Assembly (NCBI RefSeq): GCF_031085295.1 | Contig: NZ_JAVFWO010000001.1 | Span: 1 to 64,000 of the forward strand | Source: Microbacterium psychrotolerans | GTDB lineage: Bacteria > Actinomycetota > Actinomycetes > Actinomycetales > Microbacteriaceae | Direction of reading: 5' to 3' | DNA length: 64,000 nucleotides | Shown here: positions 1 through 64,000 of the stretch, piece by piece | How the letters are laid out: each line of letters starts with the position of its first letter | Position numbering within the stretch: the stretch's first letter is position 1 | The notes under the pieces: model-generated | Databases searched by the model: none | The model's input: the letters and a program-made list of their open reading frames with translations, nothing else | What the model was told of the DNA's origin: nothing | Made by a program: the position numbers and the translations under genes

Positions 1-222
1 GACGCCCGGCGCGGGCGTCGGCGGGACGGGCGCGGTCCAGCGGCCCGGCGCGGTGGGCGGGGTCGCCGACCGCGGCTCGCCGGTGACGGCCCCGGCCACG
101 TCACGCACCATCGCGCGCCAGTCCCGTCCGTTGCCGGACGTCTGCGAGCCGGAGGCGGCCTGCGAGCCTGAGGAGTCGAGCGCCTTGGCGGCGATGTCGA
201 AGAGGCGGTTGAGAGAGCCCAT
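1..222 (-). CDS. Unrecognised protein, 3' part cut off by window edge
   Basis: The reading frame starts with ATG at 222 and runs open through base 1, so only the first 74 residues are visible. A good Shine-Dalgarno (GGAAGGAACC) lies just upstream. The visible part has a short amphipathic start (MGSLNRLFDIAAKAL), then a Ser/Gly/Gln-rich linker, a short ordered stretch (DWRAMVRDVAGAVTG) and a Pro/Ala-rich segment, so it looks like the flexible N-terminus of a larger protein. The family is not recognisable. Its leader carries a probable yybP-ykoY Mn2+ riboswitch, which in other bacteria usually precedes metal exporters or TerC-type membrane proteins. That context is the only clue to function. 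Confidence 0.7.
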   Translation of the reverse strand, partial: MGSLNRLFDIAAKALDSSGSQAASGSQTSGNGRDWRAMVRDVAGAVTGEPRSATPPTAPGRWTAPVPPTPAPGV

Positions 223-265
223 GGAGGTTCCTTCCCTATCGGAGACATGGCGTGTGAAAGACCGC

Positions 266-357
266 CAAGGTCTCCTCCGCCCCGAAGGGCCGGCAACCCG
301 GGATCCGGCGCTGGATCCGTAGTGACGAGCGTGCCGCAGGCGGGAGTACTCCCCTTG
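266..357 (-). ncRNA. Probable yybP-ykoY (Mn2+) riboswitch
   Basis: Read on the minus strand, the leader of the gene starting at 222 opens with CAAGGGGAGTACTCCC and closes with GAGGAGACCTTG. The outer CAAGG/CCTTG pair (353-357 with 266-270) forms a P1 stem. The GGGGAGTA box after it, the internal CGTCACTACGG segment and the closing GAGACCTT are the conserved blocks I remember for the yybP-ykoY family, which senses Mn2+. A GGATCC pair and a GGCCC/GGGGC hairpin fill the middle. The element ends about 44 bases before the start codon. The call rests on remembered consensus, not a covariance search. Confidence 0.65.
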
Positions 358-480
358 TGCCCTCCAGCCTACGATCGGCGACGCGTCGCACCGGCCGCTT
401 CGGCGAGCTCATCGGGCTCTCTCAGCGAATTGATCGGTTCCGGATGCGCGGCCGCGGGCCACAGCATCCGTTCCACCGTG

Positions 481-1221
481 TCAAGGCGAGACGAGCGCCT
501 CGCTCACGGCGTAGGCCCGCAGTCGCCCGCACATGCCGAAGCCGCGCTCGGCCGGCGGCTCGGCAGCGCGCAAGACGGTCGCACCGGCGAGATGCGTCGC
601 CTCGCCACCGGCGATCGCGCGCGTGACGTCGAGGCTCTGCGCCGCCTGCGCGACCGGGCCGCGCTCCACGATGTCGGACCACGACCCCGCGCGCTCCCGG
701 ACCAGTGCGGCTGCGGCGACGTGGAACGCCCGCAGCGGACCGAAGTCCCCGGCCGCCGCGGCGTCCCGGATCACGAGGAACCCCTCGACTGCGAGGTCCC
801 GGCGGAGCGAAGCAGCGGCCGCTCTCACCGCCACCGACTCCTGCGGCAGCGTCGCGGCTGCGGCGTACCGCTCGGGGTCTGCGACGATGTCGGCCGGGAA
901 CGTCATGACGGCGTCGCCTGCTTCGGGGAGCCCGGCGTTGCCCATGATGACGAGCACCTTCAGCTCGCCGTGGTTGACGGCGCGGTGGATCGTGCCGGGG
1001 GTGAACCAGACGACAGAGCCTTCGCGCAGCTCGGTCTCGCGGACGCCGGTCGGTTCGACCGTGTGCAGCGCCCCGCGTCCGCCGATCACGACGTAGCACT
1101 CGGTCGAGGCCAGGTGCATGTGCGGGCTGCCGCCGCGGAGACCGTCAGGACCGGCGTCCTCGTAGACGTCGAGCAGGGTGACGGAGGTCGCTCCGGGAAA
1201 GCTCGGGGCGGTGTCGACCAC
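481..1221 (-). CDS. Cupin-domain protein
   Basis: A 246-residue protein with an N-terminal cupin barrel: a His-rich metal-site segment (GGSPHMHLASTECYVVIGG, about residues 30-48) and a second motif with PGTIHRAVNH (about residues 74-83). The C-terminal half is helical and unassigned. I use GTG at 1221, because AGGAGAGGAG lies just ahead of it; a GTG at 1239 lies inside that ribosome site and is unlikely. It is the last gene of a minus-strand cluster with a PmoA-like protein and a Gfo/Idh/MocA dehydrogenase, so a role in handling a sugar or sugar acid is likely. The reaction cannot be named. No secretion signal. Confidence 0.8.
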   Translation of the reverse strand: MVDTAPSFPGATSVTLLDVYEDAGPDGLRGGSPHMHLASTECYVVIGGRGALHTVEPTGVRETELREGSVVWFTPGTIHRAVNHGELKVLVIMGNAGLPEAGDAVMTFPADIVADPERYAAAATLPQESVAVRAAAASLRRDLAVEGFLVIRDAAAAGDFGPLRAFHVAAAALVRERAGSWSDIVERGPVAQAAQSLDVTRAIAGGEATHLAGATVLRAAEPPAERGFGMCGRLRAYAVSEALVSP

Positions 1222-1242
1222 GTTCGCTCCTCTCCTCACGCC

Positions 1243-2157
1243 TCAGACTACGACCGGCTGAAGGATGCCGCGCAGTGCGTCGGCGAGCGGCTCCGCGGCA
1301 TCCGCTCCCCCGTCGGCGATGCCCACCGCGTACCGGAAGCGCACGGTCTCGCCCGGTGCGACGACGACCTCCTCGCTGAAGAAGGGCGCGGGGTTGAGCG
1401 CGGCGAACTCCTCGGACCGCGCGAACCACTGCGGCGGGTGGTGCGGGTTCGCGGCGGCGTCGAGCATGAGCACGAGGGATGTGGCGTCGATGTCGTCGTG
1501 GCGTCCGACGAAACCCATCCACTCGAAGCGCGACCCGCGGACGTCGTCCCCGGCACCCGAGGCGCCGGGCGCGACCAAGGTGCCGTCGGTGAACGAGCGT
1601 GGGCCGCGCCAGAACAGACCGCCGTAGCCGGCGTCCTCGCGGCCGCGCGTGGTCGGTGAGCCGATCGCGATCGGCGCAGCGGTCACGTTCGTCAGGCGGG
1701 TGTCGAAGGTGAGCGCCCACGCGTCTTCCGACACGATCTCGACGCTCAGCTCCCGCTGCTCGGCGAAGATGTCGTCGCCCGACTCGGTGAGCCAGCGCAG
1801 CGCGTGGCCGACCGCGGCGCGGTCGCCGGACTCTAGCTCGATCTCGCCCTCGTGCTGCTGCACGCCGTTGTTCGGCAGCTGCACATAGAACTGGCCGTGC
1901 ACATAGGTCGGTCCGCCCCAGAAATTCTCGTCGTCCACTACCGGAAGCGCCCAGGCGATCCCCTTGTGCCACACGTGGTCGTGGGGACGGAACAGGCTCA
2001 CGACGTGGCCCGCCCGCGTGCGGATGGGGTGAAGGTACGGCTTCGGCGACTCGACCGCCGCTGTCGTGGGCGCATACACGTAGGTGAAGAGCTCGGTCTC
2101 GCCGTCGCACACGGTGACCGCGGAGCCTGATTCGTGGGTGATGCGCAGCGCGCTCAT
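1243..2157 (-). CDS. PmoA family protein (DUF6807)
   Basis: A 304-residue protein matching the PmoA/DUF6807 family, whose members usually sit in carbohydrate clusters next to Gfo/Idh/MocA dehydrogenases rather than in methane oxidation. Recognisable parts are SPKPYLHPIRT and RPHDHVWHKG near residues 40-65 and FWGGPTYVHGQ near residue 80. The PHDH-x-WHKG histidines could bind a ligand or metal. ATG at 2157 overlaps the stop of the upstream dehydrogenase (ATGA), indicating translational coupling and excluding the longer start at 2184. The stop is followed closely by the cupin gene. Function is undefined; likely a sugar-derivative enzyme or binding protein. Confidence 0.85.
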   Translation of the reverse strand: MSALRITHESGSAVTVCDGETELFTYVYAPTTAAVESPKPYLHPIRTRAGHVVSLFRPHDHVWHKGIAWALPVVDDENFWGGPTYVHGQFYVQLPNNGVQQHEGEIELESGDRAAVGHALRWLTESGDDIFAEQRELSVEIVSEDAWALTFDTRLTNVTAAPIAIGSPTTRGREDAGYGGLFWRGPRSFTDGTLVAPGASGAGDDVRGSRFEWMGFVGRHDDIDATSLVLMLDAAANPHHPPQWFARSEEFAALNPAPFFSEEVVVAPGETVRFRYAVGIADGGADAAEPLADALRGILQPVVV

Positions 2158-3269
2158 GCGAGGACCTGCTTGACGGGTGCCCACGGGACGATCCCGCCGC
2201 TCATGGACCGGACGAACGGGTCGTCCCCGGCGAGTTCGCCGGCGTGGATCGTCGCGCCGCGGAACGCAGACGCGTACGTGGCCGCAGCGAACTCGAGGGT
2301 GTGGCGTGCGTCGGCGAGGCCGACACCGGGAGACTCGCCCGCCCCGAGCGCGTCGAAGATCGCGCGCAGCTGATCACGGTGGCCGCTCACGACCCCCGAG
2401 TCGAGGCCCTCCGCCCAGCGCGCCGCCAGGTGCTCGAGGCCCGGGGCCGGTGTGAACGTCCAGTCCTCGCTCGTGTAGCCGTACAGGTGCCGCACCTCGA
2501 CCGACGCGTGTGCGAAGTCGAAGCGCAGCCGCGACGTCTCGTGCGGCGAGACGAGCGAGTTCGCCACGGTCGCGAGGGCGTCGTTCTCGAACCGCACCAG
2601 CGCCATCGAGACGTCCTCGGTGTCGGTGGGCCGCAGCTGCCGCGCCGCGAACGCGCTCACCTCGGACCATCGGCCGAAGATCGAGAACAGCAGATCGAAT
2701 TGATGGATGCCGTGGCCCATGGTCGGGCCGCCGCCCTCGACATCCCACCGCCCGCGCCAGGGCACGTCGAAGTACTCGTCGGGGCGGTGCCACAGCGTCT
2801 CGCAGGTGGCGACGAGCGGGCGGCCGAGCTCCCCTGCGCCGGCGAGCGCCGCCAGGTGTCGGGCGGCCGCGCCGAAGCGGTGCTGGAAGACCGTGAGGAC
2901 CGGCACGCCGGTCTGCTCCTGGACGGCGGCGAGCTCGTCCATCTCGCCGAGACTGAGCGCCGTGGGCTTCTCGACGAGCGAGGGGACACCGGCGCGCATC
3001 GCCTGGATCGCGAGGGGCGTGTGCGTCTGCGGCGGGGTGCAGATGTGCACGAGGTCGAGCCGTTCGTTCGCGAAGAGCTCGGCGGCGTCCAGGTAGACCC
3101 GGTCGACGTCGAAGCGGTCGGCGAACGCGTCGGCGCGCGCGCGGTCGAGATCGACCACACCGGCGATCTCGACGCGAGGGGCCAGGCTCTGGAGGGCCTC
3201 GGCGTGGGCGTGCGCGATGCCGCCCGTGCCGATGATGCCGACGCGGAAGGGCGGGCGGGGTGTGGACAT
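2154..3269 (-). CDS. Gfo/Idh/MocA family NAD(P)-dependent oxidoreductase
   Basis: A 371-residue sugar dehydrogenase. The N-terminal Rossmann fold shows GIIGTGGIAHAHAEAL (dinucleotide loop), followed by ICTPPQTHTPLA and the family signature VEKPTAL, whose lysine is catalytic in relatives. The C-terminal alpha/beta domain contains GGGPTMGHGIHQFDLL, whose histidine supplies the usual second catalytic residue. These enzymes oxidise or reduce a hydroxyl of cyclic polyols or sugars. ATG at 3269 has GAAGGA upstream; the frame stays open far beyond it, but that part is antisense to the binding-protein gene. It follows the solute-binding protein and is coupled to the PmoA-like gene, so it probably acts on the imported sugar. 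Confidence 0.92.
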   Translation of the reverse strand: MSTPRPPFRVGIIGTGGIAHAHAEALQSLAPRVEIAGVVDLDRARADAFADRFDVDRVYLDAAELFANERLDLVHICTPPQTHTPLAIQAMRAGVPSLVEKPTALSLGEMDELAAVQEQTGVPVLTVFQHRFGAAARHLAALAGAGELGRPLVATCETLWHRPDEYFDVPWRGRWDVEGGGPTMGHGIHQFDLLFSIFGRWSEVSAFAARQLRPTDTEDVSMALVRFENDALATVANSLVSPHETSRLRFDFAHASVEVRHLYGYTSEDWTFTPAPGLEHLAARWAEGLDSGVVSGHRDQLRAIFDALGAGESPGVGLADARHTLEFAAATYASAFRGATIHAGELAGDDPFVRSMSGGIVPWAPVKQVLA

Positions 3270-3314
3270 GACCTGTGATTCCTTCTCGGTGGTGGGGGGG
3301 GTGCAGCGTGTCGG

Positions 3315-3349
3315 CGGGCGCGGGGCGGGGTACTCCCCGGCCGCGCCCG
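3315..3349 (-). terminator. Intercistronic hairpin behind the solute-binding protein
   Basis: Nine-base arms CGGGCGCGG / CCGCGCCCG enclose a further GC-rich stem around TACT. No U-tract follows. It lies between the binding-protein stop (3362) and the dehydrogenase start (3269). Such hairpins commonly stabilise or attenuate so that the binding protein is made in excess of downstream enzymes. Confidence 0.5.
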
Positions 3350-3361
3350 TCGACCACCGGG

Positions 3362-4675
3362 CTACTGATTGACGATGACGTCGATCTCGGCGAAGAGCTG
3401 GTCGACCGCCTCGTCCACCGTGATCGTGCCGAATCCGAGCTCCTGGCCGAGCGCCTTGAACTTGGCCTCGACCGAGCCGTAGCCGACGATCGGCACCGGC
3501 GGGGCGTCGCCGATGCGGTCGGCGATCGACTCCTCGTAGTCGATGATCTGCTGGGCGGTCTCGTCGAGCTCCACGCCGTCGAGCTGGGTCTGGGATGCCG
3601 GCATCCCTCGGTTCGTTCCGAAGATGGCGCCGACCTCGGGGCTGTTGACCAGGAAGTCGGTGAACAGGGCGGCGGCCTCGGGGTGCTCCGTGCTCGCCGC
3701 GGCGGAGATCAGCATGCCGGCCTTCTTGTACAGGTCCTTTGCTCCCTCTTGCGTGACCGGAGGCGCGACGAGGTTCAGGTCGGGATACGCCTCGCCGAGG
3801 TTCGCCTTGTAGGGAGCGCCGAAGTTGTCCCACACGATCTCGGTGAGCGCCTGGGCGGAGTCGAAGGCGCCCTTGGGAGCGACCTCCAGGATGCGCTGCT
3901 GCGGGGTGACGACGCCATCGTCGCGGAGCTCTGCGCCACGATTCCAGAAGTCGGCGAGGTCCTCCTTGGTGAAGCCGAGTTCGCCCTCCTCGGTGAAGAC
4001 CGACTTGCCCTCGGAGCGGAGCACGAGCTCGAACGGCTGGATGAAGCTCGTGGGGTCCGCACCGCCCCACACCTCGAGTCCGGCGGCCTCGGCGGCCTCG
4101 CGGGCCTCGTGCAGCCACTCGTCATACTCCTCCCAGTCGCCACCGGCGAAGGGCTCGACGCCGACCTGGTCGGTGAGGACCACGTTCTCGAACATCCCGA
4201 TCGCGTTCGTCGAGACGGGCATGCCGGCGATCGTGTCGTCGATCGAGGCGATCTCGAGCACGCTCTCGTCGTAGCCATCGGTGGCGATGATGTCGCCGAC
4301 GTAGGGCGTGAGGTCCAGGAGCAGCCCGTTCCCCGAGTACTGGCGGACGTAGGTCATGTCCATCTGGAACACGTCCGGGAGGTTCTTGCCCGCGGCCTCG
4401 GTCTGGCGCTTCTCCCAGTACTCGTCCCAGGCGAGGAACGTGGGGTTCACCGTGATGTTCGGGTACTCCTCGTTGAACACGGCGATCGCCTCGTTGTACA
4501 TCTCGGCGCGCACGTCGTTCCCCCAGAACGCGAAGTCCAGGGTCACGTCCGCATCCGGATCGTAGGTGGGCGCCGCGTCGCCGGCGGGGGTGGAGCCGGC
4601 ACAGCCGGCGAGTGCTGCGGTGAAGGCGACGATCGCCACGGCGCCGACGGCGCCCGTCTTTCTGCGTGTGAACAT
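3362..4675 (-). CDS. ABC transporter extracellular solute-binding lipoprotein (sugar type)
   Basis: A 437-residue lipoprotein: basic N-terminus, hydrophobic stretch, and lipobox LAGC placing the lipidated cysteine near residue 24. The mature part resembles family 1 (MalE/UgpB-like) sugar-binding proteins, with segments such as LDFAFWGND, LPDVFQMDMTYVRQYSGNGLLLDL and FTDFLVNSPEVGAIFGTNRGMPAS. ATG at 4675 is chosen because AAAGGA lies just upstream and the signal peptide begins there; the open frame continues to 4729. It would bind a carbohydrate at the cell surface. No cognate permease or ATPase gene is nearby, so it probably docks to a transporter encoded elsewhere. Three operator-like palindromes lie in its promoter. 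Confidence 0.92.
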   Translation of the reverse strand: MFTRRKTGAVGAVAIVAFTAALAGCAGSTPAGDAAPTYDPDADVTLDFAFWGNDVRAEMYNEAIAVFNEEYPNITVNPTFLAWDEYWEKRQTEAAGKNLPDVFQMDMTYVRQYSGNGLLLDLTPYVGDIIATDGYDESVLEIASIDDTIAGMPVSTNAIGMFENVVLTDQVGVEPFAGGDWEEYDEWLHEAREAAEAAGLEVWGGADPTSFIQPFELVLRSEGKSVFTEEGELGFTKEDLADFWNRGAELRDDGVVTPQQRILEVAPKGAFDSAQALTEIVWDNFGAPYKANLGEAYPDLNLVAPPVTQEGAKDLYKKAGMLISAAASTEHPEAAALFTDFLVNSPEVGAIFGTNRGMPASQTQLDGVELDETAQQIIDYEESIADRIGDAPPVPIVGYGSVEAKFKALGQELGFGTITVDEAVDQLFAEIDVIVNQ

Positions 4676-4717
4676 CTTTGTCCTTTCGGAACGCTGGTCG
4701 TGTGGGGGAACACGCGG

Positions 4718-4777
4718 GTGAACCTTCACTTAGTGATCGATCACTAAGTTCGAGAAGCGAGAATAGTGAAGGTTCAC
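4718..4777. promoter_or_regulatory. Three LacI-type operators in the divergent promoter
   Basis: Three palindromes lie between the divergent binding-protein and LacI genes. Site A (4718-4729) is GTGAACCTTCAC. Site B (4728-4749) is a perfect 22-base palindrome with half-site ACTTAGTGATC and a central CG, typical of LacI operators. Site C (4766-4777) is GTGAAGGTTCAC, the reverse complement of site A. Centres are about 15 and 33 bases apart. The adjacent LacI protein is the obvious ligand. Confidence 0.75.
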
Positions 4778-4812
4778 AATCTGTGTCAACATGGATGTCG
4801 AGGGAGGCGCCC

Positions 4813-5820
4813 ATGACAGACACCGCCGCGCATCGCCGGCCGACGATCATGGAGGTCGCCCGTCTCGCCGACGTCTCGCATCAGACGGTGTCGCGTTACT
4901 TCCGCGCCCCCGACGGACTGAAGCCCGCCACCAAGGCGCGCGTGCAGGCCGCGGTGGAGCAGTTGAACTACCGCCCGAACCTCGTCGCCCGGTCTATGCG
5001 GACGCGCCGGACCGGCAGGCTCGCGGTGGTGGTTCCGACCCTCGCGTACAGCCCCGCCCGGATGCTCTCCGGCGCCAGTGCCGCCGCGCACGAAGCCGGC
5101 TACGCGGTGGAGGTGCTGAGCCTGGAAGGCGGTGCCGACGAGCGCACCCAGCGCGTGGCGGAGCTGGCGGACTCCGGCCAGGTCGACGGCATCGTCGCCT
5201 TCGCTCCGGTCAATGCCGCTGCGGAGCTGGAAGCGTCTAGTGGCACGCCGATCGTCGCCTCGGCCGACTTCGACGACGAGATGCGCGGCATCGGCGAGCT
5301 GGCGGATGCCTCAGCGGTCGGCGAGCTGGTCCGCGGGCTCGCGGACCTCGGGCACCGCCGCTTCCTCCACATCACCGGCGACCTGCAGTTCGCCTCGGCG
5401 CGCGCACGACGCGACACCTACCTGGAGGCGATCGACGCGCTCGGCCTGGAGTCCTTCGGCGTCGTGGAAGGCGATTGGTCTTCGGAGTCGGGAATGGCCG
5501 CGATCCGGGGCCTTCCCGACCAGGATCGCCCCACCGCAGTGGTGGCGCCGAACGATCTCGTCGCTGCCGGCGCGATCCGCGGCGCGATCGACCGCGGCTG
5601 GGCCGTGCCCGAAGACGTCAGCGTCACCGGGTGGGACGACCAGCCGCTCGGGCGCCTGCTGCGCCCGGCGCTGACCACCGTGGAGGTCGACCTCGAAGGC
5701 CTGGGCTCACGCGCGATGGCACGGCTCATCACAGCCCTGCGCGACGAGCCGCTCCCGTCCGAGGTCCGCCCGATCCACCGCGTCATCTGGCGCGAGTCGA
5801 CGGGCGTCGCACCGCGCTGA
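4813..5820 (+). CDS. LacI family transcriptional regulator
   Basis: A 335-residue regulator. Residues about 10-58 form a LacI helix-turn-helix and hinge (IMEVARLADVSHQTVSRYF, then LNYRPNLVARSMRTRRTG), and the rest is a periplasmic-binding-protein-like sugar sensor. ATG at 4813 follows GAGGGAGG at good spacing; in-frame upstream ATGs (4678, 4795) lack such a site. It is transcribed away from the binding-protein/dehydrogenase cluster, with three operator palindromes between, so it most likely represses that cluster and itself until the sugar is present. It ends 53 bases before the convergent panB stop. Confidence 0.93.
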   Translation: MTDTAAHRRPTIMEVARLADVSHQTVSRYFRAPDGLKPATKARVQAAVEQLNYRPNLVARSMRTRRTGRLAVVVPTLAYSPARMLSGASAAAHEAGYAVEVLSLEGGADERTQRVAELADSGQVDGIVAFAPVNAAAELEASSGTPIVASADFDDEMRGIGELADASAVGELVRGLADLGHRRFLHITGDLQFASARARRDTYLEAIDALGLESFGVVEGDWSSESGMAAIRGLPDQDRPTAVVAPNDLVAAGAIRGAIDRGWAVPEDVSVTGWDDQPLGRLLRPALTTVEVDLEGLGSRAMARLITALRDEPLPSEVRPIHRVIWRESTGVAPR

Positions 5821-5873
5821 CGGCAGCGCCGCCAGCTGGCACCGCTGCGCGGGCCACGGTACGCGGCATCCGT

Positions 5874-6734
5874 TCAGTCGGTGGCGGGGGTGGCGAGGGC
5901 GTCGCGGGCCGCGGCCACGGCAGCCTCGTTCGCGGTGTAGCCGTGCTCGGCGCCCGGGAACACGCCGCTGCGCACTTCGGCCGCGTACGCCGCGACGCCG
6001 CCGGCCATCTCGTCACCGACGGCCGCGAAGCGCTTGACGAAGGCCGCCGTCTTGCCCTCGGTGATGCCGAGGAGGTCGTGCATCACGAGCACCTGACCGT
6101 CGGCGCGACCGGCGCCGATCCCGATCACGGGGATGTCGAGGGCCGGGAGCACGACGTCGACGACCTCGGCCGGCACCGCCTCGATGACGAGCACGCTGGC
6201 GCCGGCCTCCTGCACCGCGACCGCCTCGCGTGCGAACCGCGCCGCGGAATCGGCGGTGCGGCCCTGCGCGCGCATGCCGCCGAGGGCCACCGCGGTCTGC
6301 GGCGTCAGCCCGACGTGCGCGACGACGGCGATGCCGGCCGCAGCGATCGCGCGGATGCGGCTCAGCCGCGCCTCGCCGCCGCCTTCGAGTTTCACGGCGT
6401 CGGCCCCCGCCTCGCGGACGAATCGCACAGCGGTCGCGACCGCCTGCTCGTCCGACACCTCGGTCGAGCCGAACGGCAGGTCGCAGACGACGAACGCCGA
6501 CCGCACCCCGCGGCGGACCGCACGGGCGAGCACGAGCATCTCGTCGATCGAGACCGCCACCGTCGAGTCGTAGCCCAGCACCACCTGCGCACCCGAGTCG
6601 CCGACGAGCACCATGTCGACCTCGGCCCGCTCGGCGACGCGCGCCGTCGGGTAGTCGTAGGCCGTCACCATGACGATGGGCTCGTGGCCGGCCTTCATCT
6701 CTTCCAGCCGCCGAAGCGTCACCTGCGGGCGCAT
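5874..6734 (-). CDS. panB: 3-methyl-2-oxobutanoate hydroxymethyltransferase
   Basis: A 286-residue PanB, the first committed enzyme of pantothenate synthesis: it transfers a hydroxymethyl group from 5,10-methylene-tetrahydrofolate to 3-methyl-2-oxobutanoate to give ketopantoate. The family pattern is clear: MVTAYDYPTARVAE, VLVGDSGAQVVLGYDST, VKLEGGGE, AHVGLTPQ, IPVIGIGAG and DGQVLVMHDLLG. The last segments form the metal and substrate site. ATG at 6734 has AGGAGG six bases upstream and overlaps the panC stop (TGATG); the GTG just before it is too close to the ribosome site. Length is normal. Last gene of the pan unit. Confidence 0.97.
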   Translation of the reverse strand: MRPQVTLRRLEEMKAGHEPIVMVTAYDYPTARVAERAEVDMVLVGDSGAQVVLGYDSTVAVSIDEMLVLARAVRRGVRSAFVVCDLPFGSTEVSDEQAVATAVRFVREAGADAVKLEGGGEARLSRIRAIAAAGIAVVAHVGLTPQTAVALGGMRAQGRTADSAARFAREAVAVQEAGASVLVIEAVPAEVVDVVLPALDIPVIGIGAGRADGQVLVMHDLLGITEGKTAAFVKRFAAVGDEMAGGVAAYAAEVRSGVFPGAEHGYTANEAAVAAARDALATPATD

Positions 6735-7588
6735 CACGCACCTCCTGCGTCGATCACGGTGTTGTCGATGAGCCGCGTCGCTCCCACCCGTGCGGCGATG
6801 GCGACCAACGTCGGCCGATCCACCTGCGCGGCCGGCTCGAACGTCTCGGGGTCGACGAACGCGACGTACTCGAGCGCGATCATGCCCTCCGCCAGCACGT
6901 CCAGCGCGCGGTCGCGGAGCGCCCGGGAATCACGGATGCCGGAGGCGGCGGCATCCGTCACCGCCTGCAGCGCGCGGGGAATGGCCAGCGCACGCGCACG
7001 CTCGTCGGGCGACAGTCGCGCGTTGCGGCTCGAGCGGGCGAGGCCGTCGTCGTCGCGGGAGGTCGGGCACACGACCAGCTCGACGGGAACGTTGAGGTCG
7101 GCCGTGAGGCGGCGCAGCACGGCGACCTGCTGCGCGTCCTTCGCCCCGAAGTAGGCGGCGTCGGGGAGCGCCGCGAGCAGCAGCTTCGTCACGACGGTCG
7201 CGACGCCGTCGAAGTGCGCGCGGCCGCGCTGGGCGCCCTCGAGGGTCTCGGCGACAGGTCCGGTCACGCTCACCGTCGTGGCGAAGCCGTCGGGATACAT
7301 CTCGGCGGCGTCCGGGGCGAACACCACATCGACGCCGGCTTCCGCCGCGAGCGCGACGTCGCTCTCCTCGGTGCGCGGATAGGCGGCGAGGTCGGCCTGC
7401 TCGTTGAACTGCGTCGGGTTCACGAAGATCGACATCACGACACTGTCGTTGCGGGCGCGGGCGGCGCGCACCAGCGAAAGATGCCCCTCGTGCAGGGCCC
7501 CCATCGTCGGCACGAGACCGATGCGGCCGCCGCGTCGATCGCGCAGCGCGGATCGCAGGTCCGCGACCGTGCGGACGACGATCACCAT
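6734..7588 (-). CDS. panC: Pantoate--beta-alanine ligase
   Basis: A 284-residue pantothenate synthetase that joins pantoate and beta-alanine using ATP. Nucleotidyltransferase-fold signatures are visible: PTMGALHEGHLSLV (the HIGH-like box) near residue 27, SIFVNPTQFN, YFGAKDAQQ (KMSKS-equivalent region) and SSRNARLSPDER. ATG at 7588 follows GGGGGAG and overlaps the end of the upstream DUF2520 gene by seven bases; the frame extends further but only as a shadow. It is coupled to panB through TGATG. No panD (beta-alanine supply) is seen in the window. Confidence 0.97.
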   Translation of the reverse strand: MVIVVRTVADLRSALRDRRGGRIGLVPTMGALHEGHLSLVRAARARNDSVVMSIFVNPTQFNEQADLAAYPRTEESDVALAAEAGVDVVFAPDAAEMYPDGFATTVSVTGPVAETLEGAQRGRAHFDGVATVVTKLLLAALPDAAYFGAKDAQQVAVLRRLTADLNVPVELVVCPTSRDDDGLARSSRNARLSPDERARALAIPRALQAVTDAAASGIRDSRALRDRALDVLAEGMIALEYVAFVDPETFEPAAQVDRPTLVAIAARVGATRLIDNTVIDAGGA

Positions 7589-8376
7589 GACGTCTCCCCC
7601 GCTCGGGGACCCGTGGCACGAGCGGCCGTCGAGGTACGAGCGGCCGCCAGTTCCCGCGTCGCCGCGACGAGGGCGTCGAAGAGCTCGGCGCGCTGGGGCA
7701 GACGCTCCTGCACGGCCACGCGCTGGCGTGCCACCGTCTCGTCGTCGCCGCGCGAGATGGGACCGGTGAGGGCAGCGGCGCCGTCGGACTGCCAGTTCTC
7801 GACCGTCGCGCGTACGAGGGGCGCGAACGCCTCCCGTGGGACCCCGGCCGTGGCGGCGAGGTCCTCGGCGAACCATTCGAGCGTCACCAGGAAGTTCGAG
7901 GCGATCGATGCCGCCGCGTGGTACGCGGCGCGATCGGCGTCGGCGACTTCGAACGGCGCCATCCCCAGGGCGTCCGCGAGGGCGCGGGCGGCCGTGAGGG
8001 CACGAGGGGTCGACCCGGCGACCGCGGCAGGAACCCCGTCGAACGACGCGTCCCCACCGGCCACCGTCGTGAGGGGATGAATGCTGAATGCCTCGTGCGG
8101 CGCCAGAGGCCCGAGCGTCGATGCGCCCGAGAAGTGCCCCACGAGGGGTCCGCGTGCGATGAGGACTGCGGCGGCCGCGATCTCGGCATCCGGAACGGCC
8201 AGCAGCACGAGGTCGGCATCCGCTGCGGTGTCGCCGCGGCCGAGCGGTCCGCGCACGTCAGCACCCGCGGCCCGCAGCGCGGCAGCCATCGACCGGCCGA
8301 CACGCCCGTCGCCGACGATCGCGATCACGCCCAAGGCGCCTCCGGCGCGCGCGTGATCGGGGTCGAGGTCCGGCAT
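7582..8376 (-). CDS. Rossmann-like / DUF2520 NAD(P)-binding protein, candidate ketopantoate reductase
   Basis: A 264-residue protein. The N-terminal dinucleotide fold shows IAIVGDGRVGRSMAAAL (about residues 17-33) and VLLAVPDAEIA. The C-terminal half matches the DUF2520 helical domain: HPLTTVAG, YHAAASIASNFLVTL and ENWQSDGAAALTGPISRGD. It overlaps panC by seven bases and so is co-translated with panCB. Ketopantoate reductase is the missing step between PanB and PanC, and proteins outside the PanE family fill it in some bacteria. A reductase role is therefore a reasonable inference, unproven here. Start ATG 8376 with GGGAGA upstream. Confidence 0.85.
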   Translation of the reverse strand: MPDLDPDHARAGGALGVIAIVGDGRVGRSMAAALRAAGADVRGPLGRGDTAADADLVLLAVPDAEIAAAAVLIARGPLVGHFSGASTLGPLAPHEAFSIHPLTTVAGGDASFDGVPAAVAGSTPRALTAARALADALGMAPFEVADADRAAYHAAASIASNFLVTLEWFAEDLAATAGVPREAFAPLVRATVENWQSDGAAALTGPISRGDDETVARQRVAVQERLPQRAELFDALVAATRELAAARTSTAARATGPRAGETSW

Positions 8377-8444
8377 CGTCGTCGTCTCCCGTCGCGCGCG
8401 GTGTGAATGAACCTCGTTCAAAATACCCCGTCGCGCGGAGGACG

Positions 8445-9902
8445 TCAGACGCCGGTGGGCCGTCCCGCCTTTCCGAGCGGCGTGCGCAGCAGCACGGTGT
8501 AGACCAGAACCGACACCAGCATCCCGACCGGCACCGAGAGATCGACGTAGCCGAGGCTCTCTGCGATGGGCCCGGTCCAGACCTCGGTCGACAGGCACAG
8601 GGCGGTCGCCGTGCCGCCGATCAGCACGGCCACCATGCCGGGAACGCTCCATCCCCCGCTGTACCAGAAGCGGCCGCCTCGCTCCTCGTCGAAGAGCTCG
8701 ACGCCGTCGTAGCGGTTGCGTCGCATCGCGACGTCGGCGACGAACACGGCCATCGTGGGCGCCGAGACGATGACGAGGAACTGCAGCATCAGGTTGACGG
8801 CATCCAGAAGGTTCGTCGACAGCACGAGGTAGATCGTGAGCGCCGTGCCGATGATGCCCACGACCACCGCGGCAGGGATGCGGCGGATGGGGATGCCGAT
8901 GGCCTGCAGCGCCATGCTCGAGGTGTACGTGGTCATGCCGTTGAGAGCGATGGTGTTCGTGATCACGCCGATGACCAGGACCGGCCCGAGCCACGCGGGA
9001 AGCATGCCGAGGAGGGCGGATTCGATGCCCGCATCCATCACCGCGCCGGCGGCGACGGTCGCCAGCAGCGCCCCGACGATCGTGAACACCATGCCGGGCA
9101 GCGCGCCGCCGAGGGCGGTGGCGGCGATGATGTGCGAGGGCTTCGTCGATCGCGGCAGATATCGCGCGATGTCGGGACTGTTGATGAACGAGATCGGCGA
9201 CGAGGCGATGATCGTGAAGCCGATCGTGATCGCCGACCACAGCGCCACGCCCGACAGCGGCTCGGGCTGCTGGAATCCCCAGTCGACCTGCGGCAGGATG
9301 AACGCCGCGACGGTCACGAAGATGACGGCCAGCACGATCGCCAGCCACGAGTACACCCGCAGGATCAGTGCGTGGCCGTAGACGGCCACGAGCACGGTGA
9401 GTGCGGAGATCACGAGCGTCACGGCGATGGGCACGATGACGGGGTCGGTCAGCCCCATTCCCGCGAGCAGGCCCGCGCCCAGGAACGACGACGCGAGCCA
9501 GTTGAGCGACAGGAACACCGCTCCGATCAGCCAGCCGGTGAAAGCCACGACCGGCTTGTTGCCGATGATGCCGTAGATGGCGCGCGTGATGACCGAGCCG
9601 GAGGTGCCGGCCGCGGGGCCGCTGATCGCGATGAGGCCGGGGAAGACCCACAGCAGCGATCCGGCGATCACGACGAGCACCGCCTGCCACAGCTCCAGCC
9701 CCAGCAGCACGAGAGTGGCCCCGACGGTGAAGTTCAGGATGCTGACGCTCGGCGCGGCCCAGACGAAGAAGAGGTCGCGAGCCCGGCCGTGACGCTCGCC
9801 GGCTCCGATCAGCTCGATGCCGCGCGTCTCGGGCTGGTTCGGGGCATCGACGAACTCGGTCGGCTGCGGGGACGCCTGCGCGGTCTGCGGGTGCTGCGAC
9901 AC
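8445..9902 (-). CDS. NCS1 family nucleobase permease (cytosine permease-like)
   Basis: A 485-residue membrane protein with about 12 hydrophobic segments. NCS1 features include FFVWAAPSVSILNFTVGATLVLLGL in the first helix, the GPAAGTSGSVITRAIYGIIGNK segment and SPISFINSPDIARYLPR near mid-protein. Members bring in cytosine, purines, hydantoins or thiamine-type compounds with cations; substrate cannot be read here. Start GTG 9902 has GAGAGGAT upstream. The divergent TetR gene and the palindrome between them suggest substrate-responsive control. Sixty-eight bases separate it from the DUF2520/panCB unit on the same strand, so read-through is possible. Confidence 0.88.
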   Translation of the reverse strand: MSQHPQTAQASPQPTEFVDAPNQPETRGIELIGAGERHGRARDLFFVWAAPSVSILNFTVGATLVLLGLELWQAVLVVIAGSLLWVFPGLIAISGPAAGTSGSVITRAIYGIIGNKPVVAFTGWLIGAVFLSLNWLASSFLGAGLLAGMGLTDPVIVPIAVTLVISALTVLVAVYGHALILRVYSWLAIVLAVIFVTVAAFILPQVDWGFQQPEPLSGVALWSAITIGFTIIASSPISFINSPDIARYLPRSTKPSHIIAATALGGALPGMVFTIVGALLATVAAGAVMDAGIESALLGMLPAWLGPVLVIGVITNTIALNGMTTYTSSMALQAIGIPIRRIPAAVVVGIIGTALTIYLVLSTNLLDAVNLMLQFLVIVSAPTMAVFVADVAMRRNRYDGVELFDEERGGRFWYSGGWSVPGMVAVLIGGTATALCLSTEVWTGPIAESLGYVDLSVPVGMLVSVLVYTVLLRTPLGKAGRPTGV

Positions 9903-9971
9903 GGTGATCCTCTCGGGGCGGACCGGACGACGTCGTCGGGCCGCGGCTTCATTGCTCTCGGGACACGGCGG

Positions 9972-10000
9972 CTATTGGCCGTGCGGACAATAGGCTATTG
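9972..10000. promoter_or_regulatory. Probable TetR operator
   Basis: Bases 9972-9993 form an imperfect 22-base palindrome, CTATTGnCCGnnCGGnCAATAG. A third CTATTG half-site follows at 9995-10000, making a second overlapping inverted repeat (CAATAG-G-CTATTG). It lies between the permease and TetR starts. Confidence 0.65.
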
Positions 10001-10026
10001 GTCACACATCCAGTAGCATGGGCGGC

Positions 10027-10659
10027 ATGGTGTCAAGCGGCGATGCGCGACGTGTCCGCAAGCGGCCGGAAGAGCGCCGCGAAGAGATCCTGGCGGCCGC
10101 CGCCGATATCGCGCTGACCGAGGGCCTCGAGCGCATCACCCTGCGTGCGGTCGCCGACCGGCTCGGTGTGCGCCCGGGGCTGATCACGCACTACTTCCCC
10201 GCGGCCGAGGACCTCGTCGTCGCCGCGTTCGCACGCGCCGCCGCGGCCGAGCGCGCCGAGCTGTTCCCCCCGGAGGGCACCGCCACGCAGCGGCTGGCCC
10301 GCCTGGTCACAGGGTTCGAGAGCCGTGACTCGTGGGACCTCGCGCGACTGTGGCTGAACGCCCGCCACCTCTCGCGTTTCAGCCGGCCGCTGAACGAGGC
10401 GTTGGTCGAACAGGAGACGCTCAATCGGGCCGGCATCGTCGACATCATCCAGCACGGCATCAGCGCCGGCGAATTCGCTTCCGTGGATGCTCACGCGGCG
10501 GGCGTCCGCATCCTGATGGCGGTGGACGGGCAGAGCGCCTCGGTGAACAACGCCCGCGACATCGGTGGCGACGAGCACGAGCAGTTCGTGTCGGACGTCG
10601 CCGAGTGGACACTGGGTCTGAAGCCGGGAACACTGCGGGCGAGCGCCCGTTCGAACTGA
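10027..10659 (+). CDS. TetR family transcriptional regulator
   Basis: A 210-residue TetR protein. The N-terminal helix-turn-helix is clear (REEILAAAADIALTEGLERITLRAVADRLGVRPGLITHYF) and a variable ligand domain follows. ATG at 10018 lies within a possible -10 box (TAGCAT, 10014-10019); ATG at 10027 is seven bases after that box, so a leaderless mRNA starting at 10027 is the better choice. No Shine-Dalgarno is present for either. It is divergent from the NCS1 permease, with an operator-like palindrome between, and probably represses the permease and itself. The gene ends 37 bases before the rifamycin-associated element of helR. Confidence 0.9.
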   Translation: MVSSGDARRVRKRPEERREEILAAAADIALTEGLERITLRAVADRLGVRPGLITHYFPAAEDLVVAAFARAAAAERAELFPPEGTATQRLARLVTGFESRDSWDLARLWLNARHLSRFSRPLNEALVEQETLNRAGIVDIIQHGISAGEFASVDAHAAGVRILMAVDGQSASVNNARDIGGDEHEQFVSDVAEWTLGLKPGTLRASARSN

Positions 10660-10695
10660 GTTCCTCCCCGCCGGCACTTCCAGGATACCGGGCGG

Positions 10696-10721
10696 AGGGG
10701 GCCTTGCGGCAAGGGCCCCCT
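10696..10721 (+). promoter_or_regulatory. Rifamycin-associated element (RAE)
   Basis: Inverted repeat with core CTTGCGGCAAG flanked by runs of G and C. Left arm AGGGGGCCTTG, loop CGG, right arm CAAGGGCCCCCT. The core is identical to the published RAE that precedes rifamycin-inactivating and rifamycin-protection genes of actinomycetes; here each flank carries one extra base compared with the form I remember. It lies 86 bases upstream of helR. Confidence 0.85.
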
Positions 10722-10734
10722 GGAGGCGCATACT
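10704..10734 (+). promoter_or_regulatory. Candidate helR promoter overlapping the RAE
   Basis: A possible -35 box TTGCGG (10704-10709) lies inside the RAE, and CATACT (10729-10734) could be the -10 box, 19 bases on. If correct, whatever binds the RAE would act directly on promoter recognition. Confidence 0.4.
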
Positions 10735-10806
10735 TGTCGGTCGCGACGCCTCCCCGCCCTTCCTCCACCAAACGCTGCGTCGTGATGTCCGCCAGGAGCA
10801 GATGCC

Positions 10807-12945
10807 GTGAATCCCATTCAGACCAGCCCTTTCGAGCTGCCCGAACGCCTCGCCGCCAAGTCCGACCCCGCACTGATCAGCGCCGACGAACAGCAGTTCG
10901 CCGCGATCGCCGACAGCCTGGCCCGGTCCATCGACGGCCTCGAGGGGCGCCTGTCCGAGCTGCGCCGACGCCCCGGCGGGCACGGGCAGGCTGGCCTCGA
11001 GCGCGACCTCGAGATCCATCGCCTCTCCGGACGCCTCCGCGTGCTGCGACGCTTCACGATGGACGCGTGCCTCGGGCGCATGGTGCCCGCCGACGGCTCA
11101 GAGCCCGTGTACATCGGCCGCTTCGGACTGACGGATGCCGCGGGGCGGCGCCTCCTCGTCGACTGGCGCACGCCGGCCGCCGAGCCGTTCTTCGCGGCGA
11201 CCCACGCGAACCCCTCGGGCCTCGCGAGTCGTCGCCGCTACCGGTGGACCGGTGGCCGCGTGACGGACTACTGGGACGAGGTGTTCACGGCCGACGGGCT
11301 CGAGCACAACGCCGCTCTCGACGACCAGTCCGCGTTCATCGCGAGCCTGGGCGCAAGCCGGTCGCCGCGCATGCGCGACGTGCTGGGCACGATCCAGGCC
11401 GATCAGGACGCGATCATCCGCGCCGGCTCACGCGGCTCCCTGGTGGTCGACGGCGGCCCGGGCACCGGCAAGACGGTGGTCGCGCTCCACCGCGCCGCGT
11501 ATCTCGTCTACTCCGACCCGCACCTGGGCGAGGGACGCGGCGGCGTGCTGTTCGTCGGCCCGAGCCCCGCCTACCTGTCGTACGTCGAGGACGTGCTGCC
11601 GAGCCTCGGCGAAGAGAGCGTGCAGACCTGCACGCTGCGCGAGCTCGTCGCCGAGGGCATGACCGCCGACGTCGAGCGCGACCCGCGCGTCGAGCGGCTC
11701 AAGGCCGACGCGCGCATGGTCGACGCGATCGAACCGGCGGTGCGGCTGTACGAGGAGCCGCCTGCCGAGGGACTCGTGGTCGAGACGCCCTGGGCCGAAC
11801 TGTGGCTCAGCCCGCAGGACTGGGCCGAGGCGTTCGCGTCGGCCGAGCCCGGCACGCCGCACAACGAGGCGCGCGACCAGGTCTGGGAGACGGTCCTCGA
11901 CATCCTCACCGACCAGGTGGACGGCGAGGAGGTGCCGCCGCACCAGCTGCGGCGGGCGCTCGCGCGTCACGAGGAGCTGACGCACGCCTTCGCGCGCGCG
12001 TGGCCACTGGTGGAGGCATCCGTCCTCCTGTCGGATCTCTGGTCGGTGCCCGCCTACCTGCGCCGCTGCGCGCCGTGGCTCACTCCCGACGAGGTGGCGG
12101 CGCTGCAGCGGCCCGACGCCACCGGGTGGACGACGGCGGATCTGCCGCTGCTCGACGCGGCACGGCGCCGGCTCGGCGACCCCGGTGCCTCGCGCCGTCG
12201 CCGGGAGCGGGAGGCCAAGCTCGCGCAGGAGCGCGAGTACATGGCGCAGGTGGTCGACCGCCTCAAGGAGGCCGGCGACGAGATGATGCAGTGGCTCGAC
12301 GGCGACGATCTGCGCAACAGCCTCGTCGACGACTCGGTGCTGGAGGCGTCCGACCCCGACCTGCTGGCCGGGCCGTTCGCGCACATCATCGTCGACGAGG
12401 CTCAGGAGCTCACCGACGCCCAGTGGAGGATGCTGCTGGCGCGCTGCCCGTCTCGCAGCTTCACGGTGGTCGGAGATCGGGCCCAGGCGCGGCATGGATT
12501 CCGGGAGTCATGGCAGGAGCGACTCGACCACGCAGGACTCACCGACGTGAGCATCGCCTCGCTCACCATCAACTACCGCACGCCGAGCGAGGTCATGGCC
12601 GAGGCGGAGCCGGTGATCCGGGCGGCGATCCCCGACGCGAACGTGCCCACGTCGATCCGTTCCAGCGGAGTCCCCGTGCTCCGTGCCGCGGTGACCGAAC
12701 GCGACGGCGTCCTGGGCGACTGGCTCGCGGCACACCCCGAAGGCACCGCCTGCGTCATCGGCGACCCGTCGTTCGCCGCGCAGGAGCGCGTGCGCTCGCT
12801 GACGCCGGAGCTCGCGAAAGGTCTGGAGTTCGACTTCGTCGTGCTGGTCGAGCCGTCGAGGTTCGGCGAGGGGATCGAGGGCGCGGTGGACCGCTACGTC
12901 GCGATGACGCGCGCGACCCAGCAGCTGGCGGTGCTCGAGGCGTAG
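10807..12945 (+). CDS. helR: RNA polymerase recycling / rifamycin-protection ATPase HelR
   Basis: A 712-residue superfamily 1 helicase-like ATPase of the HelD group. The N-terminal coiled coil (about residues 15-85) corresponds to the arm that enters the RNA polymerase secondary channel. The ATPase has Walker A GGPGTGKT (216-223), motif II VDEAQEL (529-535), VVGDRAQARHGF and SIASLTINYRTP, ending with LAKGLEFDFVVLVEP and YVAMTRATQQL. HelR-type proteins release rifamycin and stalled polymerase. The RAE upstream and the length favour HelR over general HelD. GTG at 10807 has AGGAG eight bases ahead; a nearer ATG gives only a three-codon frame. Convergent with sdaA. Confidence 0.93.
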   Translation: MNPIQTSPFELPERLAAKSDPALISADEQQFAAIADSLARSIDGLEGRLSELRRRPGGHGQAGLERDLEIHRLSGRLRVLRRFTMDACLGRMVPADGSEPVYIGRFGLTDAAGRRLLVDWRTPAAEPFFAATHANPSGLASRRRYRWTGGRVTDYWDEVFTADGLEHNAALDDQSAFIASLGASRSPRMRDVLGTIQADQDAIIRAGSRGSLVVDGGPGTGKTVVALHRAAYLVYSDPHLGEGRGGVLFVGPSPAYLSYVEDVLPSLGEESVQTCTLRELVAEGMTADVERDPRVERLKADARMVDAIEPAVRLYEEPPAEGLVVETPWAELWLSPQDWAEAFASAEPGTPHNEARDQVWETVLDILTDQVDGEEVPPHQLRRALARHEELTHAFARAWPLVEASVLLSDLWSVPAYLRRCAPWLTPDEVAALQRPDATGWTTADLPLLDAARRRLGDPGASRRRREREAKLAQEREYMAQVVDRLKEAGDEMMQWLDGDDLRNSLVDDSVLEASDPDLLAGPFAHIIVDEAQELTDAQWRMLLARCPSRSFTVVGDRAQARHGFRESWQERLDHAGLTDVSIASLTINYRTPSEVMAEAEPVIRAAIPDANVPTSIRSSGVPVLRAAVTERDGVLGDWLAAHPEGTACVIGDPSFAAQERVRSLTPELAKGLEFDFVVLVEPSRFGEGIEGAVDRYVAMTRATQQLAVLEA

Positions 12946-12967
12946 CGGGAGCGGGGCTCGTCGTCGA

Positions 12968-14362
12968 TCAGCACTCGACGACGTTGACGGCGAGCCCTGC
13001 CGCGCTCGTCTCCTTGTAGCGGGAGGACATGTCGGCGCCGGTCTGGCGCATCGTCTCGATCGCGGTGTCGAGGTCCACGATGTGGCTGCCGTCGCCGAGC
13101 AGCGCGAGGCGGCTCGCCGTCATCGCCGTCGAGGCCGCGACCGCGTTGCGTTCGATGCACGGGATCTGCACGAGCCCCGACACCGGGTCGCAGGTGAGGC
13201 CGAGATGGTGCTCGATCGCGATCTCCGCCGCGTTCTCGATCTGTGCGGGCGTGCCGCCGCGCACCGCCGTGAGCCCGGCGGCCGCCATCGCGCAGGCGCT
13301 GCCGACCTCCGCCTGGCAGCCGGCCTCGGCGCCAGAGATCGAGGCGTTGGCCTTGATGATCGACCCGATCGCGGTCGCCGTCAGCAGGAACTGGCGGATG
13401 AGCTGCGGGTCGAACCCGGCCGTCGCGACCGATTGGTACAGCACCGCGGGGAGGACGCCGGCGGCGCCGTTCGTCGGCGCGGTCACCACCCGTCCGCCCG
13501 CCGCGTTCTCCTCGTTGACCGCGAGCGCGTAGATCGAGACCGCCTCCGCGGCATCCGTCGACTCCCCGCGTTCGGCGAGCCGGCGCCATGCCGCAGCCGC
13601 CCGGCGCGGCACGCGCAGGCCACCCGGCAGCACGCCGTCGGAGTGGAGACCGCGCTCGATGCACGCCCGCATCGCCGTCCAGATCGCGTCGAGCCCGCGA
13701 TGGGCAGCGACGTCTCCGTGGGCAGCGACCTCGGCCTCCCAGGCGACGTCGGCGATGCTGCGTCCGCGCGAGAGGTCGAGCAGCTCCCGCATGCTGCGGA
13801 AGGCGGGAGCGCTCGGCGTCACGGGGCCCGGCTCCTGAGGGTGCGGGTCCGCCGCATCGGCCACCGCCGGCTCCCCGAGACGCCGGATGAAGCCGCCGCC
13901 GACCGACAGATACGTCTCCTCGACGACGTCACCCGAGGCGAGCTCGGCGCGCAGCGTCAAGGAGTTCGGGTGCCCGTGGGGACGCTCGCGCGGCGCGAAC
14001 GTCAGGTCGTCGCGTGTGAACCGCACGTCCCCGATGTCGAGCACACGACCGGCCTCAAGCACCGCCCACGCGCCGTGGACGACCGCCGGGTCGACGGTCT
14101 CGGGACGGTGTCCGCGCAGGCCGGCGATGACGGCATCCGGGGTTCCGTGCCCGACTCCCGTCGCGGCGAGCGAGCCGTCGAGGCGGCAGCCGAACCGGAC
14201 CACCGCCGCCAGCAGTCCGCCGTCGGCGAGACGATCGCGGAAGTCGGCGGCCGCGCGCATCGGGCCGACGGTGTGCGAGCTCGAGGGGCCGATGCCGATC
14301 GAGAAGAGGTCGAGCGCGGAGGTGTACACCCCGCGCTCGACCTCGACGGCGGTGCCCGTCAT
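12968..14362 (-). CDS. sdaA: L-serine ammonia-lyase (iron-sulfur, single chain)
   Basis: A 464-residue serine dehydratase that converts L-serine to pyruvate and ammonia. The N-terminal domain has [21 protein letters not shown], and the catalytic domain contains [40 protein letters not shown] and [19 protein letters not shown]; the three cysteines of these last segments hold the labile [4Fe-4S] cluster in the family. ATG 14362 overlaps the stop of the DUF3100 gene by one base (TGATG). It is the last gene of a coupled unit with the DUF3100 protein and an M20 amidohydrolase, which suggests that serine or a serine-releasing compound is the substrate of the unit. Confidence 0.95.
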
Positions 14363-15762
14363 CAGCCCCACAGTCCCAGCGCGAACTCGGCGACCACGGC
14401 CGAGAGGATGAACGACGCCGCGATGGCGACCGTCCCGACGGGGATGATCTTCCAGCCGATGCTCTTGAGCATCGGAAGGTCCTTGCCGAGGCTCAACCCG
14501 GCGATCGTGAGCATGACGGTGATGAGCGAGAGGAAGTCGATGGTGTCCGACACCGTCGTGAACCATCCGGCGACCGGCGAGACCGGCGACGTGAGCAACG
14601 CGCCCACCGTCATCACCACGATGATCGCCGGAACCTTGCCGCGAGTCACCCTGGCGAGGGCGATTCCCCCGGCGACCAGTGCCCCCATCACGAGGTAGGC
14701 GATCACCATGTCCCACGAGAATCCCTTCGCCGCGATCGTGGCGACCACGATGCCGGCGAACCCGATGATGAGCAGCGACACCCACAGCGGCACCCGCACG
14801 TTCGGCTTCTCGAGCACCGTCTCGGCCACGGTCTTGACCGCCGAGGTCGGCATGGCGCCCTGGGCCTTCGCCCGGCGACCCGGCAGCGCCGCATCCTTGT
14901 TGCGGGTGAGGAGCTTGTAGAAGCGGTCCGCGAGGGGCAGCGACACCCACACCCCGATGTACACCCCGAGCACACCCGTGATGAGGTTCGAGGTGGCGGC
15001 TAGCGCCAGCACCTGATCCTGCATGTCGGGGTGGGCCGACACGATGACGGATGCCGCAGCCGCCATCATCGACCCCGAGCCGACACCCGCTCCCATCGCG
15101 AGTGCGAGAGGGTCGAAGACGCCGAGCGAAGCGGCGAGCGAGGCGATGAGACTCACGATGATGGCGCCGAAGATGGTGCCGAACACGTACATCGAGAGCA
15201 CTCCGCGGTACTGCGGCGAGTCGGAGCCGTAGCGCTCGCTGACCATCGCGAACGAGCCCTCGCGGTCGATGGAGAAGGTGGCGCCGACCGTCGCCGGCCC
15301 CATGCGCAGCAGCACGGCGAGCGGGAGTGCCAGTGCGATGGTGCCGAACAGGTGGCCGACCTCCTGCAGCAGCAGTGCGGGGCCTGCCTGCAGAAGCAGC
15401 GGGATGTTGGGGCCGATCGTGAACGACAGCCGCGCGCAGAGGAAGAGCACGGCGACGCCCATGATCACGGTGGCCGCCTGCTGCAGATCGATCGGCAGTG
15501 GCTTGAGACGCTGTCCCGATATGACGGCCCCCGCGGTGATGCCCCAGATCATGGGCAGCAGCGTCACCGACGCGATGCCGAGGGGGATCACGATGGGCCC
15601 GATCGCCTGCGCACCGGCCGAGATGGCCACGACCAGTGCGATGAGGATCCACAGCCCTGGGCTGCGGAATCCGAGGGCGATGACGGATGCCGTCTTCTGA
15701 AGAGGGCTGGGAGACTGCGGTCCTGTCGAGGCGACGTTGCCTTCATGGGTGGGAGCGGTCAT
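14362..15762 (-). CDS. DUF3100 family membrane protein
   Basis: A 466-residue integral membrane protein with roughly 11-12 hydrophobic segments and the conserved glycine/serine-rich stretch AMGAGVGSGSMMAAAASVIVSAHPD, which I associate with DUF3100. It is probably a transporter; the family has no established substrate. I use ATG 15762, preceded by TGGAGAA. An alternative ATG at 15816 overlaps the upstream stop (ATGA) and would add 18 low-complexity residues. It sits between an M20 amidohydrolase and sdaA with overlapping or nearly overlapping ends, so it likely imports the amide or peptide that the hydrolase cleaves, or exports a product. Confidence 0.85.
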   Translation of the reverse strand: MTAPTHEGNVASTGPQSPSPLQKTASVIALGFRSPGLWILIALVVAISAGAQAIGPIVIPLGIASVTLLPMIWGITAGAVISGQRLKPLPIDLQQAATVIMGVAVLFLCARLSFTIGPNIPLLLQAGPALLLQEVGHLFGTIALALPLAVLLRMGPATVGATFSIDREGSFAMVSERYGSDSPQYRGVLSMYVFGTIFGAIIVSLIASLAASLGVFDPLALAMGAGVGSGSMMAAAASVIVSAHPDMQDQVLALAATSNLITGVLGVYIGVWVSLPLADRFYKLLTRNKDAALPGRRAKAQGAMPTSAVKTVAETVLEKPNVRVPLWVSLLIIGFAGIVVATIAAKGFSWDMVIAYLVMGALVAGGIALARVTRGKVPAIIVVMTVGALLTSPVSPVAGWFTTVSDTIDFLSLITVMLTIAGLSLGKDLPMLKSIGWKIIPVGTVAIAASFILSAVVAEFALGLWG

Positions 15763-15812
15763 GTCGGGTTCTCCAGGTGGGGAGGCGGCGCCGTCCGCGC
15801 AAGCGGGGTCGG

Positions 15813-17042
15813 TCATGCCTCGAGCGTGATCCGGGTCGCCCCGACGGGGCGCTCGGCGGTGCGGTGGAGCAGGTCGGCGCGCAGGGCGTCGTCCAGGGCG
15901 ACGTCGAGCACCGTCCACGCGAGGATCGTGGCGGCGTCGATGACGGCCTGGTCGGCTGCGGGGGTGGCCGCAGCAGCGGTGAACTCGGGGTTGTGGGCGG
16001 GACCCGTCTGTCCGAGGAAGGCGATGGTGGGGTGGATCGAGGGCACGACCTGCGACACGTTCCCCATGTCGGTGGAGCCGCCGCCCATCTTCGCCGCGCC
16101 GATCGTGCGGCCGCGCGCCACGAGGTTGCGGTCCCAGAGGGCGCCGAGCGATGCCTCGTGCTTGACCGGCGCGTACGGGTGCTCGGTCGGAGACCACTCC
16201 CAGCCGCATCCCGTCGCGATGGCGGCACCCTCGAAGCAGGAGAGCACCCGCTTCTTCATGTCGCGCCACACATCGATGTCGTAGGCGCGCAGTTCGACCT
16301 GCACGACGGCACGGTCGGGGATGATGTTCGTCGCCTCGCCGCCGTGCGAGACGTACGCGTTGAGATTCGTGTCCTTGGGCAGCTGCTGGCGGAGGAAGGC
16401 GATGGCGGTCTGGGCGATCGCGGCCGCGGACGCCGCGTTGAGACCCTGTTCCGGCATGCCCGCGGCGTGCGCGGTCCTGCCGTGGTAGACGACCTCGAAC
16501 CGGTCGACGGCGGTCGCACTGAAGGCTGTCGCCGAGATGTCCTCGCCGGTCATGCCGTGCACCATGAGCGAGAAGTCGACGTCTTCCCATGCACCGGCGA
16601 GAAGCATCGCCACTTTGCCGCCGCCGTGCTCTTCGGCAGGCGTGCCGAGCAGCTTGATCCGCAGGCCGGCCGCCTCGGCCAGCGGCGCCAGCGCGAGGGC
16701 GGCGCCCACTCCCGAGGCGGCGATGACGTTGTGCCCGCAGCCGTGGCCGATGCCGGGAAGGGCGTCGTACTCGGCGCAGATCGCTACAGTGAGGTCGCCG
16801 GTGCCGTACACCCCTTCGACGGCGGTGGCGACGCCGTACGCCCCGACCTCGACGTCGAAGCCGGCATCCTCGAGAGTGCGGGCGACCAGGGCTGCGGCCT
16901 CGTGCTCCTGCCACGACAGCTCGGGGTTCTCGTGGATCGCGTGGCTGAGGCCGAGGAGCTCGTCACGGCGTGATTCGACGTCGTCGGCGGCGTGGCGCTT
17001 CAACTCGGTGAGGGTGACGGCGTCGGTCGTGATGAGGCTCAC
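15813..17042 (-). CDS. M20 family amidohydrolase / peptidase
   Basis: A 409-residue metallohydrolase of the M20 group (AbgB/carboxypeptidase-like). Metal-site motifs: AEYDALPGIGHGCGHNV (HGCGH) near residue 95, TPAEEHGGGK with the catalytic glutamates near residue 133, VHGMTG, and GGGSTDMGNVSQVVPS near the C-terminus; the lid domain lies between. It hydrolyses an amide or peptide bond in a small cytoplasmic substrate. GTG at 17042 has AAAGGA upstream; the longer frame to 17105 lacks a ribosome site. It leads a coupled unit with DUF3100 and sdaA and is divergent from a two-module Lrp regulator. Confidence 0.93.
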   Translation of the reverse strand: MSLITTDAVTLTELKRHAADDVESRRDELLGLSHAIHENPELSWQEHEAAALVARTLEDAGFDVEVGAYGVATAVEGVYGTGDLTVAICAEYDALPGIGHGCGHNVIAASGVGAALALAPLAEAAGLRIKLLGTPAEEHGGGKVAMLLAGAWEDVDFSLMVHGMTGEDISATAFSATAVDRFEVVYHGRTAHAAGMPEQGLNAASAAAIAQTAIAFLRQQLPKDTNLNAYVSHGGEATNIIPDRAVVQVELRAYDIDVWRDMKKRVLSCFEGAAIATGCGWEWSPTEHPYAPVKHEASLGALWDRNLVARGRTIGAAKMGGGSTDMGNVSQVVPSIHPTIAFLGQTGPAHNPEFTAAAATPAADQAVIDAATILAWTVLDVALDDALRADLLHRTAERPVGATRITLEA

Positions 17043-17184
17043 GATGGTCCTTTCGTCGGTGCGATCGATGGGGCAATGGTGCGCCGGAGGATGTTTCGAA
17101 CACATGAATTCGCGGGTTAACTGCGCGATATCCGCTCTGTATGCGTGAAAATTGCGTCACTGATGCCATCTGGGGAGGCCGCCC

Positions 17185-18180
17185 GTGCAAGAGATCACCC
17201 TCGATCAGACCGATCGACGGCTCGTCCACGCGCTGCAGATCGAGCCGCGCGCGAGCTGGAACGAGCTGTCCCCCGTCATCGGCGTCGACGCCAGCACGCT
17301 CGCGCGCCGGTGGGCCCGGCTGCGCGAGGAGGGCATCGCGTGGGTGACGGGGCATCCCACCCTCGGGCAGGTGTCGATCATGGAGATCGACTGCGAGCGG
17401 GCGAAGATGGATGCCGTCATCCAGGAGCTGCAGCGGGACCCCGCGGTCTACGTCCTCGACGTCACCTCCGGGTCACGCGATCTCATGGCGATCGTCTTCG
17501 CTCCTGACATCGCGGGACTGTCGGACTATTCGCTGCACCGCCTGGGCAGGCTCGAGGGCGTCCGATCGGTGCGCACACACCTCGTGAACGAGACGCTCAT
17601 CGACGGCGCGAGCTGGCGACTCCGCGCGCTGGAACCGGCCGAGGCCCAGGGCGTGCGCCCTCCGAGGCCGCCGCGACCCCGTGCGGCCCACCGCGTGCCG
17701 GACGACCTGCGGGAGGCGATCGAGCGCGAGGTGTGGGCGGACGGCCGCGTCCCGATCGCGACGATCGCCGAGCGCAGCGGGTTCGCGCCGCAGCGAGTGG
17801 CCGATGCGCTCGCAACGCTTCGTGCGAGGGGGAGCCTGCGGTTCCGCACCGACATGGCGCGCGCGGCATCCGGCTGGCCCATTTATGCCTGGTATTTCGT
17901 CGAAGCGCCGGCAGAGGTGCTCGAGGTCGCCCGAACCGCCATCACGTCCGTGCCCGAGGTGCGGCTCGCCATCACCGCCGCCAGCCGCTACAACCTCATC
18001 CTGGCGGTGTGGCTGCGGCGGCTGGCCGACGTCAATCGGTTCGAGCTCGCCCTCGAGAACGCGTTGCACGGCGCCCGCATCGGCGATCGCGCCGTCGTGC
18101 TGCGGATCGCGAAGCACATGAACCAGACAGTCGGCGCCGATACACGCGCGACGGGGTTCGCCGGCCCCGCCACCGCCTAG
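17185..18180 (+). CDS. Lrp/AsnC family regulator with two HTH-sensor modules
   Basis: A 331-residue protein, about twice a normal Lrp. Module one (residues 1-150) has the AsnC helix-turn-helix (TDRRLVHALQIEPRASWNELSPVIGVDASTLARRWARL) and a RAM sensor domain. After a Pro/Arg-rich linker, module two (about 170-320) repeats HTH (VPIATIAERSGFAPQRVADALATLRARG) and RAM. GTG at 17185 follows GGGAGG. It is divergent from the M20/DUF3100/sdaA unit, 142 bases away, so amino-acid-responsive control of that unit is likely. The spacer holds short repeats (TGCGTGA...TTGCGTCA near 17140-17160) but no clear single operator. Confidence 0.9.
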   Translation: MQEITLDQTDRRLVHALQIEPRASWNELSPVIGVDASTLARRWARLREEGIAWVTGHPTLGQVSIMEIDCERAKMDAVIQELQRDPAVYVLDVTSGSRDLMAIVFAPDIAGLSDYSLHRLGRLEGVRSVRTHLVNETLIDGASWRLRALEPAEAQGVRPPRPPRPRAAHRVPDDLREAIEREVWADGRVPIATIAERSGFAPQRVADALATLRARGSLRFRTDMARAASGWPIYAWYFVEAPAEVLEVARTAITSVPEVRLAITAASRYNLILAVWLRRLADVNRFELALENALHGARIGDRAVVLRIAKHMNQTVGADTRATGFAGPATA

Positions 18181-18323
18181 CGACCGCCCGCCACCGCGAC
18201 CCCCGTGGACGGCTCACGCCAGGAGGGATACTGTCGCGGTGTCGGCCGAAGACCCCGTGGAAAAGAGGCGGTGCCGCCATCTCCAAGACCAGTTCCACGC
18301 CAACGCTGCCCACTCCCCGCCGA

Positions 18324-19562
18324 GTGCAGGGCACGTACTACACGCTGATGCTCGGCAACACGCTTGCCGCGTCGTTCATCTGGGGCATCAACACCCTCTT
18401 CCTGCTCGACGCCGGGCTCACGAATCTCGAGGCCTTCTCGGCGAACGCCTTCTTCACCGCCGGGATGCTGATCTTCGAGATTCCGACCGGCGTCGTGGCA
18501 GACACCGTCGGGCGCCGAGCGTCGTATCTGCTCGGCACCATCACGCTAGCGGTGACGACCGTCATGTACTGGCTGCTCTGGGTCTGGCACTCGCCGTTCT
18601 GGGCCTGGGCGATCGTGTCGGTGCTGCTCGGGCTGGGCTTCACGTTCTTCTCGGGGGCCGTGGATGCCTGGCTCGTGGACGCCTTGAAGGCCACCGGCTA
18701 TCCGGGCAGCCTCGAGACGGTCTTCGGTCGGGCGCAGATCGTCGGTGGCATCGCGATGCTCTCGGGCTCGGTGCTCGGCGGCGTCCTCGCACAGGCGACC
18801 AACCTCGGCGTGCCCTTCCTGGTGAGGGGCGCGATCCTGCTGGTGATGTTCGTCGTCGCCGCACTGCTGATGCGCGACCTCGGCTTCACACCGGATCGCA
18901 GCGAGAACCCGCTGCGCGCGACGCGCACCGTGCTGCGGGCATCCGTCCGTTACGGCCTCGGCGATCCGCCGGTCCGCTGGCTCATGCTCGCGAGCCCCTT
19001 CACCGCGGGCGTGGGCATCTACGTCTTCTATGCGCTCCAGCCGTATCTGCTGGAGCTGTGGGGCGACGAAGAGGCGTACTCGATCGCCGGACTCGCGGCG
19101 GCACTGCTGTCGGGAGCCTCGATCGTCGGCGGCGCGCTGGCGCCGTGGGCCCGCCGGCTGTTCCGCCGCCGCACCTCGGCGATCCTGCTCGCCACGATCT
19201 CGAGCGCCGTGGTGCTGATCGGCCTCGGACTGATCCGCAACTTCTGGGTCGCACTCGTGCTGGTGGCGCTCTGGGGCATCGCGTCGGCGATCGACGACCC
19301 CGTGCACCGCGCCTACCTCAACGACATGATCCCGTCCAAGCAGCGCGCCACGGTGCTCTCGTTCGACTCGCTGATGGGTTCGGCGGGCGGGGTCGTGTTC
19401 CAGCCGGTGCTGGGTCGAGCGGCGGATGTCGGGGGCTACGGCGCGTCGATGCTGTGGAGCGGGGTGATCTCGGCGGTCGCGGTGCCGTTCGTACTGCTGA
19501 GCAGGGCGCAGCGCCCGCCGGCCGACACGGCTCGCGAGGTCACCGCCCAGGCGGATGCGTAG
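18324..19562 (+). CDS. MFS transporter
   Basis: A major facilitator protein of about 412 residues with 12 hydrophobic segments. The first loop carries FEIPTGVVADTVGRRASYLLG, the classic loop 2-3 motif. Best resemblance is to drug or metabolite effluxers of the tetracycline/macrolide type; substrate unknown. The start is uncertain. GTG 18324 is the first standard codon but has no ribosome site and leaves a very short N-terminus. CTG 18231 is in frame behind AGGAGG. GTG 18239 sits six bases after a -10 box (GATACT) but is out of frame. A start-region indel is therefore possible. Confidence 0.85.
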   Translation: MQGTYYTLMLGNTLAASFIWGINTLFLLDAGLTNLEAFSANAFFTAGMLIFEIPTGVVADTVGRRASYLLGTITLAVTTVMYWLLWVWHSPFWAWAIVSVLLGLGFTFFSGAVDAWLVDALKATGYPGSLETVFGRAQIVGGIAMLSGSVLGGVLAQATNLGVPFLVRGAILLVMFVVAALLMRDLGFTPDRSENPLRATRTVLRASVRYGLGDPPVRWLMLASPFTAGVGIYVFYALQPYLLELWGDEEAYSIAGLAAALLSGASIVGGALAPWARRLFRRRTSAILLATISSAVVLIGLGLIRNFWVALVLVALWGIASAIDDPVHRAYLNDMIPSKQRATVLSFDSLMGSAGGVVFQPVLGRAADVGGYGASMLWSGVISAVAVPFVLLSRAQRPPADTAREVTAQADA

Positions 19563-19701
19563 CGGTACGGGGCATCGCCCACGCTGAAAACGGCGCGCTC
19601 CGCGACCGTGCGGCCGACCGGCGCGGTCGAGTGACATGCCGCCATGCGCATAGATTCGGTGCATGGCCCGCAATCGGCGGGCTCAACCTGGAGAATCCCA
19701 C

Positions 19702-21222
19702 ATGGATCTGTTCGGCCTCATCGGCATCGCAGTGGCTGCCGGAGTCGTCCTCGTCGTCGTCCTCATCGGCTTCATCCTCTTCCGCGCCTGGTACCAGGTG
19801 CCCAAGGCCGACGAGGCCATCGTCATCGTCGGCAAGAAGGCCCGCGACAGCACCGAGGGCGAAGCGAACAAGATGACCGTCATCAGCGGTCGGGGCGCGT
19901 TCGTCAACAAGCTGACGCAGCGCTCCGACAAGGTCTCGCTGCGTTCGCGGCAGATCAAGTTCGAGCCGACCGCCCAGACCATCAACGGCGTCACGATCGA
20001 CCTGACCGGCGTCGCCCTCGTGAAGATCGGCTCCACGCCCGACCAGGTCCGACGCGCGGCCGAGCGCTTCGCGTCGCAGGACGATGCGATCGTCGTCTTC
20101 ACGACCGAGCAGCTCGAAGGCGCGCTGCGCGGCGTCGTGGCGAAGCTCACCGTCGAGCAGGTCATGCAGGACCGGCAGAAGCTCAGCGACGAGATCGCCC
20201 AGGGCATCTCCGGCGACCTGCTCGCACAGGGTCTGGTGCTCGACTCGTTCGCGATCCAGGGGATCACCGACAAGAACAACTACATCTCCGCGCTCGGCGC
20301 CAAGGAGGTGCAGCGCGTCAAGCGGGAAGCGGACGTCGCAGAGATCGACGCCACACGCGAGGTGAAGAAGCGCCAGCTCGCCGCCGATGAGGCGAACCTG
20401 ATCGAGCAGACCGCGCTTGACAAGAACACCGCCGCCGCGAAGTCGGAGGTCGGCCGGGCGAACGCCCAGGCCGAGCAGGCCGAGAACCTCGCCCGCGCCG
20501 AGGCCGAGCAGGGTGTGCTGCTGCAGGAGGCCAACAACACCCAGGCACGACTGGATGCCGAGGTCAAGAAGGTCGCCGACGCCGACAAGTACAGGCAGCA
20601 GACGCTGGCCGACGCCGAGGCCTACCAGCAGCAGATCGCCGCCGACGCAGAGGCGTACAAGCGCGAGAAGAACGCCGAAGCGGACCGCCGCGTCGCCCAG
20701 GAGCGCTCGGATGCCGAGGCGTATGCGGTGAAGGCGCAGGCCGAGGCGCGTGAGGCGTCCGCCTCCGCCGAGGCAGCGGCCGTCCGGATGAAGGCCGAGG
20801 CCGAAGCCGCCGCAGTTCGCGTGCAGGCGGAAGCCGAAGCAGAGGCGATCCGCCTTCGCGGTAACGCGGTTGCGGAGGCCGTCGCCGCCGAGGCGGCTGC
20901 GCTGCGCGAGAACCAGGACGCGATCCTCGCGAAGGAGATCATCGGTCAGCTGCCGCAGCTCATGGCGGAGTTCGCCAAGGGCTACGAGAAGATCGGCACC
21001 ATCACCCTGATCGGCGGCGACAGCGCGGCGACACACATGGCGCGCGAGCAGTCGACGAGCCTCACGGCGACGTTCGAGAGCGTCAAGGCGGCCACCGGAT
21101 TGGACCTCGGGGCGGTCGTGCAGGGCCGTTCCTTCGGCCGCGGCGTCGCAGAGGGCACCGGCATCGCAGAGGGAACCCAAGTGACCACCACGGCCGTCGA
21201 CCCGGAGCCCGCCACCTCCTGA
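19702..21222 (+). CDS. Flotillin / SPFH-domain membrane scaffold protein
   Basis: A 506-residue protein: one N-terminal membrane helix (LIGIAVAAGVVLVVVLIGFILF), an SPFH domain (about 30-190, including VPKADEAIVIVGKK and DDAIVVFTTEQLEGALRGVVAKLTVEQVMQDR), then a long Ala/Glu/Arg coiled coil (about 220-410) and a C-terminal tail. Flotillins organise membrane microdomains and help assemble membrane complexes. ATG 19702 has TGGAGAA upstream and begins near the membrane helix. A second possibility is a leaderless start at ATG 19663, six bases after TAGATT. No NfeD-like partner gene is adjacent. Monocistronic by context. Confidence 0.93.
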   Translation: MDLFGLIGIAVAAGVVLVVVLIGFILFRAWYQVPKADEAIVIVGKKARDSTEGEANKMTVISGRGAFVNKLTQRSDKVSLRSRQIKFEPTAQTINGVTIDLTGVALVKIGSTPDQVRRAAERFASQDDAIVVFTTEQLEGALRGVVAKLTVEQVMQDRQKLSDEIAQGISGDLLAQGLVLDSFAIQGITDKNNYISALGAKEVQRVKREADVAEIDATREVKKRQLAADEANLIEQTALDKNTAAAKSEVGRANAQAEQAENLARAEAEQGVLLQEANNTQARLDAEVKKVADADKYRQQTLADAEAYQQQIAADAEAYKREKNAEADRRVAQERSDAEAYAVKAQAEAREASASAEAAAVRMKAEAEAAAVRVQAEAEAEAIRLRGNAVAEAVAAEAAALRENQDAILAKEIIGQLPQLMAEFAKGYEKIGTITLIGGDSAATHMAREQSTSLTATFESVKAATGLDLGAVVQGRSFGRGVAEGTGIAEGTQVTTTAVDPEPATS

Positions 21223-21249
21223 TCTTGCCGACGGTGTGGCTGGACGGGG

Positions 21250-21894
21250 CTATCCGAACGTCTCGAGAGCGTGACGAAACGCCTCTCTCGAGGCCATCGT
21301 GTTCTCGGTGATCATCAGCGCATTGTCGCCGACTCGCCTCGTGTGCTCGCCGCGGCAGGGGATCGTGACGATCTTGGTCATCCCTGCTCGCCAGGCTCGC
21401 ACGACGGCGTCGACGTCACGTCGCAACGGGCTGTCTTCGAACGAAATGCGGCGGGCTGCGATCTTCGCCTCGAAGTCTACTTGGTCCCAGTCGCGATGCG
21501 ATGGGCGGTCGAGCGCGTCGGGTCCGAACTGATCCCGCCACGTAGGGCCGACGATTTCCTGAAGCGCGTCGAGGCGTTCGCGCGAGCCATTCACCGTCTG
21601 CCTGAGGCGCTCGTGCAGCGCCGGATCGGATTCTCTCCCCGCGTGCCGCGCGGCCGCGACCCACAGCAGTGGCCAGGCGTTCTCCCACTCCTGCAACGTG
21701 GGCGCCGGCGGCTGGTCGACCGGATCGACACGAGGCGTGTCACTGAGCAGTGGAGGCAGGTCGTCACCGTGCGGGCGGAGTGCGTAGGCCTCTCTGATCC
21801 ACAGCAGCTCGAGCAACGGGGCGGCCCTGTCCTCGACCGAGATCACCATGTCGTGCGGCCACGGGTTTGCGGGGATCGGGTTGGTGGATCGCAT
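21250..21894 (-). CDS. Hypothetical protein, 214 residues
   Basis: Not recognised. An acidic/basic mixed soluble protein with no signal peptide or membrane helix and several Trp-containing stretches (LLELLWIREAYALRP, LQEWENAWPLLWVAAARHAG, DRPSHRDWDQVDFEAKI). The C-terminal third ends with WRAGMTKIVTIPCRGEHTRRVGDNALMITENTMASREAFRHAL. ATG 21894 has GGAGGA at close spacing. Codon use is somewhat less GC-rich at third positions than in neighbours, consistent with an accessory gene. No operon partner: it converges on the flotillin gene with 27 bases between stops. Confidence 0.7.
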   Translation of the reverse strand: MRSTNPIPANPWPHDMVISVEDRAAPLLELLWIREAYALRPHGDDLPPLLSDTPRVDPVDQPPAPTLQEWENAWPLLWVAAARHAGRESDPALHERLRQTVNGSRERLDALQEIVGPTWRDQFGPDALDRPSHRDWDQVDFEAKIAARRISFEDSPLRRDVDAVVRAWRAGMTKIVTIPCRGEHTRRVGDNALMITENTMASREAFRHALETFG

Positions 21895-21921
21895 GTTCCT
21901 CCGCTCGAAGACTCGACCATC

Positions 21922-22254
21922 GTGGCGGAAAGTCGGCCGCCTCGGAAGCGCCCTACCAGATCTGGGGACGAGCGGTCGATCGGGCTCGCCGACAGTGGCG
22001 CTCCGCGACCGCTGTCACTTGGCGGCGACGTTGAATACCGGGAAGTCACGCTCGTTCGCCTGTTCGTGGCCGTCTCCGTTCAGGGAATCCGCGAAGGGGA
22101 CAGCGCCGAAGGGTGCGCCCCCGAGGGCTTCGACACCACCACGGAACTGCCGCAGCAGGGAACCGCGAGCTTCATGCGATTCGTGTCGAGGGAAGACCAC
22201 GTCAGCGTGTACGTCTACGACAGGGCCGCCAACGTGAGCGGCACGCAGGGTTGA
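21922..22254 (+). CDS. Possible small protein, weakly supported
   Basis: An open frame from GTG 21922 to TGA 22254 (110 residues) fills a gap of about 380 bases that has no other gene. The second half reads like a folded domain (VEYREVTLVRLFVAVSVQGIRE, FMRFVSREDHVSVYVYDRAANVSG), but the first half is Arg/Pro-rich and there is no Shine-Dalgarno or clear -10 box. The frame also continues upstream as antisense of the 21250-21894 gene. It may be a real gene, a decayed remnant, or chance. Nothing else is visible here. Confidence 0.3.
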   Translation: MAESRPPRKRPTRSGDERSIGLADSGAPRPLSLGGDVEYREVTLVRLFVAVSVQGIREGDSAEGCAPEGFDTTTELPQQGTASFMRFVSREDHVSVYVYDRAANVSGTQG

Positions 22255-22272
22255 GGTTTCTTCGCGCCCCGC

Positions 22273-22863
22273 TCAGCTCGGCGAACGGCGCACCCGGTAC
22301 CGCAGATGAAGTACCCGGTCGCCCTGAATCACCACCTCGGGATCCTCCAACAGCTGCTGCGCGTCAACCGGCCCGAAGTAGCGCTTGCCGGATCCGAGCA
22401 CCACGGGTGCGACATCCATGCGCACCTCGTCGACCAGACCCGCGGCGAGCACTTGACCACCGACGTCGCCGGCAGCGACCTCGATGATGCGGCCGCCCGC
22501 AAGCTCCTGCGCCTTGGCCATGGCGGCCTCGACGCCGTCGACGAAGTGAAACGGCGCCTCCGGGTTCCAGCCCTCGGGCGGCGGCCGGTGTGTCACCACG
22601 ACCACATGCTCGACCCCGCTGGGCGGCGTCCCGTCCCAGCCATCCGTCAAGTCGAACACGTGGCGGCCGACGACCGTCACCCCGATCTGGTCCCAGTAGG
22701 GCCGGACATAGTCGTAGGACGCCTGCGACACCTTCAATACACCGCTGTCGTCCAACGCCACGTCCCCGCTGAGCAACCAGTCGAACAGTGGTCCGGGCTC
22801 ATCATTCTCGTCTGCAATGAAGCCGTCCACCGACACCGAGCTGTACATGACGACTTTGCCCAT
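22273..22863 (-). CDS. Dihydrofolate reductase family protein (RibD C-terminal type)
   Basis: A 196-residue protein of the widespread DHFR/RibD-C-like group: N-terminal KVVMYSSVSVDGFIADEND, central VVGRHVFDLTDGWDG and C-terminal LVDEVRMDVAPVVLGSGKRYFG. These bind NADPH and are often stand-alone oxidoreductases of unknown substrate, not the housekeeping folate enzyme. Length is typical. ATG 22863 has AGAGGAG about 11 bases upstream. It lies downstream of an ABC permease on the same strand, 55 bases away; no functional link is evident. Confidence 0.9.
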   Translation of the reverse strand: MGKVVMYSSVSVDGFIADENDEPGPLFDWLLSGDVALDDSGVLKVSQASYDYVRPYWDQIGVTVVGRHVFDLTDGWDGTPPSGVEHVVVVTHRPPPEGWNPEAPFHFVDGVEAAMAKAQELAGGRIIEVAAGDVGGQVLAAGLVDEVRMDVAPVVLGSGKRYFGPVDAQQLLEDPEVVIQGDRVLHLRYRVRRSPS

Positions 22864-22918
22864 GGCGCACCCAACTCCTCTGCTTGGTGCCCCAAATTAG
22901 CGGGTCCGCGGCTTCCCG

Positions 22919-23716
22919 TCAGCGCAAGTCGCGCCGCAGCGGAACGGCGACCGCGACGCATGCCGCCGCCGCGGCATAGGCGAGCAGAACGAGCGCACCG
23001 ATCGTCGGCGACGTCGGCAGGGTCGACGTCGTCGGGAGCTGCGCGGCGATGGCATCACTCAGGAAGGTGAAGTCGGTGAGGGCAGCCGTCGCACCTCCTG
23101 GGAGGTAGGGATGGATCGCGTTCACGCCGGGGATGATCATGAGCACGTGCTCGAGGAAGTAGAAGTACCCGAGCACGACGCCGACGGCGAGCAGCTGATG
23201 GCGTGCGAGTGCGCCGATGGCGACGCCGAGGATCATGTAGACGACGGCCGCCAGCGAGAGACGTCCGAGCAGCGTGACGAGTCCGACCATGGGGACCCCG
23301 AGCTCGATGCCCTGTAGTGCCGCGCCGCCCACCACGGCTGCACCCGCGAAGAGCGAGGCGACGAGCCCGTAGGCGATGCCGAGCGCGCCGAAGACGACGA
23401 GCTTCGCGGCGAGCACTCGCCCGCGGCGAGGAGCGGCGAGGAAGGTCGTGCCGATGGTGTGGTGCCGGTACTCGCTCGTGACGGCGATCGTGCCGATGAG
23501 CGCCGGCACGAAGAGCAGCAGGCCGCTCATACCCACGACGATGCCGACGCCTTCGACGGTGTCGAGTCCGGGCAACGGCGGCGTGGCGTTCTCGGGGCCG
23601 ACGAGGGCCAGCAGGCCGGTCAGAGCGCCGCCGCTGCCCGCGGCGATGATGAGCGACCACATCGGGAGCCGGGTCGCGAAGAGTTTCGTGAACTCGCCTC
23701 GGATCAGCCGATTCAT
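22919..23716 (-). CDS. ABC transporter permease (ABC-2 type)
   Basis: A 265-residue integral membrane protein with six hydrophobic segments. It starts with MNRLIRGEFTKLFATRLPMW, a common opening of ABC-2 permeases, and includes AVTSEYRHHTIGTTFLAAPRRGRVLAAKL, the family's cytoplasmic signature. ATG 23716 overlaps the ATPase stop (ATGA), so the two proteins are made together. With the ATPase it would form a homodimeric-type exporter or a membrane-stress transporter; substrate unknown. Probably controlled by the divergent HTH regulator at 24708. Confidence 0.92.
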   Translation of the reverse strand: MNRLIRGEFTKLFATRLPMWSLIIAAGSGGALTGLLALVGPENATPPLPGLDTVEGVGIVVGMSGLLLFVPALIGTIAVTSEYRHHTIGTTFLAAPRRGRVLAAKLVVFGALGIAYGLVASLFAGAAVVGGAALQGIELGVPMVGLVTLLGRLSLAAVVYMILGVAIGALARHQLLAVGVVLGYFYFLEHVLMIIPGVNAIHPYLPGGATAALTDFTFLSDAIAAQLPTTSTLPTSPTIGALVLLAYAAAAACVAVAVPLRRDLR

Positions 23717-24480
23717 GCGTGGACTCCTTCGGTGCGTGTTGCTCCGGATGCTGCGGGTGCGGTGGGGGAAGCGGCCCCGGATGTGAGCCGCAGAAATGCC
23801 TCCTCGAGGCTGGTGCCGTGCGCGGTGAACTCCGCGAGCGGACCTTCCCACGCCACGTGTCCCCGATCGATCAGCACGAGGTCGTCGACGGCGTGCTGGA
23901 GTTCCGTGAGGACGTGGCTCGAGAGCAGGACCGTGCGACCGTCGGCGGCGAACTCGCGCAGGAAGGTGCGCAGCCAGACGATTCCCGCCGGGTCGAGCCC
24001 GTTCGACGGCTCGTCGAGTACCAGTACGTCCGGATCTCCGAGGAGTGCCGTGGCGAGGGACAGCCGCTGCCGCATGCCGGTCGAGAAAGAGCCCACACGA
24101 CGGTCGAGATATGCGGAGATGCCGGTGAGCTCAGCCACTCGCTCCGCATTCGACGTCTCATGCCCGCCGAGCGCGGCGTACGTGCGGAGGTGTCCGCGCG
24201 CCGTCATCCCGGGATGGGCGGCGGCGATGTCTAGCACGGCCCCCACTGTGCCGGAGGGGTCATCGAGTTCGCGGTACCAGGCGCCGCCGATGAGGGCCGT
24301 TCCCGCATCGGGGAGGGTGAGGCCCAGCAGCATCCGGAGGGTCGTGGACTTGCCCGCCCCGTTGGGACCGAGGAACCCTGTGACCCGCCCGGGACGCGCG
24401 CCGAAGGTCACGTCGCTCACGGCGTCCACGCCCGCGAAGCGCTTGGCGAGTCCGGAGACCTGGATGCCTGTGCCGCTCAT
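23713..24480 (-). CDS. ABC transporter ATP-binding protein
   Basis: A 255-residue ATPase with all motifs intact: Walker A GPNGAGKST (about 38-46), signature FSTGMRQRL (variant of LSGGQ, usual in this subfamily), Walker B VLVLDEPSNGLDP and the H-loop SSHVLTEL. It powers the ABC-2 permease encoded next (ATGA overlap at 23713-23716). Its ATG 24480 in turn overlaps the stop of a 51-residue upstream frame (ATGA), suggesting that translation passes through all three. The C-terminal Ala/Pro/Thr tail is variable. Confidence 0.95.
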   Translation of the reverse strand: MSGTGIQVSGLAKRFAGVDAVSDVTFGARPGRVTGFLGPNGAGKSTTLRMLLGLTLPDAGTALIGGAWYRELDDPSGTVGAVLDIAAAHPGMTARGHLRTYAALGGHETSNAERVAELTGISAYLDRRVGSFSTGMRQRLSLATALLGDPDVLVLDEPSNGLDPAGIVWLRTFLREFAADGRTVLLSSHVLTELQHAVDDLVLIDRGHVAWEGPLAEFTAHGTSLEEAFLRLTSGAASPTAPAASGATRTEGVHA

Positions 24481-24632
24481 CGCCGAACCCGCTTCGCGAG
24501 CTCGCCGAAGACGGCACCAGCGTGCCGGTCGCTCACGAGGAGCTCTACCGAGTAGCCGCGGCGTCCGGTCAAAGGCCTCCCAGCCCGGGAAGTCGACATG
24601 AAGGTCGAGGTGTCGAGTCGAATGGCAGTCAT
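24477..24632 (-). CDS. Small coupled ORF, 51 residues
   Basis: ATG 24632 has GAGAGGAA upstream and the frame ends in an ATGA overlap with the ABC ATPase start, so it is the first cistron of that operon. The product is basic and soluble (ends FGELAKRVRR) and has no recognisable domain. It could be a real micro-protein or a device that couples translation to the ATPase. The frame is open upstream of 24632, but that part is antisense to the regulator and lies beyond the operator. Confidence 0.55.
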   Translation of the reverse strand: MTAIRLDTSTFMSTSRAGRPLTGRRGYSVELLVSDRHAGAVFGELAKRVRR

Positions 24633-24643
24633 CAGGGTGTTCC

Positions 24644-24686
24644 TCTCACTGACGTACGCTGGGTCAGTCAGTGAGAATGTTATCAC
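24644..24686. promoter_or_regulatory. Operator between ABC operon and HTH regulator
   Basis: Ten-base inverted arms TCTCACTGAC (24644-24653) and GTCAGTGAGA (24667-24676) with a 13-base spacer. A second GTGA...TCAC repeat (24671-24686) overlaps it, and GTGAGAATG occurs twice, 17 bases apart (24671 and 24688). Probable binding region for the divergent regulator. Confidence 0.65.
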
Positions 24687-24707
24687 CGTGAGAATGGTTG
24701 GCGTGCC

Positions 24708-25250
24708 GTGTCGAAGAACTCGCCCATCGCCGATGTCGTCATGCATCCCGTGCGGCTCCGGATCATCCAGCAACTCGGCACCCGCCAGGTCACGACCGCG
24801 GATCTTCGCGCCGCCATGCCGGATGTCCCGCAAGCGACGCTCTACCGTCATGTCGCCGCGCTCGTCGAAGCCGACATCCTCGCGGTCGTGGAGGAGCGGC
24901 GGGTGCGCGGCGCGATCGAGCGAACGTTCACCCTGGGTGGAAGGATGGCGCACGTCGACCAAGCAGAGCTCCGGGAGATGAGCGAACAGGAGTTGCGCCA
25001 GTCGTTCCTGACGTTCATCGCCCACCTCGGGGAGACGTTCGATCGCGCGAGCACTTCGGATGCCGATGGCGATTACCGCGACTTCCTCGGCTTCGGCGAA
25101 GTGCAGTTGCACGTCACCACCGCCGACCTCAGCGAAATCCAGGCCCGCCTGAGCGAGCTGCTCGCGCCCTACCTGTCCGCCACAGGTCCAGAACACCGTA
25201 CCGTGACATTCGCCACAGCCCTGATACCCGAACCGCCTCGCCGAGCCTGA
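24708..25250 (+). CDS. Helix-turn-helix transcriptional regulator (ArsR-like fold)
   Basis: A 180-residue regulator. The N-terminal winged helix is visible (MHPVRLRIIQQLGTRQVTTADLRAAMPDVPQATLYRHVAALVEADILAVVEERR), followed by an effector or dimer domain with LREMSEQELRQSFLTFIAHLGETF. It matches the group of HTH proteins that sit divergent to small ABC-2 exporters. GTG 24708 has no clear Shine-Dalgarno. The inverted repeat between it and the ABC operon suggests that it represses both. Confidence 0.88.
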   Translation: MSKNSPIADVVMHPVRLRIIQQLGTRQVTTADLRAAMPDVPQATLYRHVAALVEADILAVVEERRVRGAIERTFTLGGRMAHVDQAELREMSEQELRQSFLTFIAHLGETFDRASTSDADGDYRDFLGFGEVQLHVTTADLSEIQARLSELLAPYLSATGPEHRTVTFATALIPEPPRRA

Positions 25251-25423
25251 GACTGGCCAGCGGTTCAGGACCGAGGGAGGCGTCATCCGCCGTCGATGCC
25301 CGGCGTGGACTCGCCTCGGCAGCTAGCCCATTGTTCCCCTCGAACTCCTTCACATGGTCGGCGTGGGCCCGGCGGCCCGCTCGAGCGCAGGTGTCCTCAG
25401 CGGATCGCTCCGGGCGGGATGCG

Positions 25424-26854
25424 TCAGCCGCCGATCCACCCGATGTTGGCTGAATGGAGCCCGTTGGGCGGATGCGGGGACTCACTCTCACCGCCGGATC
25501 CGAGCATGGACCGCGTGAGTTGCTGGCGTGAATCCATCAGGCGGTTCAGTTCGCCGACGAGGTCCTCGTCGCGGGGGTCGCGCTCGTCTTGTAGCGCGCG
25601 GAGCACACTTCGCCGCATCAACTCCTTCGCGAAAGAGCCTGTCGTCCCTTCGGCTCGTTCCGCAGCGGCCTCGAGTGCCGCATCCGAGTACGGGAGGCCG
25701 TGCGCATAGCGACGGAACAAACGACGCCGTTCCGCCGGTGCGGGAAGGGGAACCTCGACGGCGAGATCGACCCTGCCCGGTCGCTCCGCGAGGGCACGCT
25801 CGAGCACTTCGACTCTGTTGGTCGTCATGATGAAGGCCACGTCGGCGTCGCCATCCAGGCCGTCGAGGGCGTCGAGCACTTCGAACAGCAACGGTTGAGG
25901 AGAACCGTGACGCTCCATGGCGACGAGGTCGATGTCTTCGAGCACGACGAGAGCGGGCTGAAACGTGCGCGCGATCTCGGCGGCCGCGCTGATGAAGCGG
26001 ATGCTCGACCCGGTGAGGACCACGGCGGTGATGTCGGGTGTCTCGGTGAGGAGGTGACGGACGGTGAGGGTCTTGCCCGTCCCGGGTGGGCCGTACAGCA
26101 GCACGCCGCGCTTCAGGTGCTGACCCGCTCGCTTCAGGGCGTCACTCCGTTCACCGATCGTGATCACGTGCTGGACGATCTCTTCGAGCACGCCCTCCCC
26201 GAGCACGATGTCGTCGGCGGCGACTGACGGTCGCTGCACGAAGGTGGCGCCGGCGTCGCGGCCGTACTCCGTGGCTTGAAATGACAGCACCTGGCCGCGG
26301 AGAACGCTGCGCTCGATCATCGTTCGCCGGAGTGTCTCGAGGAAGCCGGTGACAACCTCATCGTCGGCACCCATCACCTCCACAACCGCGGCCGGCCTGC
26401 CGAACTGGGGAGCGGCAGCCCGCTGCGCGAGCACGATGGGCGCGCCCTCGAAGTGCAGCAGCCGCACGCCGAGCGACACCACTCTCGTGCTCGCACTCGG
26501 GCCTGTCGCCCGCTCCGTGTAGTCCACCGGGCCCGGTGCATAACGTGCGTGAGCGTTGGTGATCCACTCTGCCAGCGCTTGGTGATGCCTCTGATCTCCG
26601 CCGGTGACGCCGATGAGGCGCCCCTCGCCCTGCTCTCCCAACGCGTTCAACGCGACATCCGCATCGACCAGCCGGTGGTCGGCGATGTGCTCCACAACCA
26701 CCGAAACTTGCGACGCGTCGGTCCCCAGATGGTCGCTGATCACATCGCCCAAGGGCGTGCGGGAAGGTGACAATTCGCTCGCAGCCAATTGGTTCACTCG
26801 ATGGAGGTAGCTGGATACTGCGCGCATCAGATCGCGATCATCGTCCTGCAACAT
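25424..26854 (-). CDS. AAA family ATPase (FtsH/Cdc48-like module)
   Basis: A 476-residue protein with an N-terminal regulatory half (about 1-220) and one AAA+ module. The module shows Walker A LYGPPGTGKT (about 259-268), Walker B LVVLEDIDLVA, sensor 1 FIMTTNRVEVLERALAERPGRVD (arginine finger included) and a C-terminal helical lid. No protease or membrane segment is present, so it probably remodels a protein partner in the cytoplasm. Start ATG 26854 lacks a strong ribosome site; an internal ATG ten codons on is possible. It stands alone between unrelated genes. Confidence 0.9.
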   Translation of the reverse strand: MLQDDDRDLMRAVSSYLHRVNQLAASELSPSRTPLGDVISDHLGTDASQVSVVVEHIADHRLVDADVALNALGEQGEGRLIGVTGGDQRHHQALAEWITNAHARYAPGPVDYTERATGPSASTRVVSLGVRLLHFEGAPIVLAQRAAAPQFGRPAAVVEVMGADDEVVTGFLETLRRTMIERSVLRGQVLSFQATEYGRDAGATFVQRPSVAADDIVLGEGVLEEIVQHVITIGERSDALKRAGQHLKRGVLLYGPPGTGKTLTVRHLLTETPDITAVVLTGSSIRFISAAAEIARTFQPALVVLEDIDLVAMERHGSPQPLLFEVLDALDGLDGDADVAFIMTTNRVEVLERALAERPGRVDLAVEVPLPAPAERRRLFRRYAHGLPYSDAALEAAAERAEGTTGSFAKELMRRSVLRALQDERDPRDEDLVGELNRLMDSRQQLTRSMLGSGGESESPHPPNGLHSANIGWIGG

Positions 26855-26967
26855 GGCACGACTCTTTCACACGCTCGCGACACGACATCACACGTTGAAG
26901 TGACGCGGATCGCCCACCGGCTGACGGCGGGCAGAATCCTCTCGGCTCTTTGCACGACGCGAACCCG

Positions 26968-27438
26968 CTAGCGGTACTTCTCCAGCAGCTCGAGGTCGTG
27001 GATGTCCGCAGCACGAAGCTCGTACCCGTTGCGGAAGCGCAGTTGTTGGGAGACTGAAAGGCAAGGGATCACCGAGCCGTCGATCGTCCCCACGGCGAAT
27101 CCGTCCGACGCATAGACGAAGGTGTCCCCACCCAGGCCGGCCTGCTGCCCGCTGCCGTCTTCGGCGAACGCCACCGGGTGGACGTCGACGACTCGCCCGT
27201 CCGGAGCGGTCAGTTCGAGCCGAGAAGGCGCCCAGTCGGTTGTGATCACGAAACCCCGCTCGCCGAGCAGTTCGAGGAAAGAGGGGAGATCGCGGATGTC
27301 GACGGCCACGTCCATGTCGTCGTGTGCTCGCGTCTGACGTCCCACGATGGCGTCGACGGCCCAGCCGCCGGCCAGCCATACTCTCAGTCCCGCGGCCGCG
27401 AAGGCCCGAAACAGATCGACAACCTGGCTGCCCTCCAC
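26968..27438 (-). CDS. Nucleotidyltransferase-domain protein (aminoglycoside/lincosamide adenylyltransferase-like)
   Basis: A 156-residue protein of the small nucleotidyltransferase fold. WLAGGWAVDAIVGRQTRAHDDMDVAVDI gives the GG...W and DxD pattern; the acidic pair binds Mg-ATP. VDVHPVAF follows, as in ANT(2'')- and Lnu-type enzymes. This could be an antibiotic adenylyltransferase or a housekeeping relative; sequence alone does not settle it. Start GTG 27438 has only a weak ribosome site (GGTAGAG). No mobile element or other resistance gene is beside it. Confidence 0.82.
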   Translation of the reverse strand: MEGSQVVDLFRAFAAAGLRVWLAGGWAVDAIVGRQTRAHDDMDVAVDIRDLPSFLELLGERGFVITTDWAPSRLELTAPDGRVVDVHPVAFAEDGSGQQAGLGGDTFVYASDGFAVGTIDGSVIPCLSVSQQLRFRNGYELRAADIHDLELLEKYR

Positions 27439-27462
27439 GGCTCTACCGACCGTTCGGCCGAC

Positions 27463-27732
27463 CTACCAGATGGTGCCGCCGCCGAGCGAAATGCCGCCCC
27501 ACGTGAGCGCAATGAAGATCGCGGCGAACACGACGGGAGCGATGCCCTTGCCGTTGCGCGCGAGTCCCTTGAGGAGGGCGATCACGGCGAGGACTGCCGC
27601 GACGATGGAAAGGCCGCCGCCCAGAATCAATCCGATGAACAGGGGGATGGGCATGAGCACGAGGCCGGCCAGCGCGAACCAGAACGCGGCCCAGGCCGTG
27701 GGGTTGGAGCGGCGTTCGACGGAGGAAGACAT
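27463..27732 (-). CDS. Small membrane protein, 89 residues
   Basis: Three hydrophobic segments (AFWFALAGLVLMPIPLFIGLILGGGL, VAAVLAVIALL and PVVFAAIFIALTWGGISL) with short polar ends; resembles small DUF4190-type proteins of actinobacteria. Function unknown. ATG 27732 is chosen because GATAAT (27739-27744) ends six bases before it, giving a leaderless transcript; the longer frame to 27813 has no ribosome site. Confidence 0.75.
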   Translation of the reverse strand: MSSSVERRSNPTAWAAFWFALAGLVLMPIPLFIGLILGGGLSIVAAVLAVIALLKGLARNGKGIAPVVFAAIFIALTWGGISLGGGTIW

Positions 27733-27848
27733 GCGTCCATTATCTCGTGCTCGTTCCCACAGCCCCGGAGCAGGGCGGCCGCGCCGCATGATCTTCTCCG
27801 GCGCAACTCGCAAGGGGGTGCGTCCGAGGCAGGAGCTATCCTCCCGTC

Positions 27849-28421
27849 ATGGCCAGCCGTGTGAACAAGCCGGAGCTGCACGTGGACACGGTCGCGGACT
27901 GGGAAGCCTGGTTGAACTCGGACCCCGACCCGAGCGGGGTCCGGCTACGACTGCGGAAGAAGGCGTCGACCCGACCTGGGATCACGTACGCCGAGGCGCT
28001 CGATGTCGCGCTGTGCTTCGGGTGGATCGATGGGCAGTCGCAGTCCCTCGACGCCGACTTCTACCTGCAGACCTTCACGCCACGACGGCAGCGAAGCATC
28101 TGGTCGAAGGTCAACATCGGTCACGTGACCCGGCTGATCGAGGAAGGCCGGATGCGGCCCCAAGGCCAGCTCGAGATCGACCGCGCCAAGGCGGACGGAC
28201 GGTGGGACAACGCGTATCGGCAACGCGACGGCGACCTCCCCGTGGAGCTGCAGGAAGCCCTGAACGCAGACCCGGAGGTCGCCAAGGCCTTCGCGAGCCA
28301 GTCGGCGCAGAACCGATTCGCGATGGCCTTCCGCGTGGGCAACCTCAAACGGCCGGCTTCGCGAGCCGCACGCGTCGCCGAGTACGTCGAGATGCTCAAA
28401 CGAGGCGACACCCTGCATTGA
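27849..28421 (+). CDS. YdeI/OmpD-associated family protein
   Basis: A 190-residue protein of the YdeI group: WEAWLNSDPDPSGVRLRLRKK, ITYAEALDVALCFGWIDGQ and the C-terminal ARRVAEYVEML-like segment are the family's usual landmarks. In enterics relatives are linked to resistance to polymyxin or bacteriocins; the biochemical role is unknown. TATCCT (27837-27842) ends six bases before ATG 27849, so the mRNA is probably leaderless. Divergent from the small membrane protein, 116 bases away. Confidence 0.9.
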   Translation: MASRVNKPELHVDTVADWEAWLNSDPDPSGVRLRLRKKASTRPGITYAEALDVALCFGWIDGQSQSLDADFYLQTFTPRRQRSIWSKVNIGHVTRLIEEGRMRPQGQLEIDRAKADGRWDNAYRQRDGDLPVELQEALNADPEVAKAFASQSAQNRFAMAFRVGNLKRPASRAARVAEYVEMLKRGDTLH

Positions 28422-28542
28422 CGACCGCCGAGCAGAGCCGACCACCCCATGGATACCCCCTAGACGGCCGCCTTCGGTCCTTGGCGGGGGCGAGGGACGA
28501 GGGACGGTTGATGTGCCGGCGGGTCTCTGGGACCGTACTTGC

Positions 28543-29379
28543 ATGAAGGATCTCCCATCCTCGCTTCCCGCAGCCGAGACCGGCTATGTCGAACTCGGTC
28601 AACTGCGCATGTACTACGAAGTCCATGGCGATGTCACCGACGGCACACCGCTGGTGCTGCTGCACGGCGGTCTCTTCGACATCGAGCAGCAGTTCGGTGC
28701 GCTCATCCCCCACCTCGCGGTGGGGCGGAGAGTCGTCGCGGTGGACTTCCAGGGGCACGGCCGCACGAACGACATCGACCGGCCGTTCTCTGCGGCGGCG
28801 TTCGCCGACGACGTGCTGGGCGTGCTCGACCACCTCGGCATCGGACGCGCCGACATCTTCGGCTTCAGCGTCGGCGGGGCTGTCGCGCTCGACCTCGCGA
28901 TCGACCACCCGGAACGGGTCAGGCGGCTCATCGTCTCATCCACGTCGTTCGCCGCGTCGGGCATGCGCGGTTCTGAGAACGCGGAGGCGGTCGGCGCGAT
29001 GACCGTCGACATGATCGCCGGCACGCCGATGGAAGCCGCTTATCTCGCGAAGTCGCCCCATCCCGACCTGCAACATCTCCAGGTGCTTCTCGACAAGCTC
29101 GGCGCGACGTACGAGCGCGGGTTCCCTGATCGCACCGAAGCGGAGATTCGCGCGATCGCGGCACCGACGCTCATCACCGTAGGCGACGCCGACATGGTCT
29201 CTCTCGAGCATGCCGTTGAGTTTCTGCGCCTCCGCGGCGGTGACGTGAATGGCGACTTCGTCGGCGTTCCGGCATCCCAGCTCGCAGTGTTTCCGGGCAC
29301 GACCCACTTCTTCGGGCTGGCGCGAACCGACCTGGTCCGCGACGTGGTCGTCGGATTCCTCGACGACGCCCCCGCCTAG
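28543..29379 (+). CDS. Alpha/beta hydrolase
   Basis: A 278-residue alpha/beta hydrolase. LVLLHGGLFDIEQQFGALIPHL gives the oxyanion-hole HGG, DFQGHGRTNDIDRPFS follows, and the nucleophile elbow is FGFSVGGAVAL (Ser near residue 110). The acid is likely in LITVGDADMVSLEHA and the histidine in FPGTTHFFGLAR. Substrate unknown; esterase or lactonase type. I take ATG 28543 (MKDLPSSLP), which has no Shine-Dalgarno; the frame opens at 28513. No partner genes. Confidence 0.9.
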   Translation: MKDLPSSLPAAETGYVELGQLRMYYEVHGDVTDGTPLVLLHGGLFDIEQQFGALIPHLAVGRRVVAVDFQGHGRTNDIDRPFSAAAFADDVLGVLDHLGIGRADIFGFSVGGAVALDLAIDHPERVRRLIVSSTSFAASGMRGSENAEAVGAMTVDMIAGTPMEAAYLAKSPHPDLQHLQVLLDKLGATYERGFPDRTEAEIRAIAAPTLITVGDADMVSLEHAVEFLRLRGGDVNGDFVGVPASQLAVFPGTTHFFGLARTDLVRDVVVGFLDDAPA

Positions 29380-29524
29380 GCGTCACCGCGACAGCCGCCG
29401 TCCGCGACCGCAGGCGCCCGGCCGGCGCATTCTGCGGCGCCGAGGTGCATCCGAATCGACGCGAGCGAGAGAACAACCTCATAGCGGGTGAACACCTACC
29501 CGCCACACAGGAGGGGACAGTCCA

Positions 29525-29743
29525 ATGAAGCGCATTCTCGCTACCGGAGCCATCGTCGTTCTCGCCGTCTTCGGCGTCGCCGGTACCGCCAACGCCGCGC
29601 CCGCAGACGCTGCCTGCTTCGGCCAGGTGCACAAGACGATCAACACCGAGGGGGCCCTCGGGTTCACCAACGTCGGAGACGTCGTACAGGCGGTCGGCGG
29701 ACAGGTCAAGAACGACATCGCGCGGGGGCTCTGCGGCGGCTGA
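29525..29743 (+). CDS. Small secreted two-cysteine protein
   Basis: A 72-residue precursor. The N-terminus is a signal peptide (KR charge, hydrophobic core ATGAIVVLAVFGVAG, cleavage near TANA-AP), leaving about 47 residues with exactly two cysteines, one near each end (CFGQVH..., ...GLCGG), likely forming a disulfide. No known family recognised. AGGAGGGG precedes ATG at ideal distance. A GCGGGT/ACCCGC hairpin (29484-29503) lies in the leader just before the ribosome site, and a strong terminator follows the stop, so this is an independently controlled single gene. Confidence 0.8.
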   Translation: MKRILATGAIVVLAVFGVAGTANAAPADAACFGQVHKTINTEGALGFTNVGDVVQAVGGQVKNDIARGLCGG

Positions 29744-29767
29744 AGGCCGTAGCTCTCCCGCAGCGCT

Positions 29768-29804
29768 GTGGACGGCTCGGACGCATCGCGTCCGAGCCGT
29801 CCAC
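29768..29804 (+). terminator. Intrinsic-type terminator hairpin
   Basis: A perfect 17-bp stem (left arm GTGGACGGCTCGGACGC) with a three-base loop, 24 bases after the secreted-protein stop. A T-rich tract is weak, as is usual in this GC-rich genome. Confidence 0.8.
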
Positions 29805-29899
29805 TCGTCCTGGCCTGCCCGCTTCACGGTGACGACTGAACCCGCCTCTCCGCCGGCGCGGGCGGGTGAACAGGCAGTGCATCCCGTACGCTGTCGCGC

Positions 29900-30409
29900 G
29901 TGGCTCACTCGCCGTCGCTCGCCCGCGCATGGATCGGAACGATCGTGTTCCTCTTCCTCGCGCCGGGCATCGTCGCGGGGCTCGTCCCCTGGCTCATCAC
30001 GGGCTGGCAATGGCACGACTGGGGCGACGCGGCGTGGATCTTCTTGCCCGTCGGGTGGATCTTCATCGCCCTCGGTGTGGCATTCCTCCTGTATGCCTTC
30101 GCCTTGTTCGCCGTGCATCGGGGAACGCCTGCACCCGTCGCTCCCACCCAGACGCTCGTCGTCACCGGTGTGTATCGCTTCGTGCGCAATCCGATGTACC
30201 TCGCGGTGCTCGCGATCATCCTGGGGCAGGCGCTGCTGTTCGGCAGCTGGTGGCTCGTCCTGTATGCAGGCATCGCCCTCACCGCGGTCGTCGCGTTCGT
30301 GAAGGGCTACGAGGAGCCGACCCTCACGAGCACCTACGGCGAGCAGTATCTCGAGTATCGGCGCAACGTACCGGGGTGGTGGCCGCGGCTCACTCGATGG
30401 CGAGCATGA
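29900..30409 (+). CDS. Isoprenylcysteine carboxyl methyltransferase family membrane protein
   Basis: A 169-residue protein with about four membrane helices. The C-terminal signature TGVYRFVRNPMYLAVLAIILG and EEPTLTSTYGEQYLEYRRNVPGWWPR is the ICMT/PEMT pattern that binds S-adenosylmethionine and a lipid-like acceptor. Bacterial members methylate unknown small or lipid substrates. GTG 29900 lies seven bases after TACGCT (29887-29892), implying a leaderless mRNA. Monocistronic. Confidence 0.9.
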   Translation: MAHSPSLARAWIGTIVFLFLAPGIVAGLVPWLITGWQWHDWGDAAWIFLPVGWIFIALGVAFLLYAFALFAVHRGTPAPVAPTQTLVVTGVYRFVRNPMYLAVLAIILGQALLFGSWWLVLYAGIALTAVVAFVKGYEEPTLTSTYGEQYLEYRRNVPGWWPRLTRWRA

Positions 30410-30452
30410 CCCGGCCTTGAGCCGCCGGCCGAGGGATACCGAGGTGGCGCTG

Positions 30453-31337
30453 CTACGTGAGAAGCATCGGCAGGAGCTGTAGACCGATGGCGCTCGCAAC
30501 GTATCGATGGCGCCGGTTGCTCGTCAGCTGAGCGGCCCAATCGAAGACACCGATGTCGACGATCTCTTGGAAGCTGCCCACTCGGTCATGCACCCCGTAC
30601 CCGACGCGGAGCCCGTGGTAATAGCGCGACTCGAGGGACTCCTCGCGAATCGCTACGTCGGGTAACGTCCCTTCGAGCGCGGTGCGAACGCGTGGGCCGA
30701 TCGCAGGCAGGACATCGTTCGATCGAACGACGACGACAGGTCGCTGCCACGCCAGGCCGTGAGTCTCCGCCGCGGATTCGAGCAGCCGCCGGTACACGCG
30801 AAGGTGCGCGACCACCGCCGCCACTTCGAATCCATCCTCCGGCAGGCCGACACCGGCGTCGGCGAGCATCAGCAGTCGAAAGTGCTTGGTGCGCCCGTTG
30901 TCCTGCCCCATCGGCTGCATCCTGAGCAGTTGATGCACCGTGCACAGACGGACATGCTCAGCGGCGTCGCGGCGGAGGCGCGCGGCGCACTCGAGCGCCA
31001 ACACGTTCGTCGCGTCCGACACGACCTCGGTTCCACGAATCGTCGAAAGGATGCGGTCCTGGGAGCCCGTTGCAAGCACCGACACCGCACCGAGCGGGGC
31101 CACCGGCGACAGCAGCAGCGCTTCGTATTCCGTCGCAGCCTCGAGTGCCAGCGAGTCGTACGCAACGCTCGTGCGAAGGTCCACGGGACTGGGACGCACT
31201 GTCGGATCCACCGCCCACTGCGCAAGCAGATCCGACGGACGCCGCTTGCCCGCTTCAGATCGAGCCGCCGCGAGCAATTCCCCGCGACGGCTGCTGGGCG
31301 AAGTGCGCCCGCGATGCTCCATCGACTCATCATTCAT
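30453..31337 (-). CDS. Uncharacterised protein with HisRS/HisZ-like (class II aaRS) features
   Basis: A protein of about 294 residues without a confident family. LCTVHQLLRMQPMGQDNGRTKHFRLLMLADAG resembles motif 2 of class II aminoacyl-tRNA synthetases (..FRxE....R.F.Q...E..G). ESRYYHGLRVGYGV, IVDIGVFDWAAQL and SAIGLQLLPML are placed like the YYTG, GGRYD and motif 3 regions of HisRS/HisZ. The acidic and arginine residues needed for aminoacylation are not clearly kept and there is no anticodon domain. The start is uncertain (ATG 31337 or 31322, TTG 31367). No his genes nearby. The assignment is a reading by eye. Confidence 0.55.
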   Translation of the reverse strand: MNDESMEHRGRTSPSSRRGELLAAARSEAGKRRPSDLLAQWAVDPTVRPSPVDLRTSVAYDSLALEAATEYEALLLSPVAPLGAVSVLATGSQDRILSTIRGTEVVSDATNVLALECAARLRRDAAEHVRLCTVHQLLRMQPMGQDNGRTKHFRLLMLADAGVGLPEDGFEVAAVVAHLRVYRRLLESAAETHGLAWQRPVVVVRSNDVLPAIGPRVRTALEGTLPDVAIREESLESRYYHGLRVGYGVHDRVGSFQEIVDIGVFDWAAQLTSNRRHRYVASAIGLQLLPMLLT

Positions 31338-31450
31338 TCGATCGAGGTGCGACACAACCGACCTCAAGCCGGTCTAGGGAATCCGCTGCAACCCCGGTCG
31401 GTCGCCGCTCGCGTTTCGGCCCTCGAAGCGGCGCGCGCCGTCGCCGCGGC

Positions 31451-32374
31451 TCAGGCGACGCGGAGCTCCTCGGGCTCGACCACCACGTCGACCAGGGCGC
31501 CGTTGCGCCAGACGGTCATCTCCATCCGCCGCCCGATGGCTCCCGCGACCATGCGGCGCTGCAGCGCGGTGGGGTCGGCGATCGCCACGCCGTCCAGTGA
31601 CAGCACGATGTCGCCCGCGCGGGCGCCAGCGGCGGCGGCGGGGCTCTTCGCGACGACCGAGACCACCTGCATCCCGACCCGCGCCCCGGCCTTCGCCGCC
31701 ACGTCGGGTCCGAGCGGGACCGTCGCGCCGGCGATGCCCAGCCAGGCTCGCCGCACGCGGCCGGTGGTGCGCAGGGCATCGATGATCTCACGCGTCGTGG
31801 CGTTGATGGGCACGGCGAGCCCGAGCCCGATGCCGGCCACGGCGGTGTTCACGCCGACCATCCGGCCGGCACTGTCGGCCAGCACGCCGCCGCTGTTGCC
31901 GGGATTGAGTGCGGCGTCGGTCTGGATGACCTCGTCGATCACGCGCCCCGAACGTGTCGGAAGCGATCGTCCGAGCGCTGACACGATGCCGGCCGTCACG
32001 CTCCCTGAGAAGCCGCGCGGGTTGCCCAGCGCGACCACCAGCTGCCCGACTCCGAGGGCCGCGGCATCCCCCATACGGACCGGCGGCGGTGTCGGTCCGT
32101 CGGCGTGCAGGACGGCGAGGTCCGAGAGCGGGTCGGCACCGATGACGGACGCCGCCGCCACGCTGCCGTCGGGGAAGGCCAGCTCGACCCCGACCGCTGC
32201 CTCGACCACGTGGGCGCTCGTGAGGAGGTGTCCTCCATCGGTGATGACCGAGGCGCTGCCCGCGCCCATCCCCTGACGAGTCCGCACACTGACCGCAGCC
32301 ACCGAAGGCAGCACGGTCTGCGCGACGCGCATCACCGTCGATGAGTACGCGTCGAGCGCCTCACTGTCGTCCAT
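31451..32374 (-). CDS. Trypsin-like serine protease with PDZ domain (S1C, HtrA/DegP type)
   Basis: A 307-residue HtrA-type protease. The catalytic triad is visible: His in LLTSAHVVEAAV, Asp in DPLSDLAVLHAD, Ser in NPGNSGGVLAD. One PDZ domain follows (VVAKSPAAAAGARAGDIVLSLDGVAI). Unlike most HtrA proteins it has no signal peptide or membrane anchor, so a cytoplasmic location is inferred. The start ATG 32374 follows GACACT by six bases rather than a Shine-Dalgarno; the longer frame begins at 32422 and adds no signal. It probably degrades or chaperones damaged proteins. Confidence 0.9.
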   Translation of the reverse strand: MDDSEALDAYSSTVMRVAQTVLPSVAAVSVRTRQGMGAGSASVITDGGHLLTSAHVVEAAVGVELAFPDGSVAAASVIGADPLSDLAVLHADGPTPPPVRMGDAAALGVGQLVVALGNPRGFSGSVTAGIVSALGRSLPTRSGRVIDEVIQTDAALNPGNSGGVLADSAGRMVGVNTAVAGIGLGLAVPINATTREIIDALRTTGRVRRAWLGIAGATVPLGPDVAAKAGARVGMQVVSVVAKSPAAAAGARAGDIVLSLDGVAIADPTALQRRMVAGAIGRRMEMTVWRNGALVDVVVEPEELRVA

Positions 32375-32464
32375 GCGACCAGTGTCGACCTCTCGGGGGC
32401 CGCACGGCGCGAGTTCGCGCACGGCGGAAGCGCGAGCCGACGCAGCCCGTGAGACCGCCGAGCG

Positions 32465-33463
32465 TCAGTCCTCGGGACCTGCCGCCTGCGACGAGCCGGC
32501 CGACGCGTCCCACCAGTCGAGCACGCGCGTGCCCATCAAGGTGAGCCAGCGCGACGGCTCCCCGTCGCCGGCGTCGACACCGAACCAGGTCCGCCCTGGG
32601 AGCGGCGTCGTCTGCAGCCATGTGCCGTCGGGCTGCCGGGCCGCCCGCACCACCTCGACCGCCTCGGCGAGCCGCGGATCGGGCGCCGTGCCTTCGAACA
32701 GCGCGACGTCGCGGAAGTGGTCGAGGGCGGCGAGCGCGCTGTACCGGTGCCGGTTCGGGTAGACGAAGCGGGTCACGAATTCGCCGACGACCTCGCCCGT
32801 GCTCGCGCGGAACATGAGGCGCCGCGACAGCAGGTACTCCTCGCCGCCGTGGCGCGCCTCGCGCATGCTCGTATCGCCGGTGATCCGCTCGTACGCGAGC
32901 ATGCCGCGCGCGGCGTTCAGCGTCGAGTGGAACGACGAGCGGACGGAGTCGCCCTCCTCGGCCTCGCAGTTCCAGCCGCCGTCGGCCAGGCGATGCTCGG
33001 GGAACCATGCGACGAGCCTCGACACGTCGGCGCCGAGCCACGCGCCGGAGGCGAGCGTGTAGGAGTTGATGCAGACGTCGACCTCGCCGCCCCAGTACGG
33101 CAGGTCCTCGTACTCCCACCGGCTGTTGGCTGCGAGCTTCTCCGCGGTCCCGTCGAGCACTTCGGCGTCCACGCCCCACTCCCGCAGGTCTTTGAGCACC
33201 CACGTCGTCGCGACCCAGGGCTGACCCGGCGCCTCCGCCTCGGCGCTGCCGAAGAAGCCCGACGGGAAGAAGGCGCCCCCGGCCCATTGGCCGTCGGCAT
33301 CCTGCTCCGCCAGGAGCCGGGCGCCGAAACCCTCCGTCGCGACGCGCGCGCGTGTGGCCTCCCAGACACCGGGCGGAGCGTCAGCGAGGTCTCTCTCCAC
33401 CTGCCAGCGCAGCGCCGGGTCGGAATCGAGCAGCCAGTCGAGCACGGGTCGCGGCGTGGACAT
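32465..33463 (-). CDS. Squalene cyclase-like (alpha/alpha toroid) protein
   Basis: A 332-residue helical protein with prenyltransferase/squalene-cyclase type repeats: LLAEQDADGQWAGGAFF, HRLADGGWNCEAE and VVRAARQPDGTWLQT are spaced QW-like motifs. The DxDD cyclase motif is not seen and the length is about half that of a true squalene-hopene cyclase, so it is a toroid-fold relative of unknown function. TACTCT (33470-33475) ends six bases before ATG 33463, implying leaderless expression. Divergent from corA. Confidence 0.82.
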   Translation of the reverse strand: MSTPRPVLDWLLDSDPALRWQVERDLADAPPGVWEATRARVATEGFGARLLAEQDADGQWAGGAFFPSGFFGSAEAEAPGQPWVATTWVLKDLREWGVDAEVLDGTAEKLAANSRWEYEDLPYWGGEVDVCINSYTLASGAWLGADVSRLVAWFPEHRLADGGWNCEAEEGDSVRSSFHSTLNAARGMLAYERITGDTSMREARHGGEEYLLSRRLMFRASTGEVVGEFVTRFVYPNRHRYSALAALDHFRDVALFEGTAPDPRLAEAVEVVRAARQPDGTWLQTTPLPGRTWFGVDAGDGEPSRWLTLMGTRVLDWWDASAGSSQAAGPED

Positions 33464-33571
33464 GAGGGCAGAGTACCGAGGGCCGCCGACGTGGCACAGG
33501 CCACGGCGTCCGCCCGTCTGGATACTGTGAGGATCGTTGCCGGCGGCGCACCGGCGAGGGAGGATTGCCCG

Positions 33572-34570
33572 ATGCCCATCGTCGACAACGGCGTGTACGT
33601 CGCCGGACAGCGGATCAAGAATCCGACGAGCCTGGCCGAGACGTTCGAGTACACGCGCGCTCAGCATGGAATGGCCTGGATCGGGCTGTTCCGCCCCACG
33701 CCCGAGGAGATCACGCAGGTCGCCGACGAGTTCTCGCTGCACTCGCTCGCCGTCGAGGATGCACTGACGGGCCACCAGCGGTCGAAGCTCGAGCGGTACG
33801 GCGACATCCTCTTCATCGTGCTGCGCCCCGCGCGGTACATCGACGAGACCGAGACGGTCGAGTTCGGCGAGCTGCACGTGTTCGTCGGCCCGGACTTCAT
33901 CGTGACGATCCGCCACGCCGAGTCGCCCGACCTGAGCCGGGTGCGCCAGCGCATGGAGCGCGATCCCCAGCTGCTCGCCCTGGGGCCCGAGGCCGTGCTC
34001 TACGCGATCCTCGACGAGGTGGTCGACGAGTACACGCCGGTGATCGAGGGCGTCGAGAACGACATCGACGAGATCGAGGACGCCCTGTTCGAGAACGGCG
34101 GGGTCACGCTCTCCAAGCGCATCTACGACCTGTCGCGCGAGGTGATCACGCTGCAGCGCGCGGTCGCGCCGCTCGCCGACATGCTCGAGGCCCTTCAGCG
34201 CGGGGCACCGAAGTACGAGGTCGACCTCGAGCTGCAGCGGTCGCTGCGCGACGTGCACGACCACGCGCTGCGGATCATCGACAAGGCCGCGGCGTTCCGC
34301 TCGATCCTCGACAACGCGCTCACCGTCAACGCCACGATCGTCACGCAGCGCCAGACCGACACCGCGCTGCTGCAGAACGAGCAGGTGAAGAAGATCTCGG
34401 GCTGGGCGGCGATCCTGTTCGGTCCCACGCTCGTCGGCACGATCTACGGCATGAACTTCGTGTACATGCCCGAGCTGGAATGGCCGCTGGGCTACCCGAT
34501 GGCGCTCGCCCTCATGGCGGCGACGAGCGTGACGCTGTACTGGGTCTTCCGCAGACGGCACTGGCTCTGA
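33572..34570 (+). CDS. corA: CorA family magnesium/cobalt transporter
   Basis: A 332-residue CorA: a large acidic cytoplasmic domain with a long stalk helix (about 190-270) and two C-terminal membrane helices. The pore signature YGMNF (near residue 292) followed by MPELEWPLGYP is intact, and the basic C-terminus (FRRRHWL) is typical. It forms a pentameric channel for Mg2+ and related ions. ATG 33572 is preceded by GGGAGGA. A strong hairpin follows within five bases of the stop. Confidence 0.96.
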   Translation: MPIVDNGVYVAGQRIKNPTSLAETFEYTRAQHGMAWIGLFRPTPEEITQVADEFSLHSLAVEDALTGHQRSKLERYGDILFIVLRPARYIDETETVEFGELHVFVGPDFIVTIRHAESPDLSRVRQRMERDPQLLALGPEAVLYAILDEVVDEYTPVIEGVENDIDEIEDALFENGGVTLSKRIYDLSREVITLQRAVAPLADMLEALQRGAPKYEVDLELQRSLRDVHDHALRIIDKAAAFRSILDNALTVNATIVTQRQTDTALLQNEQVKKISGWAAILFGPTLVGTIYGMNFVYMPELEWPLGYPMALALMAATSVTLYWVFRRRHWL

Positions 34571-34574
34571 CGAC

Positions 34575-34606
34575 CGCGCGCGGCCGTCGAACGACGGCCG
34601 CGCGCG
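34575..34606. terminator. Bidirectional terminator between corA and the ferritin-like gene
   Basis: Perfect 15-bp arms (CGCGCGCGGCCGTCG and its complement) separated by AA, exactly between two convergent stops (34570 and 34611). It can serve both strands. Confidence 0.85.
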
Positions 34607-34610
34607 TCCG

Positions 34611-35093
34611 TCAGCCGACGAGCTCTTCGAGCTTCTTTGCGAGCTCTTCGCTGGTGTGCGTCTCCTGCTGGAGGTTGTCGGTCAGCAGCGTGACGGCGTC
34701 GGCCGCACCCTGGGCGCGGGTGGCGAGGATCAGCGACCGGTACGCCGAGATCTCGTAGTGCTCGTTGCCGAGCGCCGCCGACAGCGTCACCTGGTCGCGC
34801 AGCGCCGGCGCGGAGCGCGCGATGAGCGACTCGGCCTGCTTGGCGATGCCCTTCGTGCTGGGCGATGCGGCCGTGGACTCCGGCAGTTCGAGCACCCGGA
34901 ACACTTTGCGGAGGTTCTCGATCTGCTCGCGCGTCTCGTCGGCGTGGTGATGGAACGTCTTCTTCACGTCCTGCGAACGGGCGGCCTGCTCGAGTTCGCC
35001 CAGTGCGGCGAGGGAGTCCTCCTCCATCGTCATGGCGGTGCGCAACTGGAAGCGCAGCAGGTCGGCGGGCGATTCGAGTGTGGTCTGCGACAT
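34611..35093 (-). CDS. DUF892 / YciE-type ferritin-like protein
   Basis: A 160-residue four-helix protein: LLRFQLRTAMTMEEDSLAALGELEQAA, KKTFHHHADETREQIENLRKVFRVL, LRDQVTLSAALGNEHYEISAYRSL and LLTDNLQQETHTSEELAKKLEEL. The spaced Glu/His residues resemble the di-iron site of ferritin-like YciE/YciF proteins, which are linked to stress and stationary phase. ATG 35093 follows AAAAGGAG at good spacing. It stands apart from the ABC genes that start upstream on the same strand. Confidence 0.9.
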   Translation of the reverse strand: MSQTTLESPADLLRFQLRTAMTMEEDSLAALGELEQAARSQDVKKTFHHHADETREQIENLRKVFRVLELPESTAASPSTKGIAKQAESLIARSAPALRDQVTLSAALGNEHYEISAYRSLILATRAQGAADAVTLLTDNLQQETHTSEELAKKLEELVG

Positions 35094-35176
35094 GGCATCT
35101 CCTTTTCCGGATGCCGAGACTCTATGCAACCGGCACCGCCGGGGGCACGGGGGTTGCGGCCGGCCGCGCGCTTTCG

Positions 35177-36955
35177 CTATGAGTCGCCCTCGCCGGGCGC
35201 GCCGTCGGCGGACTCGGCCTGCCACGACCGCCACAGGGCCGCGTATTCGCCGTCCATAGCGACGAGCTCGTCGTGCGCTCCGGACTCCACGATCCGCCCG
35301 TCGCGCATGACGATGATGCGGTCGGCGTCGCGGGCGGTGTGGAGGCGGTGGGCGATGGCGATCACCGTCCGGCCCTCGAGGACGCGGTCGAGCGACTGCT
35401 CGAGGCCGCGCGCCGCACGCGGGTCGAGGAGCGAGGTCGCCTCGTCGAGCACCAGCGTGTGCGGATCGAGGAGCACCAGCCGCGCGAGAGCGACCTGCTG
35501 TGCCTGGGCGGGCGTCAGCACGACCCCGCCCGAGCCCACCTCGGTGTCGATCCCGTGCGGCATCGCGCGCACCCATCGCAGCGCCCCGACGACCTGCAGC
35601 GCCTCTTCGAGCTCGCTGTCGCGCGCGGAGGGAGCCGCCAGTCGCAGGTTGTCGGCCAGCGTGCCGACGAACACGTGCTGCTCCTGGGTCACGAGGGCCA
35701 CATGCTCGCGCAGCACGTCGAGCGGCATGCGCATGACGTCGGCGCCGCCGACCGTCACGGCGCCGGCGGACGGCGCCGTGATGCCCGTGAGCAGGCGGGC
35801 GAGCGTGGACTTGCCCGACCCCGACGGCCCGACGATCGCGACGCGTTCGCCGATCCGCGGCTCGAGCTCCACACCCTGCAGCACGTCGACTCCGGGCCGG
35901 TACGAGAAGCGGATGCCGCGCGCCGCGAGCTGCTCGCCTTCGGGGGTCTCGTCGGCACCGGGCCGGTCGGTCGGCACCTCGGCGACCCCGACGATGCGCG
36001 CGAGCGCGGTGGTGCCGACCTGCAGCCGGTCCATCCAGTTCACGAGTTCCTCGACCGGCCCGGTGAGCTGCATGGCGTAGAGGGCGATGGAGGTGACGTC
36101 GCCGACGCTCGCGACGCCCTGTCCCATGAGGAAGGCGCCCCACAGCAGCACCGCGATCACCGGGAACAGGAAGCCGAGGGTGGTGAGCGGATACCAGATG
36201 CTCCGGAGTCCCAGCGTGTAGCGCTCGGCCTGCGCGCGGCCGGCGAGCGCGCGGTCGATCTTGAGGCGCTGCGCGGGCGCGAGGTCGAGTGCATCGATGG
36301 TGCGCGCACCCTCGACGGTCTCGTTGATGACGCCGACGAGCCGTCCGTACGACGCGAGCTGGCGGCGGTATCCAGGTCCCGAGCGCTTCATGTACCAGCG
36401 GGTGCTCAGCGCGATCAGGGGCACGCCCACGAGGAGTGCGGGCGCGACGAGTGGGCTGATGATGAAGGCCGCACCCAGTGTCAGGATCACGGTCATCGTC
36501 GTGACGAGGATCCTCGGCACACCGAAGCGCACGGTCTGCGCCACCGCGTCGACGTCGCTCGTCGTACGGGAGAGGAGGTCGCCGGTGCCGGCGCGCTCCA
36601 CGACAGCGAGCGGAAGCGATGTGACGGTGGCCAGGAAGTCCTCTCGCAGCTGGGCGAAGACGCCCTCCCCCAGCCGCAGCGACCAGAGCTGGGCGAAGCG
36701 GGTCACGAAGGCCTGTACGATCACCGCGCCGGCGAGAGCGGCGAACATGACGTCGATGGTGGCCATGTCGGCGGTGCCCGAGGTGAGCGCGTCGATCATG
36801 CGACCGATCAGCCAGGGGCCGACGAGTCCGGCGAGCGCGGCAGCAGCGTGCAGCGCGATCACGAGCAGGAGCTCGCCGCGATGACGGCGCACGAGGGTGC
36901 GCGCGACCTCGCGGATCTTCTCGCCGCCGGCGACCGGGAGCGTGCCGTCACTCAT
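35177..36955 (-). CDS. ABC exporter subunit, intact Walker motifs but degenerate signature
   Basis: A 592-residue fused transporter: six membrane helices (residues about 1-310) plus an ATPase domain. Walker A GPSGSGKST (about 375) and Walker B LVLDEATSLLDP (about 497) are intact, but the signature LSGGQ is replaced by LTPAQAQQ (about 478). Its ATG 36955 lies inside the end of the next gene upstream (8-base overlap), so the two subunits are coupled and surely pair. In the heterodimer this subunit's Walker A would face the LSGGQ of the partner, giving one working ATP site. Substrate unknown; multidrug/lipid exporter fold. Confidence 0.92.
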   Translation of the reverse strand: MSDGTLPVAGGEKIREVARTLVRRHRGELLLVIALHAAAALAGLVGPWLIGRMIDALTSGTADMATIDVMFAALAGAVIVQAFVTRFAQLWSLRLGEGVFAQLREDFLATVTSLPLAVVERAGTGDLLSRTTSDVDAVAQTVRFGVPRILVTTMTVILTLGAAFIISPLVAPALLVGVPLIALSTRWYMKRSGPGYRRQLASYGRLVGVINETVEGARTIDALDLAPAQRLKIDRALAGRAQAERYTLGLRSIWYPLTTLGFLFPVIAVLLWGAFLMGQGVASVGDVTSIALYAMQLTGPVEELVNWMDRLQVGTTALARIVGVAEVPTDRPGADETPEGEQLAARGIRFSYRPGVDVLQGVELEPRIGERVAIVGPSGSGKSTLARLLTGITAPSAGAVTVGGADVMRMPLDVLREHVALVTQEQHVFVGTLADNLRLAAPSARDSELEEALQVVGALRWVRAMPHGIDTEVGSGGVVLTPAQAQQVALARLVLLDPHTLVLDEATSLLDPRAARGLEQSLDRVLEGRTVIAIAHRLHTARDADRIIVMRDGRIVESGAHDELVAMDGEYAALWRSWQAESADGAPGEGDS

Positions 36956-38810
36956 CGCCGGGCTCCTCTCGCGCGGTGCGGATGGCGCCGGTCTCGGTGG
37001 CACGCGCCCACAGCGTGTCGATCGACCCGGTCCAGGGGGCGTCGAGCTCCTCGCCAGCGGTCGGCTCGGCGTCGCTGGTCGTGCGTGCCACGATGCGGCG
37101 GTAGCGGGCACCGACGGCGTCGTCGCGCCGCAGCAGCTCGGCGTGGGTGCCCGAGCCGACGACGCGGCCGCCGCGCAGGACGTGGATGACGTCGACGCGA
37201 TCCAGCATCAACGGGCTCGCCGTGACCAGTACCGTCGTGCGCCCTCGCCGCGCGCGGTGCAGGCGCGAGGCGATCGTCGCCTCGGTATTGGCGTCGAGCG
37301 CACTCGTCGGCTCGATCAGCACCAGAACCTCGGCGTCCGTCAGCAGTGCACGCGCCAGACTGAGCCGCTGGCGCTGGCCGCCCGACAGCACGCTCGCGCG
37401 CTCGGGGACGTGCTCCTCGAGGCCGCCGGGCAGTGCCTGCACGGCGTCGTCCGCCGCCGCGACGCCGAGTGCCTGGTCGATCCGGGCGCGCCGTGCCGTC
37501 GGCGACGGTGCGCGCTCGGGCGCGCGGATGCTCTGGGTGTCGAGGCCGTCACGCAGGCGTCCGGTGAACAGGTGAGGTGTGGCGTCGCTCACCACGATGC
37601 GCCGCCGTACGTCCTGCACCGGCACCCGGGTGTGATCCACGCCGCCCCAGAGCACGGGCGCGATGGTGTGCTGGCGGTCGTCGAAGCGCCCGAGCCGGGT
37701 GGCGACTTCGGCCGCGGCATCCGGATCCTCATCGACGAGTGCCGTGAACAGCCCCGGCGCGATGACGGCACCCGAGGCGACGTCGACGATCTCGGCGCTG
37801 CCGGGCGGCGCCGACTGCGGATCCTCGGGGTCCTGCACCGCGCGCTGGACGCGCAGCACGTCGAGCACGCGCCCGGTCGCGACGAACCCGCGCGCGAACG
37901 CCTGGCTCGCCTCGACGGTCGTGCGCAGCGGCACGATGAGGAAGACCGAGTAGCCGTAGAAGGTGACGAGCTCGCCGGGGCTGATCTCACCGGCGAGCAC
38001 GAGCCGCGCCCCGAACCACACCACCGCCGCGACGAAGAGCCCGGGCAGCAGGATCTGCAGCCCGTCGAGCCACGAGCCCAGCCGGGCCACGTCCACCGCT
38101 CGACGGCGCAGGTCGCCGGAGCGCCGGGCGTACCGCTCGACGAACTGGTCCTCGCCGCCGATGCCGCGCAGCACGCGGAGACCGACCACGGTGTCGGCGG
38201 CCAGATCGGTGAGCGCGCCCTGCTCGCGGCGCCACGCCGCCTGCCGCCTCGCGAGCGGACGCACGAAGAGCGACAGCACGGCCACGAGCACCGGCATCCC
38301 GAGCAGCACGAAAAGGCCCAGCGCGGGCGACGTGAGCATCGAGATGAGTCCGACCGCGACGTAGGCGACCACGCCGCCCGAGAACCGTGCCGTCACGTCG
38401 AACATCTCGCCGACGCGCAGCGCGTCGTTCGCGACGGTCGAGGCGACCTCCCCCGCCGAGCTGTCGGCGGCGATGGCGGCACCCGTCTCGGCGCTGTGAT
38501 AGCCGATGATGCGCGAGACGCCCAGCGACGACCGCAGCCAGTTCAGCACCGCCATCCTGTGGCGCAGCACGGCGAACAGGGCCTGAGCGACGGCGACGAC
38601 GGCGAGAGCCGCGCACCAGGGCAGCACCCCCTGCAGCCCGGCGGCGAGGCCGCCGTCGATGGCACGGCCGAGCAGGAACGGCCAGATCACCTGGCACAGC
38701 ATCCACAGCACGCCGAAGACGACACCGCCGACGAGCGTGGCGGGCTGACGCGCCGCCTGCCACAGCAGCAGCCGCAGCGGCGACCCGGTGGGCGCCTGAA
38801 GGGAGCTCAC
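36948..38810 (-). CDS. ABC exporter subunit without a Walker A motif
   Basis: A 620-residue partner of the following ABC gene: six membrane helices and an ATPase-like domain. LSGGQRQRLSLARALL (about 474) is perfect. No GxxGxGKS can be found where Walker A belongs (about 345-370, APGLFTALVDEDPD), and Walker B reads VLVLIEPTSALD, with Ile for the Asp that coordinates magnesium. The domain therefore cannot bind ATP in the usual way and should act by presenting its signature to the partner. GTG 38810 follows AAGGAG. It lies 57 bases downstream of the GH38-type gene. Confidence 0.92.
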   Translation of the reverse strand: MSSLQAPTGSPLRLLLWQAARQPATLVGGVVFGVLWMLCQVIWPFLLGRAIDGGLAAGLQGVLPWCAALAVVAVAQALFAVLRHRMAVLNWLRSSLGVSRIIGYHSAETGAAIAADSSAGEVASTVANDALRVGEMFDVTARFSGGVVAYVAVGLISMLTSPALGLFVLLGMPVLVAVLSLFVRPLARRQAAWRREQGALTDLAADTVVGLRVLRGIGGEDQFVERYARRSGDLRRRAVDVARLGSWLDGLQILLPGLFVAAVVWFGARLVLAGEISPGELVTFYGYSVFLIVPLRTTVEASQAFARGFVATGRVLDVLRVQRAVQDPEDPQSAPPGSAEIVDVASGAVIAPGLFTALVDEDPDAAAEVATRLGRFDDRQHTIAPVLWGGVDHTRVPVQDVRRRIVVSDATPHLFTGRLRDGLDTQSIRAPERAPSPTARRARIDQALGVAAADDAVQALPGGLEEHVPERASVLSGGQRQRLSLARALLTDAEVLVLIEPTSALDANTEATIASRLHRARRGRTTVLVTASPLMLDRVDVIHVLRGGRVVGSGTHAELLRRDDAVGARYRRIVARTTSDAEPTAGEELDAPWTGSIDTLWARATETGAIRTAREEPGDE

Positions 38811-38867
38811 GGGCGGAGGCTCCTTCCCTTCTCGGCGAACGCTCCGGTCATGGTCGGCACCGCCCCG

Positions 38868-41393
38868 TCATCGCCCGGCCAGCACGACGTCGGTCGTTCC
38901 CGCGGCGGGCACCTCGACCTGCGTCGGCTCGTCGTCGGCGCGCGTGACGACCGCAGCGACGTCCTGGTCCGAGATGTTGCGCAGCCGCGCCCGCACCTCG
39001 CCGTCGGGCGTCGGGCGCAGCTCGACGAGCAGGGCGTCGGCAGGAGTGATGTCGAGCGGCGGTCGGAACGTGGAAGCCGGCGGCGCGGTCGTGTGCCGGG
39101 CGTGCAGCGGCTCGAGCAGGTCGCGGCCGTAGCGGCGCACGCCCGCCGCGGTCGGCGACACCGCCGGGCGGAAGCGGTACCGGAACCGGTGCGTGATCTC
39201 CTGCCGCGCCTGGAAGTTCGTGAAGTGCAGGTTGTTCATGAGCCAGCTGTGGACGTGTCCTGCCTCGGCGTCGAGCTCGCGCGCCCAGGCGCCGGTATGG
39301 GGGCCGCCCACCTGCACCAGCGGGGCGTCGGTCGAGCCCCACAGGATGCCGCCGCCGGCCGGGCCGCGCACCCCGACCGCATGCTGGATCGAGTACCAGT
39401 CCTTGCTCGTGTCAGGAAGCTGCTCACGGTCGGCAGCGAATACCGCCCCGGCCGTCTCGAGCAGGAACTCCGGCTCCTCCACCGCGAAGGGGAAGGTGAC
39501 GAACACGCTCTCGGGCTCGAACCGCTCGGGCTTGCTGAGCAGCACCTCCAGGTCGATGTCTGCCGAGCCGTCGGCGATCACGAGGGTGGTCACGACGCTC
39601 GGGATGCCGGGCGCCGACGTCTCCCACCGGATCTCGGTGACCCCCGCGGCTCGACGCACGCGCACCGGTGCGTCGCCGGTCGCGACGAGCCGATCGAACC
39701 CGGGACCGGGATGGTCGGGGTGGAAGAGCTTGGGCGAGGTCGTGATCATCGGATGCCGCGACCCGGCCTCCACGACCTCGTCCACGACCGCGCCGAGCGC
39801 CGCCGGCGCCGACGGGTCGACGAGCTCGCGTCCGTCGGTCGTGTCGACGAGCGACACGACTCCGCCGCGCGAGGGGTCGACGGTGACCCGATACCGGCCG
39901 GCGGCGACGGGCCCCACCGGGATCTCCTCCTCGACCGGTTCGGGCACCGGGAGCACGGCGACGCCGAACGGGCCGACGTCGGCGAGGAGTCGGGCGCGGC
40001 GCTGCCCGCCGATCTCGACATCGACCAGCTCACGGCGGCGGGCCTCGGTCGGGTTGACTACGACGACGGCGTCGGCGGGCGGCACACCGGTGCCCGGGGA
40101 CGAGGCCGGTGCCGCGGCATCCGTCCGTCCCGACACGGTCGGCGACAGATCGGGCCGCCCGTCCGCGTAGGCGTAGCGGAACCAGCCCTCGATCGCGAGG
40201 TCGCGGGCGTGGTCGAACGCGTCGTAGGCGAACGCAGACTTCGCGTTGTGGTGCGAGTGGCTGAAGGTCGAGTGCGGCTTGGAGTACGTCTCCCAGCTGC
40301 CCCAGGTGTGCTCGCCGTACAGCAGCAGCTGCTCGTCGATGTGGTCAAGGGTCTCGGCGATCTCTGCGTCGGAGCGCAGCCGCACCGGTCCGCGGCGGTA
40401 GCCGAGCACGTCGAAGTGCGGCACGGTGCCGTCGCCGGCGAGCCGGGCGAGCGAGAGCGTGCTCTGCGCGGCGCGCGCGAACGTGCGGGCCTCGCGGTAG
40501 ACGGCGACCTCGCGCGCGGTCGAGCCGTGCCCGTGCGACCACCAGTCCGCCCACTCGCCCCGCACCGTGGGGATCTCGAACCCGGCTGCCTCAGCCTCGA
40601 GGGCGTCCATGGCCTCGTCGATCGTCGCTGTCCGCATGGGCCGCTCGGGATGCCGGGCGTTCCAGTGGCGCACGACCTGCAGGAACAGCGCGGTCGGCCA
40701 GCGGTTGTCGTTGCCCGCATGGACGACCGCGGTACGCCACGGGTAGTCGTCCCGGCGCTCGAGCTCGTCGACGAAGGCGGCGATGCACTGCTCGGCCAGG
40801 TCGACATCGCCGTCGACGATCCCCCACTCCTCGCCGAACCCGTAGTGCGTCGACAGCCACACGAAGACGCGGCGGCCGGAGGGTCCCTCCCACCAGAATC
40901 CGCTGGGCTGGACGAACGGCGGCCGGCCGTGATCGGGGTTCAGCGCCATGACCAGCCGGGTGATCCCGGCATCCGTCATCTGATCCACCAGGCCCCACGC
41001 CAGGCCGTTGACGTCGCCGTGCTGCTCGGTGCGGATGCCGACCCCGGCGGCCCGGATGCGCTCCAACTGCTCGTAACCCGCGTCGAACTCGAAGGTGCTC
41101 GGCAGCTGCGTCATGTTGAGGTACCCGCCGGTGACCGAGATCGTGCCCGACGCGGACAGGTCGGCGAGCCGGCGGACCTGTTCAGGGGCGGCGCGGCGCA
41201 GGAACGTCAGCACCGGGCGGGCGACCTCGAACGTCCAGCGGAAGGCGTCGGGCCCGTCGCCGGGGTGCTCGTCGGCGAGCTCCAGCACCCGGTCGACGAT
41301 GCGTCCGTGCATCCGGTCGATCAGGCGAGGGCTGTTGGTGTAGCCGACGTCGTGGTGGGTGTGGCCGAGGAGGAGGATCTCTCGGATCGCCAT
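38868..41393 (-). CDS. Glycoside hydrolase, GH38 N-terminal domain (alpha-mannosidase-like)
   Basis: An 841-residue protein. The N-terminus has the GH38-type metal-site opening LLLGHTHHDVGYTNSPRL, and TEQHGDVNGLAWGLVDQM is in the place of the catalytic Asp region. A long beta-rich C-terminal part follows, as in alpha-mannosidase-related proteins. No signal peptide, so it should act on imported sugars. ATG 41393 is used because the frame beyond it is antisense; the ribosome site is poor. Downstream of a sugar ABC importer, but separated by a strong hairpin, so probably transcribed from its own promoter. Exact linkage specificity is not readable. Confidence 0.85.
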   Translation of the reverse strand: MAIREILLLGHTHHDVGYTNSPRLIDRMHGRIVDRVLELADEHPGDGPDAFRWTFEVARPVLTFLRRAAPEQVRRLADLSASGTISVTGGYLNMTQLPSTFEFDAGYEQLERIRAAGVGIRTEQHGDVNGLAWGLVDQMTDAGITRLVMALNPDHGRPPFVQPSGFWWEGPSGRRVFVWLSTHYGFGEEWGIVDGDVDLAEQCIAAFVDELERRDDYPWRTAVVHAGNDNRWPTALFLQVVRHWNARHPERPMRTATIDEAMDALEAEAAGFEIPTVRGEWADWWSHGHGSTAREVAVYREARTFARAAQSTLSLARLAGDGTVPHFDVLGYRRGPVRLRSDAEIAETLDHIDEQLLLYGEHTWGSWETYSKPHSTFSHSHHNAKSAFAYDAFDHARDLAIEGWFRYAYADGRPDLSPTVSGRTDAAAPASSPGTGVPPADAVVVVNPTEARRRELVDVEIGGQRRARLLADVGPFGVAVLPVPEPVEEEIPVGPVAAGRYRVTVDPSRGGVVSLVDTTDGRELVDPSAPAALGAVVDEVVEAGSRHPMITTSPKLFHPDHPGPGFDRLVATGDAPVRVRRAAGVTEIRWETSAPGIPSVVTTLVIADGSADIDLEVLLSKPERFEPESVFVTFPFAVEEPEFLLETAGAVFAADREQLPDTSKDWYSIQHAVGVRGPAGGGILWGSTDAPLVQVGGPHTGAWARELDAEAGHVHSWLMNNLHFTNFQARQEITHRFRYRFRPAVSPTAAGVRRYGRDLLEPLHARHTTAPPASTFRPPLDITPADALLVELRPTPDGEVRARLRNISDQDVAAVVTRADDEPTQVEVPAAGTTDVVLAGR

Positions 41394-41497
41394 GGTGCGG
41401 AAAGTCCGTTCCGGGTCGTGGTCTGGTGAAGTCGTCGTCTGAAGCGAGAGAGGGGAGAGCGCCGTCAGCCGTCCGGCGCTGCGGAGGGGCAAGGGAT

Positions 41498-41529
41498 GGG
41501 GGCGGGCCGACCGAAGTCGACCCGCCCCC
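41498..41529 (-). terminator. Terminator after the ABC importer genes
   Basis: Nine-base arms GGGGGCGGG (41498-41506) and CCCGCCCCC (41521-41529), extended by a GACC/GGTC-like inner pairing. It lies 31 bases past the binding-protein stop and 105 bases before the GH38-type start. Confidence 0.7.
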
Positions 41530-41559
41530 GTTTCCCCCCAGGAAGGCGAGCTCCGCAGG

Positions 41560-42927
41560 TCAGCCGGCGGTCGCGTTCTCGTACGCCCGCATGGCCGCCG
41601 CCTGCGCGTCGGCGAGCGCCTCTTCCGGCGTCTTGTCGCCGAGCATGGCCGCGGTGATGGCGTTGTTCAGCTCGTTCTGGATGTCCTGGCCTGCGGGCGA
41701 GGAGCCGAACGACTGACCGTAGTCCAGCACGTCGTAGTACGTCGCTATGGTCTGGTCGAACCCGGCGTTGCCGCTCTCGACGACGTACTGCTCGCGGATC
41801 GACTGGTCCGGACCCGGCGAACCGGTGAACAGGCCGGTGTTGATGCCGCCGTCCTCCTCGCGCGTCGCCGCGCGGGCCTCACCGGCGGCGTTCCACGCGT
41901 CCTCGCCGGTCAGGTTGATCATCCACGCGCAGGCTGCGGTGGGGTTCTCGGCACCGACCGGGATCACGAATGCCGTTCCACCTGCGACGGAGAAGGGGTT
42001 GCCCTCGCTGTCCTTGAACGGCACCGCCTCGATCTGGATCTGGTCGACGTACGGCGACAGCACGTTCGGGTACCACTGGGCGTTGACCTGCGCGCCCACC
42101 TGGTCGGCGACGAACTGGTTGTTCTCGCCGAACGTGTCGAACGAGTCGGTGAAGCTCTTCACCGAGGCGTAGCCGCCCTGCGCGTCGTTGATCTGCTTGA
42201 GCAGGTCGATGCCGGCGATGTTGCTCGGGTCGTCGAGCGTGGGCGCGCCCTTGTCGTCGATGAGCTGGCCGCCCATGCCGAGGATCCACAGCGCACCCTG
42301 ACCGGTCGAGACCGGGTCGAAGCCGAGGCGGCTCGGAACGCCGCCCGACTCCTGGTACATCTTGCCGATCGCGCCCAGGAGCGCCTCCGGGTTGGAGGTG
42401 TCGATCTCTTCGGTGGTGACGCCCGCCTCGTCCATCACCCGCTTGTTGAGGATGATCGCCGGGGGCTGGTAGAACTGCGGCACCGCCCAGACCTCGTCGT
42501 CATAGCGGATGTCGTCCACGACGAACGGGTACCAGTAGTCGTCGGGCGTGACGTCGTGCGCTTCGAAGCAGGCGTCCAGCGGGATGATCAGGTCCTGTGC
42601 CGCGTACTGCGTCACATAGCGCCGGTCCATCTGCACGACGTCGGGCACGTCGCCGCTCGCGATGCGAGTGGTGAACTTCTGGGCGTCGAAGGCCGTCGCA
42701 TCGAGCTCGACGTCCACGTCGCTCAGCTGCTCGTTCGCGTAGTCCACGCGCGACTGGCCGACGTCGTCGGCGTTCTCGAAGCCCCATGCCGTGAGCGACC
42801 CGGTCGGTTCGGCATCGAAGTCGACGTCACCGCCCGTACCGCCGCCGCCGTTGCCGCCGCCTCCGCAGCCGGCGAGGAGGACAGCGGATGCCGCGAGTGC
42901 GGCCATTCCGATCATGCGCTTGCGCAT
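41560..42927 (-). CDS. ABC transporter sugar-binding lipoprotein
   Basis: A 455-residue lipoprotein: signal MRKRMIGMAALAASAVLLAGC with the lipidated Cys at residue 21, then a Gly-rich linker and a family 1 solute-binding fold (VPDVVQMDRRYVTQYAAQDLIIPLD, YRPPA-like QFYQPPAIILNKRVMDEAG, GGTAFVIPVGAENP). ATG 42927 has AAGGGAAAC upstream; the longer frame is untranslated leader containing an operator. It is transcribed after the two permease genes but has its own promoter region (182-base gap with a palindrome), allowing excess production of the binding protein. Confidence 0.93.
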   Translation of the reverse strand: MRKRMIGMAALAASAVLLAGCGGGGNGGGGTGGDVDFDAEPTGSLTAWGFENADDVGQSRVDYANEQLSDVDVELDATAFDAQKFTTRIASGDVPDVVQMDRRYVTQYAAQDLIIPLDACFEAHDVTPDDYWYPFVVDDIRYDDEVWAVPQFYQPPAIILNKRVMDEAGVTTEEIDTSNPEALLGAIGKMYQESGGVPSRLGFDPVSTGQGALWILGMGGQLIDDKGAPTLDDPSNIAGIDLLKQINDAQGGYASVKSFTDSFDTFGENNQFVADQVGAQVNAQWYPNVLSPYVDQIQIEAVPFKDSEGNPFSVAGGTAFVIPVGAENPTAACAWMINLTGEDAWNAAGEARAATREEDGGINTGLFTGSPGPDQSIREQYVVESGNAGFDQTIATYYDVLDYGQSFGSSPAGQDIQNELNNAITAAMLGDKTPEEALADAQAAAMRAYENATAG

Positions 42928-42982
42928 CTGTTTCCCTTTCGATCGGGGCAGCCTCGTCGCCACCACCGCGTGAGCAGGCTCC

Positions 42983-43002
42983 GTGTGGGAACCTTCCCAC
43001 AC
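42983..43002. promoter_or_regulatory. LacI-type operator before the binding-protein gene
   Basis: Twenty-base palindrome GTGTGGGAACCTTCCCACAC with only the two central bases unpaired. It contains TGTGG-N8-CCACA, the same spacing and arms as the site at 45144-45163. Confidence 0.7.
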
Positions 43003-43108
43003 ACCGTAGTCATGCTCCGCGCGGCGAGGCAATGATGCTGCCCGCGTATTTATTGGTTTGTGATGTGTACGTTGTGGAATCGATGTCAGCCGCGGTGCGG
43101 CATCCGTC

Positions 43109-44059
43109 TCATCCCTTCCGACCCTGCGTCGCGACGCCCTCGATGAAGTAGCGCTGTCCGAAGGCGAAGATGATCAGCATCGGCACGGTGACGAGGAAGG
43201 ACGCCACCATGACGTACTGGTAGTCGCCCTGGCCGCCGGCGGTGGGGCTGTACTTGGTCATGGCGTAGGCGATGCCCAACGGTGCCGTGAACTCGTCGAC
43301 CGTGCCGGCGTTGAGGTAGATCAGGGCGGCCTGCAGGTTGTTCCAGCTGGCCTGGAACTCGAAGAGGAACACGATGATGAACGACGGGATCGACAGCGGC
43401 ATCGCGATGCGCCAGAACAGCCCCCAGTAGCTGGCGCCGTCCAGGCGTGCCGCCTCGAACAGCTCCTTGGGAAGCCCCAGGTAGAACTGCCGCTGGAGGA
43501 AGATGTAGAAGGCCGAGCCGAACAGGTTCATGCCCCACAGCGGCACCCACGTGCCGAGGAAGCCCGTCTCCTTCCAGATCAGGTAGATCGGGATCATGGT
43601 CACCGCGCCCGGGAGCATCATCGTCGCGAGCACCAGGCCGAAGAGAAGCCCGCGACCCGGGAACTTGAAGTACGCGAACCCGAACGCGACGATCGAGCTC
43701 GAGATCGCCACGGTTCCGGCAGCCAGCACCGCGATGGCGACGCTGTTCCACATCCAGCTCAGGAGGGGCAGCTGGTTCCACACCTCGACGTAGTTCTCGG
43801 GCATCCACGTCTTGGGGATGAGCGCGTTGTCGAACACCTCGCCGCGCGGCTTCAGGCTCGCCGAGATCAGCCACACGAACGGGTAGAGGAACAGCAGGCC
43901 GAAGCCGATGAGGACGGCCGTCAGGACGATGCGGCCGACGAGGGTCTTGGGCCGTGCGAAATGCCGGCGCCAGCGCGAGCGCTTCGGCACGGTGACCGCG
44001 ACGGTCGCCGCCTCGGGCACGGGCCGGGCGACGCCCGGAGTCTGCAGCGACGCCGACAT
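43109..44059 (-). CDS. Carbohydrate ABC transporter permease (MalG type)
   Basis: A 316-residue permease with a cytoplasmic N-terminus and six membrane helices. The EAA loop ELFEAARLDGASYWGLFWRIAMPLSIP, which contacts the ATPase, is near residue 225. ATG 44059 overlaps the stop of the upstream permease by one base (TGATG). With the MalF-type partner and the binding protein it forms a CUT1 sugar importer; the ATPase (MsiK type) must be supplied from elsewhere, as is common in actinobacteria. Confidence 0.95.
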   Translation of the reverse strand: MSASLQTPGVARPVPEAATVAVTVPKRSRWRRHFARPKTLVGRIVLTAVLIGFGLLFLYPFVWLISASLKPRGEVFDNALIPKTWMPENYVEVWNQLPLLSWMWNSVAIAVLAAGTVAISSSIVAFGFAYFKFPGRGLLFGLVLATMMLPGAVTMIPIYLIWKETGFLGTWVPLWGMNLFGSAFYIFLQRQFYLGLPKELFEAARLDGASYWGLFWRIAMPLSIPSFIIVFLFEFQASWNNLQAALIYLNAGTVDEFTAPLGIAYAMTKYSPTAGGQGDYQYVMVASFLVTVPMLIIFAFGQRYFIEGVATQGRKG

Positions 44060-45078
44060 CAGCGGTCTCCCTCGTAGTAGACGAAACGGTTTCCGAACTT
44101 AACCTGGATGACGGTGATGATCATGATGATCACGAACAGCAGCCAGGCCATCGCGGCGGCGAAGCCGAAGTTGAACTGGCGGAACGCCTGCTGGAACAGA
44201 TAGATCGCATAGAAGAGGGATGCCTCGGGCGACGCGTTGCTCTGATCTCGCCAGAACAGCAGGAAGGCCTGGTCGAACACCTGGAACGCAGCGATCGAGA
44301 GCACGATGACGTTGAAGAACATCGCGCCGGAGATCATCGGCAGCGTGATCGCGAAGAACTTCCGGACCGCTCCCGCACCGTCGAGTGAGGCGACCTCGTA
44401 CAGCTCGACGGGCACGTTCTTGAGGGCGGCGAGGAAGATCACCATCGTGCCGGCGACCGTCCACAGCGTCATGATCACGATGCTCGGCTTCACCCACGCG
44501 GGGTCGACCAGCCACTGAGGACCCTCGATGCCGAAGATCCGCAGGAACTGGTTGATCGCGCCGGAGTTGCCGTTGAGCATCAGGAAGAAGACGGCGGCCG
44601 TGGCGACGGCGGGCGTCATCTTCGGAAGGTAGTAGAGCGTGCGCCAGAAGCCGGCCGCGCGTGCGGCTCGGTTGAGCAGCATGGCGAGGGCGAGGGCGAA
44701 GATGATCTCCAGCGGCACCGCCATCACGACGTAGAAGAGCGTGTTCGCGAGGGCGACGCCGACGCGGGGATCCTCGAAGAGGTTCGCGTAGTTCTGGAAG
44801 CCGACCGGCTTCGCCGTGTTGGTGGCGAGGTTGTAGTTGCTGAACGAGATGTACAGGCTGTAGACCATCGCTCCCGCGGTGAACACGAGGAAGCCGATGA
44901 TCCAGGGCGAGATGAACAGGTAGCCGGCCAGGGCCTCGCGCTTGTTGTAGTGCGTCTTGACCTTGCGGGCGCGCTCCCTGCGGCGGGCACGGCCGGCGCG
45001 ACCGCGGCCGTCCCGCTCGTCGGACGCCTCCTTCAGCGCCTCGACGACGGCATCGTTCTGCGGGGTCGTGATGCTCAT
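44059..45078 (-). CDS. Carbohydrate ABC transporter permease (MalF type)
   Basis: A 339-residue permease with a charged N-terminal tail (about 45 residues) and six membrane helices, beginning REALAGYLFISPWIIGFLVF. The EAA loop reads VELYEVASLDGAGAVRKFFAITLPMISG, with the usual Gly. It is the first gene of the importer. A well-formed promoter (TTGCGG, 18-base spacer, TATAGT) and an operator palindrome lie upstream, so expression is likely sugar-controlled; no regulator gene is adjacent. Confidence 0.95.
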   Translation of the reverse strand: MSITTPQNDAVVEALKEASDERDGRGRAGRARRRERARKVKTHYNKREALAGYLFISPWIIGFLVFTAGAMVYSLYISFSNYNLATNTAKPVGFQNYANLFEDPRVGVALANTLFYVVMAVPLEIIFALALAMLLNRAARAAGFWRTLYYLPKMTPAVATAAVFFLMLNGNSGAINQFLRIFGIEGPQWLVDPAWVKPSIVIMTLWTVAGTMVIFLAALKNVPVELYEVASLDGAGAVRKFFAITLPMISGAMFFNVIVLSIAAFQVFDQAFLLFWRDQSNASPEASLFYAIYLFQQAFRQFNFGFAAAMAWLLFVIIMIITVIQVKFGNRFVYYEGDR

Positions 45079-45143
45079 CGCGAGCCCCCGCTCGATGCGT
45101 CGGCCGGAGGAATCCTGTTCGTCATCTCATTCTCCACGTCGAG

Positions 45144-45200
45144 ATGTGGCATCGTTACCACATGCCAGTGACTATACGTCTCCGCGTCCTCTTCCCGCAA
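45144..45200 (-). promoter_or_regulatory. Promoter and operator of the ABC sugar importer
   Basis: On the minus strand: -35 TTGCGG (45195-45200), 18-base spacer, -10 TATAGT (45171-45176). Immediately downstream, 45144-45163 is a palindrome ATGTGG-N8-CCACAT with central CG, typical of LacI-family sites. Its position would block transcription start. The same TGTGG-N8-CCACA pattern recurs before the binding-protein gene. Confidence 0.7.
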
Positions 45201-45580
45201 CCGCACGGGGTCGGGGAGCGACTGCTGCGGACTCTGTGCGGCGGGTGTCCGACGGGCACGACGCCCAGTGTCGGGGGCGGTCATGCCGCGATGGTAGGCA
45301 CGCTGCACCGCGCGATCACGGGGCTTGCGCGAGTGCGGTGTCGTGTGCTTCTCCAAGGGGTGTCATGGTGATATCGGCGGATGTCGCGGTATGCGCGGCG
45401 GGCTCGGCTACACCGATGTCGGCGACATCCGCGCGCTCGGCGGCATGGCGGCCGAGTTCCGCGCCCGGTCGCCGAGCACTACGGCGTACCCGCGAGGAGC
45501 GCCGGCCCGCGGTGTCCGCGTTGTCCACAGCCTCGGATTCGCCGCCGCATCAGCACATCTGCGCGTGAGAGTGTTGCTGC
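45201..45580. other. Stretch without a supported gene
   Basis: Between the importer promoter and the leader ORF at 45581. Several overlapping frames are open on both strands but none has a ribosome site, -10 box or protein-like composition. No RNA structure recognised. Confidence 0.4.
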
Positions 45581-45658
45581 ATGGTTGGTCTCGCCGGCTC
45601 CCGCTCGACGATCGTGCCGGGCGTGCTGCCGCGCTTCACCACGGTGATCCCGCGATGA
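45581..45658 (+). CDS. Possible 25-residue leader ORF coupled to the carboxypeptidase
   Basis: ATG 45581 opens a 25-codon frame whose TGA (45656-45658) overlaps the ATG of the downstream gene (ATGA). The downstream gene has no Shine-Dalgarno of its own, so coupling through this frame could explain how it is translated. No good ribosome site precedes the leader itself. Confidence 0.35.
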   Translation: MVGLAGSRSTIVPGVLPRFTTVIPR

Positions 45659-47013
45659 CGACGGGCCAGCATCCGCCAGACGAGCTGTCGGACTTCGCCG
45701 ACCTCATACGCGACGAGCAGGAGTACGCCGATCGCCGCAGCGCCATCGACCCTCGCGTGCGGCGCGCCCGCCGCCGCCGAGGGTGGATCATCACCGCCGT
45801 CGTCTTCGCGCTGCTGTTCGGCACCGCGGGCGGGTATGTCGGCTGGGCGCTCACCGCCCCGGTCGCCGCGCCGGCCGCGGTCTCCCGGACGCCGGCGGTC
45901 CCCCCGTCCGCGGCTGCGACCCTCACCCTTCCGACGACGGGCGCTTCGGCGATCAGCGTGGCTGGCGGCGAGGTTTACCTCGGCCCGGGCGCGAGCGGCA
46001 TCTGGGCGACGAGCGGAACCGACGAACCCCGCTCGATCGCGAGCATCACCAAGCTGATCACCGCGCTCGTCATCCTCGACGCCCGACCGCTCGCCGATGC
46101 CGGCGACCCCGGCCCCACGATCACCTTCGACAAGGCCGATCACGACCTCTACGACAAGTACTACGTGATGGGCGCCACGATCGCGGCCATGCCCACGGGC
46201 AGCACGATGTCACTCCGCGACGCTCTGGCGACGATGCTCATCCCCTCGGCCAGCAACTACGCGGAAGCCGTGTCGACCTGGGCGTTCGGCTCGCAGGGAG
46301 CCTTCCTGTCAGCGACCCGGAGATGGCTCGCCGCGAACGGCCTCGCCGGCACCACGATCGTCGAACCGACGGGCATCAGCGCTTCGAACACCAGCACACC
46401 GAGCGACCTCATCACCCTCGGCAAGCTCGCGGCCGCCAACCCGACGATCGCGCAGATCGTCGCGACCCCGTCGCTGTCGCTGCCGGGGCCCGGGGGCATG
46501 TCCAGCACCAACGGCCTCCTCGGCACCAACGGGATCACGGGGCTGAAGACGGGCAACCTGGGCGAGAACAGCTACAACCTGCTGTACTCCGCCACGCTCG
46601 ACGTCGGCGCGGCCGAACCGCTCACCGTCATCGGCGTCGTGCTGGGCGGCGCCACCCGCGAGTCGGTCAACCTCGACGTCGTCCGCACGCTGAACAGCAT
46701 CCGGGCCGGCTTCCATCAGGTACCCGTGGTGGCGAGCGGACTCGAGGTCGGCTCGTATTCGACTCCCTGGGGGTCCACGGCCCGCCTGATCGTCGCCGAC
46801 GACGCGTCGATCTTCACGTGGTCCGACACCCCGATCACCATCACGATGGACACGACGATGCCGAAGACCTACCGGGACGGCGAAGTGGTCGGGAGCCTGA
46901 CGTGGACGGCGGGCCCGAACACGGTGAGCGTGCCGCTCAAGGTCGACGGAAGCATCGTGCCGCCCACCGACTGGTGGCGCCTGACCCACCCCGCGGAACT
47001 CGGCGAGGAGTGA
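45655..47013 (+). CDS. D-alanyl-D-alanine carboxypeptidase family protein (S11, membrane-anchored)
   Basis: A 452-residue penicillin-binding protein: cytoplasmic N-terminal tail (about 40 residues, basic), one membrane helix (GWIITAVVFALLFGTAGGYVGWAL), an Ala/Pro linker, then the peptidase. Active-site motifs: SITK (SxxK), SASNY (SxN) and GLKTGNL (KTG). It trims peptidoglycan stem peptides outside the membrane. A C-terminal beta domain follows, as in S11 enzymes. ATG 45655 is the only start giving a compact N-terminus; translation may depend on the leader ORF ending there. Followed by an unrelated regulator after 51 bases. Confidence 0.9.
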   Translation: MTTGQHPPDELSDFADLIRDEQEYADRRSAIDPRVRRARRRRGWIITAVVFALLFGTAGGYVGWALTAPVAAPAAVSRTPAVPPSAAATLTLPTTGASAISVAGGEVYLGPGASGIWATSGTDEPRSIASITKLITALVILDARPLADAGDPGPTITFDKADHDLYDKYYVMGATIAAMPTGSTMSLRDALATMLIPSASNYAEAVSTWAFGSQGAFLSATRRWLAANGLAGTTIVEPTGISASNTSTPSDLITLGKLAAANPTIAQIVATPSLSLPGPGGMSSTNGLLGTNGITGLKTGNLGENSYNLLYSATLDVGAAEPLTVIGVVLGGATRESVNLDVVRTLNSIRAGFHQVPVVASGLEVGSYSTPWGSTARLIVADDASIFTWSDTPITITMDTTMPKTYRDGEVVGSLTWTAGPNTVSVPLKVDGSIVPPTDWWRLTHPAELGEE

Positions 47014-47064
47014 TCCTGCACCGACCCCGGTGTGCTGATGCCGTCCCGCTCCTATGATGTCGCC

Positions 47065-48153
47065 GTGGAGACGCTGAAGGCGGATGTCGTGCAGGACATC
47101 CGGTTCGCGCGCTCTCGGGACGGGGTCGGGATCGCGTATGCCGTGCACGGGTCCGGGCCGCCGCTGCTCATCGACGCGTGCTGGCTGAGCCACCTTCAAT
47201 TCGACTGGGAGAGCCCGGTCTGGCGCCACTACCTCGTCGAATTGGGGAAGATCGCTACTGTCATCCGCTACGACGAGCGCGGTCATGGGCTGTCGGACCG
47301 CGGTGTCACCGACCACAGTCTGGAAGCGCGCGTCGGCGACCTGGAGGCGGTCGTCGAAGATGCGGGGCTCGACCGGTTCGCACTCATGGCGATGGCGCAA
47401 GGCGGTCCCGTGGCCATCGAGTATGCCGCGCTGCACCCTGAGCGGCTCACGCGCCTGGTGTTCTATGGGAGCTACTCGGGCGCTCAGGCGGCGGCGAGTC
47501 CCGAGGAACTCGAGCTCCTTGCGGCGTTCGAGGCGCTGATCAAGGTCGGATGGGCCCGTCCGACATCCGAGTTCCGCCGCGTCTTCAGCAGCATGATGAT
47601 CCCGGGCGGCACCGAAGAGCAGATGCGGTGGCTCGACGACCTGCAAGCGCGCGCCTGCGACACGGAGACGGCGGTCATCTCACGCTCACAGCGCCAGGTC
47701 ACGGATTCGACGTGGCGCCTGCCCGAGCTCGACCTTCCGACGCTCGTCATCCACAGTCGCGGAGATCAGATGAACGATTTCCACCACGCACGAGACCTCG
47801 CGGCAGGGATCAAGGGCGCGCGGCTCGTGGGGCTGGACAGCAACAACCACATCGTTCTGGCTGACGAACCGGCATGGCCGGCGTTCCTGCGCGAGATCGC
47901 AGCCTTCATCGAGCCGGACCAGCAGGGCAGGCCAGAGGCCATCGCTGACGACGTCGCGGCCCTGGTCACGCGGCGGGAACTCGACATCCTCCGGCTGGCG
48001 GCTGCCGGTTACGACAACGACGCCATCGCAGCAGAGCTGTTCCTGTCGGTGCGCACAGTCGAACGACACCTGCAGAACGCCTACGCGAAGCTCGGGTTGA
48101 GCGGGCGTACTGCGCGCACTGCGGCCGTCGCCCGGCTCCTCTCCGGCGCGTAG
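47065..48153 (+). CDS. Alpha/beta-hydrolase-like sensor fused to a LuxR-type DNA-binding domain
   Basis: A 362-residue two-domain regulator. Residues about 15-290 have a hydrolase fold (VIRYDERGHGLSDRG, HPERLTRLVFYGSYSG, LPTLVIHSRGDQMNDF, DSNNHIVLADEP). The nucleophile elbow, normally G-x-S-x-G, reads AMAQGG, so the Ser is Ala (residue 111) and catalysis is unlikely. The C-terminus is a LuxR HTH (VTRRELDILRLAAAGYDNDAIAAELFLSVRTVERHLQNAYAKLGL). TATGAT (47053-47058) ends six bases before GTG 47065, favouring that leaderless start. The next gene, a methyltransferase, may be its target. Confidence 0.88.
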   Translation: METLKADVVQDIRFARSRDGVGIAYAVHGSGPPLLIDACWLSHLQFDWESPVWRHYLVELGKIATVIRYDERGHGLSDRGVTDHSLEARVGDLEAVVEDAGLDRFALMAMAQGGPVAIEYAALHPERLTRLVFYGSYSGAQAAASPEELELLAAFEALIKVGWARPTSEFRRVFSSMMIPGGTEEQMRWLDDLQARACDTETAVISRSQRQVTDSTWRLPELDLPTLVIHSRGDQMNDFHHARDLAAGIKGARLVGLDSNNHIVLADEPAWPAFLREIAAFIEPDQQGRPEAIADDVAALVTRRELDILRLAAAGYDNDAIAAELFLSVRTVERHLQNAYAKLGLSGRTARTAAVARLLSGA

Positions 48154-48275
48154 CGCGTACGCGTCAGCCGCCAGCGACACTCCGGTGGCGGGGACTTCTT
48201 GCGCGCCGGCGCCGATGTGATGAGAGGTAGGCCGTTCCTACCGTTGTGACATCAACCACCCATAGGAGGAACCAG

Positions 48276-49118
48276 ATGTCATCCTTTTCCCGCACCAACA
48301 CGTTGACGGCGACTGATGAGGACCGCGCACTCAAGGCGAAGCACGCTGCGATGTGGGCAAGCGGAAGCTATCCCACCGTCGTCGAGGAAGTCGTGCACGC
48401 ACTCGGCGGCATCCTCGTCGAGGCGATCGATGTCCGCCCGGGGCAGCGCGTTCTCGACGTGGCCGCCGGCACTGGCACATCGGCGATCCCCTCCGCGCTG
48501 CGCGGTGCCCAGGTCGTCGCCACCGATCTCACGCCGGAGCTCCTCGCCGTCGGCCGGGCCGCGGCAGAGGAGCAGGGAGTCGACCTGACGTGGCAGACCG
48601 CCGATGCCGAGGCGCTGCCGTTCGCGGACAGCGACTTCGACGTCGTCATGTCGAGCATCGGCGTGATGTTCGCACCACATCATGAGCTGGCGGCCGATGA
48701 GCTCGTCCGCGTCTGCCGTCCCGGCGGAACGATCGGGGTGCTCAGCTGGACGCCGAACGGCTTCATCGGACAGCTCTTCGCCACCATGAAGCCGTACGCG
48801 CCGCCGCCGCCGGCCGGTGCCTCACCTGCGCCGCTGTGGGGCAGCGTCGAGCACGTCCGGAAACTCTTCGGCGACCGCGTCGACGACCTCGTCGCGCACC
48901 AGCAGAACCTGCGGGTCGACCGGTTCGTCGACGGGGCGCAGCTGCGCGACTTCTTCAAGGCGAACTACGGCCCGACGATCGCGGTCTACCGGTTCATCGC
49001 CGACGATCCCGAGAAGGTCTCCGCCCTCGACGCGGAGATGGCTGCGCTCGCGGACCGGTTCTTCCACGACGGCGTCATGTCGTGGGAGTACCTCATCGTC
49101 ACCGCGACCCGTCGTTAG
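48276..49118 (+). CDS. Class I SAM-dependent methyltransferase
   Basis: A 280-residue methyltransferase of the UbiE/Coq5-like group. RVLDVAAGTGTSAIPSALRGAQVVATDLTPELL is the SAM-binding motif I region, with QTADAEALPFADSDFDVVMSSIGVMFAPHH and VCRPGGTIGVLSWTPNGF downstream. Acceptor unknown. ATG 48276 has AGGAGGAACC at good spacing, so the frame's earlier ATG at 48246 is not used. It follows the hydrolase-LuxR gene by 122 bases on the same strand and is followed by a small ORF nine bases later. Confidence 0.93.
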   Translation: MSSFSRTNTLTATDEDRALKAKHAAMWASGSYPTVVEEVVHALGGILVEAIDVRPGQRVLDVAAGTGTSAIPSALRGAQVVATDLTPELLAVGRAAAEEQGVDLTWQTADAEALPFADSDFDVVMSSIGVMFAPHHELAADELVRVCRPGGTIGVLSWTPNGFIGQLFATMKPYAPPPPAGASPAPLWGSVEHVRKLFGDRVDDLVAHQQNLRVDRFVDGAQLRDFFKANYGPTIAVYRFIADDPEKVSALDAEMAALADRFFHDGVMSWEYLIVTATRR

Positions 49119-49127
49119 GGGCAGACC

Positions 49128-49325
49128 ATGCTGCATCCGCTGATGTACGAGGGGCTTCTGCCCGACAGCCGTCAGGTCAGTCGCGACGCCGCGCGCCGCC
49201 ACATGATCCTCGCTCGCCGCGAGGAGCGGGGCGACGCACGGCGACCTCGCCTCCGGGCCTGGCGGGGTCGCGTGCAGACGTGGCGGGCGCGGCTGCGGCC
49301 TTCACGACCTATCCCGCAGGGCTGA
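49128..49325 (+). CDS. Small basic protein, 65 residues
   Basis: ATG 49128 has AGGGGCAG upstream and lies nine bases after the methyltransferase stop, so the two are co-transcribed. The product is Arg-rich with a short helical start (MLHPLMYEGLLPDSRQVSRDAARRHMILARREE). Small proteins with this look are common in Microbacteriaceae; function unknown. A strong terminator follows at 49384. Confidence 0.6.
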   Translation: MLHPLMYEGLLPDSRQVSRDAARRHMILARREERGDARRPRLRAWRGRVQTWRARLRPSRPIPQG

Positions 49326-49383
49326 TCCTCCCCGTCGTCCGCTCCGGATTCTGGACCGTGGGGTTCGTCGGCATCCGACCCAC

Positions 49384-49426
49384 CGGGAAAGCCCGCGTCA
49401 CCTTCCGAGGGACGCGGGCTTTCCCG
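49384..49426 (+). terminator. Terminator hairpin
   Basis: Perfect 16-bp stem (left arm CGGGAAAGCCCGCGTC) with an 11-base loop, 58 bases after the small ORF. It also separates that unit from the convergent aldolase gene. Confidence 0.85.
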
Positions 49427-49500
49427 CGTCGGCAGCCGCATCGGCGTCGCGACGCGCGACCGCGTGTTCTCGCTGAGCGTGCAGGCGCACCGTCGGTCGA

Positions 49501-50100
49501 TCAGCCCCAGGCCGTCGCGGGATCAAGCTGCCGCGCCTCCCGGCGGTCGAGGGCGAGGGCGAGTTCGGCGGCCGCCTCGAGCTCCTCGCACAGGTCGACC
49601 GCGCGGAGCAGATCGGCGGCGCAGACCACGCTTCCGTGGTTGGCGAGCAGCATGACGTGTGCATCCGTGGCCGCGCGCGCGACGCCGTCTGCGAGCGCTG
49701 CCGAACCGGGTGGCGCGTAGTCCACGAGTCGCACGCGGCCCAATGTGCGCAGCCGGTAAGGCGTGTACGCGGGCAGCGGATCGGCGCCGGGCGCACAGAC
49801 CAGGCACGACACGGCGGTCGCCGCCCGTGAGTGCAGATGGATCACGGCCTGGGCGTCCGGGCGCACCTGGTACGCCGCCACGTGGAGGCCCCACTCCTTC
49901 GTCGGCGCGGGACCCGCCACCGGGGTGCCGTCGAGACGCAGCTCGGCGATGTCGTCGGTCGTCAGCCGACGTAGCGACGAGCCCGTGGGGGTGATGAGGA
50001 TGCGGTCGCCGACCCGCACACTGGCATTCCCCGAGCTGCCGGGCGACAGCCCCGCCGCCGCCACAGCACGGCAGGCGTCGACAAGGTCCTGGGCGTTCAT
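49501..50100 (-). CDS. Class II aldolase/adducin family protein (OtnC-like)
   Basis: A 199-residue class II aldolase-fold protein. SPGSSGNASVRV and LITPTGSSLRRL form the phosphate site, KEWGLHVAAY carries the acidic residue, and AVIHLHSRAATA with LLANHGSVV give the three zinc-binding histidines. Next to a DUF1537 kinase the best guess is a 3-oxo-tetronate-4-phosphate decarboxylase (OtnC type) that releases CO2 and dihydroxyacetone phosphate; a sugar-phosphate aldolase or epimerase is the alternative. ATG 50100 overlaps the kinase stop (ATGA). Last gene of the arm. Confidence 0.88.
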   Translation of the reverse strand: MNAQDLVDACRAVAAAGLSPGSSGNASVRVGDRILITPTGSSLRRLTTDDIAELRLDGTPVAGPAPTKEWGLHVAAYQVRPDAQAVIHLHSRAATAVSCLVCAPGADPLPAYTPYRLRTLGRVRLVDYAPPGSAALADGVARAATDAHVMLLANHGSVVCAADLLRAVDLCEELEAAAELALALDRREARQLDPATAWG

Positions 50101-51392
50101 CGGTCCTCCTCGAAGGCTGCGGCGAAGAAGTCGGTTCCGCCGAAGTTGCCGGATTTGAAACAGAGGTCGAGCACGCGGCCCCGAGCGTCCGCGGCCGTCG
50201 TCCACGGCACCCCCGGCGCAGCGACCCGGCGCACGCGAAGGGTCGACACCCCGAGCGCGGCGGCGACGGCTCCTGAGGTCTCGCCTCCGGCGACCAGGAT
50301 CCGCCGCACATCGCAATCGGCGATCGCCGCAACGGCGATGCGTGACAAGGCGTCCTCGACAAGGCCTGCGGCGCGCTCACGCCCCCAGCGCTCCTGCACG
50401 TGGGCTACGGCAGCGGGCTCGGCGGTCGCCGAGACGAGGGGGACGGCACGGGAAGCCAGCGGCGTGCTGCCGACGTGCCTGGCGTCGGCGAAGGTGGCGT
50501 CGATGAAGGCGAGCGCGTCCGCGACGGCCGCGTCCGGGTCGACGGCAAGGGCGTCGACATCCAGATCCCAGCGCGGTCCGGTGTGCGCGGCGACCTGTGC
50601 GCGCGTGCGCTCGGACCCGCTTCCCGAGAGGATCAGCGCCCGGCCGGGCGGCGGAGGCGCCACGGCGGGTGCCGGCCCCGAGGCGAGCCGCCGGGCGAGG
50701 GCGACGGCGAGTCCCGCCGCCCCTCCCAGCACCAGATCGTCGGATGCCGCCACGGCGGCGGCTGCGGCATCCAGGTCCTCATCGGTCACTGCGTCGAGGA
50801 GGACGTGACGCACCCCGTCGGCACGGAGCATGCGGAGGGCGTCGGCGACCGCGTCCGGACCGGAGCGCACCTCTTCTATCGACACGAGGCCGACCCGATG
50901 CGGCGTCTGCCGGCCGAGCACGCGCACCAGGTCGGGATCGCGCATGGGGGTGAGGGGATGCTGGGCGAGCGAGGACTCCGACAGCAGCCGGTCCCCGACG
51001 AACAGATGACCCCGATGCATGGTGCGCCCCACGGCGGGAGTCACCGGCGTGCCGACGGAGGCACCGGCACCCGTCTCCTCCAGGAGCGCATCGGCGACGG
51101 GGCCGATGTTGCCACGCTCGGTGGAGTCGAACGTCGAGCAGTACTTCTGGTACAGCCGCCGTGCGCCCCACGAGCGGAGGAGCCGCGCGGCCGCCGCGCT
51201 CTCGCCGACCGCCTGCGCGGGCGGAGCGGTGCGCGACTTCAGCGCCACGATCACGCATTCCTCCGAGGCGGGAACATCAGGATCGGGAACCCCCAGCCGC
51301 ACCTCGGTCCCGAGGCCGACGGCGGTCACGCCGGCGGCGACGTCGCACGCACCGGTGATGTCGTCGGCGATGACGCCGAGCTCGACGGTCAT
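50097..51392 (-). CDS. Four-carbon acid sugar kinase family protein (DUF1537, OtnK-like)
   Basis: A 431-residue kinase of the DUF1537 family: N-terminal GVIADDITGACDVAAGV, YQKYCSTFDSTERGNIGPVADAL (substrate domain), and the C-terminal nucleotide domain with ILVAGGETSGAVAAALGV and FKSGNFGGTDFF. Characterised members phosphorylate four-carbon sugar acids such as 3-oxo-tetronate, erythronate or threonate. ATG 51392 overlaps the DeoR stop, and its own stop overlaps the aldolase start (both ATGA), so regulator, kinase and aldolase form one coupled unit. No dehydrogenase making the 3-oxo acid is beside it. Confidence 0.92.
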   Translation of the reverse strand: MTVELGVIADDITGACDVAAGVTAVGLGTEVRLGVPDPDVPASEECVIVALKSRTAPPAQAVGESAAAARLLRSWGARRLYQKYCSTFDSTERGNIGPVADALLEETGAGASVGTPVTPAVGRTMHRGHLFVGDRLLSESSLAQHPLTPMRDPDLVRVLGRQTPHRVGLVSIEEVRSGPDAVADALRMLRADGVRHVLLDAVTDEDLDAAAAAVAASDDLVLGGAAGLAVALARRLASGPAPAVAPPPPGRALILSGSGSERTRAQVAAHTGPRWDLDVDALAVDPDAAVADALAFIDATFADARHVGSTPLASRAVPLVSATAEPAAVAHVQERWGRERAAGLVEDALSRIAVAAIADCDVRRILVAGGETSGAVAAALGVSTLRVRRVAAPGVPWTTAADARGRVLDLCFKSGNFGGTDFFAAAFEEDR

Positions 51393-52141
51393 TCGGCGAT
51401 CCTCACGGCGATACCCGCCGCCTCGAGCCCTGCCAGGACGTCGCGATCGGCGCGGGCGTCGGTGATGAGGAGGTCCACGGCGTCGAGGGCGGCGATGCGC
51501 ACGACGGACGTCTTGCCGAGCTTGCCGGCGTCGGCAAGCAGCACGACGCGTGCCGACTGGCGGGCGAGCAGCCGCTTGATCGCCGCATCCAGCACATTCG
51601 TGCCCCAGAGACCGCCGAGCCCGACCGCCGTCGCCGACAGCAGCGCGACGTCGCACCTCACCCCCTGAAGCGCCTCTTCGGCGATGGGTCCGGCGAAGCA
51701 CCGGGTGTCGGGCTGATAGTGGCCGCCCGCGGCGATGAGTCGAGGCTCGGGCTCGCGCGCGAGGGTCTCGATCACCGGGAGGGAGTGGGTGACGATCGTG
51801 CAGCCCTGCAGCAGCGGTGCGACGGCGGCGACAGTGGTCCCCGCATCGAGAGCGACCACCTCGGCACCCTGCGCCTCCACCGCGGCGAGCCGGGCGATGG
51901 CGCGCTTCTCGGCAGCCCCGACCGCGTCGCGGCGCTCGAACGGCACTCCGGCCGACGCGATCGTGGCCCCTCCCGCCACGCGGCGCAGGACCCCTTCCTC
52001 CTCCAGGAGGCGCAGGTCGCGCCGCACCGTCATCTCCGAGACGCCGAGGCGCTGGGCGACGTCGGCCGACGAGATGTAGCCGCCGTCGGCGACGAGGCGT
52101 TCGAGTTCTGCGCGCCGTTCCGGCGCTCCCGCGTACCGCAT
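51389..52141 (-). CDS. DeoR/GlpR family transcriptional regulator
   Basis: A 250-residue DeoR protein. The N-terminal HTH is clear (RRAELERLVADGGYISSADVAQRLGVSEMTVRRDLRLLEEEGVLRRVAGGA), and the C-terminal sugar-phosphate sensor shows VVALDAGTTVAAVAPLL and LLADAGKLGKTSVVRI. ATG 52141 has AAGGAG upstream; the frame to 52195 would run into the operator. It is divergent from the FGGY-kinase operon with a 23-base palindrome between, and leads the kinase/aldolase arm, so it probably represses both arms until a sugar phosphate accumulates. Confidence 0.93.
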   Translation of the reverse strand: MRYAGAPERRAELERLVADGGYISSADVAQRLGVSEMTVRRDLRLLEEEGVLRRVAGGATIASAGVPFERRDAVGAAEKRAIARLAAVEAQGAEVVALDAGTTVAAVAPLLQGCTIVTHSLPVIETLAREPEPRLIAAGGHYQPDTRCFAGPIAEEALQGVRCDVALLSATAVGLGGLWGTNVLDAAIKRLLARQSARVVLLADAGKLGKTSVVRIAALDAVDLLITDARADRDVLAGLEAAGIAVRIAE

Positions 52142-52180
52142 GGTCGCTCCTTCCGCGTGCTCTCGATCCTGATGATTATC

Positions 52181-52203
52181 GAACACATTTGGCAAATCTG
52201 TTC
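52181..52203. promoter_or_regulatory. DeoR operator shared by two divergent arms
   Basis: Twenty-three-base imperfect palindrome of pattern GAACAnATTTGnCAAAT-n-TGTTC, broken only at three positions (the centre and one on each side). It lies 40 bases from the DeoR start and 22 bases from the FGGY-kinase start. Confidence 0.75.
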
Positions 52204-52224
52204 AAAATGTCACAAACTAGGTCC

Positions 52225-53688
52225 GTGACACTCGTCCTGGGATTGGACATCGGGAGCACGTCGACGAAGGCCGTCCTCGTCGACGTGGCCGACGACGTCA
52301 TCGTCCTGCATGTCGCCCGGGCGTCCACGCCCACCGATGCGGTCGAACTGGTCGCGACCACGGCAGCGCTCCTCCGCGCCTGCGTCTCGGCGGCGAACCG
52401 GCCGATCGCGGCCCTCGGCATCGCCTCCATGGCCGAGAGCGGCGCGGCTCTGGGCGCGGACGGCACTCCCCTGACGCCGCTGCTGCGCTGGGATCGGCCG
52501 GTCGACCCGCGCCATCTCGACGACCTGCTCGCGCGGCATCCGGATCTGCCCTCCCGCACCGGGCTTCCCGCGACGACCAAGCCGGCGGCGGTCGCGCTCG
52601 CGGCGCTGCGCCGCGAGAACACCGAGGTCTTCACTGCCGTGCGGCACTGGGCCGGCGTCGCCGACCTCGTCGCCCACGCACTCACCGACGTGCGCGCGAC
52701 CGACCACACCCTCGCCGCCCGCACGATGCTGGCGGGCGGGCGCGGCGACGCATGGGATGCCGCGGTGCTCGACACCGTCGGCATCGACGTCCGCATCCTG
52801 CCGGAGCTTCGCGCGCCGGGCGAGCCGGTCGCCGTCACCTCCGACGCCGCCGAGGCGTTCGGGCTGGGGCGCGGCATCCCGGTGTACATCGCGGGACACG
52901 ATCATGCCGTCGGGGCGTGGGCCGCAGGCGTCCGCACGCCCGGCGCCGTGGCGGACTCCCTCGGCACCGCAGAAGCGGTCGTACGGGTGACCGACGACCT
53001 CAACGCGACTGCAGGCGCCGGGCGCGATGCGAGCGCGTCCCGCCGCCGCGAGACATCGGGCATCACCGCGAGAGCCGTGGCAGACGGGTTCGCCATCGGG
53101 CGCACCGTCGACGGCTCCGCGCTCACCATCCTCGGCGGCAGCCGCGCCTGCGGCGCGATGCTCGAGTGGTGGGATGGCGCGCACGACGGCGACGGCGTGC
53201 GCGCCCGGCTCGCCTCGCTTCCCGCCGACCCGTGGCCCGCGACGTCGATGACCGTGCTGCCGTACCCGTCCGGCCGGCAGTGCCCCGTCCCCCACCCGGG
53301 CGCCCGCGTCGCCGTGCGCGGCGCCGCCGCTGACCCGACGACTCGCGCGCGCGCCGTGCTCGAGGGGCTCGTCTTCCAGGCCCGCTGGATGCGCGAGACG
53401 ATCGACGCCCTCGCCGGCTCCCCCGCCCGCGACGTCACGGTGCTCGGCTCGCTCGCCGACCGGATCCCCGCGTGGGCGCCGCTCACCGCCGCTGCCGGCA
53501 CCCCCGCCTTCCGAGCTGCCACGACCGAACCGGTCGCCGCCGGCGCCGCTCTGCTCGCCGCCGTCCGCGCCGGCGCGGCATCCGACACGGTGTCGCTCGC
53601 GCGCGAAGCCGTCGCGCCGGCGCAGGCACCGCACCTCGACCACGCCTACCGGCGGTTCCTCCACGCCGCCACCGAAGGAGACTCATGA
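52225..53688 (+). CDS. FGGY family carbohydrate kinase
   Basis: A 487-residue sugar kinase of the FGGY (xylulokinase/gluconokinase) fold. LVLGLDIGSTSTKAVLVD is the N-terminal phosphate loop, ASMAESGAAL and WDRPVDPRH the substrate region, IAGHDHAVGAWAAG the conserved GHD segment with the catalytic Asp, and a C-terminal ATPase domain follows. GTG 52225 puts that loop at the N-terminus and is seven codons after ATG 52207; neither has a strong ribosome site and the operator lies directly upstream. The stop overlaps the aldolase start (ATGA). It likely phosphorylates a ketose or polyol. Confidence 0.9.
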   Translation: MTLVLGLDIGSTSTKAVLVDVADDVIVLHVARASTPTDAVELVATTAALLRACVSAANRPIAALGIASMAESGAALGADGTPLTPLLRWDRPVDPRHLDDLLARHPDLPSRTGLPATTKPAAVALAALRRENTEVFTAVRHWAGVADLVAHALTDVRATDHTLAARTMLAGGRGDAWDAAVLDTVGIDVRILPELRAPGEPVAVTSDAAEAFGLGRGIPVYIAGHDHAVGAWAAGVRTPGAVADSLGTAEAVVRVTDDLNATAGAGRDASASRRRETSGITARAVADGFAIGRTVDGSALTILGGSRACGAMLEWWDGAHDGDGVRARLASLPADPWPATSMTVLPYPSGRQCPVPHPGARVAVRGAAADPTTRARAVLEGLVFQARWMRETIDALAGSPARDVTVLGSLADRIPAWAPLTAAAGTPAFRAATTEPVAAGAALLAAVRAGAASDTVSLAREAVAPAQAPHLDHAYRRFLHAATEGDS

Positions 53689-54548
53689 CCACCCTCGACG
53701 CCATCGCCCGTCCGACGGGCGCATTCGCCATGGTCGCGATGGACCAGCGCGAGAGCCTGCGCCACATGTTCGACCTCGCCGGCCACGGCCGGCCCGCCGA
53801 CGACGTGCTGATCGACTTCAAGGTCGCCGTCGCCGAGGAGCTCGGCCCGCACGCCTCGGGCTTCCTCGCCGACCGGCAGTTCGGCTTCGATCGTGTCAGC
53901 GCGGCTGTCCCGGCGTCGACGGGGCTGATCCTCGCGGTCGATGCGCTCGACCAGGCCGACGGCGGTCCCGTCGAAGACACCGCACTCGACGAGGAGGCGA
54001 TCGCCGCCCTCCCCGAGGGCGTCGACGCGCTCAAGCTGCTGCTCATCTGGCGCCGCGACGAGCGCCGCGAAGCCCGCGTCGCCCTCGCCTCGCGCTTCAT
54101 CGACGTCGCGCGCGAGCACGGGGTGCTCTCGGTGCTCGAGCCGGTCGTGCGCGCTGCGCCGGGCGAGACCGACTTCGACACGGATGCCGCCATCCGTGAG
54201 GCCGCCCGCGAGCTGGCCGACCTTCACCCCGACCTCTACAAGGCGCAGGTCCCGCTGGCGGGCACCGGCGACGAGGCGCAGCAGCGGGCGGCGAGCGCGG
54301 AGCTCAACGCCTGCATGTCGGGCCCATGGGTCGTGCTGTCGCAGGGCGTCGAGCGGGACCGCTTCGCCGACGCGGTGCGGGCGGCCTGCCTCGAGGGCGC
54401 CAGCGGCTTCCTCGCCGGCCGCGCGCTGTGGAGCGATGTCGTCGGCAGTTCCGACGTGCGGAGCGACCTCCGGGCGCGTTCGGTGGACCGCCTGAAGGTG
54501 CTCGGCGACATCGTCGACGAGACGGCACGGCCCTGGCAGGAGGCGTGA
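53685..54548 (+). CDS. Aldolase of the LacD / YihT-like class I family
   Basis: A 287-residue aldolase. FAMVAMDQRESLRHMF is the family opening. DALKLLLIW and DLYKAQVPLAG hold conserved lysines, the latter aligning with the Schiff-base lysine of LacD (tagatose-1,6-bisphosphate) and YihT (sulfofructose-1-phosphate) aldolases; GFLAGRALW closes the phosphate site. Such enzymes split a ketose 1-phosphate to dihydroxyacetone phosphate and an aldehyde. ATG 53685 has GAAGGAG and overlaps the kinase stop. It probably cleaves the product of the FGGY kinase. Confidence 0.88.
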   Translation: MTTLDAIARPTGAFAMVAMDQRESLRHMFDLAGHGRPADDVLIDFKVAVAEELGPHASGFLADRQFGFDRVSAAVPASTGLILAVDALDQADGGPVEDTALDEEAIAALPEGVDALKLLLIWRRDERREARVALASRFIDVAREHGVLSVLEPVVRAAPGETDFDTDAAIREAARELADLHPDLYKAQVPLAGTGDEAQQRAASAELNACMSGPWVVLSQGVERDRFADAVRAACLEGASGFLAGRALWSDVVGSSDVRSDLRARSVDRLKVLGDIVDETARPWQEA

Positions 54549-54550
54549 TC

Positions 54551-55279
54551 GTGCGCGTCGGCGTGCTGCACACGGTTCCCGCGCTCGTGCCGGTGTTCCA
54601 CGGGCTGCTCACCCGGCGACGCGACGACCTCGACATCGTGCACACCGCCGATCCGTCGCTGCTGTCGCGAGCCGTCGCGAACGGCATCACCGATGACGTC
54701 TCCGCCGACCTGCGCACCCACCTCGGCGCACTCCGCGAGGCGGGGGCGACCGCCGTGCTCGTCACCTGCTCGTCGATCGGCGAAGCGGCGACGGATGCCG
54801 CGGCCGCCGTGGGCGTGCCACTGGTACGCGTCGACGCGGCGATGGCGGCCGAGGCCGTGCGCCGGGCGCGCGCGGGGCGGGGACGCATCCTCGTGCTAGC
54901 GACGCTGGCGGCGACGCTCGGACCCACGAGCCGGCTGGTGCAGACGGCCGCGGGCGCGGCGGGCGAGGGGTTGACGACGGCCGCCGGGGCGGCGGATGTG
55001 GGCTCGGCGGCCGCGGGGTCACCGGATGTGGGCTCGGCGGTCGGCGGGTCGGTGGTCGAGGTGACGGCGCAGGTCGTGACCGATGCAGCCGATGCGCGAG
55101 CCGCAGGGGACCTTGCCCGGCACGACCGGCTCATCGCGGAGGCGATCGCCGATGCCGGCGACGTCGACGTCATCGTGCTGGCGCAGGCGTCGATGGCGAG
55201 CGGAGCCGGCGACGACGCCCGCGTGCTCACCTCTCCCGAGTCGGGCGCCACGCGGTTCGTCGAGAGCCTGCCGCAATGA
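54551..55279 (+). CDS. Aspartate/glutamate (hydantoin) racemase family protein
   Basis: A 242-residue protein of the Asp/Glu racemase fold: VGVLHTVPALVPVF, then VLVTCSSIGEAATDAA with the first catalytic-type cysteine. At the second position, where the family has another cysteine, it reads VIVLAQASMAS, so only one cysteine is present. A true racemase reaction is therefore doubtful. A low-complexity stretch in the middle includes a 30-base tandem duplication. GTG 54551 is seven bases after AGGAGG; GTG 54545 is too close. Its stop overlaps the next gene (ATGA). Role in the sugar pathway unclear; perhaps an isomerase or sensor. Confidence 0.8.
   Translation: MRVGVLHTVPALVPVFHGLLTRRRDDLDIVHTADPSLLSRAVANGITDDVSADLRTHLGALREAGATAVLVTCSSIGEAATDAAAAVGVPLVRVDAAMAAEAVRRARAGRGRILVLATLAATLGPTSRLVQTAAGAAGEGLTTAAGAADVGSAAAGSPDVGSAVGGSVVEVTAQVVTDAADARAAGDLARHDRLIAEAIADAGDVDVIVLAQASMASGAGDDARVLTSPESGATRFVESLPQ
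54991..55050 (+). repeat. In-frame 30-base tandem duplication in the racemase-like gene
   Basis: Two adjacent 30-base units share CGGATGTGGGCTCGGCGG at the same offset (54993 and 55023). Each encodes a ten-residue unit of type DVGSAxxGSx, inserting a flexible Gly/Ser/Ala stretch. Confidence 0.75.
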
Positions 55280-56715
55280 GCGGCGTCTCACTTCTCACGT
55301 ACGCGGATCGCCTGGCGGGTGATCTGCCGGGACTCGACCGCCTGCTGTCGAACGAGCTCTCGGTGTTCACCGGGGCGCACGTGCTGCCCTTCTTCACGCC
55401 GTTCGACGGCGACGACACCGGCTTCGACCCGATCGATCACACCGCGGTGGACCCTCGGCTCGGCTCGTGGGACGACATCCGCGGCATCGCCGCCGCCCGC
55501 GAGGTGACGGCCGATCTCATCGTCAACCACGTCTCGAACCGCTCGGCCGAGTTCGAGGACTGGCTCGCACGCGGAACGGCCTCACCGCACGACGGGATGT
55601 TCCTCACCTTCGACCGGGTGTTCCCGGACCGCGCGAGCGAGGCCGACATCACCGCCTTCTACCGGCCGCGTCCTGGGCTGCCCTTCACGCCCTATCGCGG
55701 CGCCGACGGCACGCGGCGGCTGGTGTGGACCACCTTCATGCCGTCGCAGATCGACATCGACGTCACGCATCCCGCGGGCCTTGCCTACCTCGAGCGGCTG
55801 GCCGACACCCTCGCGGCAGGCGGGGTCGGCACGGTGCGACTGGATGCCGTGGGCTACGCGGTGAAGACGCCGGGAACCGACTCGTTCATGACGCCCGAGA
55901 CGCTCGACTTCGTGGCCCAAGCGGCCGCGCTCATCCGCGAGCGCGGCATGCGCGTGCTCGTGGAGGTCCACGCCCACTACTCGCAGCAACAGGCGATCGC
56001 TCCGCTCGTGGACCTCGTCTACGACTTCGCCCTTCCGCCACTGCTCCTGCACGCGCTGGGAACCGGCCGGAGTGATCGGCTGGCGTCGTGGCTCGGCATC
56101 CGTCCGGCCAATGCGGTCACCGTACTCGACACGCACGACGGCATCGGCGTCATCGACGCGGGCCCGTCGGGCGACCGCCCCGGGCTGCTGTCGCACGCTG
56201 AGATGGCCGAAGTCTTCCGTCACGCCCACGACGCGACGGGCGGACATTCGTCGGCGGCATCCGTCATCCCCGCGTGGTTGACCCTCCCCCACCAGATCAA
56301 CGCGACGTTCTTCAGCGTGCTCGGGCGCGACACGAGACGGATGCTGCTGGCCCGCGCCGTGCAGATCTTCCTGCCCGGCGAGCCGCAGTTCTACTACGTC
56401 GGCGTGCTGGGCGGCGAGGACGACACCGCGCTGTTCGCGCGGACAGGTCAGGGCCGCGACGTCAACCGGCACGTCTACACGCCCGATGAGATCCGCCGTG
56501 CGCTCGCCACTGACGTCACGCGCGGCCAGCTCGCGCTCGCTGCGCTGCGGCGGCATCCGGTGTTCGATGGGGAGTTCTCGTGGGAGGCGCCGGACGACGC
56601 ATCCCTGCTGTTGCGCTGGCGCGGGAGCGGGCACGAGGCCGTGCTGCGCGTGCGGTTCGACGACCCCGACTTCGAGATCACTCTCGACGGCGCGGCGGTC
56701 TCGTTGACCGGGTGA
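55276..56715 (+). CDS. GH13 family sucrose phosphorylase-type enzyme
   Basis: A 479-residue GH13 enzyme of the sucrose-phosphorylase subgroup (GH13_18). LLTYADRLAGDLPGLDRLL is the typical opening; VTADLIVNHVSNRS is region I, VGTVRLDAVGYAVK carries the nucleophile Asp, MRVLVEVHAHYSQQ the acid/base Glu, and TVLDTHDGIGVID the third acid. Family members phosphorolyse sucrose, sucrose-6'-phosphate, glucosylglycerol or glucosylglycerate to glucose 1-phosphate and the free or phosphorylated partner. It is the fourth coupled gene behind the FGGY kinase and aldolase, so the released partner may be the kinase substrate. No secretion signal. Confidence 0.9.
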   Translation: MSGVSLLTYADRLAGDLPGLDRLLSNELSVFTGAHVLPFFTPFDGDDTGFDPIDHTAVDPRLGSWDDIRGIAAAREVTADLIVNHVSNRSAEFEDWLARGTASPHDGMFLTFDRVFPDRASEADITAFYRPRPGLPFTPYRGADGTRRLVWTTFMPSQIDIDVTHPAGLAYLERLADTLAAGGVGTVRLDAVGYAVKTPGTDSFMTPETLDFVAQAAALIRERGMRVLVEVHAHYSQQQAIAPLVDLVYDFALPPLLLHALGTGRSDRLASWLGIRPANAVTVLDTHDGIGVIDAGPSGDRPGLLSHAEMAEVFRHAHDATGGHSSAASVIPAWLTLPHQINATFFSVLGRDTRRMLLARAVQIFLPGEPQFYYVGVLGGEDDTALFARTGQGRDVNRHVYTPDEIRRALATDVTRGQLALAALRRHPVFDGEFSWEAPDDASLLLRWRGSGHEAVLRVRFDDPDFEITLDGAAVSLTG

Positions 56716-56782
56716 CAGCCGAGGTCGAGGGCGACGGCGGTGCGCCCGGCATCCGTGAGCCGGAGCGCACTACCATTCCGAG

Positions 56783-57430
56783 GTGACCGAACAGACTGTG
56801 CAGCACACCCGGGCCGCCTACGACGAAGTGGCGGTCAGCTACGCCGAGATGCTGCCCGATACGCGGTACGAAGCGGCTCCCGAGCTCGCGATGGTGCAGC
56901 ACTTCGTCGAGTCGATCCCGCAGCGACCGGCCGCGGTGCTCGACGCCGGCTGCGGCACCGGCCGCATGATCAGCCACCTGAGTGCTCTCGACCCCGAGCT
57001 GGTGATCGCCGGCAGTGATCTGTCCCCCGCGATGCTCGCCGAGGCCCGGTCGCGGCACCCGGCTCTCGAGCTCGTCGCCGCCGACAACGCCGTGCTTCCC
57101 TTCGCGGACGAGCGCTTCGACGGGGTCCTCGCCTGGTACTCGACCATCCACACGCCGCCGCACCGGCTCGCGACCGTCTTCGACGAGTTCCACCGGGTGC
57201 TCCGCCCCGGTGGAACTCTGCTGCTCGGCTACCAGGCGGGCACCGGACAGCGGCGCCTCGACAAGCCCTATGGACACGACGTCGACCTCGTCGCCTACCT
57301 CCACCACACGCCGTACGTGCGGAATGCCCTGGGCACCGCCGGCTTCCGCGTCACCGCGGTGCTCGATCGCGACGCCCGCGGCGCCTTCGAGAAGCACCCG
57401 CAGGGCGTCGTGCTCGCGGCCCGGCTTTGA
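56783..57430 (+). CDS. Class I SAM-dependent methyltransferase
   Basis: A 215-residue methyltransferase: AVLDAGCGTGRMISHL (motif I), VIAGSDLSPAMLAEARSRHP, LELVAADNAVLPFADERFDGVLAWYSTIHT and VLRPGGTLLLGYQAG. Acceptor unknown; related proteins act on small molecules. GTG 56783 lies six bases after TACCAT (56771-56776), so the transcript is probably leaderless. It follows the sugar-phosphorylase gene by 67 bases with its own promoter. The 252 bases after its stop, up to the WYL gene, hold nothing recognisable. Confidence 0.92.
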   Translation: MTEQTVQHTRAAYDEVAVSYAEMLPDTRYEAAPELAMVQHFVESIPQRPAAVLDAGCGTGRMISHLSALDPELVIAGSDLSPAMLAEARSRHPALELVAADNAVLPFADERFDGVLAWYSTIHTPPHRLATVFDEFHRVLRPGGTLLLGYQAGTGQRRLDKPYGHDVDLVAYLHHTPYVRNALGTAGFRVTAVLDRDARGAFEKHPQGVVLAARL

Positions 57431-57682
57431 CAGGGGGGTGCCGGCGGACGGATGCCGGCGCCCGGCACGGGACCTCCGCCACAGGTCAGGCGAGATCGCC
57501 GTTTCGGGACGGATATCCACAGCCGCAAGAGGATGCTGACCAGGTCAGTTAGCGGGATGCGGCCAGGCGATGGCGGCCGGCGACGAAGTCCCCGACGCGA
57601 AGAGCGGACCGGCTCGCCGCACACGGGAGCGGATGAGTCGGTGAGGGGGTTGAGGGGGAAGACCTGGATGGCGGAAGCGATG

Positions 57683-58699
57683 TCAGACAGCGGATGCCGA
57701 GCCCTGCGGACTTCTCTCGCCCCGTCGCTCTCCACCCGCGGCGATCGACACGCGCTGTCCGATCTCGGCGAAGGCGGCCGTCAGCTCGGGCGGCTCGACC
57801 ACCTCGACGTCCACCTCGAAGCGCAGCAGCAGCGCCGCCAGCGCACCCCACGACCACGCGCCCAGCTCGACGAGGCAGGAGTCGGCGCCGACGGGCTCGA
57901 CGACGCCGTCGGAAACGAACGGGATGACCCGCGACGCGGGCGCCCGCAGCACCACCTTGCCTCGGCAGGGCCACTTCTCACCGTCCGTCGCGCCGCGGAA
58001 GCGGCCGCGCAGGAACGCGTGGGAATCGCCGCCGGGCACGACGCGCGGAGTGAAGCGCGCCCCGCGGTGCGATCGCAACGTCATCCGGTCGACGCGGTGG
58101 ACGCGCCAGTCCTCGCGCCCGGCATCCCATCCGATGAGATACCAACGCCCCTGGGCGGCGATGAGGTGGTGCGGCTGAACGCGTCGCGGGACGGGCGAGA
58201 GATCAGCGCCCGGCCGGTCGCCGACCCGTGCGTAATCGAATCGCAGCTCTTCGCAGGCCCGGATCGCCGCCGACACCTCGACGAGCGTGTCCTGGGCCAC
58301 CGGCACGGCGGCGTCGACCACCGTCGTGAATCGCAGCGCCTCCAGACGATGCCGCAGCCGCACCGGCATCACCTGACGCACCGACGTGAGCGCTCGCAGC
58401 GCGGCCTCCTCGATACCGGCGGCGGACAGCGCCGCCGCCTGCAGGGCGACCGACAGCGCCACCGCCTGCTCGTCGTCGAACAGCAACGGAGGCAGCTCGT
58501 CGCCGGCCTCGAGCCGGTATCCGCCGTCGGGACCCTTCGAGGCACGGATCCGGTAGCCCAGCTCACGCAGCCGGTCGACGTCACGCCGCACCGTGCGCGC
58601 ACTCACGTCCAGCCGCTCCGCCAGCGCACGTCCCGGCCAGTCGCGTCGCGTCTGCAGCAGCGACAGCAGGGTGAGCACGCGAGACGAGGTCTTCGGCAT
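57683..58699 (-). CDS. WYL-domain transcriptional regulator (YafY-like)
   Basis: A 338-residue regulator. The N-terminal HTH is SRVLTLLSLLQTRRDWPGRALAERLDVSARTVRRDVDRLRELGYRI, and the WYL domain contains RRVQPHHLIAAQGRWYLIGWDAGREDWRVHRVDRM; WYL domains bind nucleic acids or small ligands. I use ATG 58699; the frame's TTG at 58717 is less likely. It is divergent from a VOC protein gene 102 bases away, a frequent pairing in actinobacteria, and probably controls it. A short GTAG-N6-CTAC repeat lies between them (58718-58731). Confidence 0.92.
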   Translation of the reverse strand: MPKTSSRVLTLLSLLQTRRDWPGRALAERLDVSARTVRRDVDRLRELGYRIRASKGPDGGYRLEAGDELPPLLFDDEQAVALSVALQAAALSAAGIEEAALRALTSVRQVMPVRLRHRLEALRFTTVVDAAVPVAQDTLVEVSAAIRACEELRFDYARVGDRPGADLSPVPRRVQPHHLIAAQGRWYLIGWDAGREDWRVHRVDRMTLRSHRGARFTPRVVPGGDSHAFLRGRFRGATDGEKWPCRGKVVLRAPASRVIPFVSDGVVEPVGADSCLVELGAWSWGALAALLLRFEVDVEVVEPPELTAAFAEIGQRVSIAAGGERRGERSPQGSASAV

Positions 58700-58801
58700 C
58701 CGACGATCATCCCGCAAGTAGCGGACACTACCTGGCCTCTATGGAGGGAACCATCGATCGTGCGCCGCAGCGGCGCCATTACATCGAAACGAAGGAACGT
58801 C

Positions 58802-59224
58802 ATGACCATCGCCGTCACCCCTCACCTCAACTTCCGCGGCTCGGCGCGGGAGGCGCTGGAGTTCTACCGTGCCGCCTTCGGCGGCGAGCTCGTCGTCATC
58901 ACGTACGCCGACATGGGCGCGGCATCGCCCGAGACCGCCGACCACGTCGTCTGGGGACAGGTCTCCGGACCGAACGGCTTCCGGATCATGGCGTTCGACG
59001 TCTACCCGCACCTGCCGTGGGATCAGGGACAGAATGCCTTCTTCGTCTCGGTGCGCGGCACCGACCCCGAGGAACTGGGGGCCTCGTGGGAGAGGCTGAG
59101 CGACGGCGCCACCATCCTCCAGCCGCTCGCACCCTCCGACTGGGCGCCGCTGTACGGCCAGCTCACCGACCGGTTCGGCGTCACGTGGGTCCTCGACATC
59201 GCCGCGTCGCATACCGGGAGCTGA
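58802..59224 (+). CDS. VOC family protein (PhnB-like)
   Basis: A 140-residue vicinal-oxygen-chelate protein of the PhnB/YjdN type: TPHLNFRGSAREALEFYRAAFGGELVVITYADMG and LPWDQGQNAFFVSVRGTDPEEL, ending APLYGQLTDRFGVTWVLDI, which is the glyoxalase/bleomycin-resistance fold hallmark of this subgroup. Reaction unknown. ATG 58802 has GAAGGAACG upstream. It is divergent from the WYL regulator, which likely governs it. Confidence 0.93.
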   Translation: MTIAVTPHLNFRGSAREALEFYRAAFGGELVVITYADMGAASPETADHVVWGQVSGPNGFRIMAFDVYPHLPWDQGQNAFFVSVRGTDPEELGASWERLSDGATILQPLAPSDWAPLYGQLTDRFGVTWVLDIAASHTGS

Positions 59225-59327
59225 TAGACGACAGTCCGGGGGGCGCTGCCGGCGAGACCCCCGGATTGTGCCCCGCGCGCGACGCCGTGCGCGCCGCCGC
59301 CTCGCCCACGGTGCCGAACCATCCGCC

Positions 59328-60647
59328 TCAGAACAGCTCGTGCAGCAATCCGAGGACGCGGTGGACGAGCTCCTCGCCCGCGCCGGGCGCGACGCGGCAG
59401 GCGTCGACGACCTCGTAGCCGCCCTCCTCGTGCGCGCGCCGCGTCGGCACGTACCAGAGCGCACCGTCGGTATACCCGACGACGAGCGTCATCGGTGCGG
59501 GCGACCGCTGCTTGATCGCGACGCCCAGCTCGCTGAACAGCTCCGCCGGCACGAACGCCAGGGCGAGATCGCCGATCCGCAGCACGGAGATGTCGGCGTC
59601 GATCGTCGGCGAGCGACCGTCGCGCAGCGCCGCCAGCACTGCCGCGGCCTCCGACATCCGCAGCTCGTGCCACCATTGCGCCGGGTCTCCCACCGCCGAC
59701 GTGGCGACGACAGCCCGCACGTCGGCGAGGGCCGTCTCGGCTTCGCTGACGGATGCCGCGCCCCGGCGCGGGAGCGCGACCCGCTTCCGTCGCGACGCCA
59801 GAGGCGTGGACGGGGTCGCGTGGGCAGCGCCTGCGATCTGGACCGCCGCCACGCCCAGCGTCGTGCCGAGCTGTCGCGGCCACGACCAGTCGGGCCTCTT
59901 GTCGGGCGGATCGATGTCGCCGGCCGCCCCCTGGAGGAACAGTGCCCGCCCCCCGACCGCACGCTCGACGTCGGCGCGAAGAACGCCCGGGAAGTCGGCG
60001 CTGATGCTGCGCACGGAGCTCTCGAGCGACGACGGATGACACGCGTACGAGATCAGGGTCGCGACGCGCTCTGCGGGCGCTGGGCCGTCGGCGGCCTCGA
60101 AGCAGACCACGGCGAGCTCGGGATCCACGTGACCGCCGGGGTTCGGGGCGAGCTCGATGGAACCGTTCGGCCCCGGCCTGCGGCGATTGACGCCGAGCCG
60201 CACTTCGCCCCGGCCGGCGCGCACGCCGACGGCGACGCGGGCCGCGTCGGCATCGCGCACGCAGCGCGCGGCGGCGTCGCTCAGCCGGCCTCGATACGTC
60301 GCCGCGAGCGGATCCTGCCCACCGGGCATGTCGCCCGTCTCGCCGACCACCGGACCGTAGTGCGTGTGGCTGCACGACAGGAACACACGATCGGGCGAGA
60401 TGCCGGTGGCGGTACGAATCGACTCCTTGAGCGCCGCCACGAGCTCATCGCTGTAGAGCCCTATGAGGTCGAGGGTCACGACGGCGTGCCGGGTGTCGCC
60501 CGGTGAACGGTCGTCGGCGAGCACGAGCGCGGTGGCCCAGAGGTCGTCATGCACTCCGGTCGCCGCGCCGCGCCCCACGAAGCCGGAGAGCGGGATGCCG
60601 ATCGGCGGCGTGATCGGCACACGCGCGGTCCCGGCGGTCAACGCCAT
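59328..60647 (-). CDS. Neutral/alkaline ceramidase-like protein (N-terminal domain family)
   Basis: A 439-residue protein matching the N-terminal domain of neutral ceramidases: AGTARVPITPPIGIPLSGFVGRG at the start, FLSCSHTHYGPVV with the zinc-site histidines, ISYACHPSSLESSVRSISADFPG including the catalytic-serine-type segment, and FLQGAAGDIDPPDKRPDWS. The C-terminal immunoglobulin-like domain and signal peptide of secreted ceramidases are absent, so it acts inside the cell and may cleave another amide. Start ATG 60647 with GGGGAG upstream. Downstream of GH84 on the same strand. Confidence 0.88.
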   Translation of the reverse strand: MALTAGTARVPITPPIGIPLSGFVGRGAATGVHDDLWATALVLADDRSPGDTRHAVVTLDLIGLYSDELVAALKESIRTATGISPDRVFLSCSHTHYGPVVGETGDMPGGQDPLAATYRGRLSDAAARCVRDADAARVAVGVRAGRGEVRLGVNRRRPGPNGSIELAPNPGGHVDPELAVVCFEAADGPAPAERVATLISYACHPSSLESSVRSISADFPGVLRADVERAVGGRALFLQGAAGDIDPPDKRPDWSWPRQLGTTLGVAAVQIAGAAHATPSTPLASRRKRVALPRRGAASVSEAETALADVRAVVATSAVGDPAQWWHELRMSEAAAVLAALRDGRSPTIDADISVLRIGDLALAFVPAELFSELGVAIKQRSPAPMTLVVGYTDGALWYVPTRRAHEEGGYEVVDACRVAPGAGEELVHRVLGLLHELF

Positions 60648-60801
60648 GGCCGCTCCCCTCGCCTCCCCCGTACTGGCGTCCCCGACGGCGCCGGGGCCCG
60701 CTTCGTCATGCCCTCAGTGAAGCCGCCGCCGCGCAGCGACGAAAGGGCCCTCGCACGACGGCAGACGGCCGGCGGCCGGCGGCCAGCGCCAATGGCGAGG
60801 C

Positions 60802-60829
60802 GGCGGTCGGCGGTCGGCGGTCGGCGGCC
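60802..60829. repeat. Heptanucleotide tandem repeat
   Basis: Three GGCGGTC units followed by GGCGGCC between the GH84 and ceramidase-like genes; further GGCCGGC/GGCGGCC runs flank it (60768-60850). A slippage-prone, very GC-rich intergenic tract. Confidence 0.8.
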
Positions 60830-60848
60830 GGCAACCACCGGCCGGCCG

Positions 60849-62405
60849 TCAGCGACCGACCGCGCCGCGCACGAACTCGGGAACGACGTCGGTCGCGACC
60901 TTCGCCTCGTGGGCTTCGGCCTTCGCGAAAGCCCGCTCCGCCTCATTCCGCGGCACGACGCCGGCGAGGTGATCGAGCGCGGCCAGCCCCGCCGCGCCCA
61001 TGTCGCCCGCCGCCGCGAGCCACGGCTGCAGCGACCGGGCCGGCTCCCGCTCGGTCTCGACGTCGGCGAGCGCGGCCAGCTCTTCGAGCCGTGCCCGCAG
61101 CGCCTCGGGCCCGCCGCCGTTCGAAGCCGCCCGCACCGCGGCGGCGAGGTCCCGATCCATCGACGCCGACGGCGGCCACGACGAGAGCGTGCGCACGAGC
61201 GGCGCCAGGGCCGCGGCATCCGTTCCCGCCACCAACCGCAGCGCGATCGCGGCGGCGCGGTCGGGATCATAGTCGCGCGGGTTCCACGCCCAGTCGGCGA
61301 AGGCGGCGATGCCGAAGCAGCCGGGCCAGAACTCCACCATCGGGTTCGACCACGCCCCGTGGAGCGCGGAACCCTCGACGTCGGGGGTGCGTCCCACGAG
61401 CGGGCCGAGGAACGCCCTGCCCCGGTCGAAGTCGTTGACGGGGAAGTTGTCCCACAGCAGCAGGCGATCGCCGAACACGGCGGCAGCGGCGTCGATGTCG
61501 TCGCGGGTGATCTCGCCCACGACGATGTCGCGGCCGGTCCACCAGACCAGAGCCTCGTCGGGGAGTCCGGCGGCGAAGGCCGTGCGGTAGGCGGACGACG
61601 CGGTGCCCGCATAGTCGGTCGGGACGACGAGCAGGTCGGTCCCCGGCCGCCGGGCGCGCAGCACGCGATCCGCGAACCGGCGCACGGCCTCGGCGTGCGC
61701 GGTGCCGAGGGCTGCGGCGCCGGCGCCGAAGCGCTCGCGGTCGGCCTCGTGGTTCGGCTCCTGGGGGACGTCGTCGAACAGCAGCGCGATGCCCGGGATG
61801 CCTGCATCCAGCAGCTGTTCCGCCTTGGCGGCGAGCAGCGCATGCTCGGCGTCGTCGGAGAAGACCATGGAACCCGCCGGATGCAGCGCGACCACGACCT
61901 CGACACCGCGCTCGGCACCCACGCGAGCGAGCTCCGCGAGACGCTCGAGGTCGGGCGCCGGGTACGGCTCGCGCCAGCGCTCGCGGTGCCACGGGTCGTC
62001 CTTCGGCGCATAGACGTACGAGTTGAGCTTCAGACGTCCGGCGAGCGCCAGCGCCGCCAGCCGCTCCTCGTGCGACCACGGCTCGCCGTAGAAGCCCTCG
62101 ATGATCCCGCGGTGGCGCAGCACCGGGCCGTCGTCGATGCGCAGCGCCGGCACCTTGCCGTCGCAGGCGGCGGCGAGTTCATCGAGTGTCGTGCGCCCAT
62201 GACGGAAGCCTCGGCGATCGGATGCCTCGATCACGGCGCGGCCGTCGACGACGTCGAGCCGGTAGGCCTCGGGCGGCAGCTCGGGCGCCGCTCGTTCCTC
62301 GACCGCCAACGGCGCAGGCGACGGCGGGTCGGCAGGGACGGAGACCACGCTGCGGGGCAACGGAATGACGGGCACGGAACCGGAGATCGTGTCGGCGTCG
62401 AGCAC
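60849..62405 (-). CDS. GH84 beta-N-acetylglucosaminidase domain protein
   Basis: A 518-residue GH84 protein. A short N-terminal beta domain is followed by the catalytic barrel, whose start RGIIEGFYGEPWSHEER is diagnostic, then KLNSYVYAPKDDPWHRERWREPYP, and ALLFDDVP with the adjacent acidic pair used in substrate-assisted catalysis. LWDNFPVNDF and the WNP segment follow, then a C-terminal helical domain. No signal peptide. It removes N-acetylglucosamine from glycans or glycoconjugates. GTG 62405 lies six bases after TAACGT on the minus strand (leaderless). Divergent from the partial glycosidase, sharing an operator-like site. Confidence 0.93.
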   Translation of the reverse strand: MLDADTISGSVPVIPLPRSVVSVPADPPSPAPLAVEERAAPELPPEAYRLDVVDGRAVIEASDRRGFRHGRTTLDELAAACDGKVPALRIDDGPVLRHRGIIEGFYGEPWSHEERLAALALAGRLKLNSYVYAPKDDPWHRERWREPYPAPDLERLAELARVGAERGVEVVVALHPAGSMVFSDDAEHALLAAKAEQLLDAGIPGIALLFDDVPQEPNHEADRERFGAGAAALGTAHAEAVRRFADRVLRARRPGTDLLVVPTDYAGTASSAYRTAFAAGLPDEALVWWTGRDIVVGEITRDDIDAAAAVFGDRLLLWDNFPVNDFDRGRAFLGPLVGRTPDVEGSALHGAWSNPMVEFWPGCFGIAAFADWAWNPRDYDPDRAAAIALRLVAGTDAAALAPLVRTLSSWPPSASMDRDLAAAVRAASNGGGPEALRARLEELAALADVETEREPARSLQPWLAAAGDMGAAGLAALDHLAGVVPRNEAERAFAKAEAHEAKVATDVVPEFVRGAVGR

Positions 62406-62406
62406 C

Positions 62407-62420
62407 TGGGAACGTTATCA
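62407..62420. promoter_or_regulatory. LacI-type operator between GH84 and the partial glycosidase
   Basis: TGGGAACGTTATCA fits the LacI-family pattern TGnnAACGTTnnCA with central CG. It overlaps the predicted -10 of the GH84 gene and lies just upstream of TAGACT, the -10 of the + strand gene, so one repressor could govern both. Confidence 0.55.
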
Positions 62421-62435
62421 CATAGACTGTCAGGC

Positions 62436-64000
62436 ATGAGCTCCACTCCCTCGCTGACGAGTGACTCCGGTCGACGGACGATCCACGGAGCCGGCTATTC
62501 GCTGTCGTGGCGAACCGGCCCGGGCGGTCTCGTGAAGTCGCCCTACCTCGAACTGAGCGACGCCGACGGCGCCCGCTGGATGCGCATCTGCGCCCTGTCG
62601 AGCGCGCACACACGCGCCGCCCGCGACGAGAGCATGAGCATCGGCGAGCCCGAGGTCCGCACCGAGGCCGATGCCCTCGTCGTGATCATCCGCACGGAGT
62701 CCAGCGCGTGGGACGAGCGCCTGCTCGAGCTGCGCTGCACGGCCGACGCCCTCGAGATCACGCTCGAGGCGCGCGGCACCGGCGAGCTGACCGACGTCAC
62801 GATCCTCGGGGGCGACGGCATCCTGCCCACCGGCGCCAGCGGCACCTTCCGCTCGGGCTTCGATGCCCAGTCGCTCTACGTGCCGAGCCCCACCGAGCCC
62901 ATCGCGTTCGTGCGCCCGGTATGGTCGGCCGCCTCGCTCGGCGTGGTCGGCGACGCCGACCCCGGGCGTCTCAACGGCGTCTTCTCACCGCCGCCGCTGG
63001 CCCTCGCCTTCGGCCGGGACCCCGCCACCGACGCGTTCACCCCCGGCCCCGGCCCGTGGCTGGCGACCTGGCTGCGTGCACCGGTCGACATGCTCCGCTT
63101 CACCACGATGCGCTTCGACCCCGTCGACGGCGGCGGACTGCTGCGTCTCGTCCACGAGGGTCACACGCCGGTCGCCGGCGTCTGGCGATCGCCCACGGTG
63201 GTCGTGCGGTCCGCCGACTCGCCGGCGCACGCGCTCGAGCTGTACCGCGACGACCTCGTCCGCACCGGCTGCGCACCCGCGGTCGCGCCGTCGATCCAGC
63301 CCTGGTGGCTCGAGCCGATCTTCTGCGGTTGGGGCGCCCAGGTCGCCCGCGCAGGCAAGGACGGCTGGGCCCCGGATCTCTGCCGACAGGAGACCTACGA
63401 CGAGTTCCTCGCCACGCTCGCCGCGGCATCCCTCGACCCCGGCACGGTCGTCATCGACGACCGTTGGCAGGCGCAGTACGGCACGGCCGAGCCCGACGCC
63501 GACGCGTGGCCGGATCTTCGCGGCTGGATCGCCCGCCAGCACGCCCAGGGACGCCGCGTGCTGCTGTGGTGGAAGGCGTGGGACCCTGCCGGGCTGCCGG
63601 CCGAGGAATGCGTGACGGATGCCGCGGGCCGGCCGATCGCCGTCGACCCGGGCAGCCCCGCCTACCTCGCGCACCTCGACGCGATCATCGAGCGACTCCT
63701 GTCGCCCGAGGGCCTGAACGCCGACGGGTTCAAGGTGGACTTCACCCAGCGGGCGCCCAGCGGCACGATGCTGCGCTCGGCGCCCGACAGCGACGGGGTG
63801 TGGGGAGTGGCGGCGCTGCACCGCCTCGTCGCCCGCATCCGCGCCACGGCCAAGGCCATCAAGCACGATGCGCTGATCATCACGCACACGGTGCACCCGT
63901 CGTTCGGCGACGTGACCGACATGGTGCGCACCAACGATGTGCTCGAGCACGATGTCAGCGGGCGCCCGGTGTCGGTGGCGGCCCAGCTGCGTGCCCGGTT
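62436..64000 (+). CDS. Glycoside hydrolase, GH36/GH31-like alpha-galactosidase type (3' end beyond window)
   Basis: The frame from ATG 62436 is open to the window end (521 residues seen). An N-terminal beta-sandwich (to about residue 270) precedes a barrel domain: VVIDDRWQAQYG, RRVLLWWKAWDP and GLNADGFKVDFTQRAPSG. The Asp in FKVDF fits the nucleophile of GH36/GH31 enzymes (K-x-D). No signal peptide. TAGACT (62423-62428) ends seven bases before the ATG, so the mRNA is probably leaderless. Divergent from GH84; a shared regulon for glycan breakdown is likely. Exact substrate not readable, and the C-terminus is missing. Confidence 0.82.
   Translation, partial: MSSTPSLTSDSGRRTIHGAGYSLSWRTGPGGLVKSPYLELSDADGARWMRICALSSAHTRAARDESMSIGEPEVRTEADALVVIIRTESSAWDERLLELRCTADALEITLEARGTGELTDVTILGGDGILPTGASGTFRSGFDAQSLYVPSPTEPIAFVRPVWSAASLGVVGDADPGRLNGVFSPPPLALAFGRDPATDAFTPGPGPWLATWLRAPVDMLRFTTMRFDPVDGGGLLRLVHEGHTPVAGVWRSPTVVVRSADSPAHALELYRDDLVRTGCAPAVAPSIQPWWLEPIFCGWGAQVARAGKDGWAPDLCRQETYDEFLATLAAASLDPGTVVIDDRWQAQYGTAEPDADAWPDLRGWIARQHAQGRRVLLWWKAWDPAGLPAEECVTDAAGRPIAVDPGSPAYLAHLDAIIERLLSPEGLNADGFKVDFTQRAPSGTMLRSAPDSDGVWGVAALHRLVARIRATAKAIKHDALIITHTVHPSFGDVTDMVRTNDVLEHDVSGRPVSVAAQLRAR

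Follow-up and report, generated by a model that had tools for sequence, protein, structure and literature searches.

A rifamycin-associated element upstream of helR in Microbacterium psychrotolerans lies at the center of a rigid module with mirror-placed -10-like elements, suggesting a two-way promoter

The DNA analyzed here is a 64,000-nucleotide stretch of the Microbacterium psychrotolerans genome (positions 1 to 64,000 of contig NZ_JAVFWO010000001.1), which we refer to as the window. Within it, an inverted repeat at 10696 to 10721 precedes helR, an open reading frame on the forward strand at 10807 to 12945 that begins with a GTG codon at 10807, eight bases after an AGGAG at 10794 to 10798, and encodes a 712-amino-acid RNA polymerase ATPase. 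A first, sequence-only reading had called the product a HelD/HelR-type polymerase ATPase, and profile comparison identified it as HelR, with 1230.3 bits against the NCBIfam HelR family NF041254 (cut-off, 750). Scores for HelR_2 (418 bits) and mycobacterial HelD (373 bits) were each far under their own cut-offs. Sequence matches in the PDB were Mycobacterium smegmatis HelD (E value, 1.4e-102), a Bacillus subtilis-type HelD, and a short HelD fragment. That reading had also proposed a tree to separate HelR from general HelD. In a midpoint-rooted tree of 47 proteins, whose bootstrap was not fully settled, the window protein fell inside a 34-row HelR clade with support of 100/100, separate from the genus's own HelD paralogues (six) and from HelD proteins of the mycobacterial type (seven). 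HelR is described as taking rifamycin off RNA polymerase (PMC10719064, PMC11464796), the drug being displaced by a primary-channel loop (PMC11464796). By homology with actinobacterial HelR, for which this activity is reported, the helR product should strip rifamycin and nucleic acid off stalled polymerase, and the prediction that this organism has a native rifamycin response follows by homology.

The repeat at 10696 to 10721 reads AGGGGGCCTTGCGGCAAGGGCCCCCT and is arranged as AGGGGGCC-TTGCGGCAA-GGGCCCCCT, so that the arms AGGGGGCC...GGCCCCCT surround an exact rifamycin-associated element (RAE) core, CTTGCGGCAAG, on the forward strand at 10703 to 10713, 93 bases from the helR start. The placement of an RAE-bearing inverted repeat directly ahead of helR was thus borne out. 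Counting outward from position 10708, the first 11 base pairs are complementary at 10 places, and the outer arms pair best when the register is shifted by one base. The core matches exactly that of the 19-bp dyad consensus GGGnCTTGCsGCAAGnCCC, which we derived from 80 copies outside the genus; an extra base in each flank accounts for the shift of the outer arms. These extra bases, already remarked on in the sequence-only reading, are real but not peculiar to this locus: the same letters (C before, G after) occur in 14 of 61 copies from the genus and in 1 of 80 others, and we therefore regard them as a habit of the lineage. The exact core occurs once in the window; with up to one mismatch it occurs three times, the palindrome's other strand included (mean in shuffled sequence, 0.98). 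A search for further RAE copies had been suggested as well, and in the whole genome (4,538,994 bases; 4.54 Mb) the exact core was again found once, the other matches listed each having one mismatch. As anticipated, the element also overlaps a -35 of the rifamycin-protection gene that it precedes: TTGCGG at 10704 to 10709 lies 19 bp from CATACT at 10729 to 10734.

To place this locus in its genus, we collected 64 HelR loci from the 66 genomes with a match, namely, 63 over the cut-off (among 149 genomes) and 1 below it, leaving out a HelR fragment in genome G103 and genome G107, which has a HelD paralogue alone. The core lies upstream at 61 of the 64 loci (59 exact, 2 with one mismatch), roughly 25 to 252 bp from the extrapolated gene start, and at the other three (L086, L091, and L094) none was found with up to one mismatch. 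None of six non-HelR HelD paralogues from the genus has a core at this stringency, although one has a match with two mismatches. Given this linkage, a chance RAE upstream of helR is very unlikely.

The locus in the window is an ordinary member of the known RAE-helR pairing. Published work describes rifampicin-induced helR genes under RAEs in Streptomyces venezuelae (SVEN_6029) and Mycobacteroides abscessus (MAB_3189c) (PMC10719064, PMC8655204), both Class II HelD/HelR with an upstream RAE, as in the window. The sequence-only reading had described the pairing as established in Streptomyces; it is indeed a known one, but it is not confined to that genus, since two Microbacterium genes, from Microbacterium sp. 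PAMC 28756 and M. hominis SJTG1, already appear in a helR group (PMC8655204, Fig. A8 legend) that its authors tie to upstream RAEs, just as for the helR described here. The overlap of the RAE with the -35 of the gene-proximal promoter, seen in the window, is likewise reported for M. smegmatis (promoter P2) and, by homology, for M. abscessus (PMC10719064). Compared with SVEN_6029 and MAB_3189c, the palindrome in the window has flanks one base longer per side, and its genome has a single exact RAE core and an Arr of its own that lacks one. This Arr, a rifamycin ADP-ribosyltransferase (162.4 bits; cut-off, 130), lies at 970025 to 970387 of the same contig, about 960 kb away, with no RAE core near it within one mismatch. 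The earlier statement that helR has no rifamycin-modifying enzyme nearby is to be amended accordingly: the genome does encode Arr. We did not find rph in the genome, and no rox exceeded its cut-off (best score, 107 bits).

Across the class, the pattern GGNNCTTGCGGCAAGNNCC occurred in 165 of 394 genomes, compared to 17 of 394 for the reversed pattern used as a control. We examined 90 loci, 60 of them hand-picked for spread among the matches listed, and in 86 the gene directly downstream belonged to one of five homology groups: HelR/HelD, rox, rph, arr, or rgt. After removal of four loci with no assigned gene (L129, L201, L204, and L207) and six from the window's genus, 80 remained as the non-genus set (41 in the HelR group, 16 rox, 10 rph, 9 arr, and 4 rgt). 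Checks of one or two members per group put rox (NF033145) and arr (NF033144) over their cut-offs, while rph, scored on a partial stretch, and rgt gave best matches below theirs (NF041857 and NF000354, respectively). Among seven scanned members of the HelR group, three exceeded the HelR cut-off as partial pieces, one fell just under it, and three were of the mycobacterial-HelD/HelR_2 type. The placement of genes of these kinds under RAEs has in part been described before (PMC10719064, PMC8655204, and PMC7283461). We also considered further core sites in the genus as new regulon members and set them aside: in the two series of sites read (L008 to L037 and L108 to L127), the full module described below was confined to 13 HelR sites, 4 rox sites, and one further HelR site (L029), and the remaining sites lacked it.

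An information profile of the 61 genus copies and 80 other copies revealed that the RAE is the center of a rigid conserved module of about 80 bp, which in the window spans 10667 to 10746 (core -36 to +43, counting the first core base as 0, with the RAE center at base 5). Its spacing is the same in the 61 genus and 80 non-genus copies and in all five gene groups. The drug-inactivating rox, rph, arr, and rgt thus share one module and one spacing with helR, whose product protects the target instead. On the sense strand, a -10 element at module positions 26 to 31 lies 19 bp from the TTGCsG at 1 to 6. It is CATACT in the window and CAGAAT-like in other copies, and the pattern xAxxxT holds at this place for all but one copy in each set (79 of 80 outside the genus, 60 of 61 within it); outside the genus, A27 is invariant (80/80), T31 nearly so (79/80), and the first base is C in 77 of 80. 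From the distance to this -10 and the conservation of columns, we predict a sense start region at 10739 to 10743.

A second block of conservation lies upstream of the core, where A-21, T-17, and A-16 are each found in 79 of 80 non-genus copies. Because 10 - 27 = -17 and 10 - 31 = -21, the invariant pairs of the two blocks are exact mirror images about the RAE center. On the reverse strand, positions -16 to -21 spell a TANNNT that sits 19 bp from the palindrome's second TTGCsG. It is present in 78 of the 80 copies outside the genus and in 48 of 60 within it; when we scanned 120 offsets on both strands of the non-genus set, the runner-up place reached 10 of 80. The window accordingly has a predicted antisense -35, TTGCCG, in the other half of the RAE palindrome (10707 to 10712, reverse strand) and, at the exact mirror place of the sense -10, a predicted antisense -10, TATCCT (10682 to 10687, reverse strand). 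The single -35 of the sequence-only reading is present on the sense strand, but the palindrome holds a second one on the other strand with an apparent conserved -10 of its own. The antisense +1 would be the G at 10675 (reverse strand), 16 bases beyond the stop codon of the neighboring tetR, with transcription heading antisense into that gene; its column (C-28 on the sense strand) is C in 59 of 60 genus and 78 of 80 other copies. Shifted by one base, the same block reads CANNNT on the plus strand (-22 to -17) in 67 of 80 non-genus and 58 of 60 genus copies, so the -10 letters alone do not settle the orientation of the upstream element, and a second sense promoter is a possible reading of it.

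Two further candidates were considered and set aside. A strand-specific center base, which would oppose a dyad, was rejected (G in 35 and C in 26 of the genus HelR loci), as was the adjacent tetR as the regulator of the RAE, a tetR homologue lying upstream in 4 of 64 HelR loci, a count for which 35 of the 64 loci had less than 1 kb of upstream sequence. The dyad itself is kept beyond the two -35 hexamers, in its GGG/CCC flanks; this extent suits a dimeric DNA-binding protein and speaks against a two-way reading of the element.

To look beyond the class, we scanned named genomes with a pattern that matched at least 119 stretches, of which 80 were analyzed. The -10 letters are part of this pattern, so the independent data from the set are the hairpin described below and the gene alone, and two sites were counted on both strands (n = 83 in the hairpin test). 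The 80 stretches contain 81 module sites, and 75 of these precede one of the five gene groups. Of the other six, four reach the end of the stretch, an MFS transporter follows one, and the last, close to a contig end in Stenotrophomonas, is ambiguous. The matches include arr of Stenotrophomonas maltophilia (153.6 bits), arr of a Xanthomonadaceae metagenome-assembled genome (MAG) (226 bits), and, by local homology, an rph-like gene in a Chloroflexi MAG.

In many non-genus copies, a transcript beginning at the predicted antisense +1 would at once form a hairpin, and a T-tract follows it. We required a stem score of at least 14, a start within 4 nt of the predicted +1, and at least three T in the next nine bases, and compared the result with dinucleotide shuffles. 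By this test 33 of 78 non-genus copies had the structure (1 after shuffling; 3 and 2 of 78 in distant control stretches), as did 46 of 82 in the named set (shuffled, 1; controls, 1 and 2 of 80). The first 8 nt were fully paired within nt 12 to 36 in 31 of 78 non-genus copies, whereas a shuffled partner gave 5.3 on average and arms exchanged among loci gave 11.0 (maximum, 17 in 100 trials); in the named set, the corresponding values were 37 of 82, 7.9, and 17.9 (maximum, 25). Since full 8-bp pairing exceeds the arm-swapped controls, the hairpin arms covary. With seven of eight pairs, the excess over swapped arms was smaller (46 of 78 versus 33.2, and 55 of 82 versus 44.5). In these 46 and 55 copies with at least seven pairs, the nine bases past the hairpin held on average 3.7 and 4.7 T on the antisense side, compared to 2.7 and 2.4 on the sense side; the background is 1.5, so the sense side is enriched too. 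A looser test of a hairpin plus three T was likewise passed in both directions, by 39 of 78 (shuffled, 11) and 49 of 82 (shuffled, 21) in antisense and by 31 of 78 (shuffles, 7) and 28 of 82 (shuffles, 5) in sense. The hairpin may thus serve both directions, and because the sense direction passes above shuffles, it could end transcripts of the upstream gene. Outside the genus, we infer, an intrinsic terminator would often stop the antisense transcript at a length of about 30 nt.

The genus of the window differs in this respect. No terminator hairpin with a T-tract begins at the predicted antisense +1 in the window, and the antisense-terminator test failed among the genus copies, with a hairpin at +1 and a T-tract in 4 of 60 (shuffled, 2). 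The genus thus keeps the antisense -10 but mostly lacks the terminator. That the window and most of its relatives in the genus are without it counts against a two-way reading.

In Stenotrophomonas, we searched with the pattern freed of its -10 letters and found one site each in 36 of 91 genomes of the genus (control, 0). All 30 loci read have arr 63 to 73 bp past the core, a sense -10 of TAGACT, and an antisense -10 of TAATCT or TACTCT, both TANNNT. Among the 23 distinct antisense sequences, 22 pair fully over the first 8 nt; the arm-swapped control was equally high, giving no covariation here. The T-tract averages 6.7 of nine bases on the antisense side versus 2.3 on the sense side. Because their Arr proteins are 85 to 100% identical to the query, Stenotrophomonas counts as one more lineage rather than as 30 independent cases. 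On the question of a dedicated factor, the presence of the module in two phyla argues against one, while the length of the dyad argues for it.

Comparison across these copies establishes the identity of HelR, the RAE, the two mirror-spaced -10-like elements, and, in many lineages, the hairpin with its T-tract. From these we infer that the upstream element would act as an antisense promoter in competition with the sense one, both of them firing, and that rifamycin would shift the balance. We lean, somewhat beyond an even chance, toward the following account of the locus in the window. helR would be a rifamycin-inducible target-protection gene, and the RAE a palindromic -35 region common to two back-to-back sigma-A-type promoters. 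The sense promoter would drive helR and is probably weak, given its 19-bp spacer and a C in place of T at the first -10 base. The antisense promoter, pointing away from helR, also has a 19-bp spacer; as its -10 carries the T, A, and T that matter most, it would be the stronger of the two (first -10 base T in 79 of 80 copies versus C in 77 of 80 on the sense side). Presumably one polymerase at a time occupies the RAE, the promoters excluding each other, and the antisense promoter would act as a default polymerase sink that keeps the sense promoter low. Rifamycin would then release the sense promoter, either because of how arrested polymerase behaves kinetically or by means of a factor that recognizes the dyad with its GGG/CCC flanks; since plain competition would give no induction by arrested polymerase, one of these must add the switch. 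A wider claim, that every RAE is a symmetric two-way promoter, with polymerase initiation itself as the rifamycin sensor and no dedicated factor, and with a weak sense start opposed by a stronger antisense start that is often terminated at once, in Actinomycetota and at Stenotrophomonas arr alike, is one we advance tentatively and think on the whole unlikely.

The nearest precedent for such an arrangement comes from B. subtilis, where helD and pps each have a sense/antisense promoter pair forming a dual-promoter rifampicin alarm (PMC12802891, sections 45, 48, and 49). For helD, the antisense RNA terminates early, and rifampicin lifts the effect of antisense transcription (PMC12802891). The pair predicted in the window would resemble the helD pair, including its 19-bp antisense spacer. 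However, the B. subtilis promoters converge without overlap, and placing them so close that they exclude each other abolishes induction (PMC12802891), whereas the promoters predicted here diverge and have one palindromic -35 for both, for which reason we did not file the window as a B. subtilis-type alarm. The terminated antisense RNA of B. subtilis helD also has no counterpart in the window and few candidates in its genus (the 4 of 60 above), although many other RAE loci offer one. Promoters that interfere with each other are also described for rpoBC of M. smegmatis, where rifampicin changes the balance between them (PMC10719064, section 9). In PMC12802891 itself, the RAE figures as a control apart from the alarm and is left without an explanation. 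We found no description of a two-way RAE promoter in a search of mainly open-access literature, with few subscription journals or preprints, at the level of titles, abstract openings, and selected passages; within that coverage, the RAE-helR pairing is already known, and its setting in a mirrored module appears undescribed.

The chief alternative, which we consider a real possibility if not the expected one, is that the RAE is the operator of a rifamycin-responsive dimeric transcription factor, which would switch on the sense promoter downstream by activation or derepression. On this view the upstream block would belong to the site of that factor or be a second sense promoter, the hairpin would end transcripts of the upstream gene, and antisense transcription would have no role. 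The conservation of the 19-bp dyad past the -35 letters agrees with this, as do the sense-strand CANNNT (58 of 60 in the genus, 67 of 80 elsewhere) and the T that follow the hairpin in the sense direction as well. It is also consistent with M. abscessus, in which deleting half of the RAE abolishes induction, and with M. smegmatis, in which a sense start, P1, was mapped about 20 bp upstream of the RAE (PMC10719064). Such an operator would nevertheless not account for the opposite-strand TANNNT at the precise mirror position, for the retention of A-16 in 79 of 80 copies, or for the greater strength of the T-tract on the antisense side. A second sense promoter would lack a conserved -35 at a suitable upstream distance, and the factor would be needed in both Actinomycetota and Stenotrophomonas.

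Two other explanations seem to us far less probable. An upstream sense promoter such as M. smegmatis P1 would transcribe the palindrome (PMC10719064), which could then act as an RNA hairpin in the leader of that transcript, by attenuation or in a riboswitch-like manner. The core shows no covariation, though: 9 of its 11 columns are identical in all 61 genus copies (which were preselected at no more than one mismatch, 59 of 64 loci being exact), and the -10 stands at a fixed distance from it, so that we think this role highly improbable. Least probable of all is that a general HelD housekeeping gene happens to lie behind a chance palindrome and does not respond to rifamycin. HelD does recycle stalled polymerase without the drug (PMC10719064), but the HelR clade, the NF041254 score, and the contrast between 61 of 64 HelR loci and 0 of 6 paralogues with a core all stand against it.

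Returning to the two-way promoter, a 2026 paper describes the mechanism of the RAE as awaiting explanation, with binding by some unknown factor as a possibility (PMC12802891). With an antisense -10 at the mirror place and a hairpin followed by a T-tract, that question becomes definite and testable. Should the antisense promoter matter, a single logic, based on polymerase or on promoter competition, would govern the inducible control of helR, arr, rox, rph, and rgt in different phyla. A two-way RAE, a proposal that draws on about 250 copies, may help to explain how bacteria sense rifamycin.

Outside Actinomycetota, the conserved module of about 80 bp that comprises a rifamycin-associated element (RAE), a sense -10 and a predicted, mirror-placed antisense -10 is found complete ahead of arr in Stenotrophomonas (stretches L341 to L370 and L280). 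A single RAE site was present in each of 36 of the 91 Stenotrophomonas genomes; in L280 the element lies at 1943-1953 and arr at 2017-2451. Across these stretches the sense -10 and the predicted antisense -10 are both near consensus, and the predicted antisense start bears a hairpin with a T-tract. We also observed modules in two MAGs: one from Xanthomonadaceae, where the module lies ahead of arr (L296:7172-7678) and the genome has two RAE sites, and one from Chloroflexi, where the gene behind the module is rph-like (L282, near 1892).

The predicted sense start has a conserved feature of its own. In copies from outside Microbacterium, RAE core positions +36 to +50 (first core base, 0) hold a conserved, almost palindromic CGGCCGAGGCC-like stretch, and among the Microbacterium copies a hairpin begins at most 4 nt from core +37 in 22 of 61, compared with 7 in shuffles.

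Some modules precede genes beyond the five usual groups (HelR/HelD, rox, rph, arr and rgt): a DrrA-like ABC transporter gene (L207, minus strand), an MFS transporter gene (L237:119), a 396-amino-acid open reading frame lacking a Pfam match (L201:1605) and, with a partial module, an alpha/beta hydrolase gene (L129).

Within Microbacterium, three HelR loci (L086, L091 and L094) had no recognisable RAE in the 400 bp upstream. At L101, from genome G037, the HelR match is split into two pieces, each in a different open frame, with the RAE retained beside it; this gene is perhaps frameshifted or decaying. Another Microbacterium genome carries paired RAE cores spaced 41 bp apart (L111; G094, contig C1, 2709251 and 2709292). 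In Rhodococcus oryzae (L240), a HelD-type gene and rox each have a separate RAE (cores at 2185 and 5959) within a span of less than 4 kb. In the window's own genome, G000, there is a gene for Arr, a rifampin ADP-ribosyltransferase, that has no RAE (contig C7, 970025-970387; L337); it lies about 960 kb from helR.
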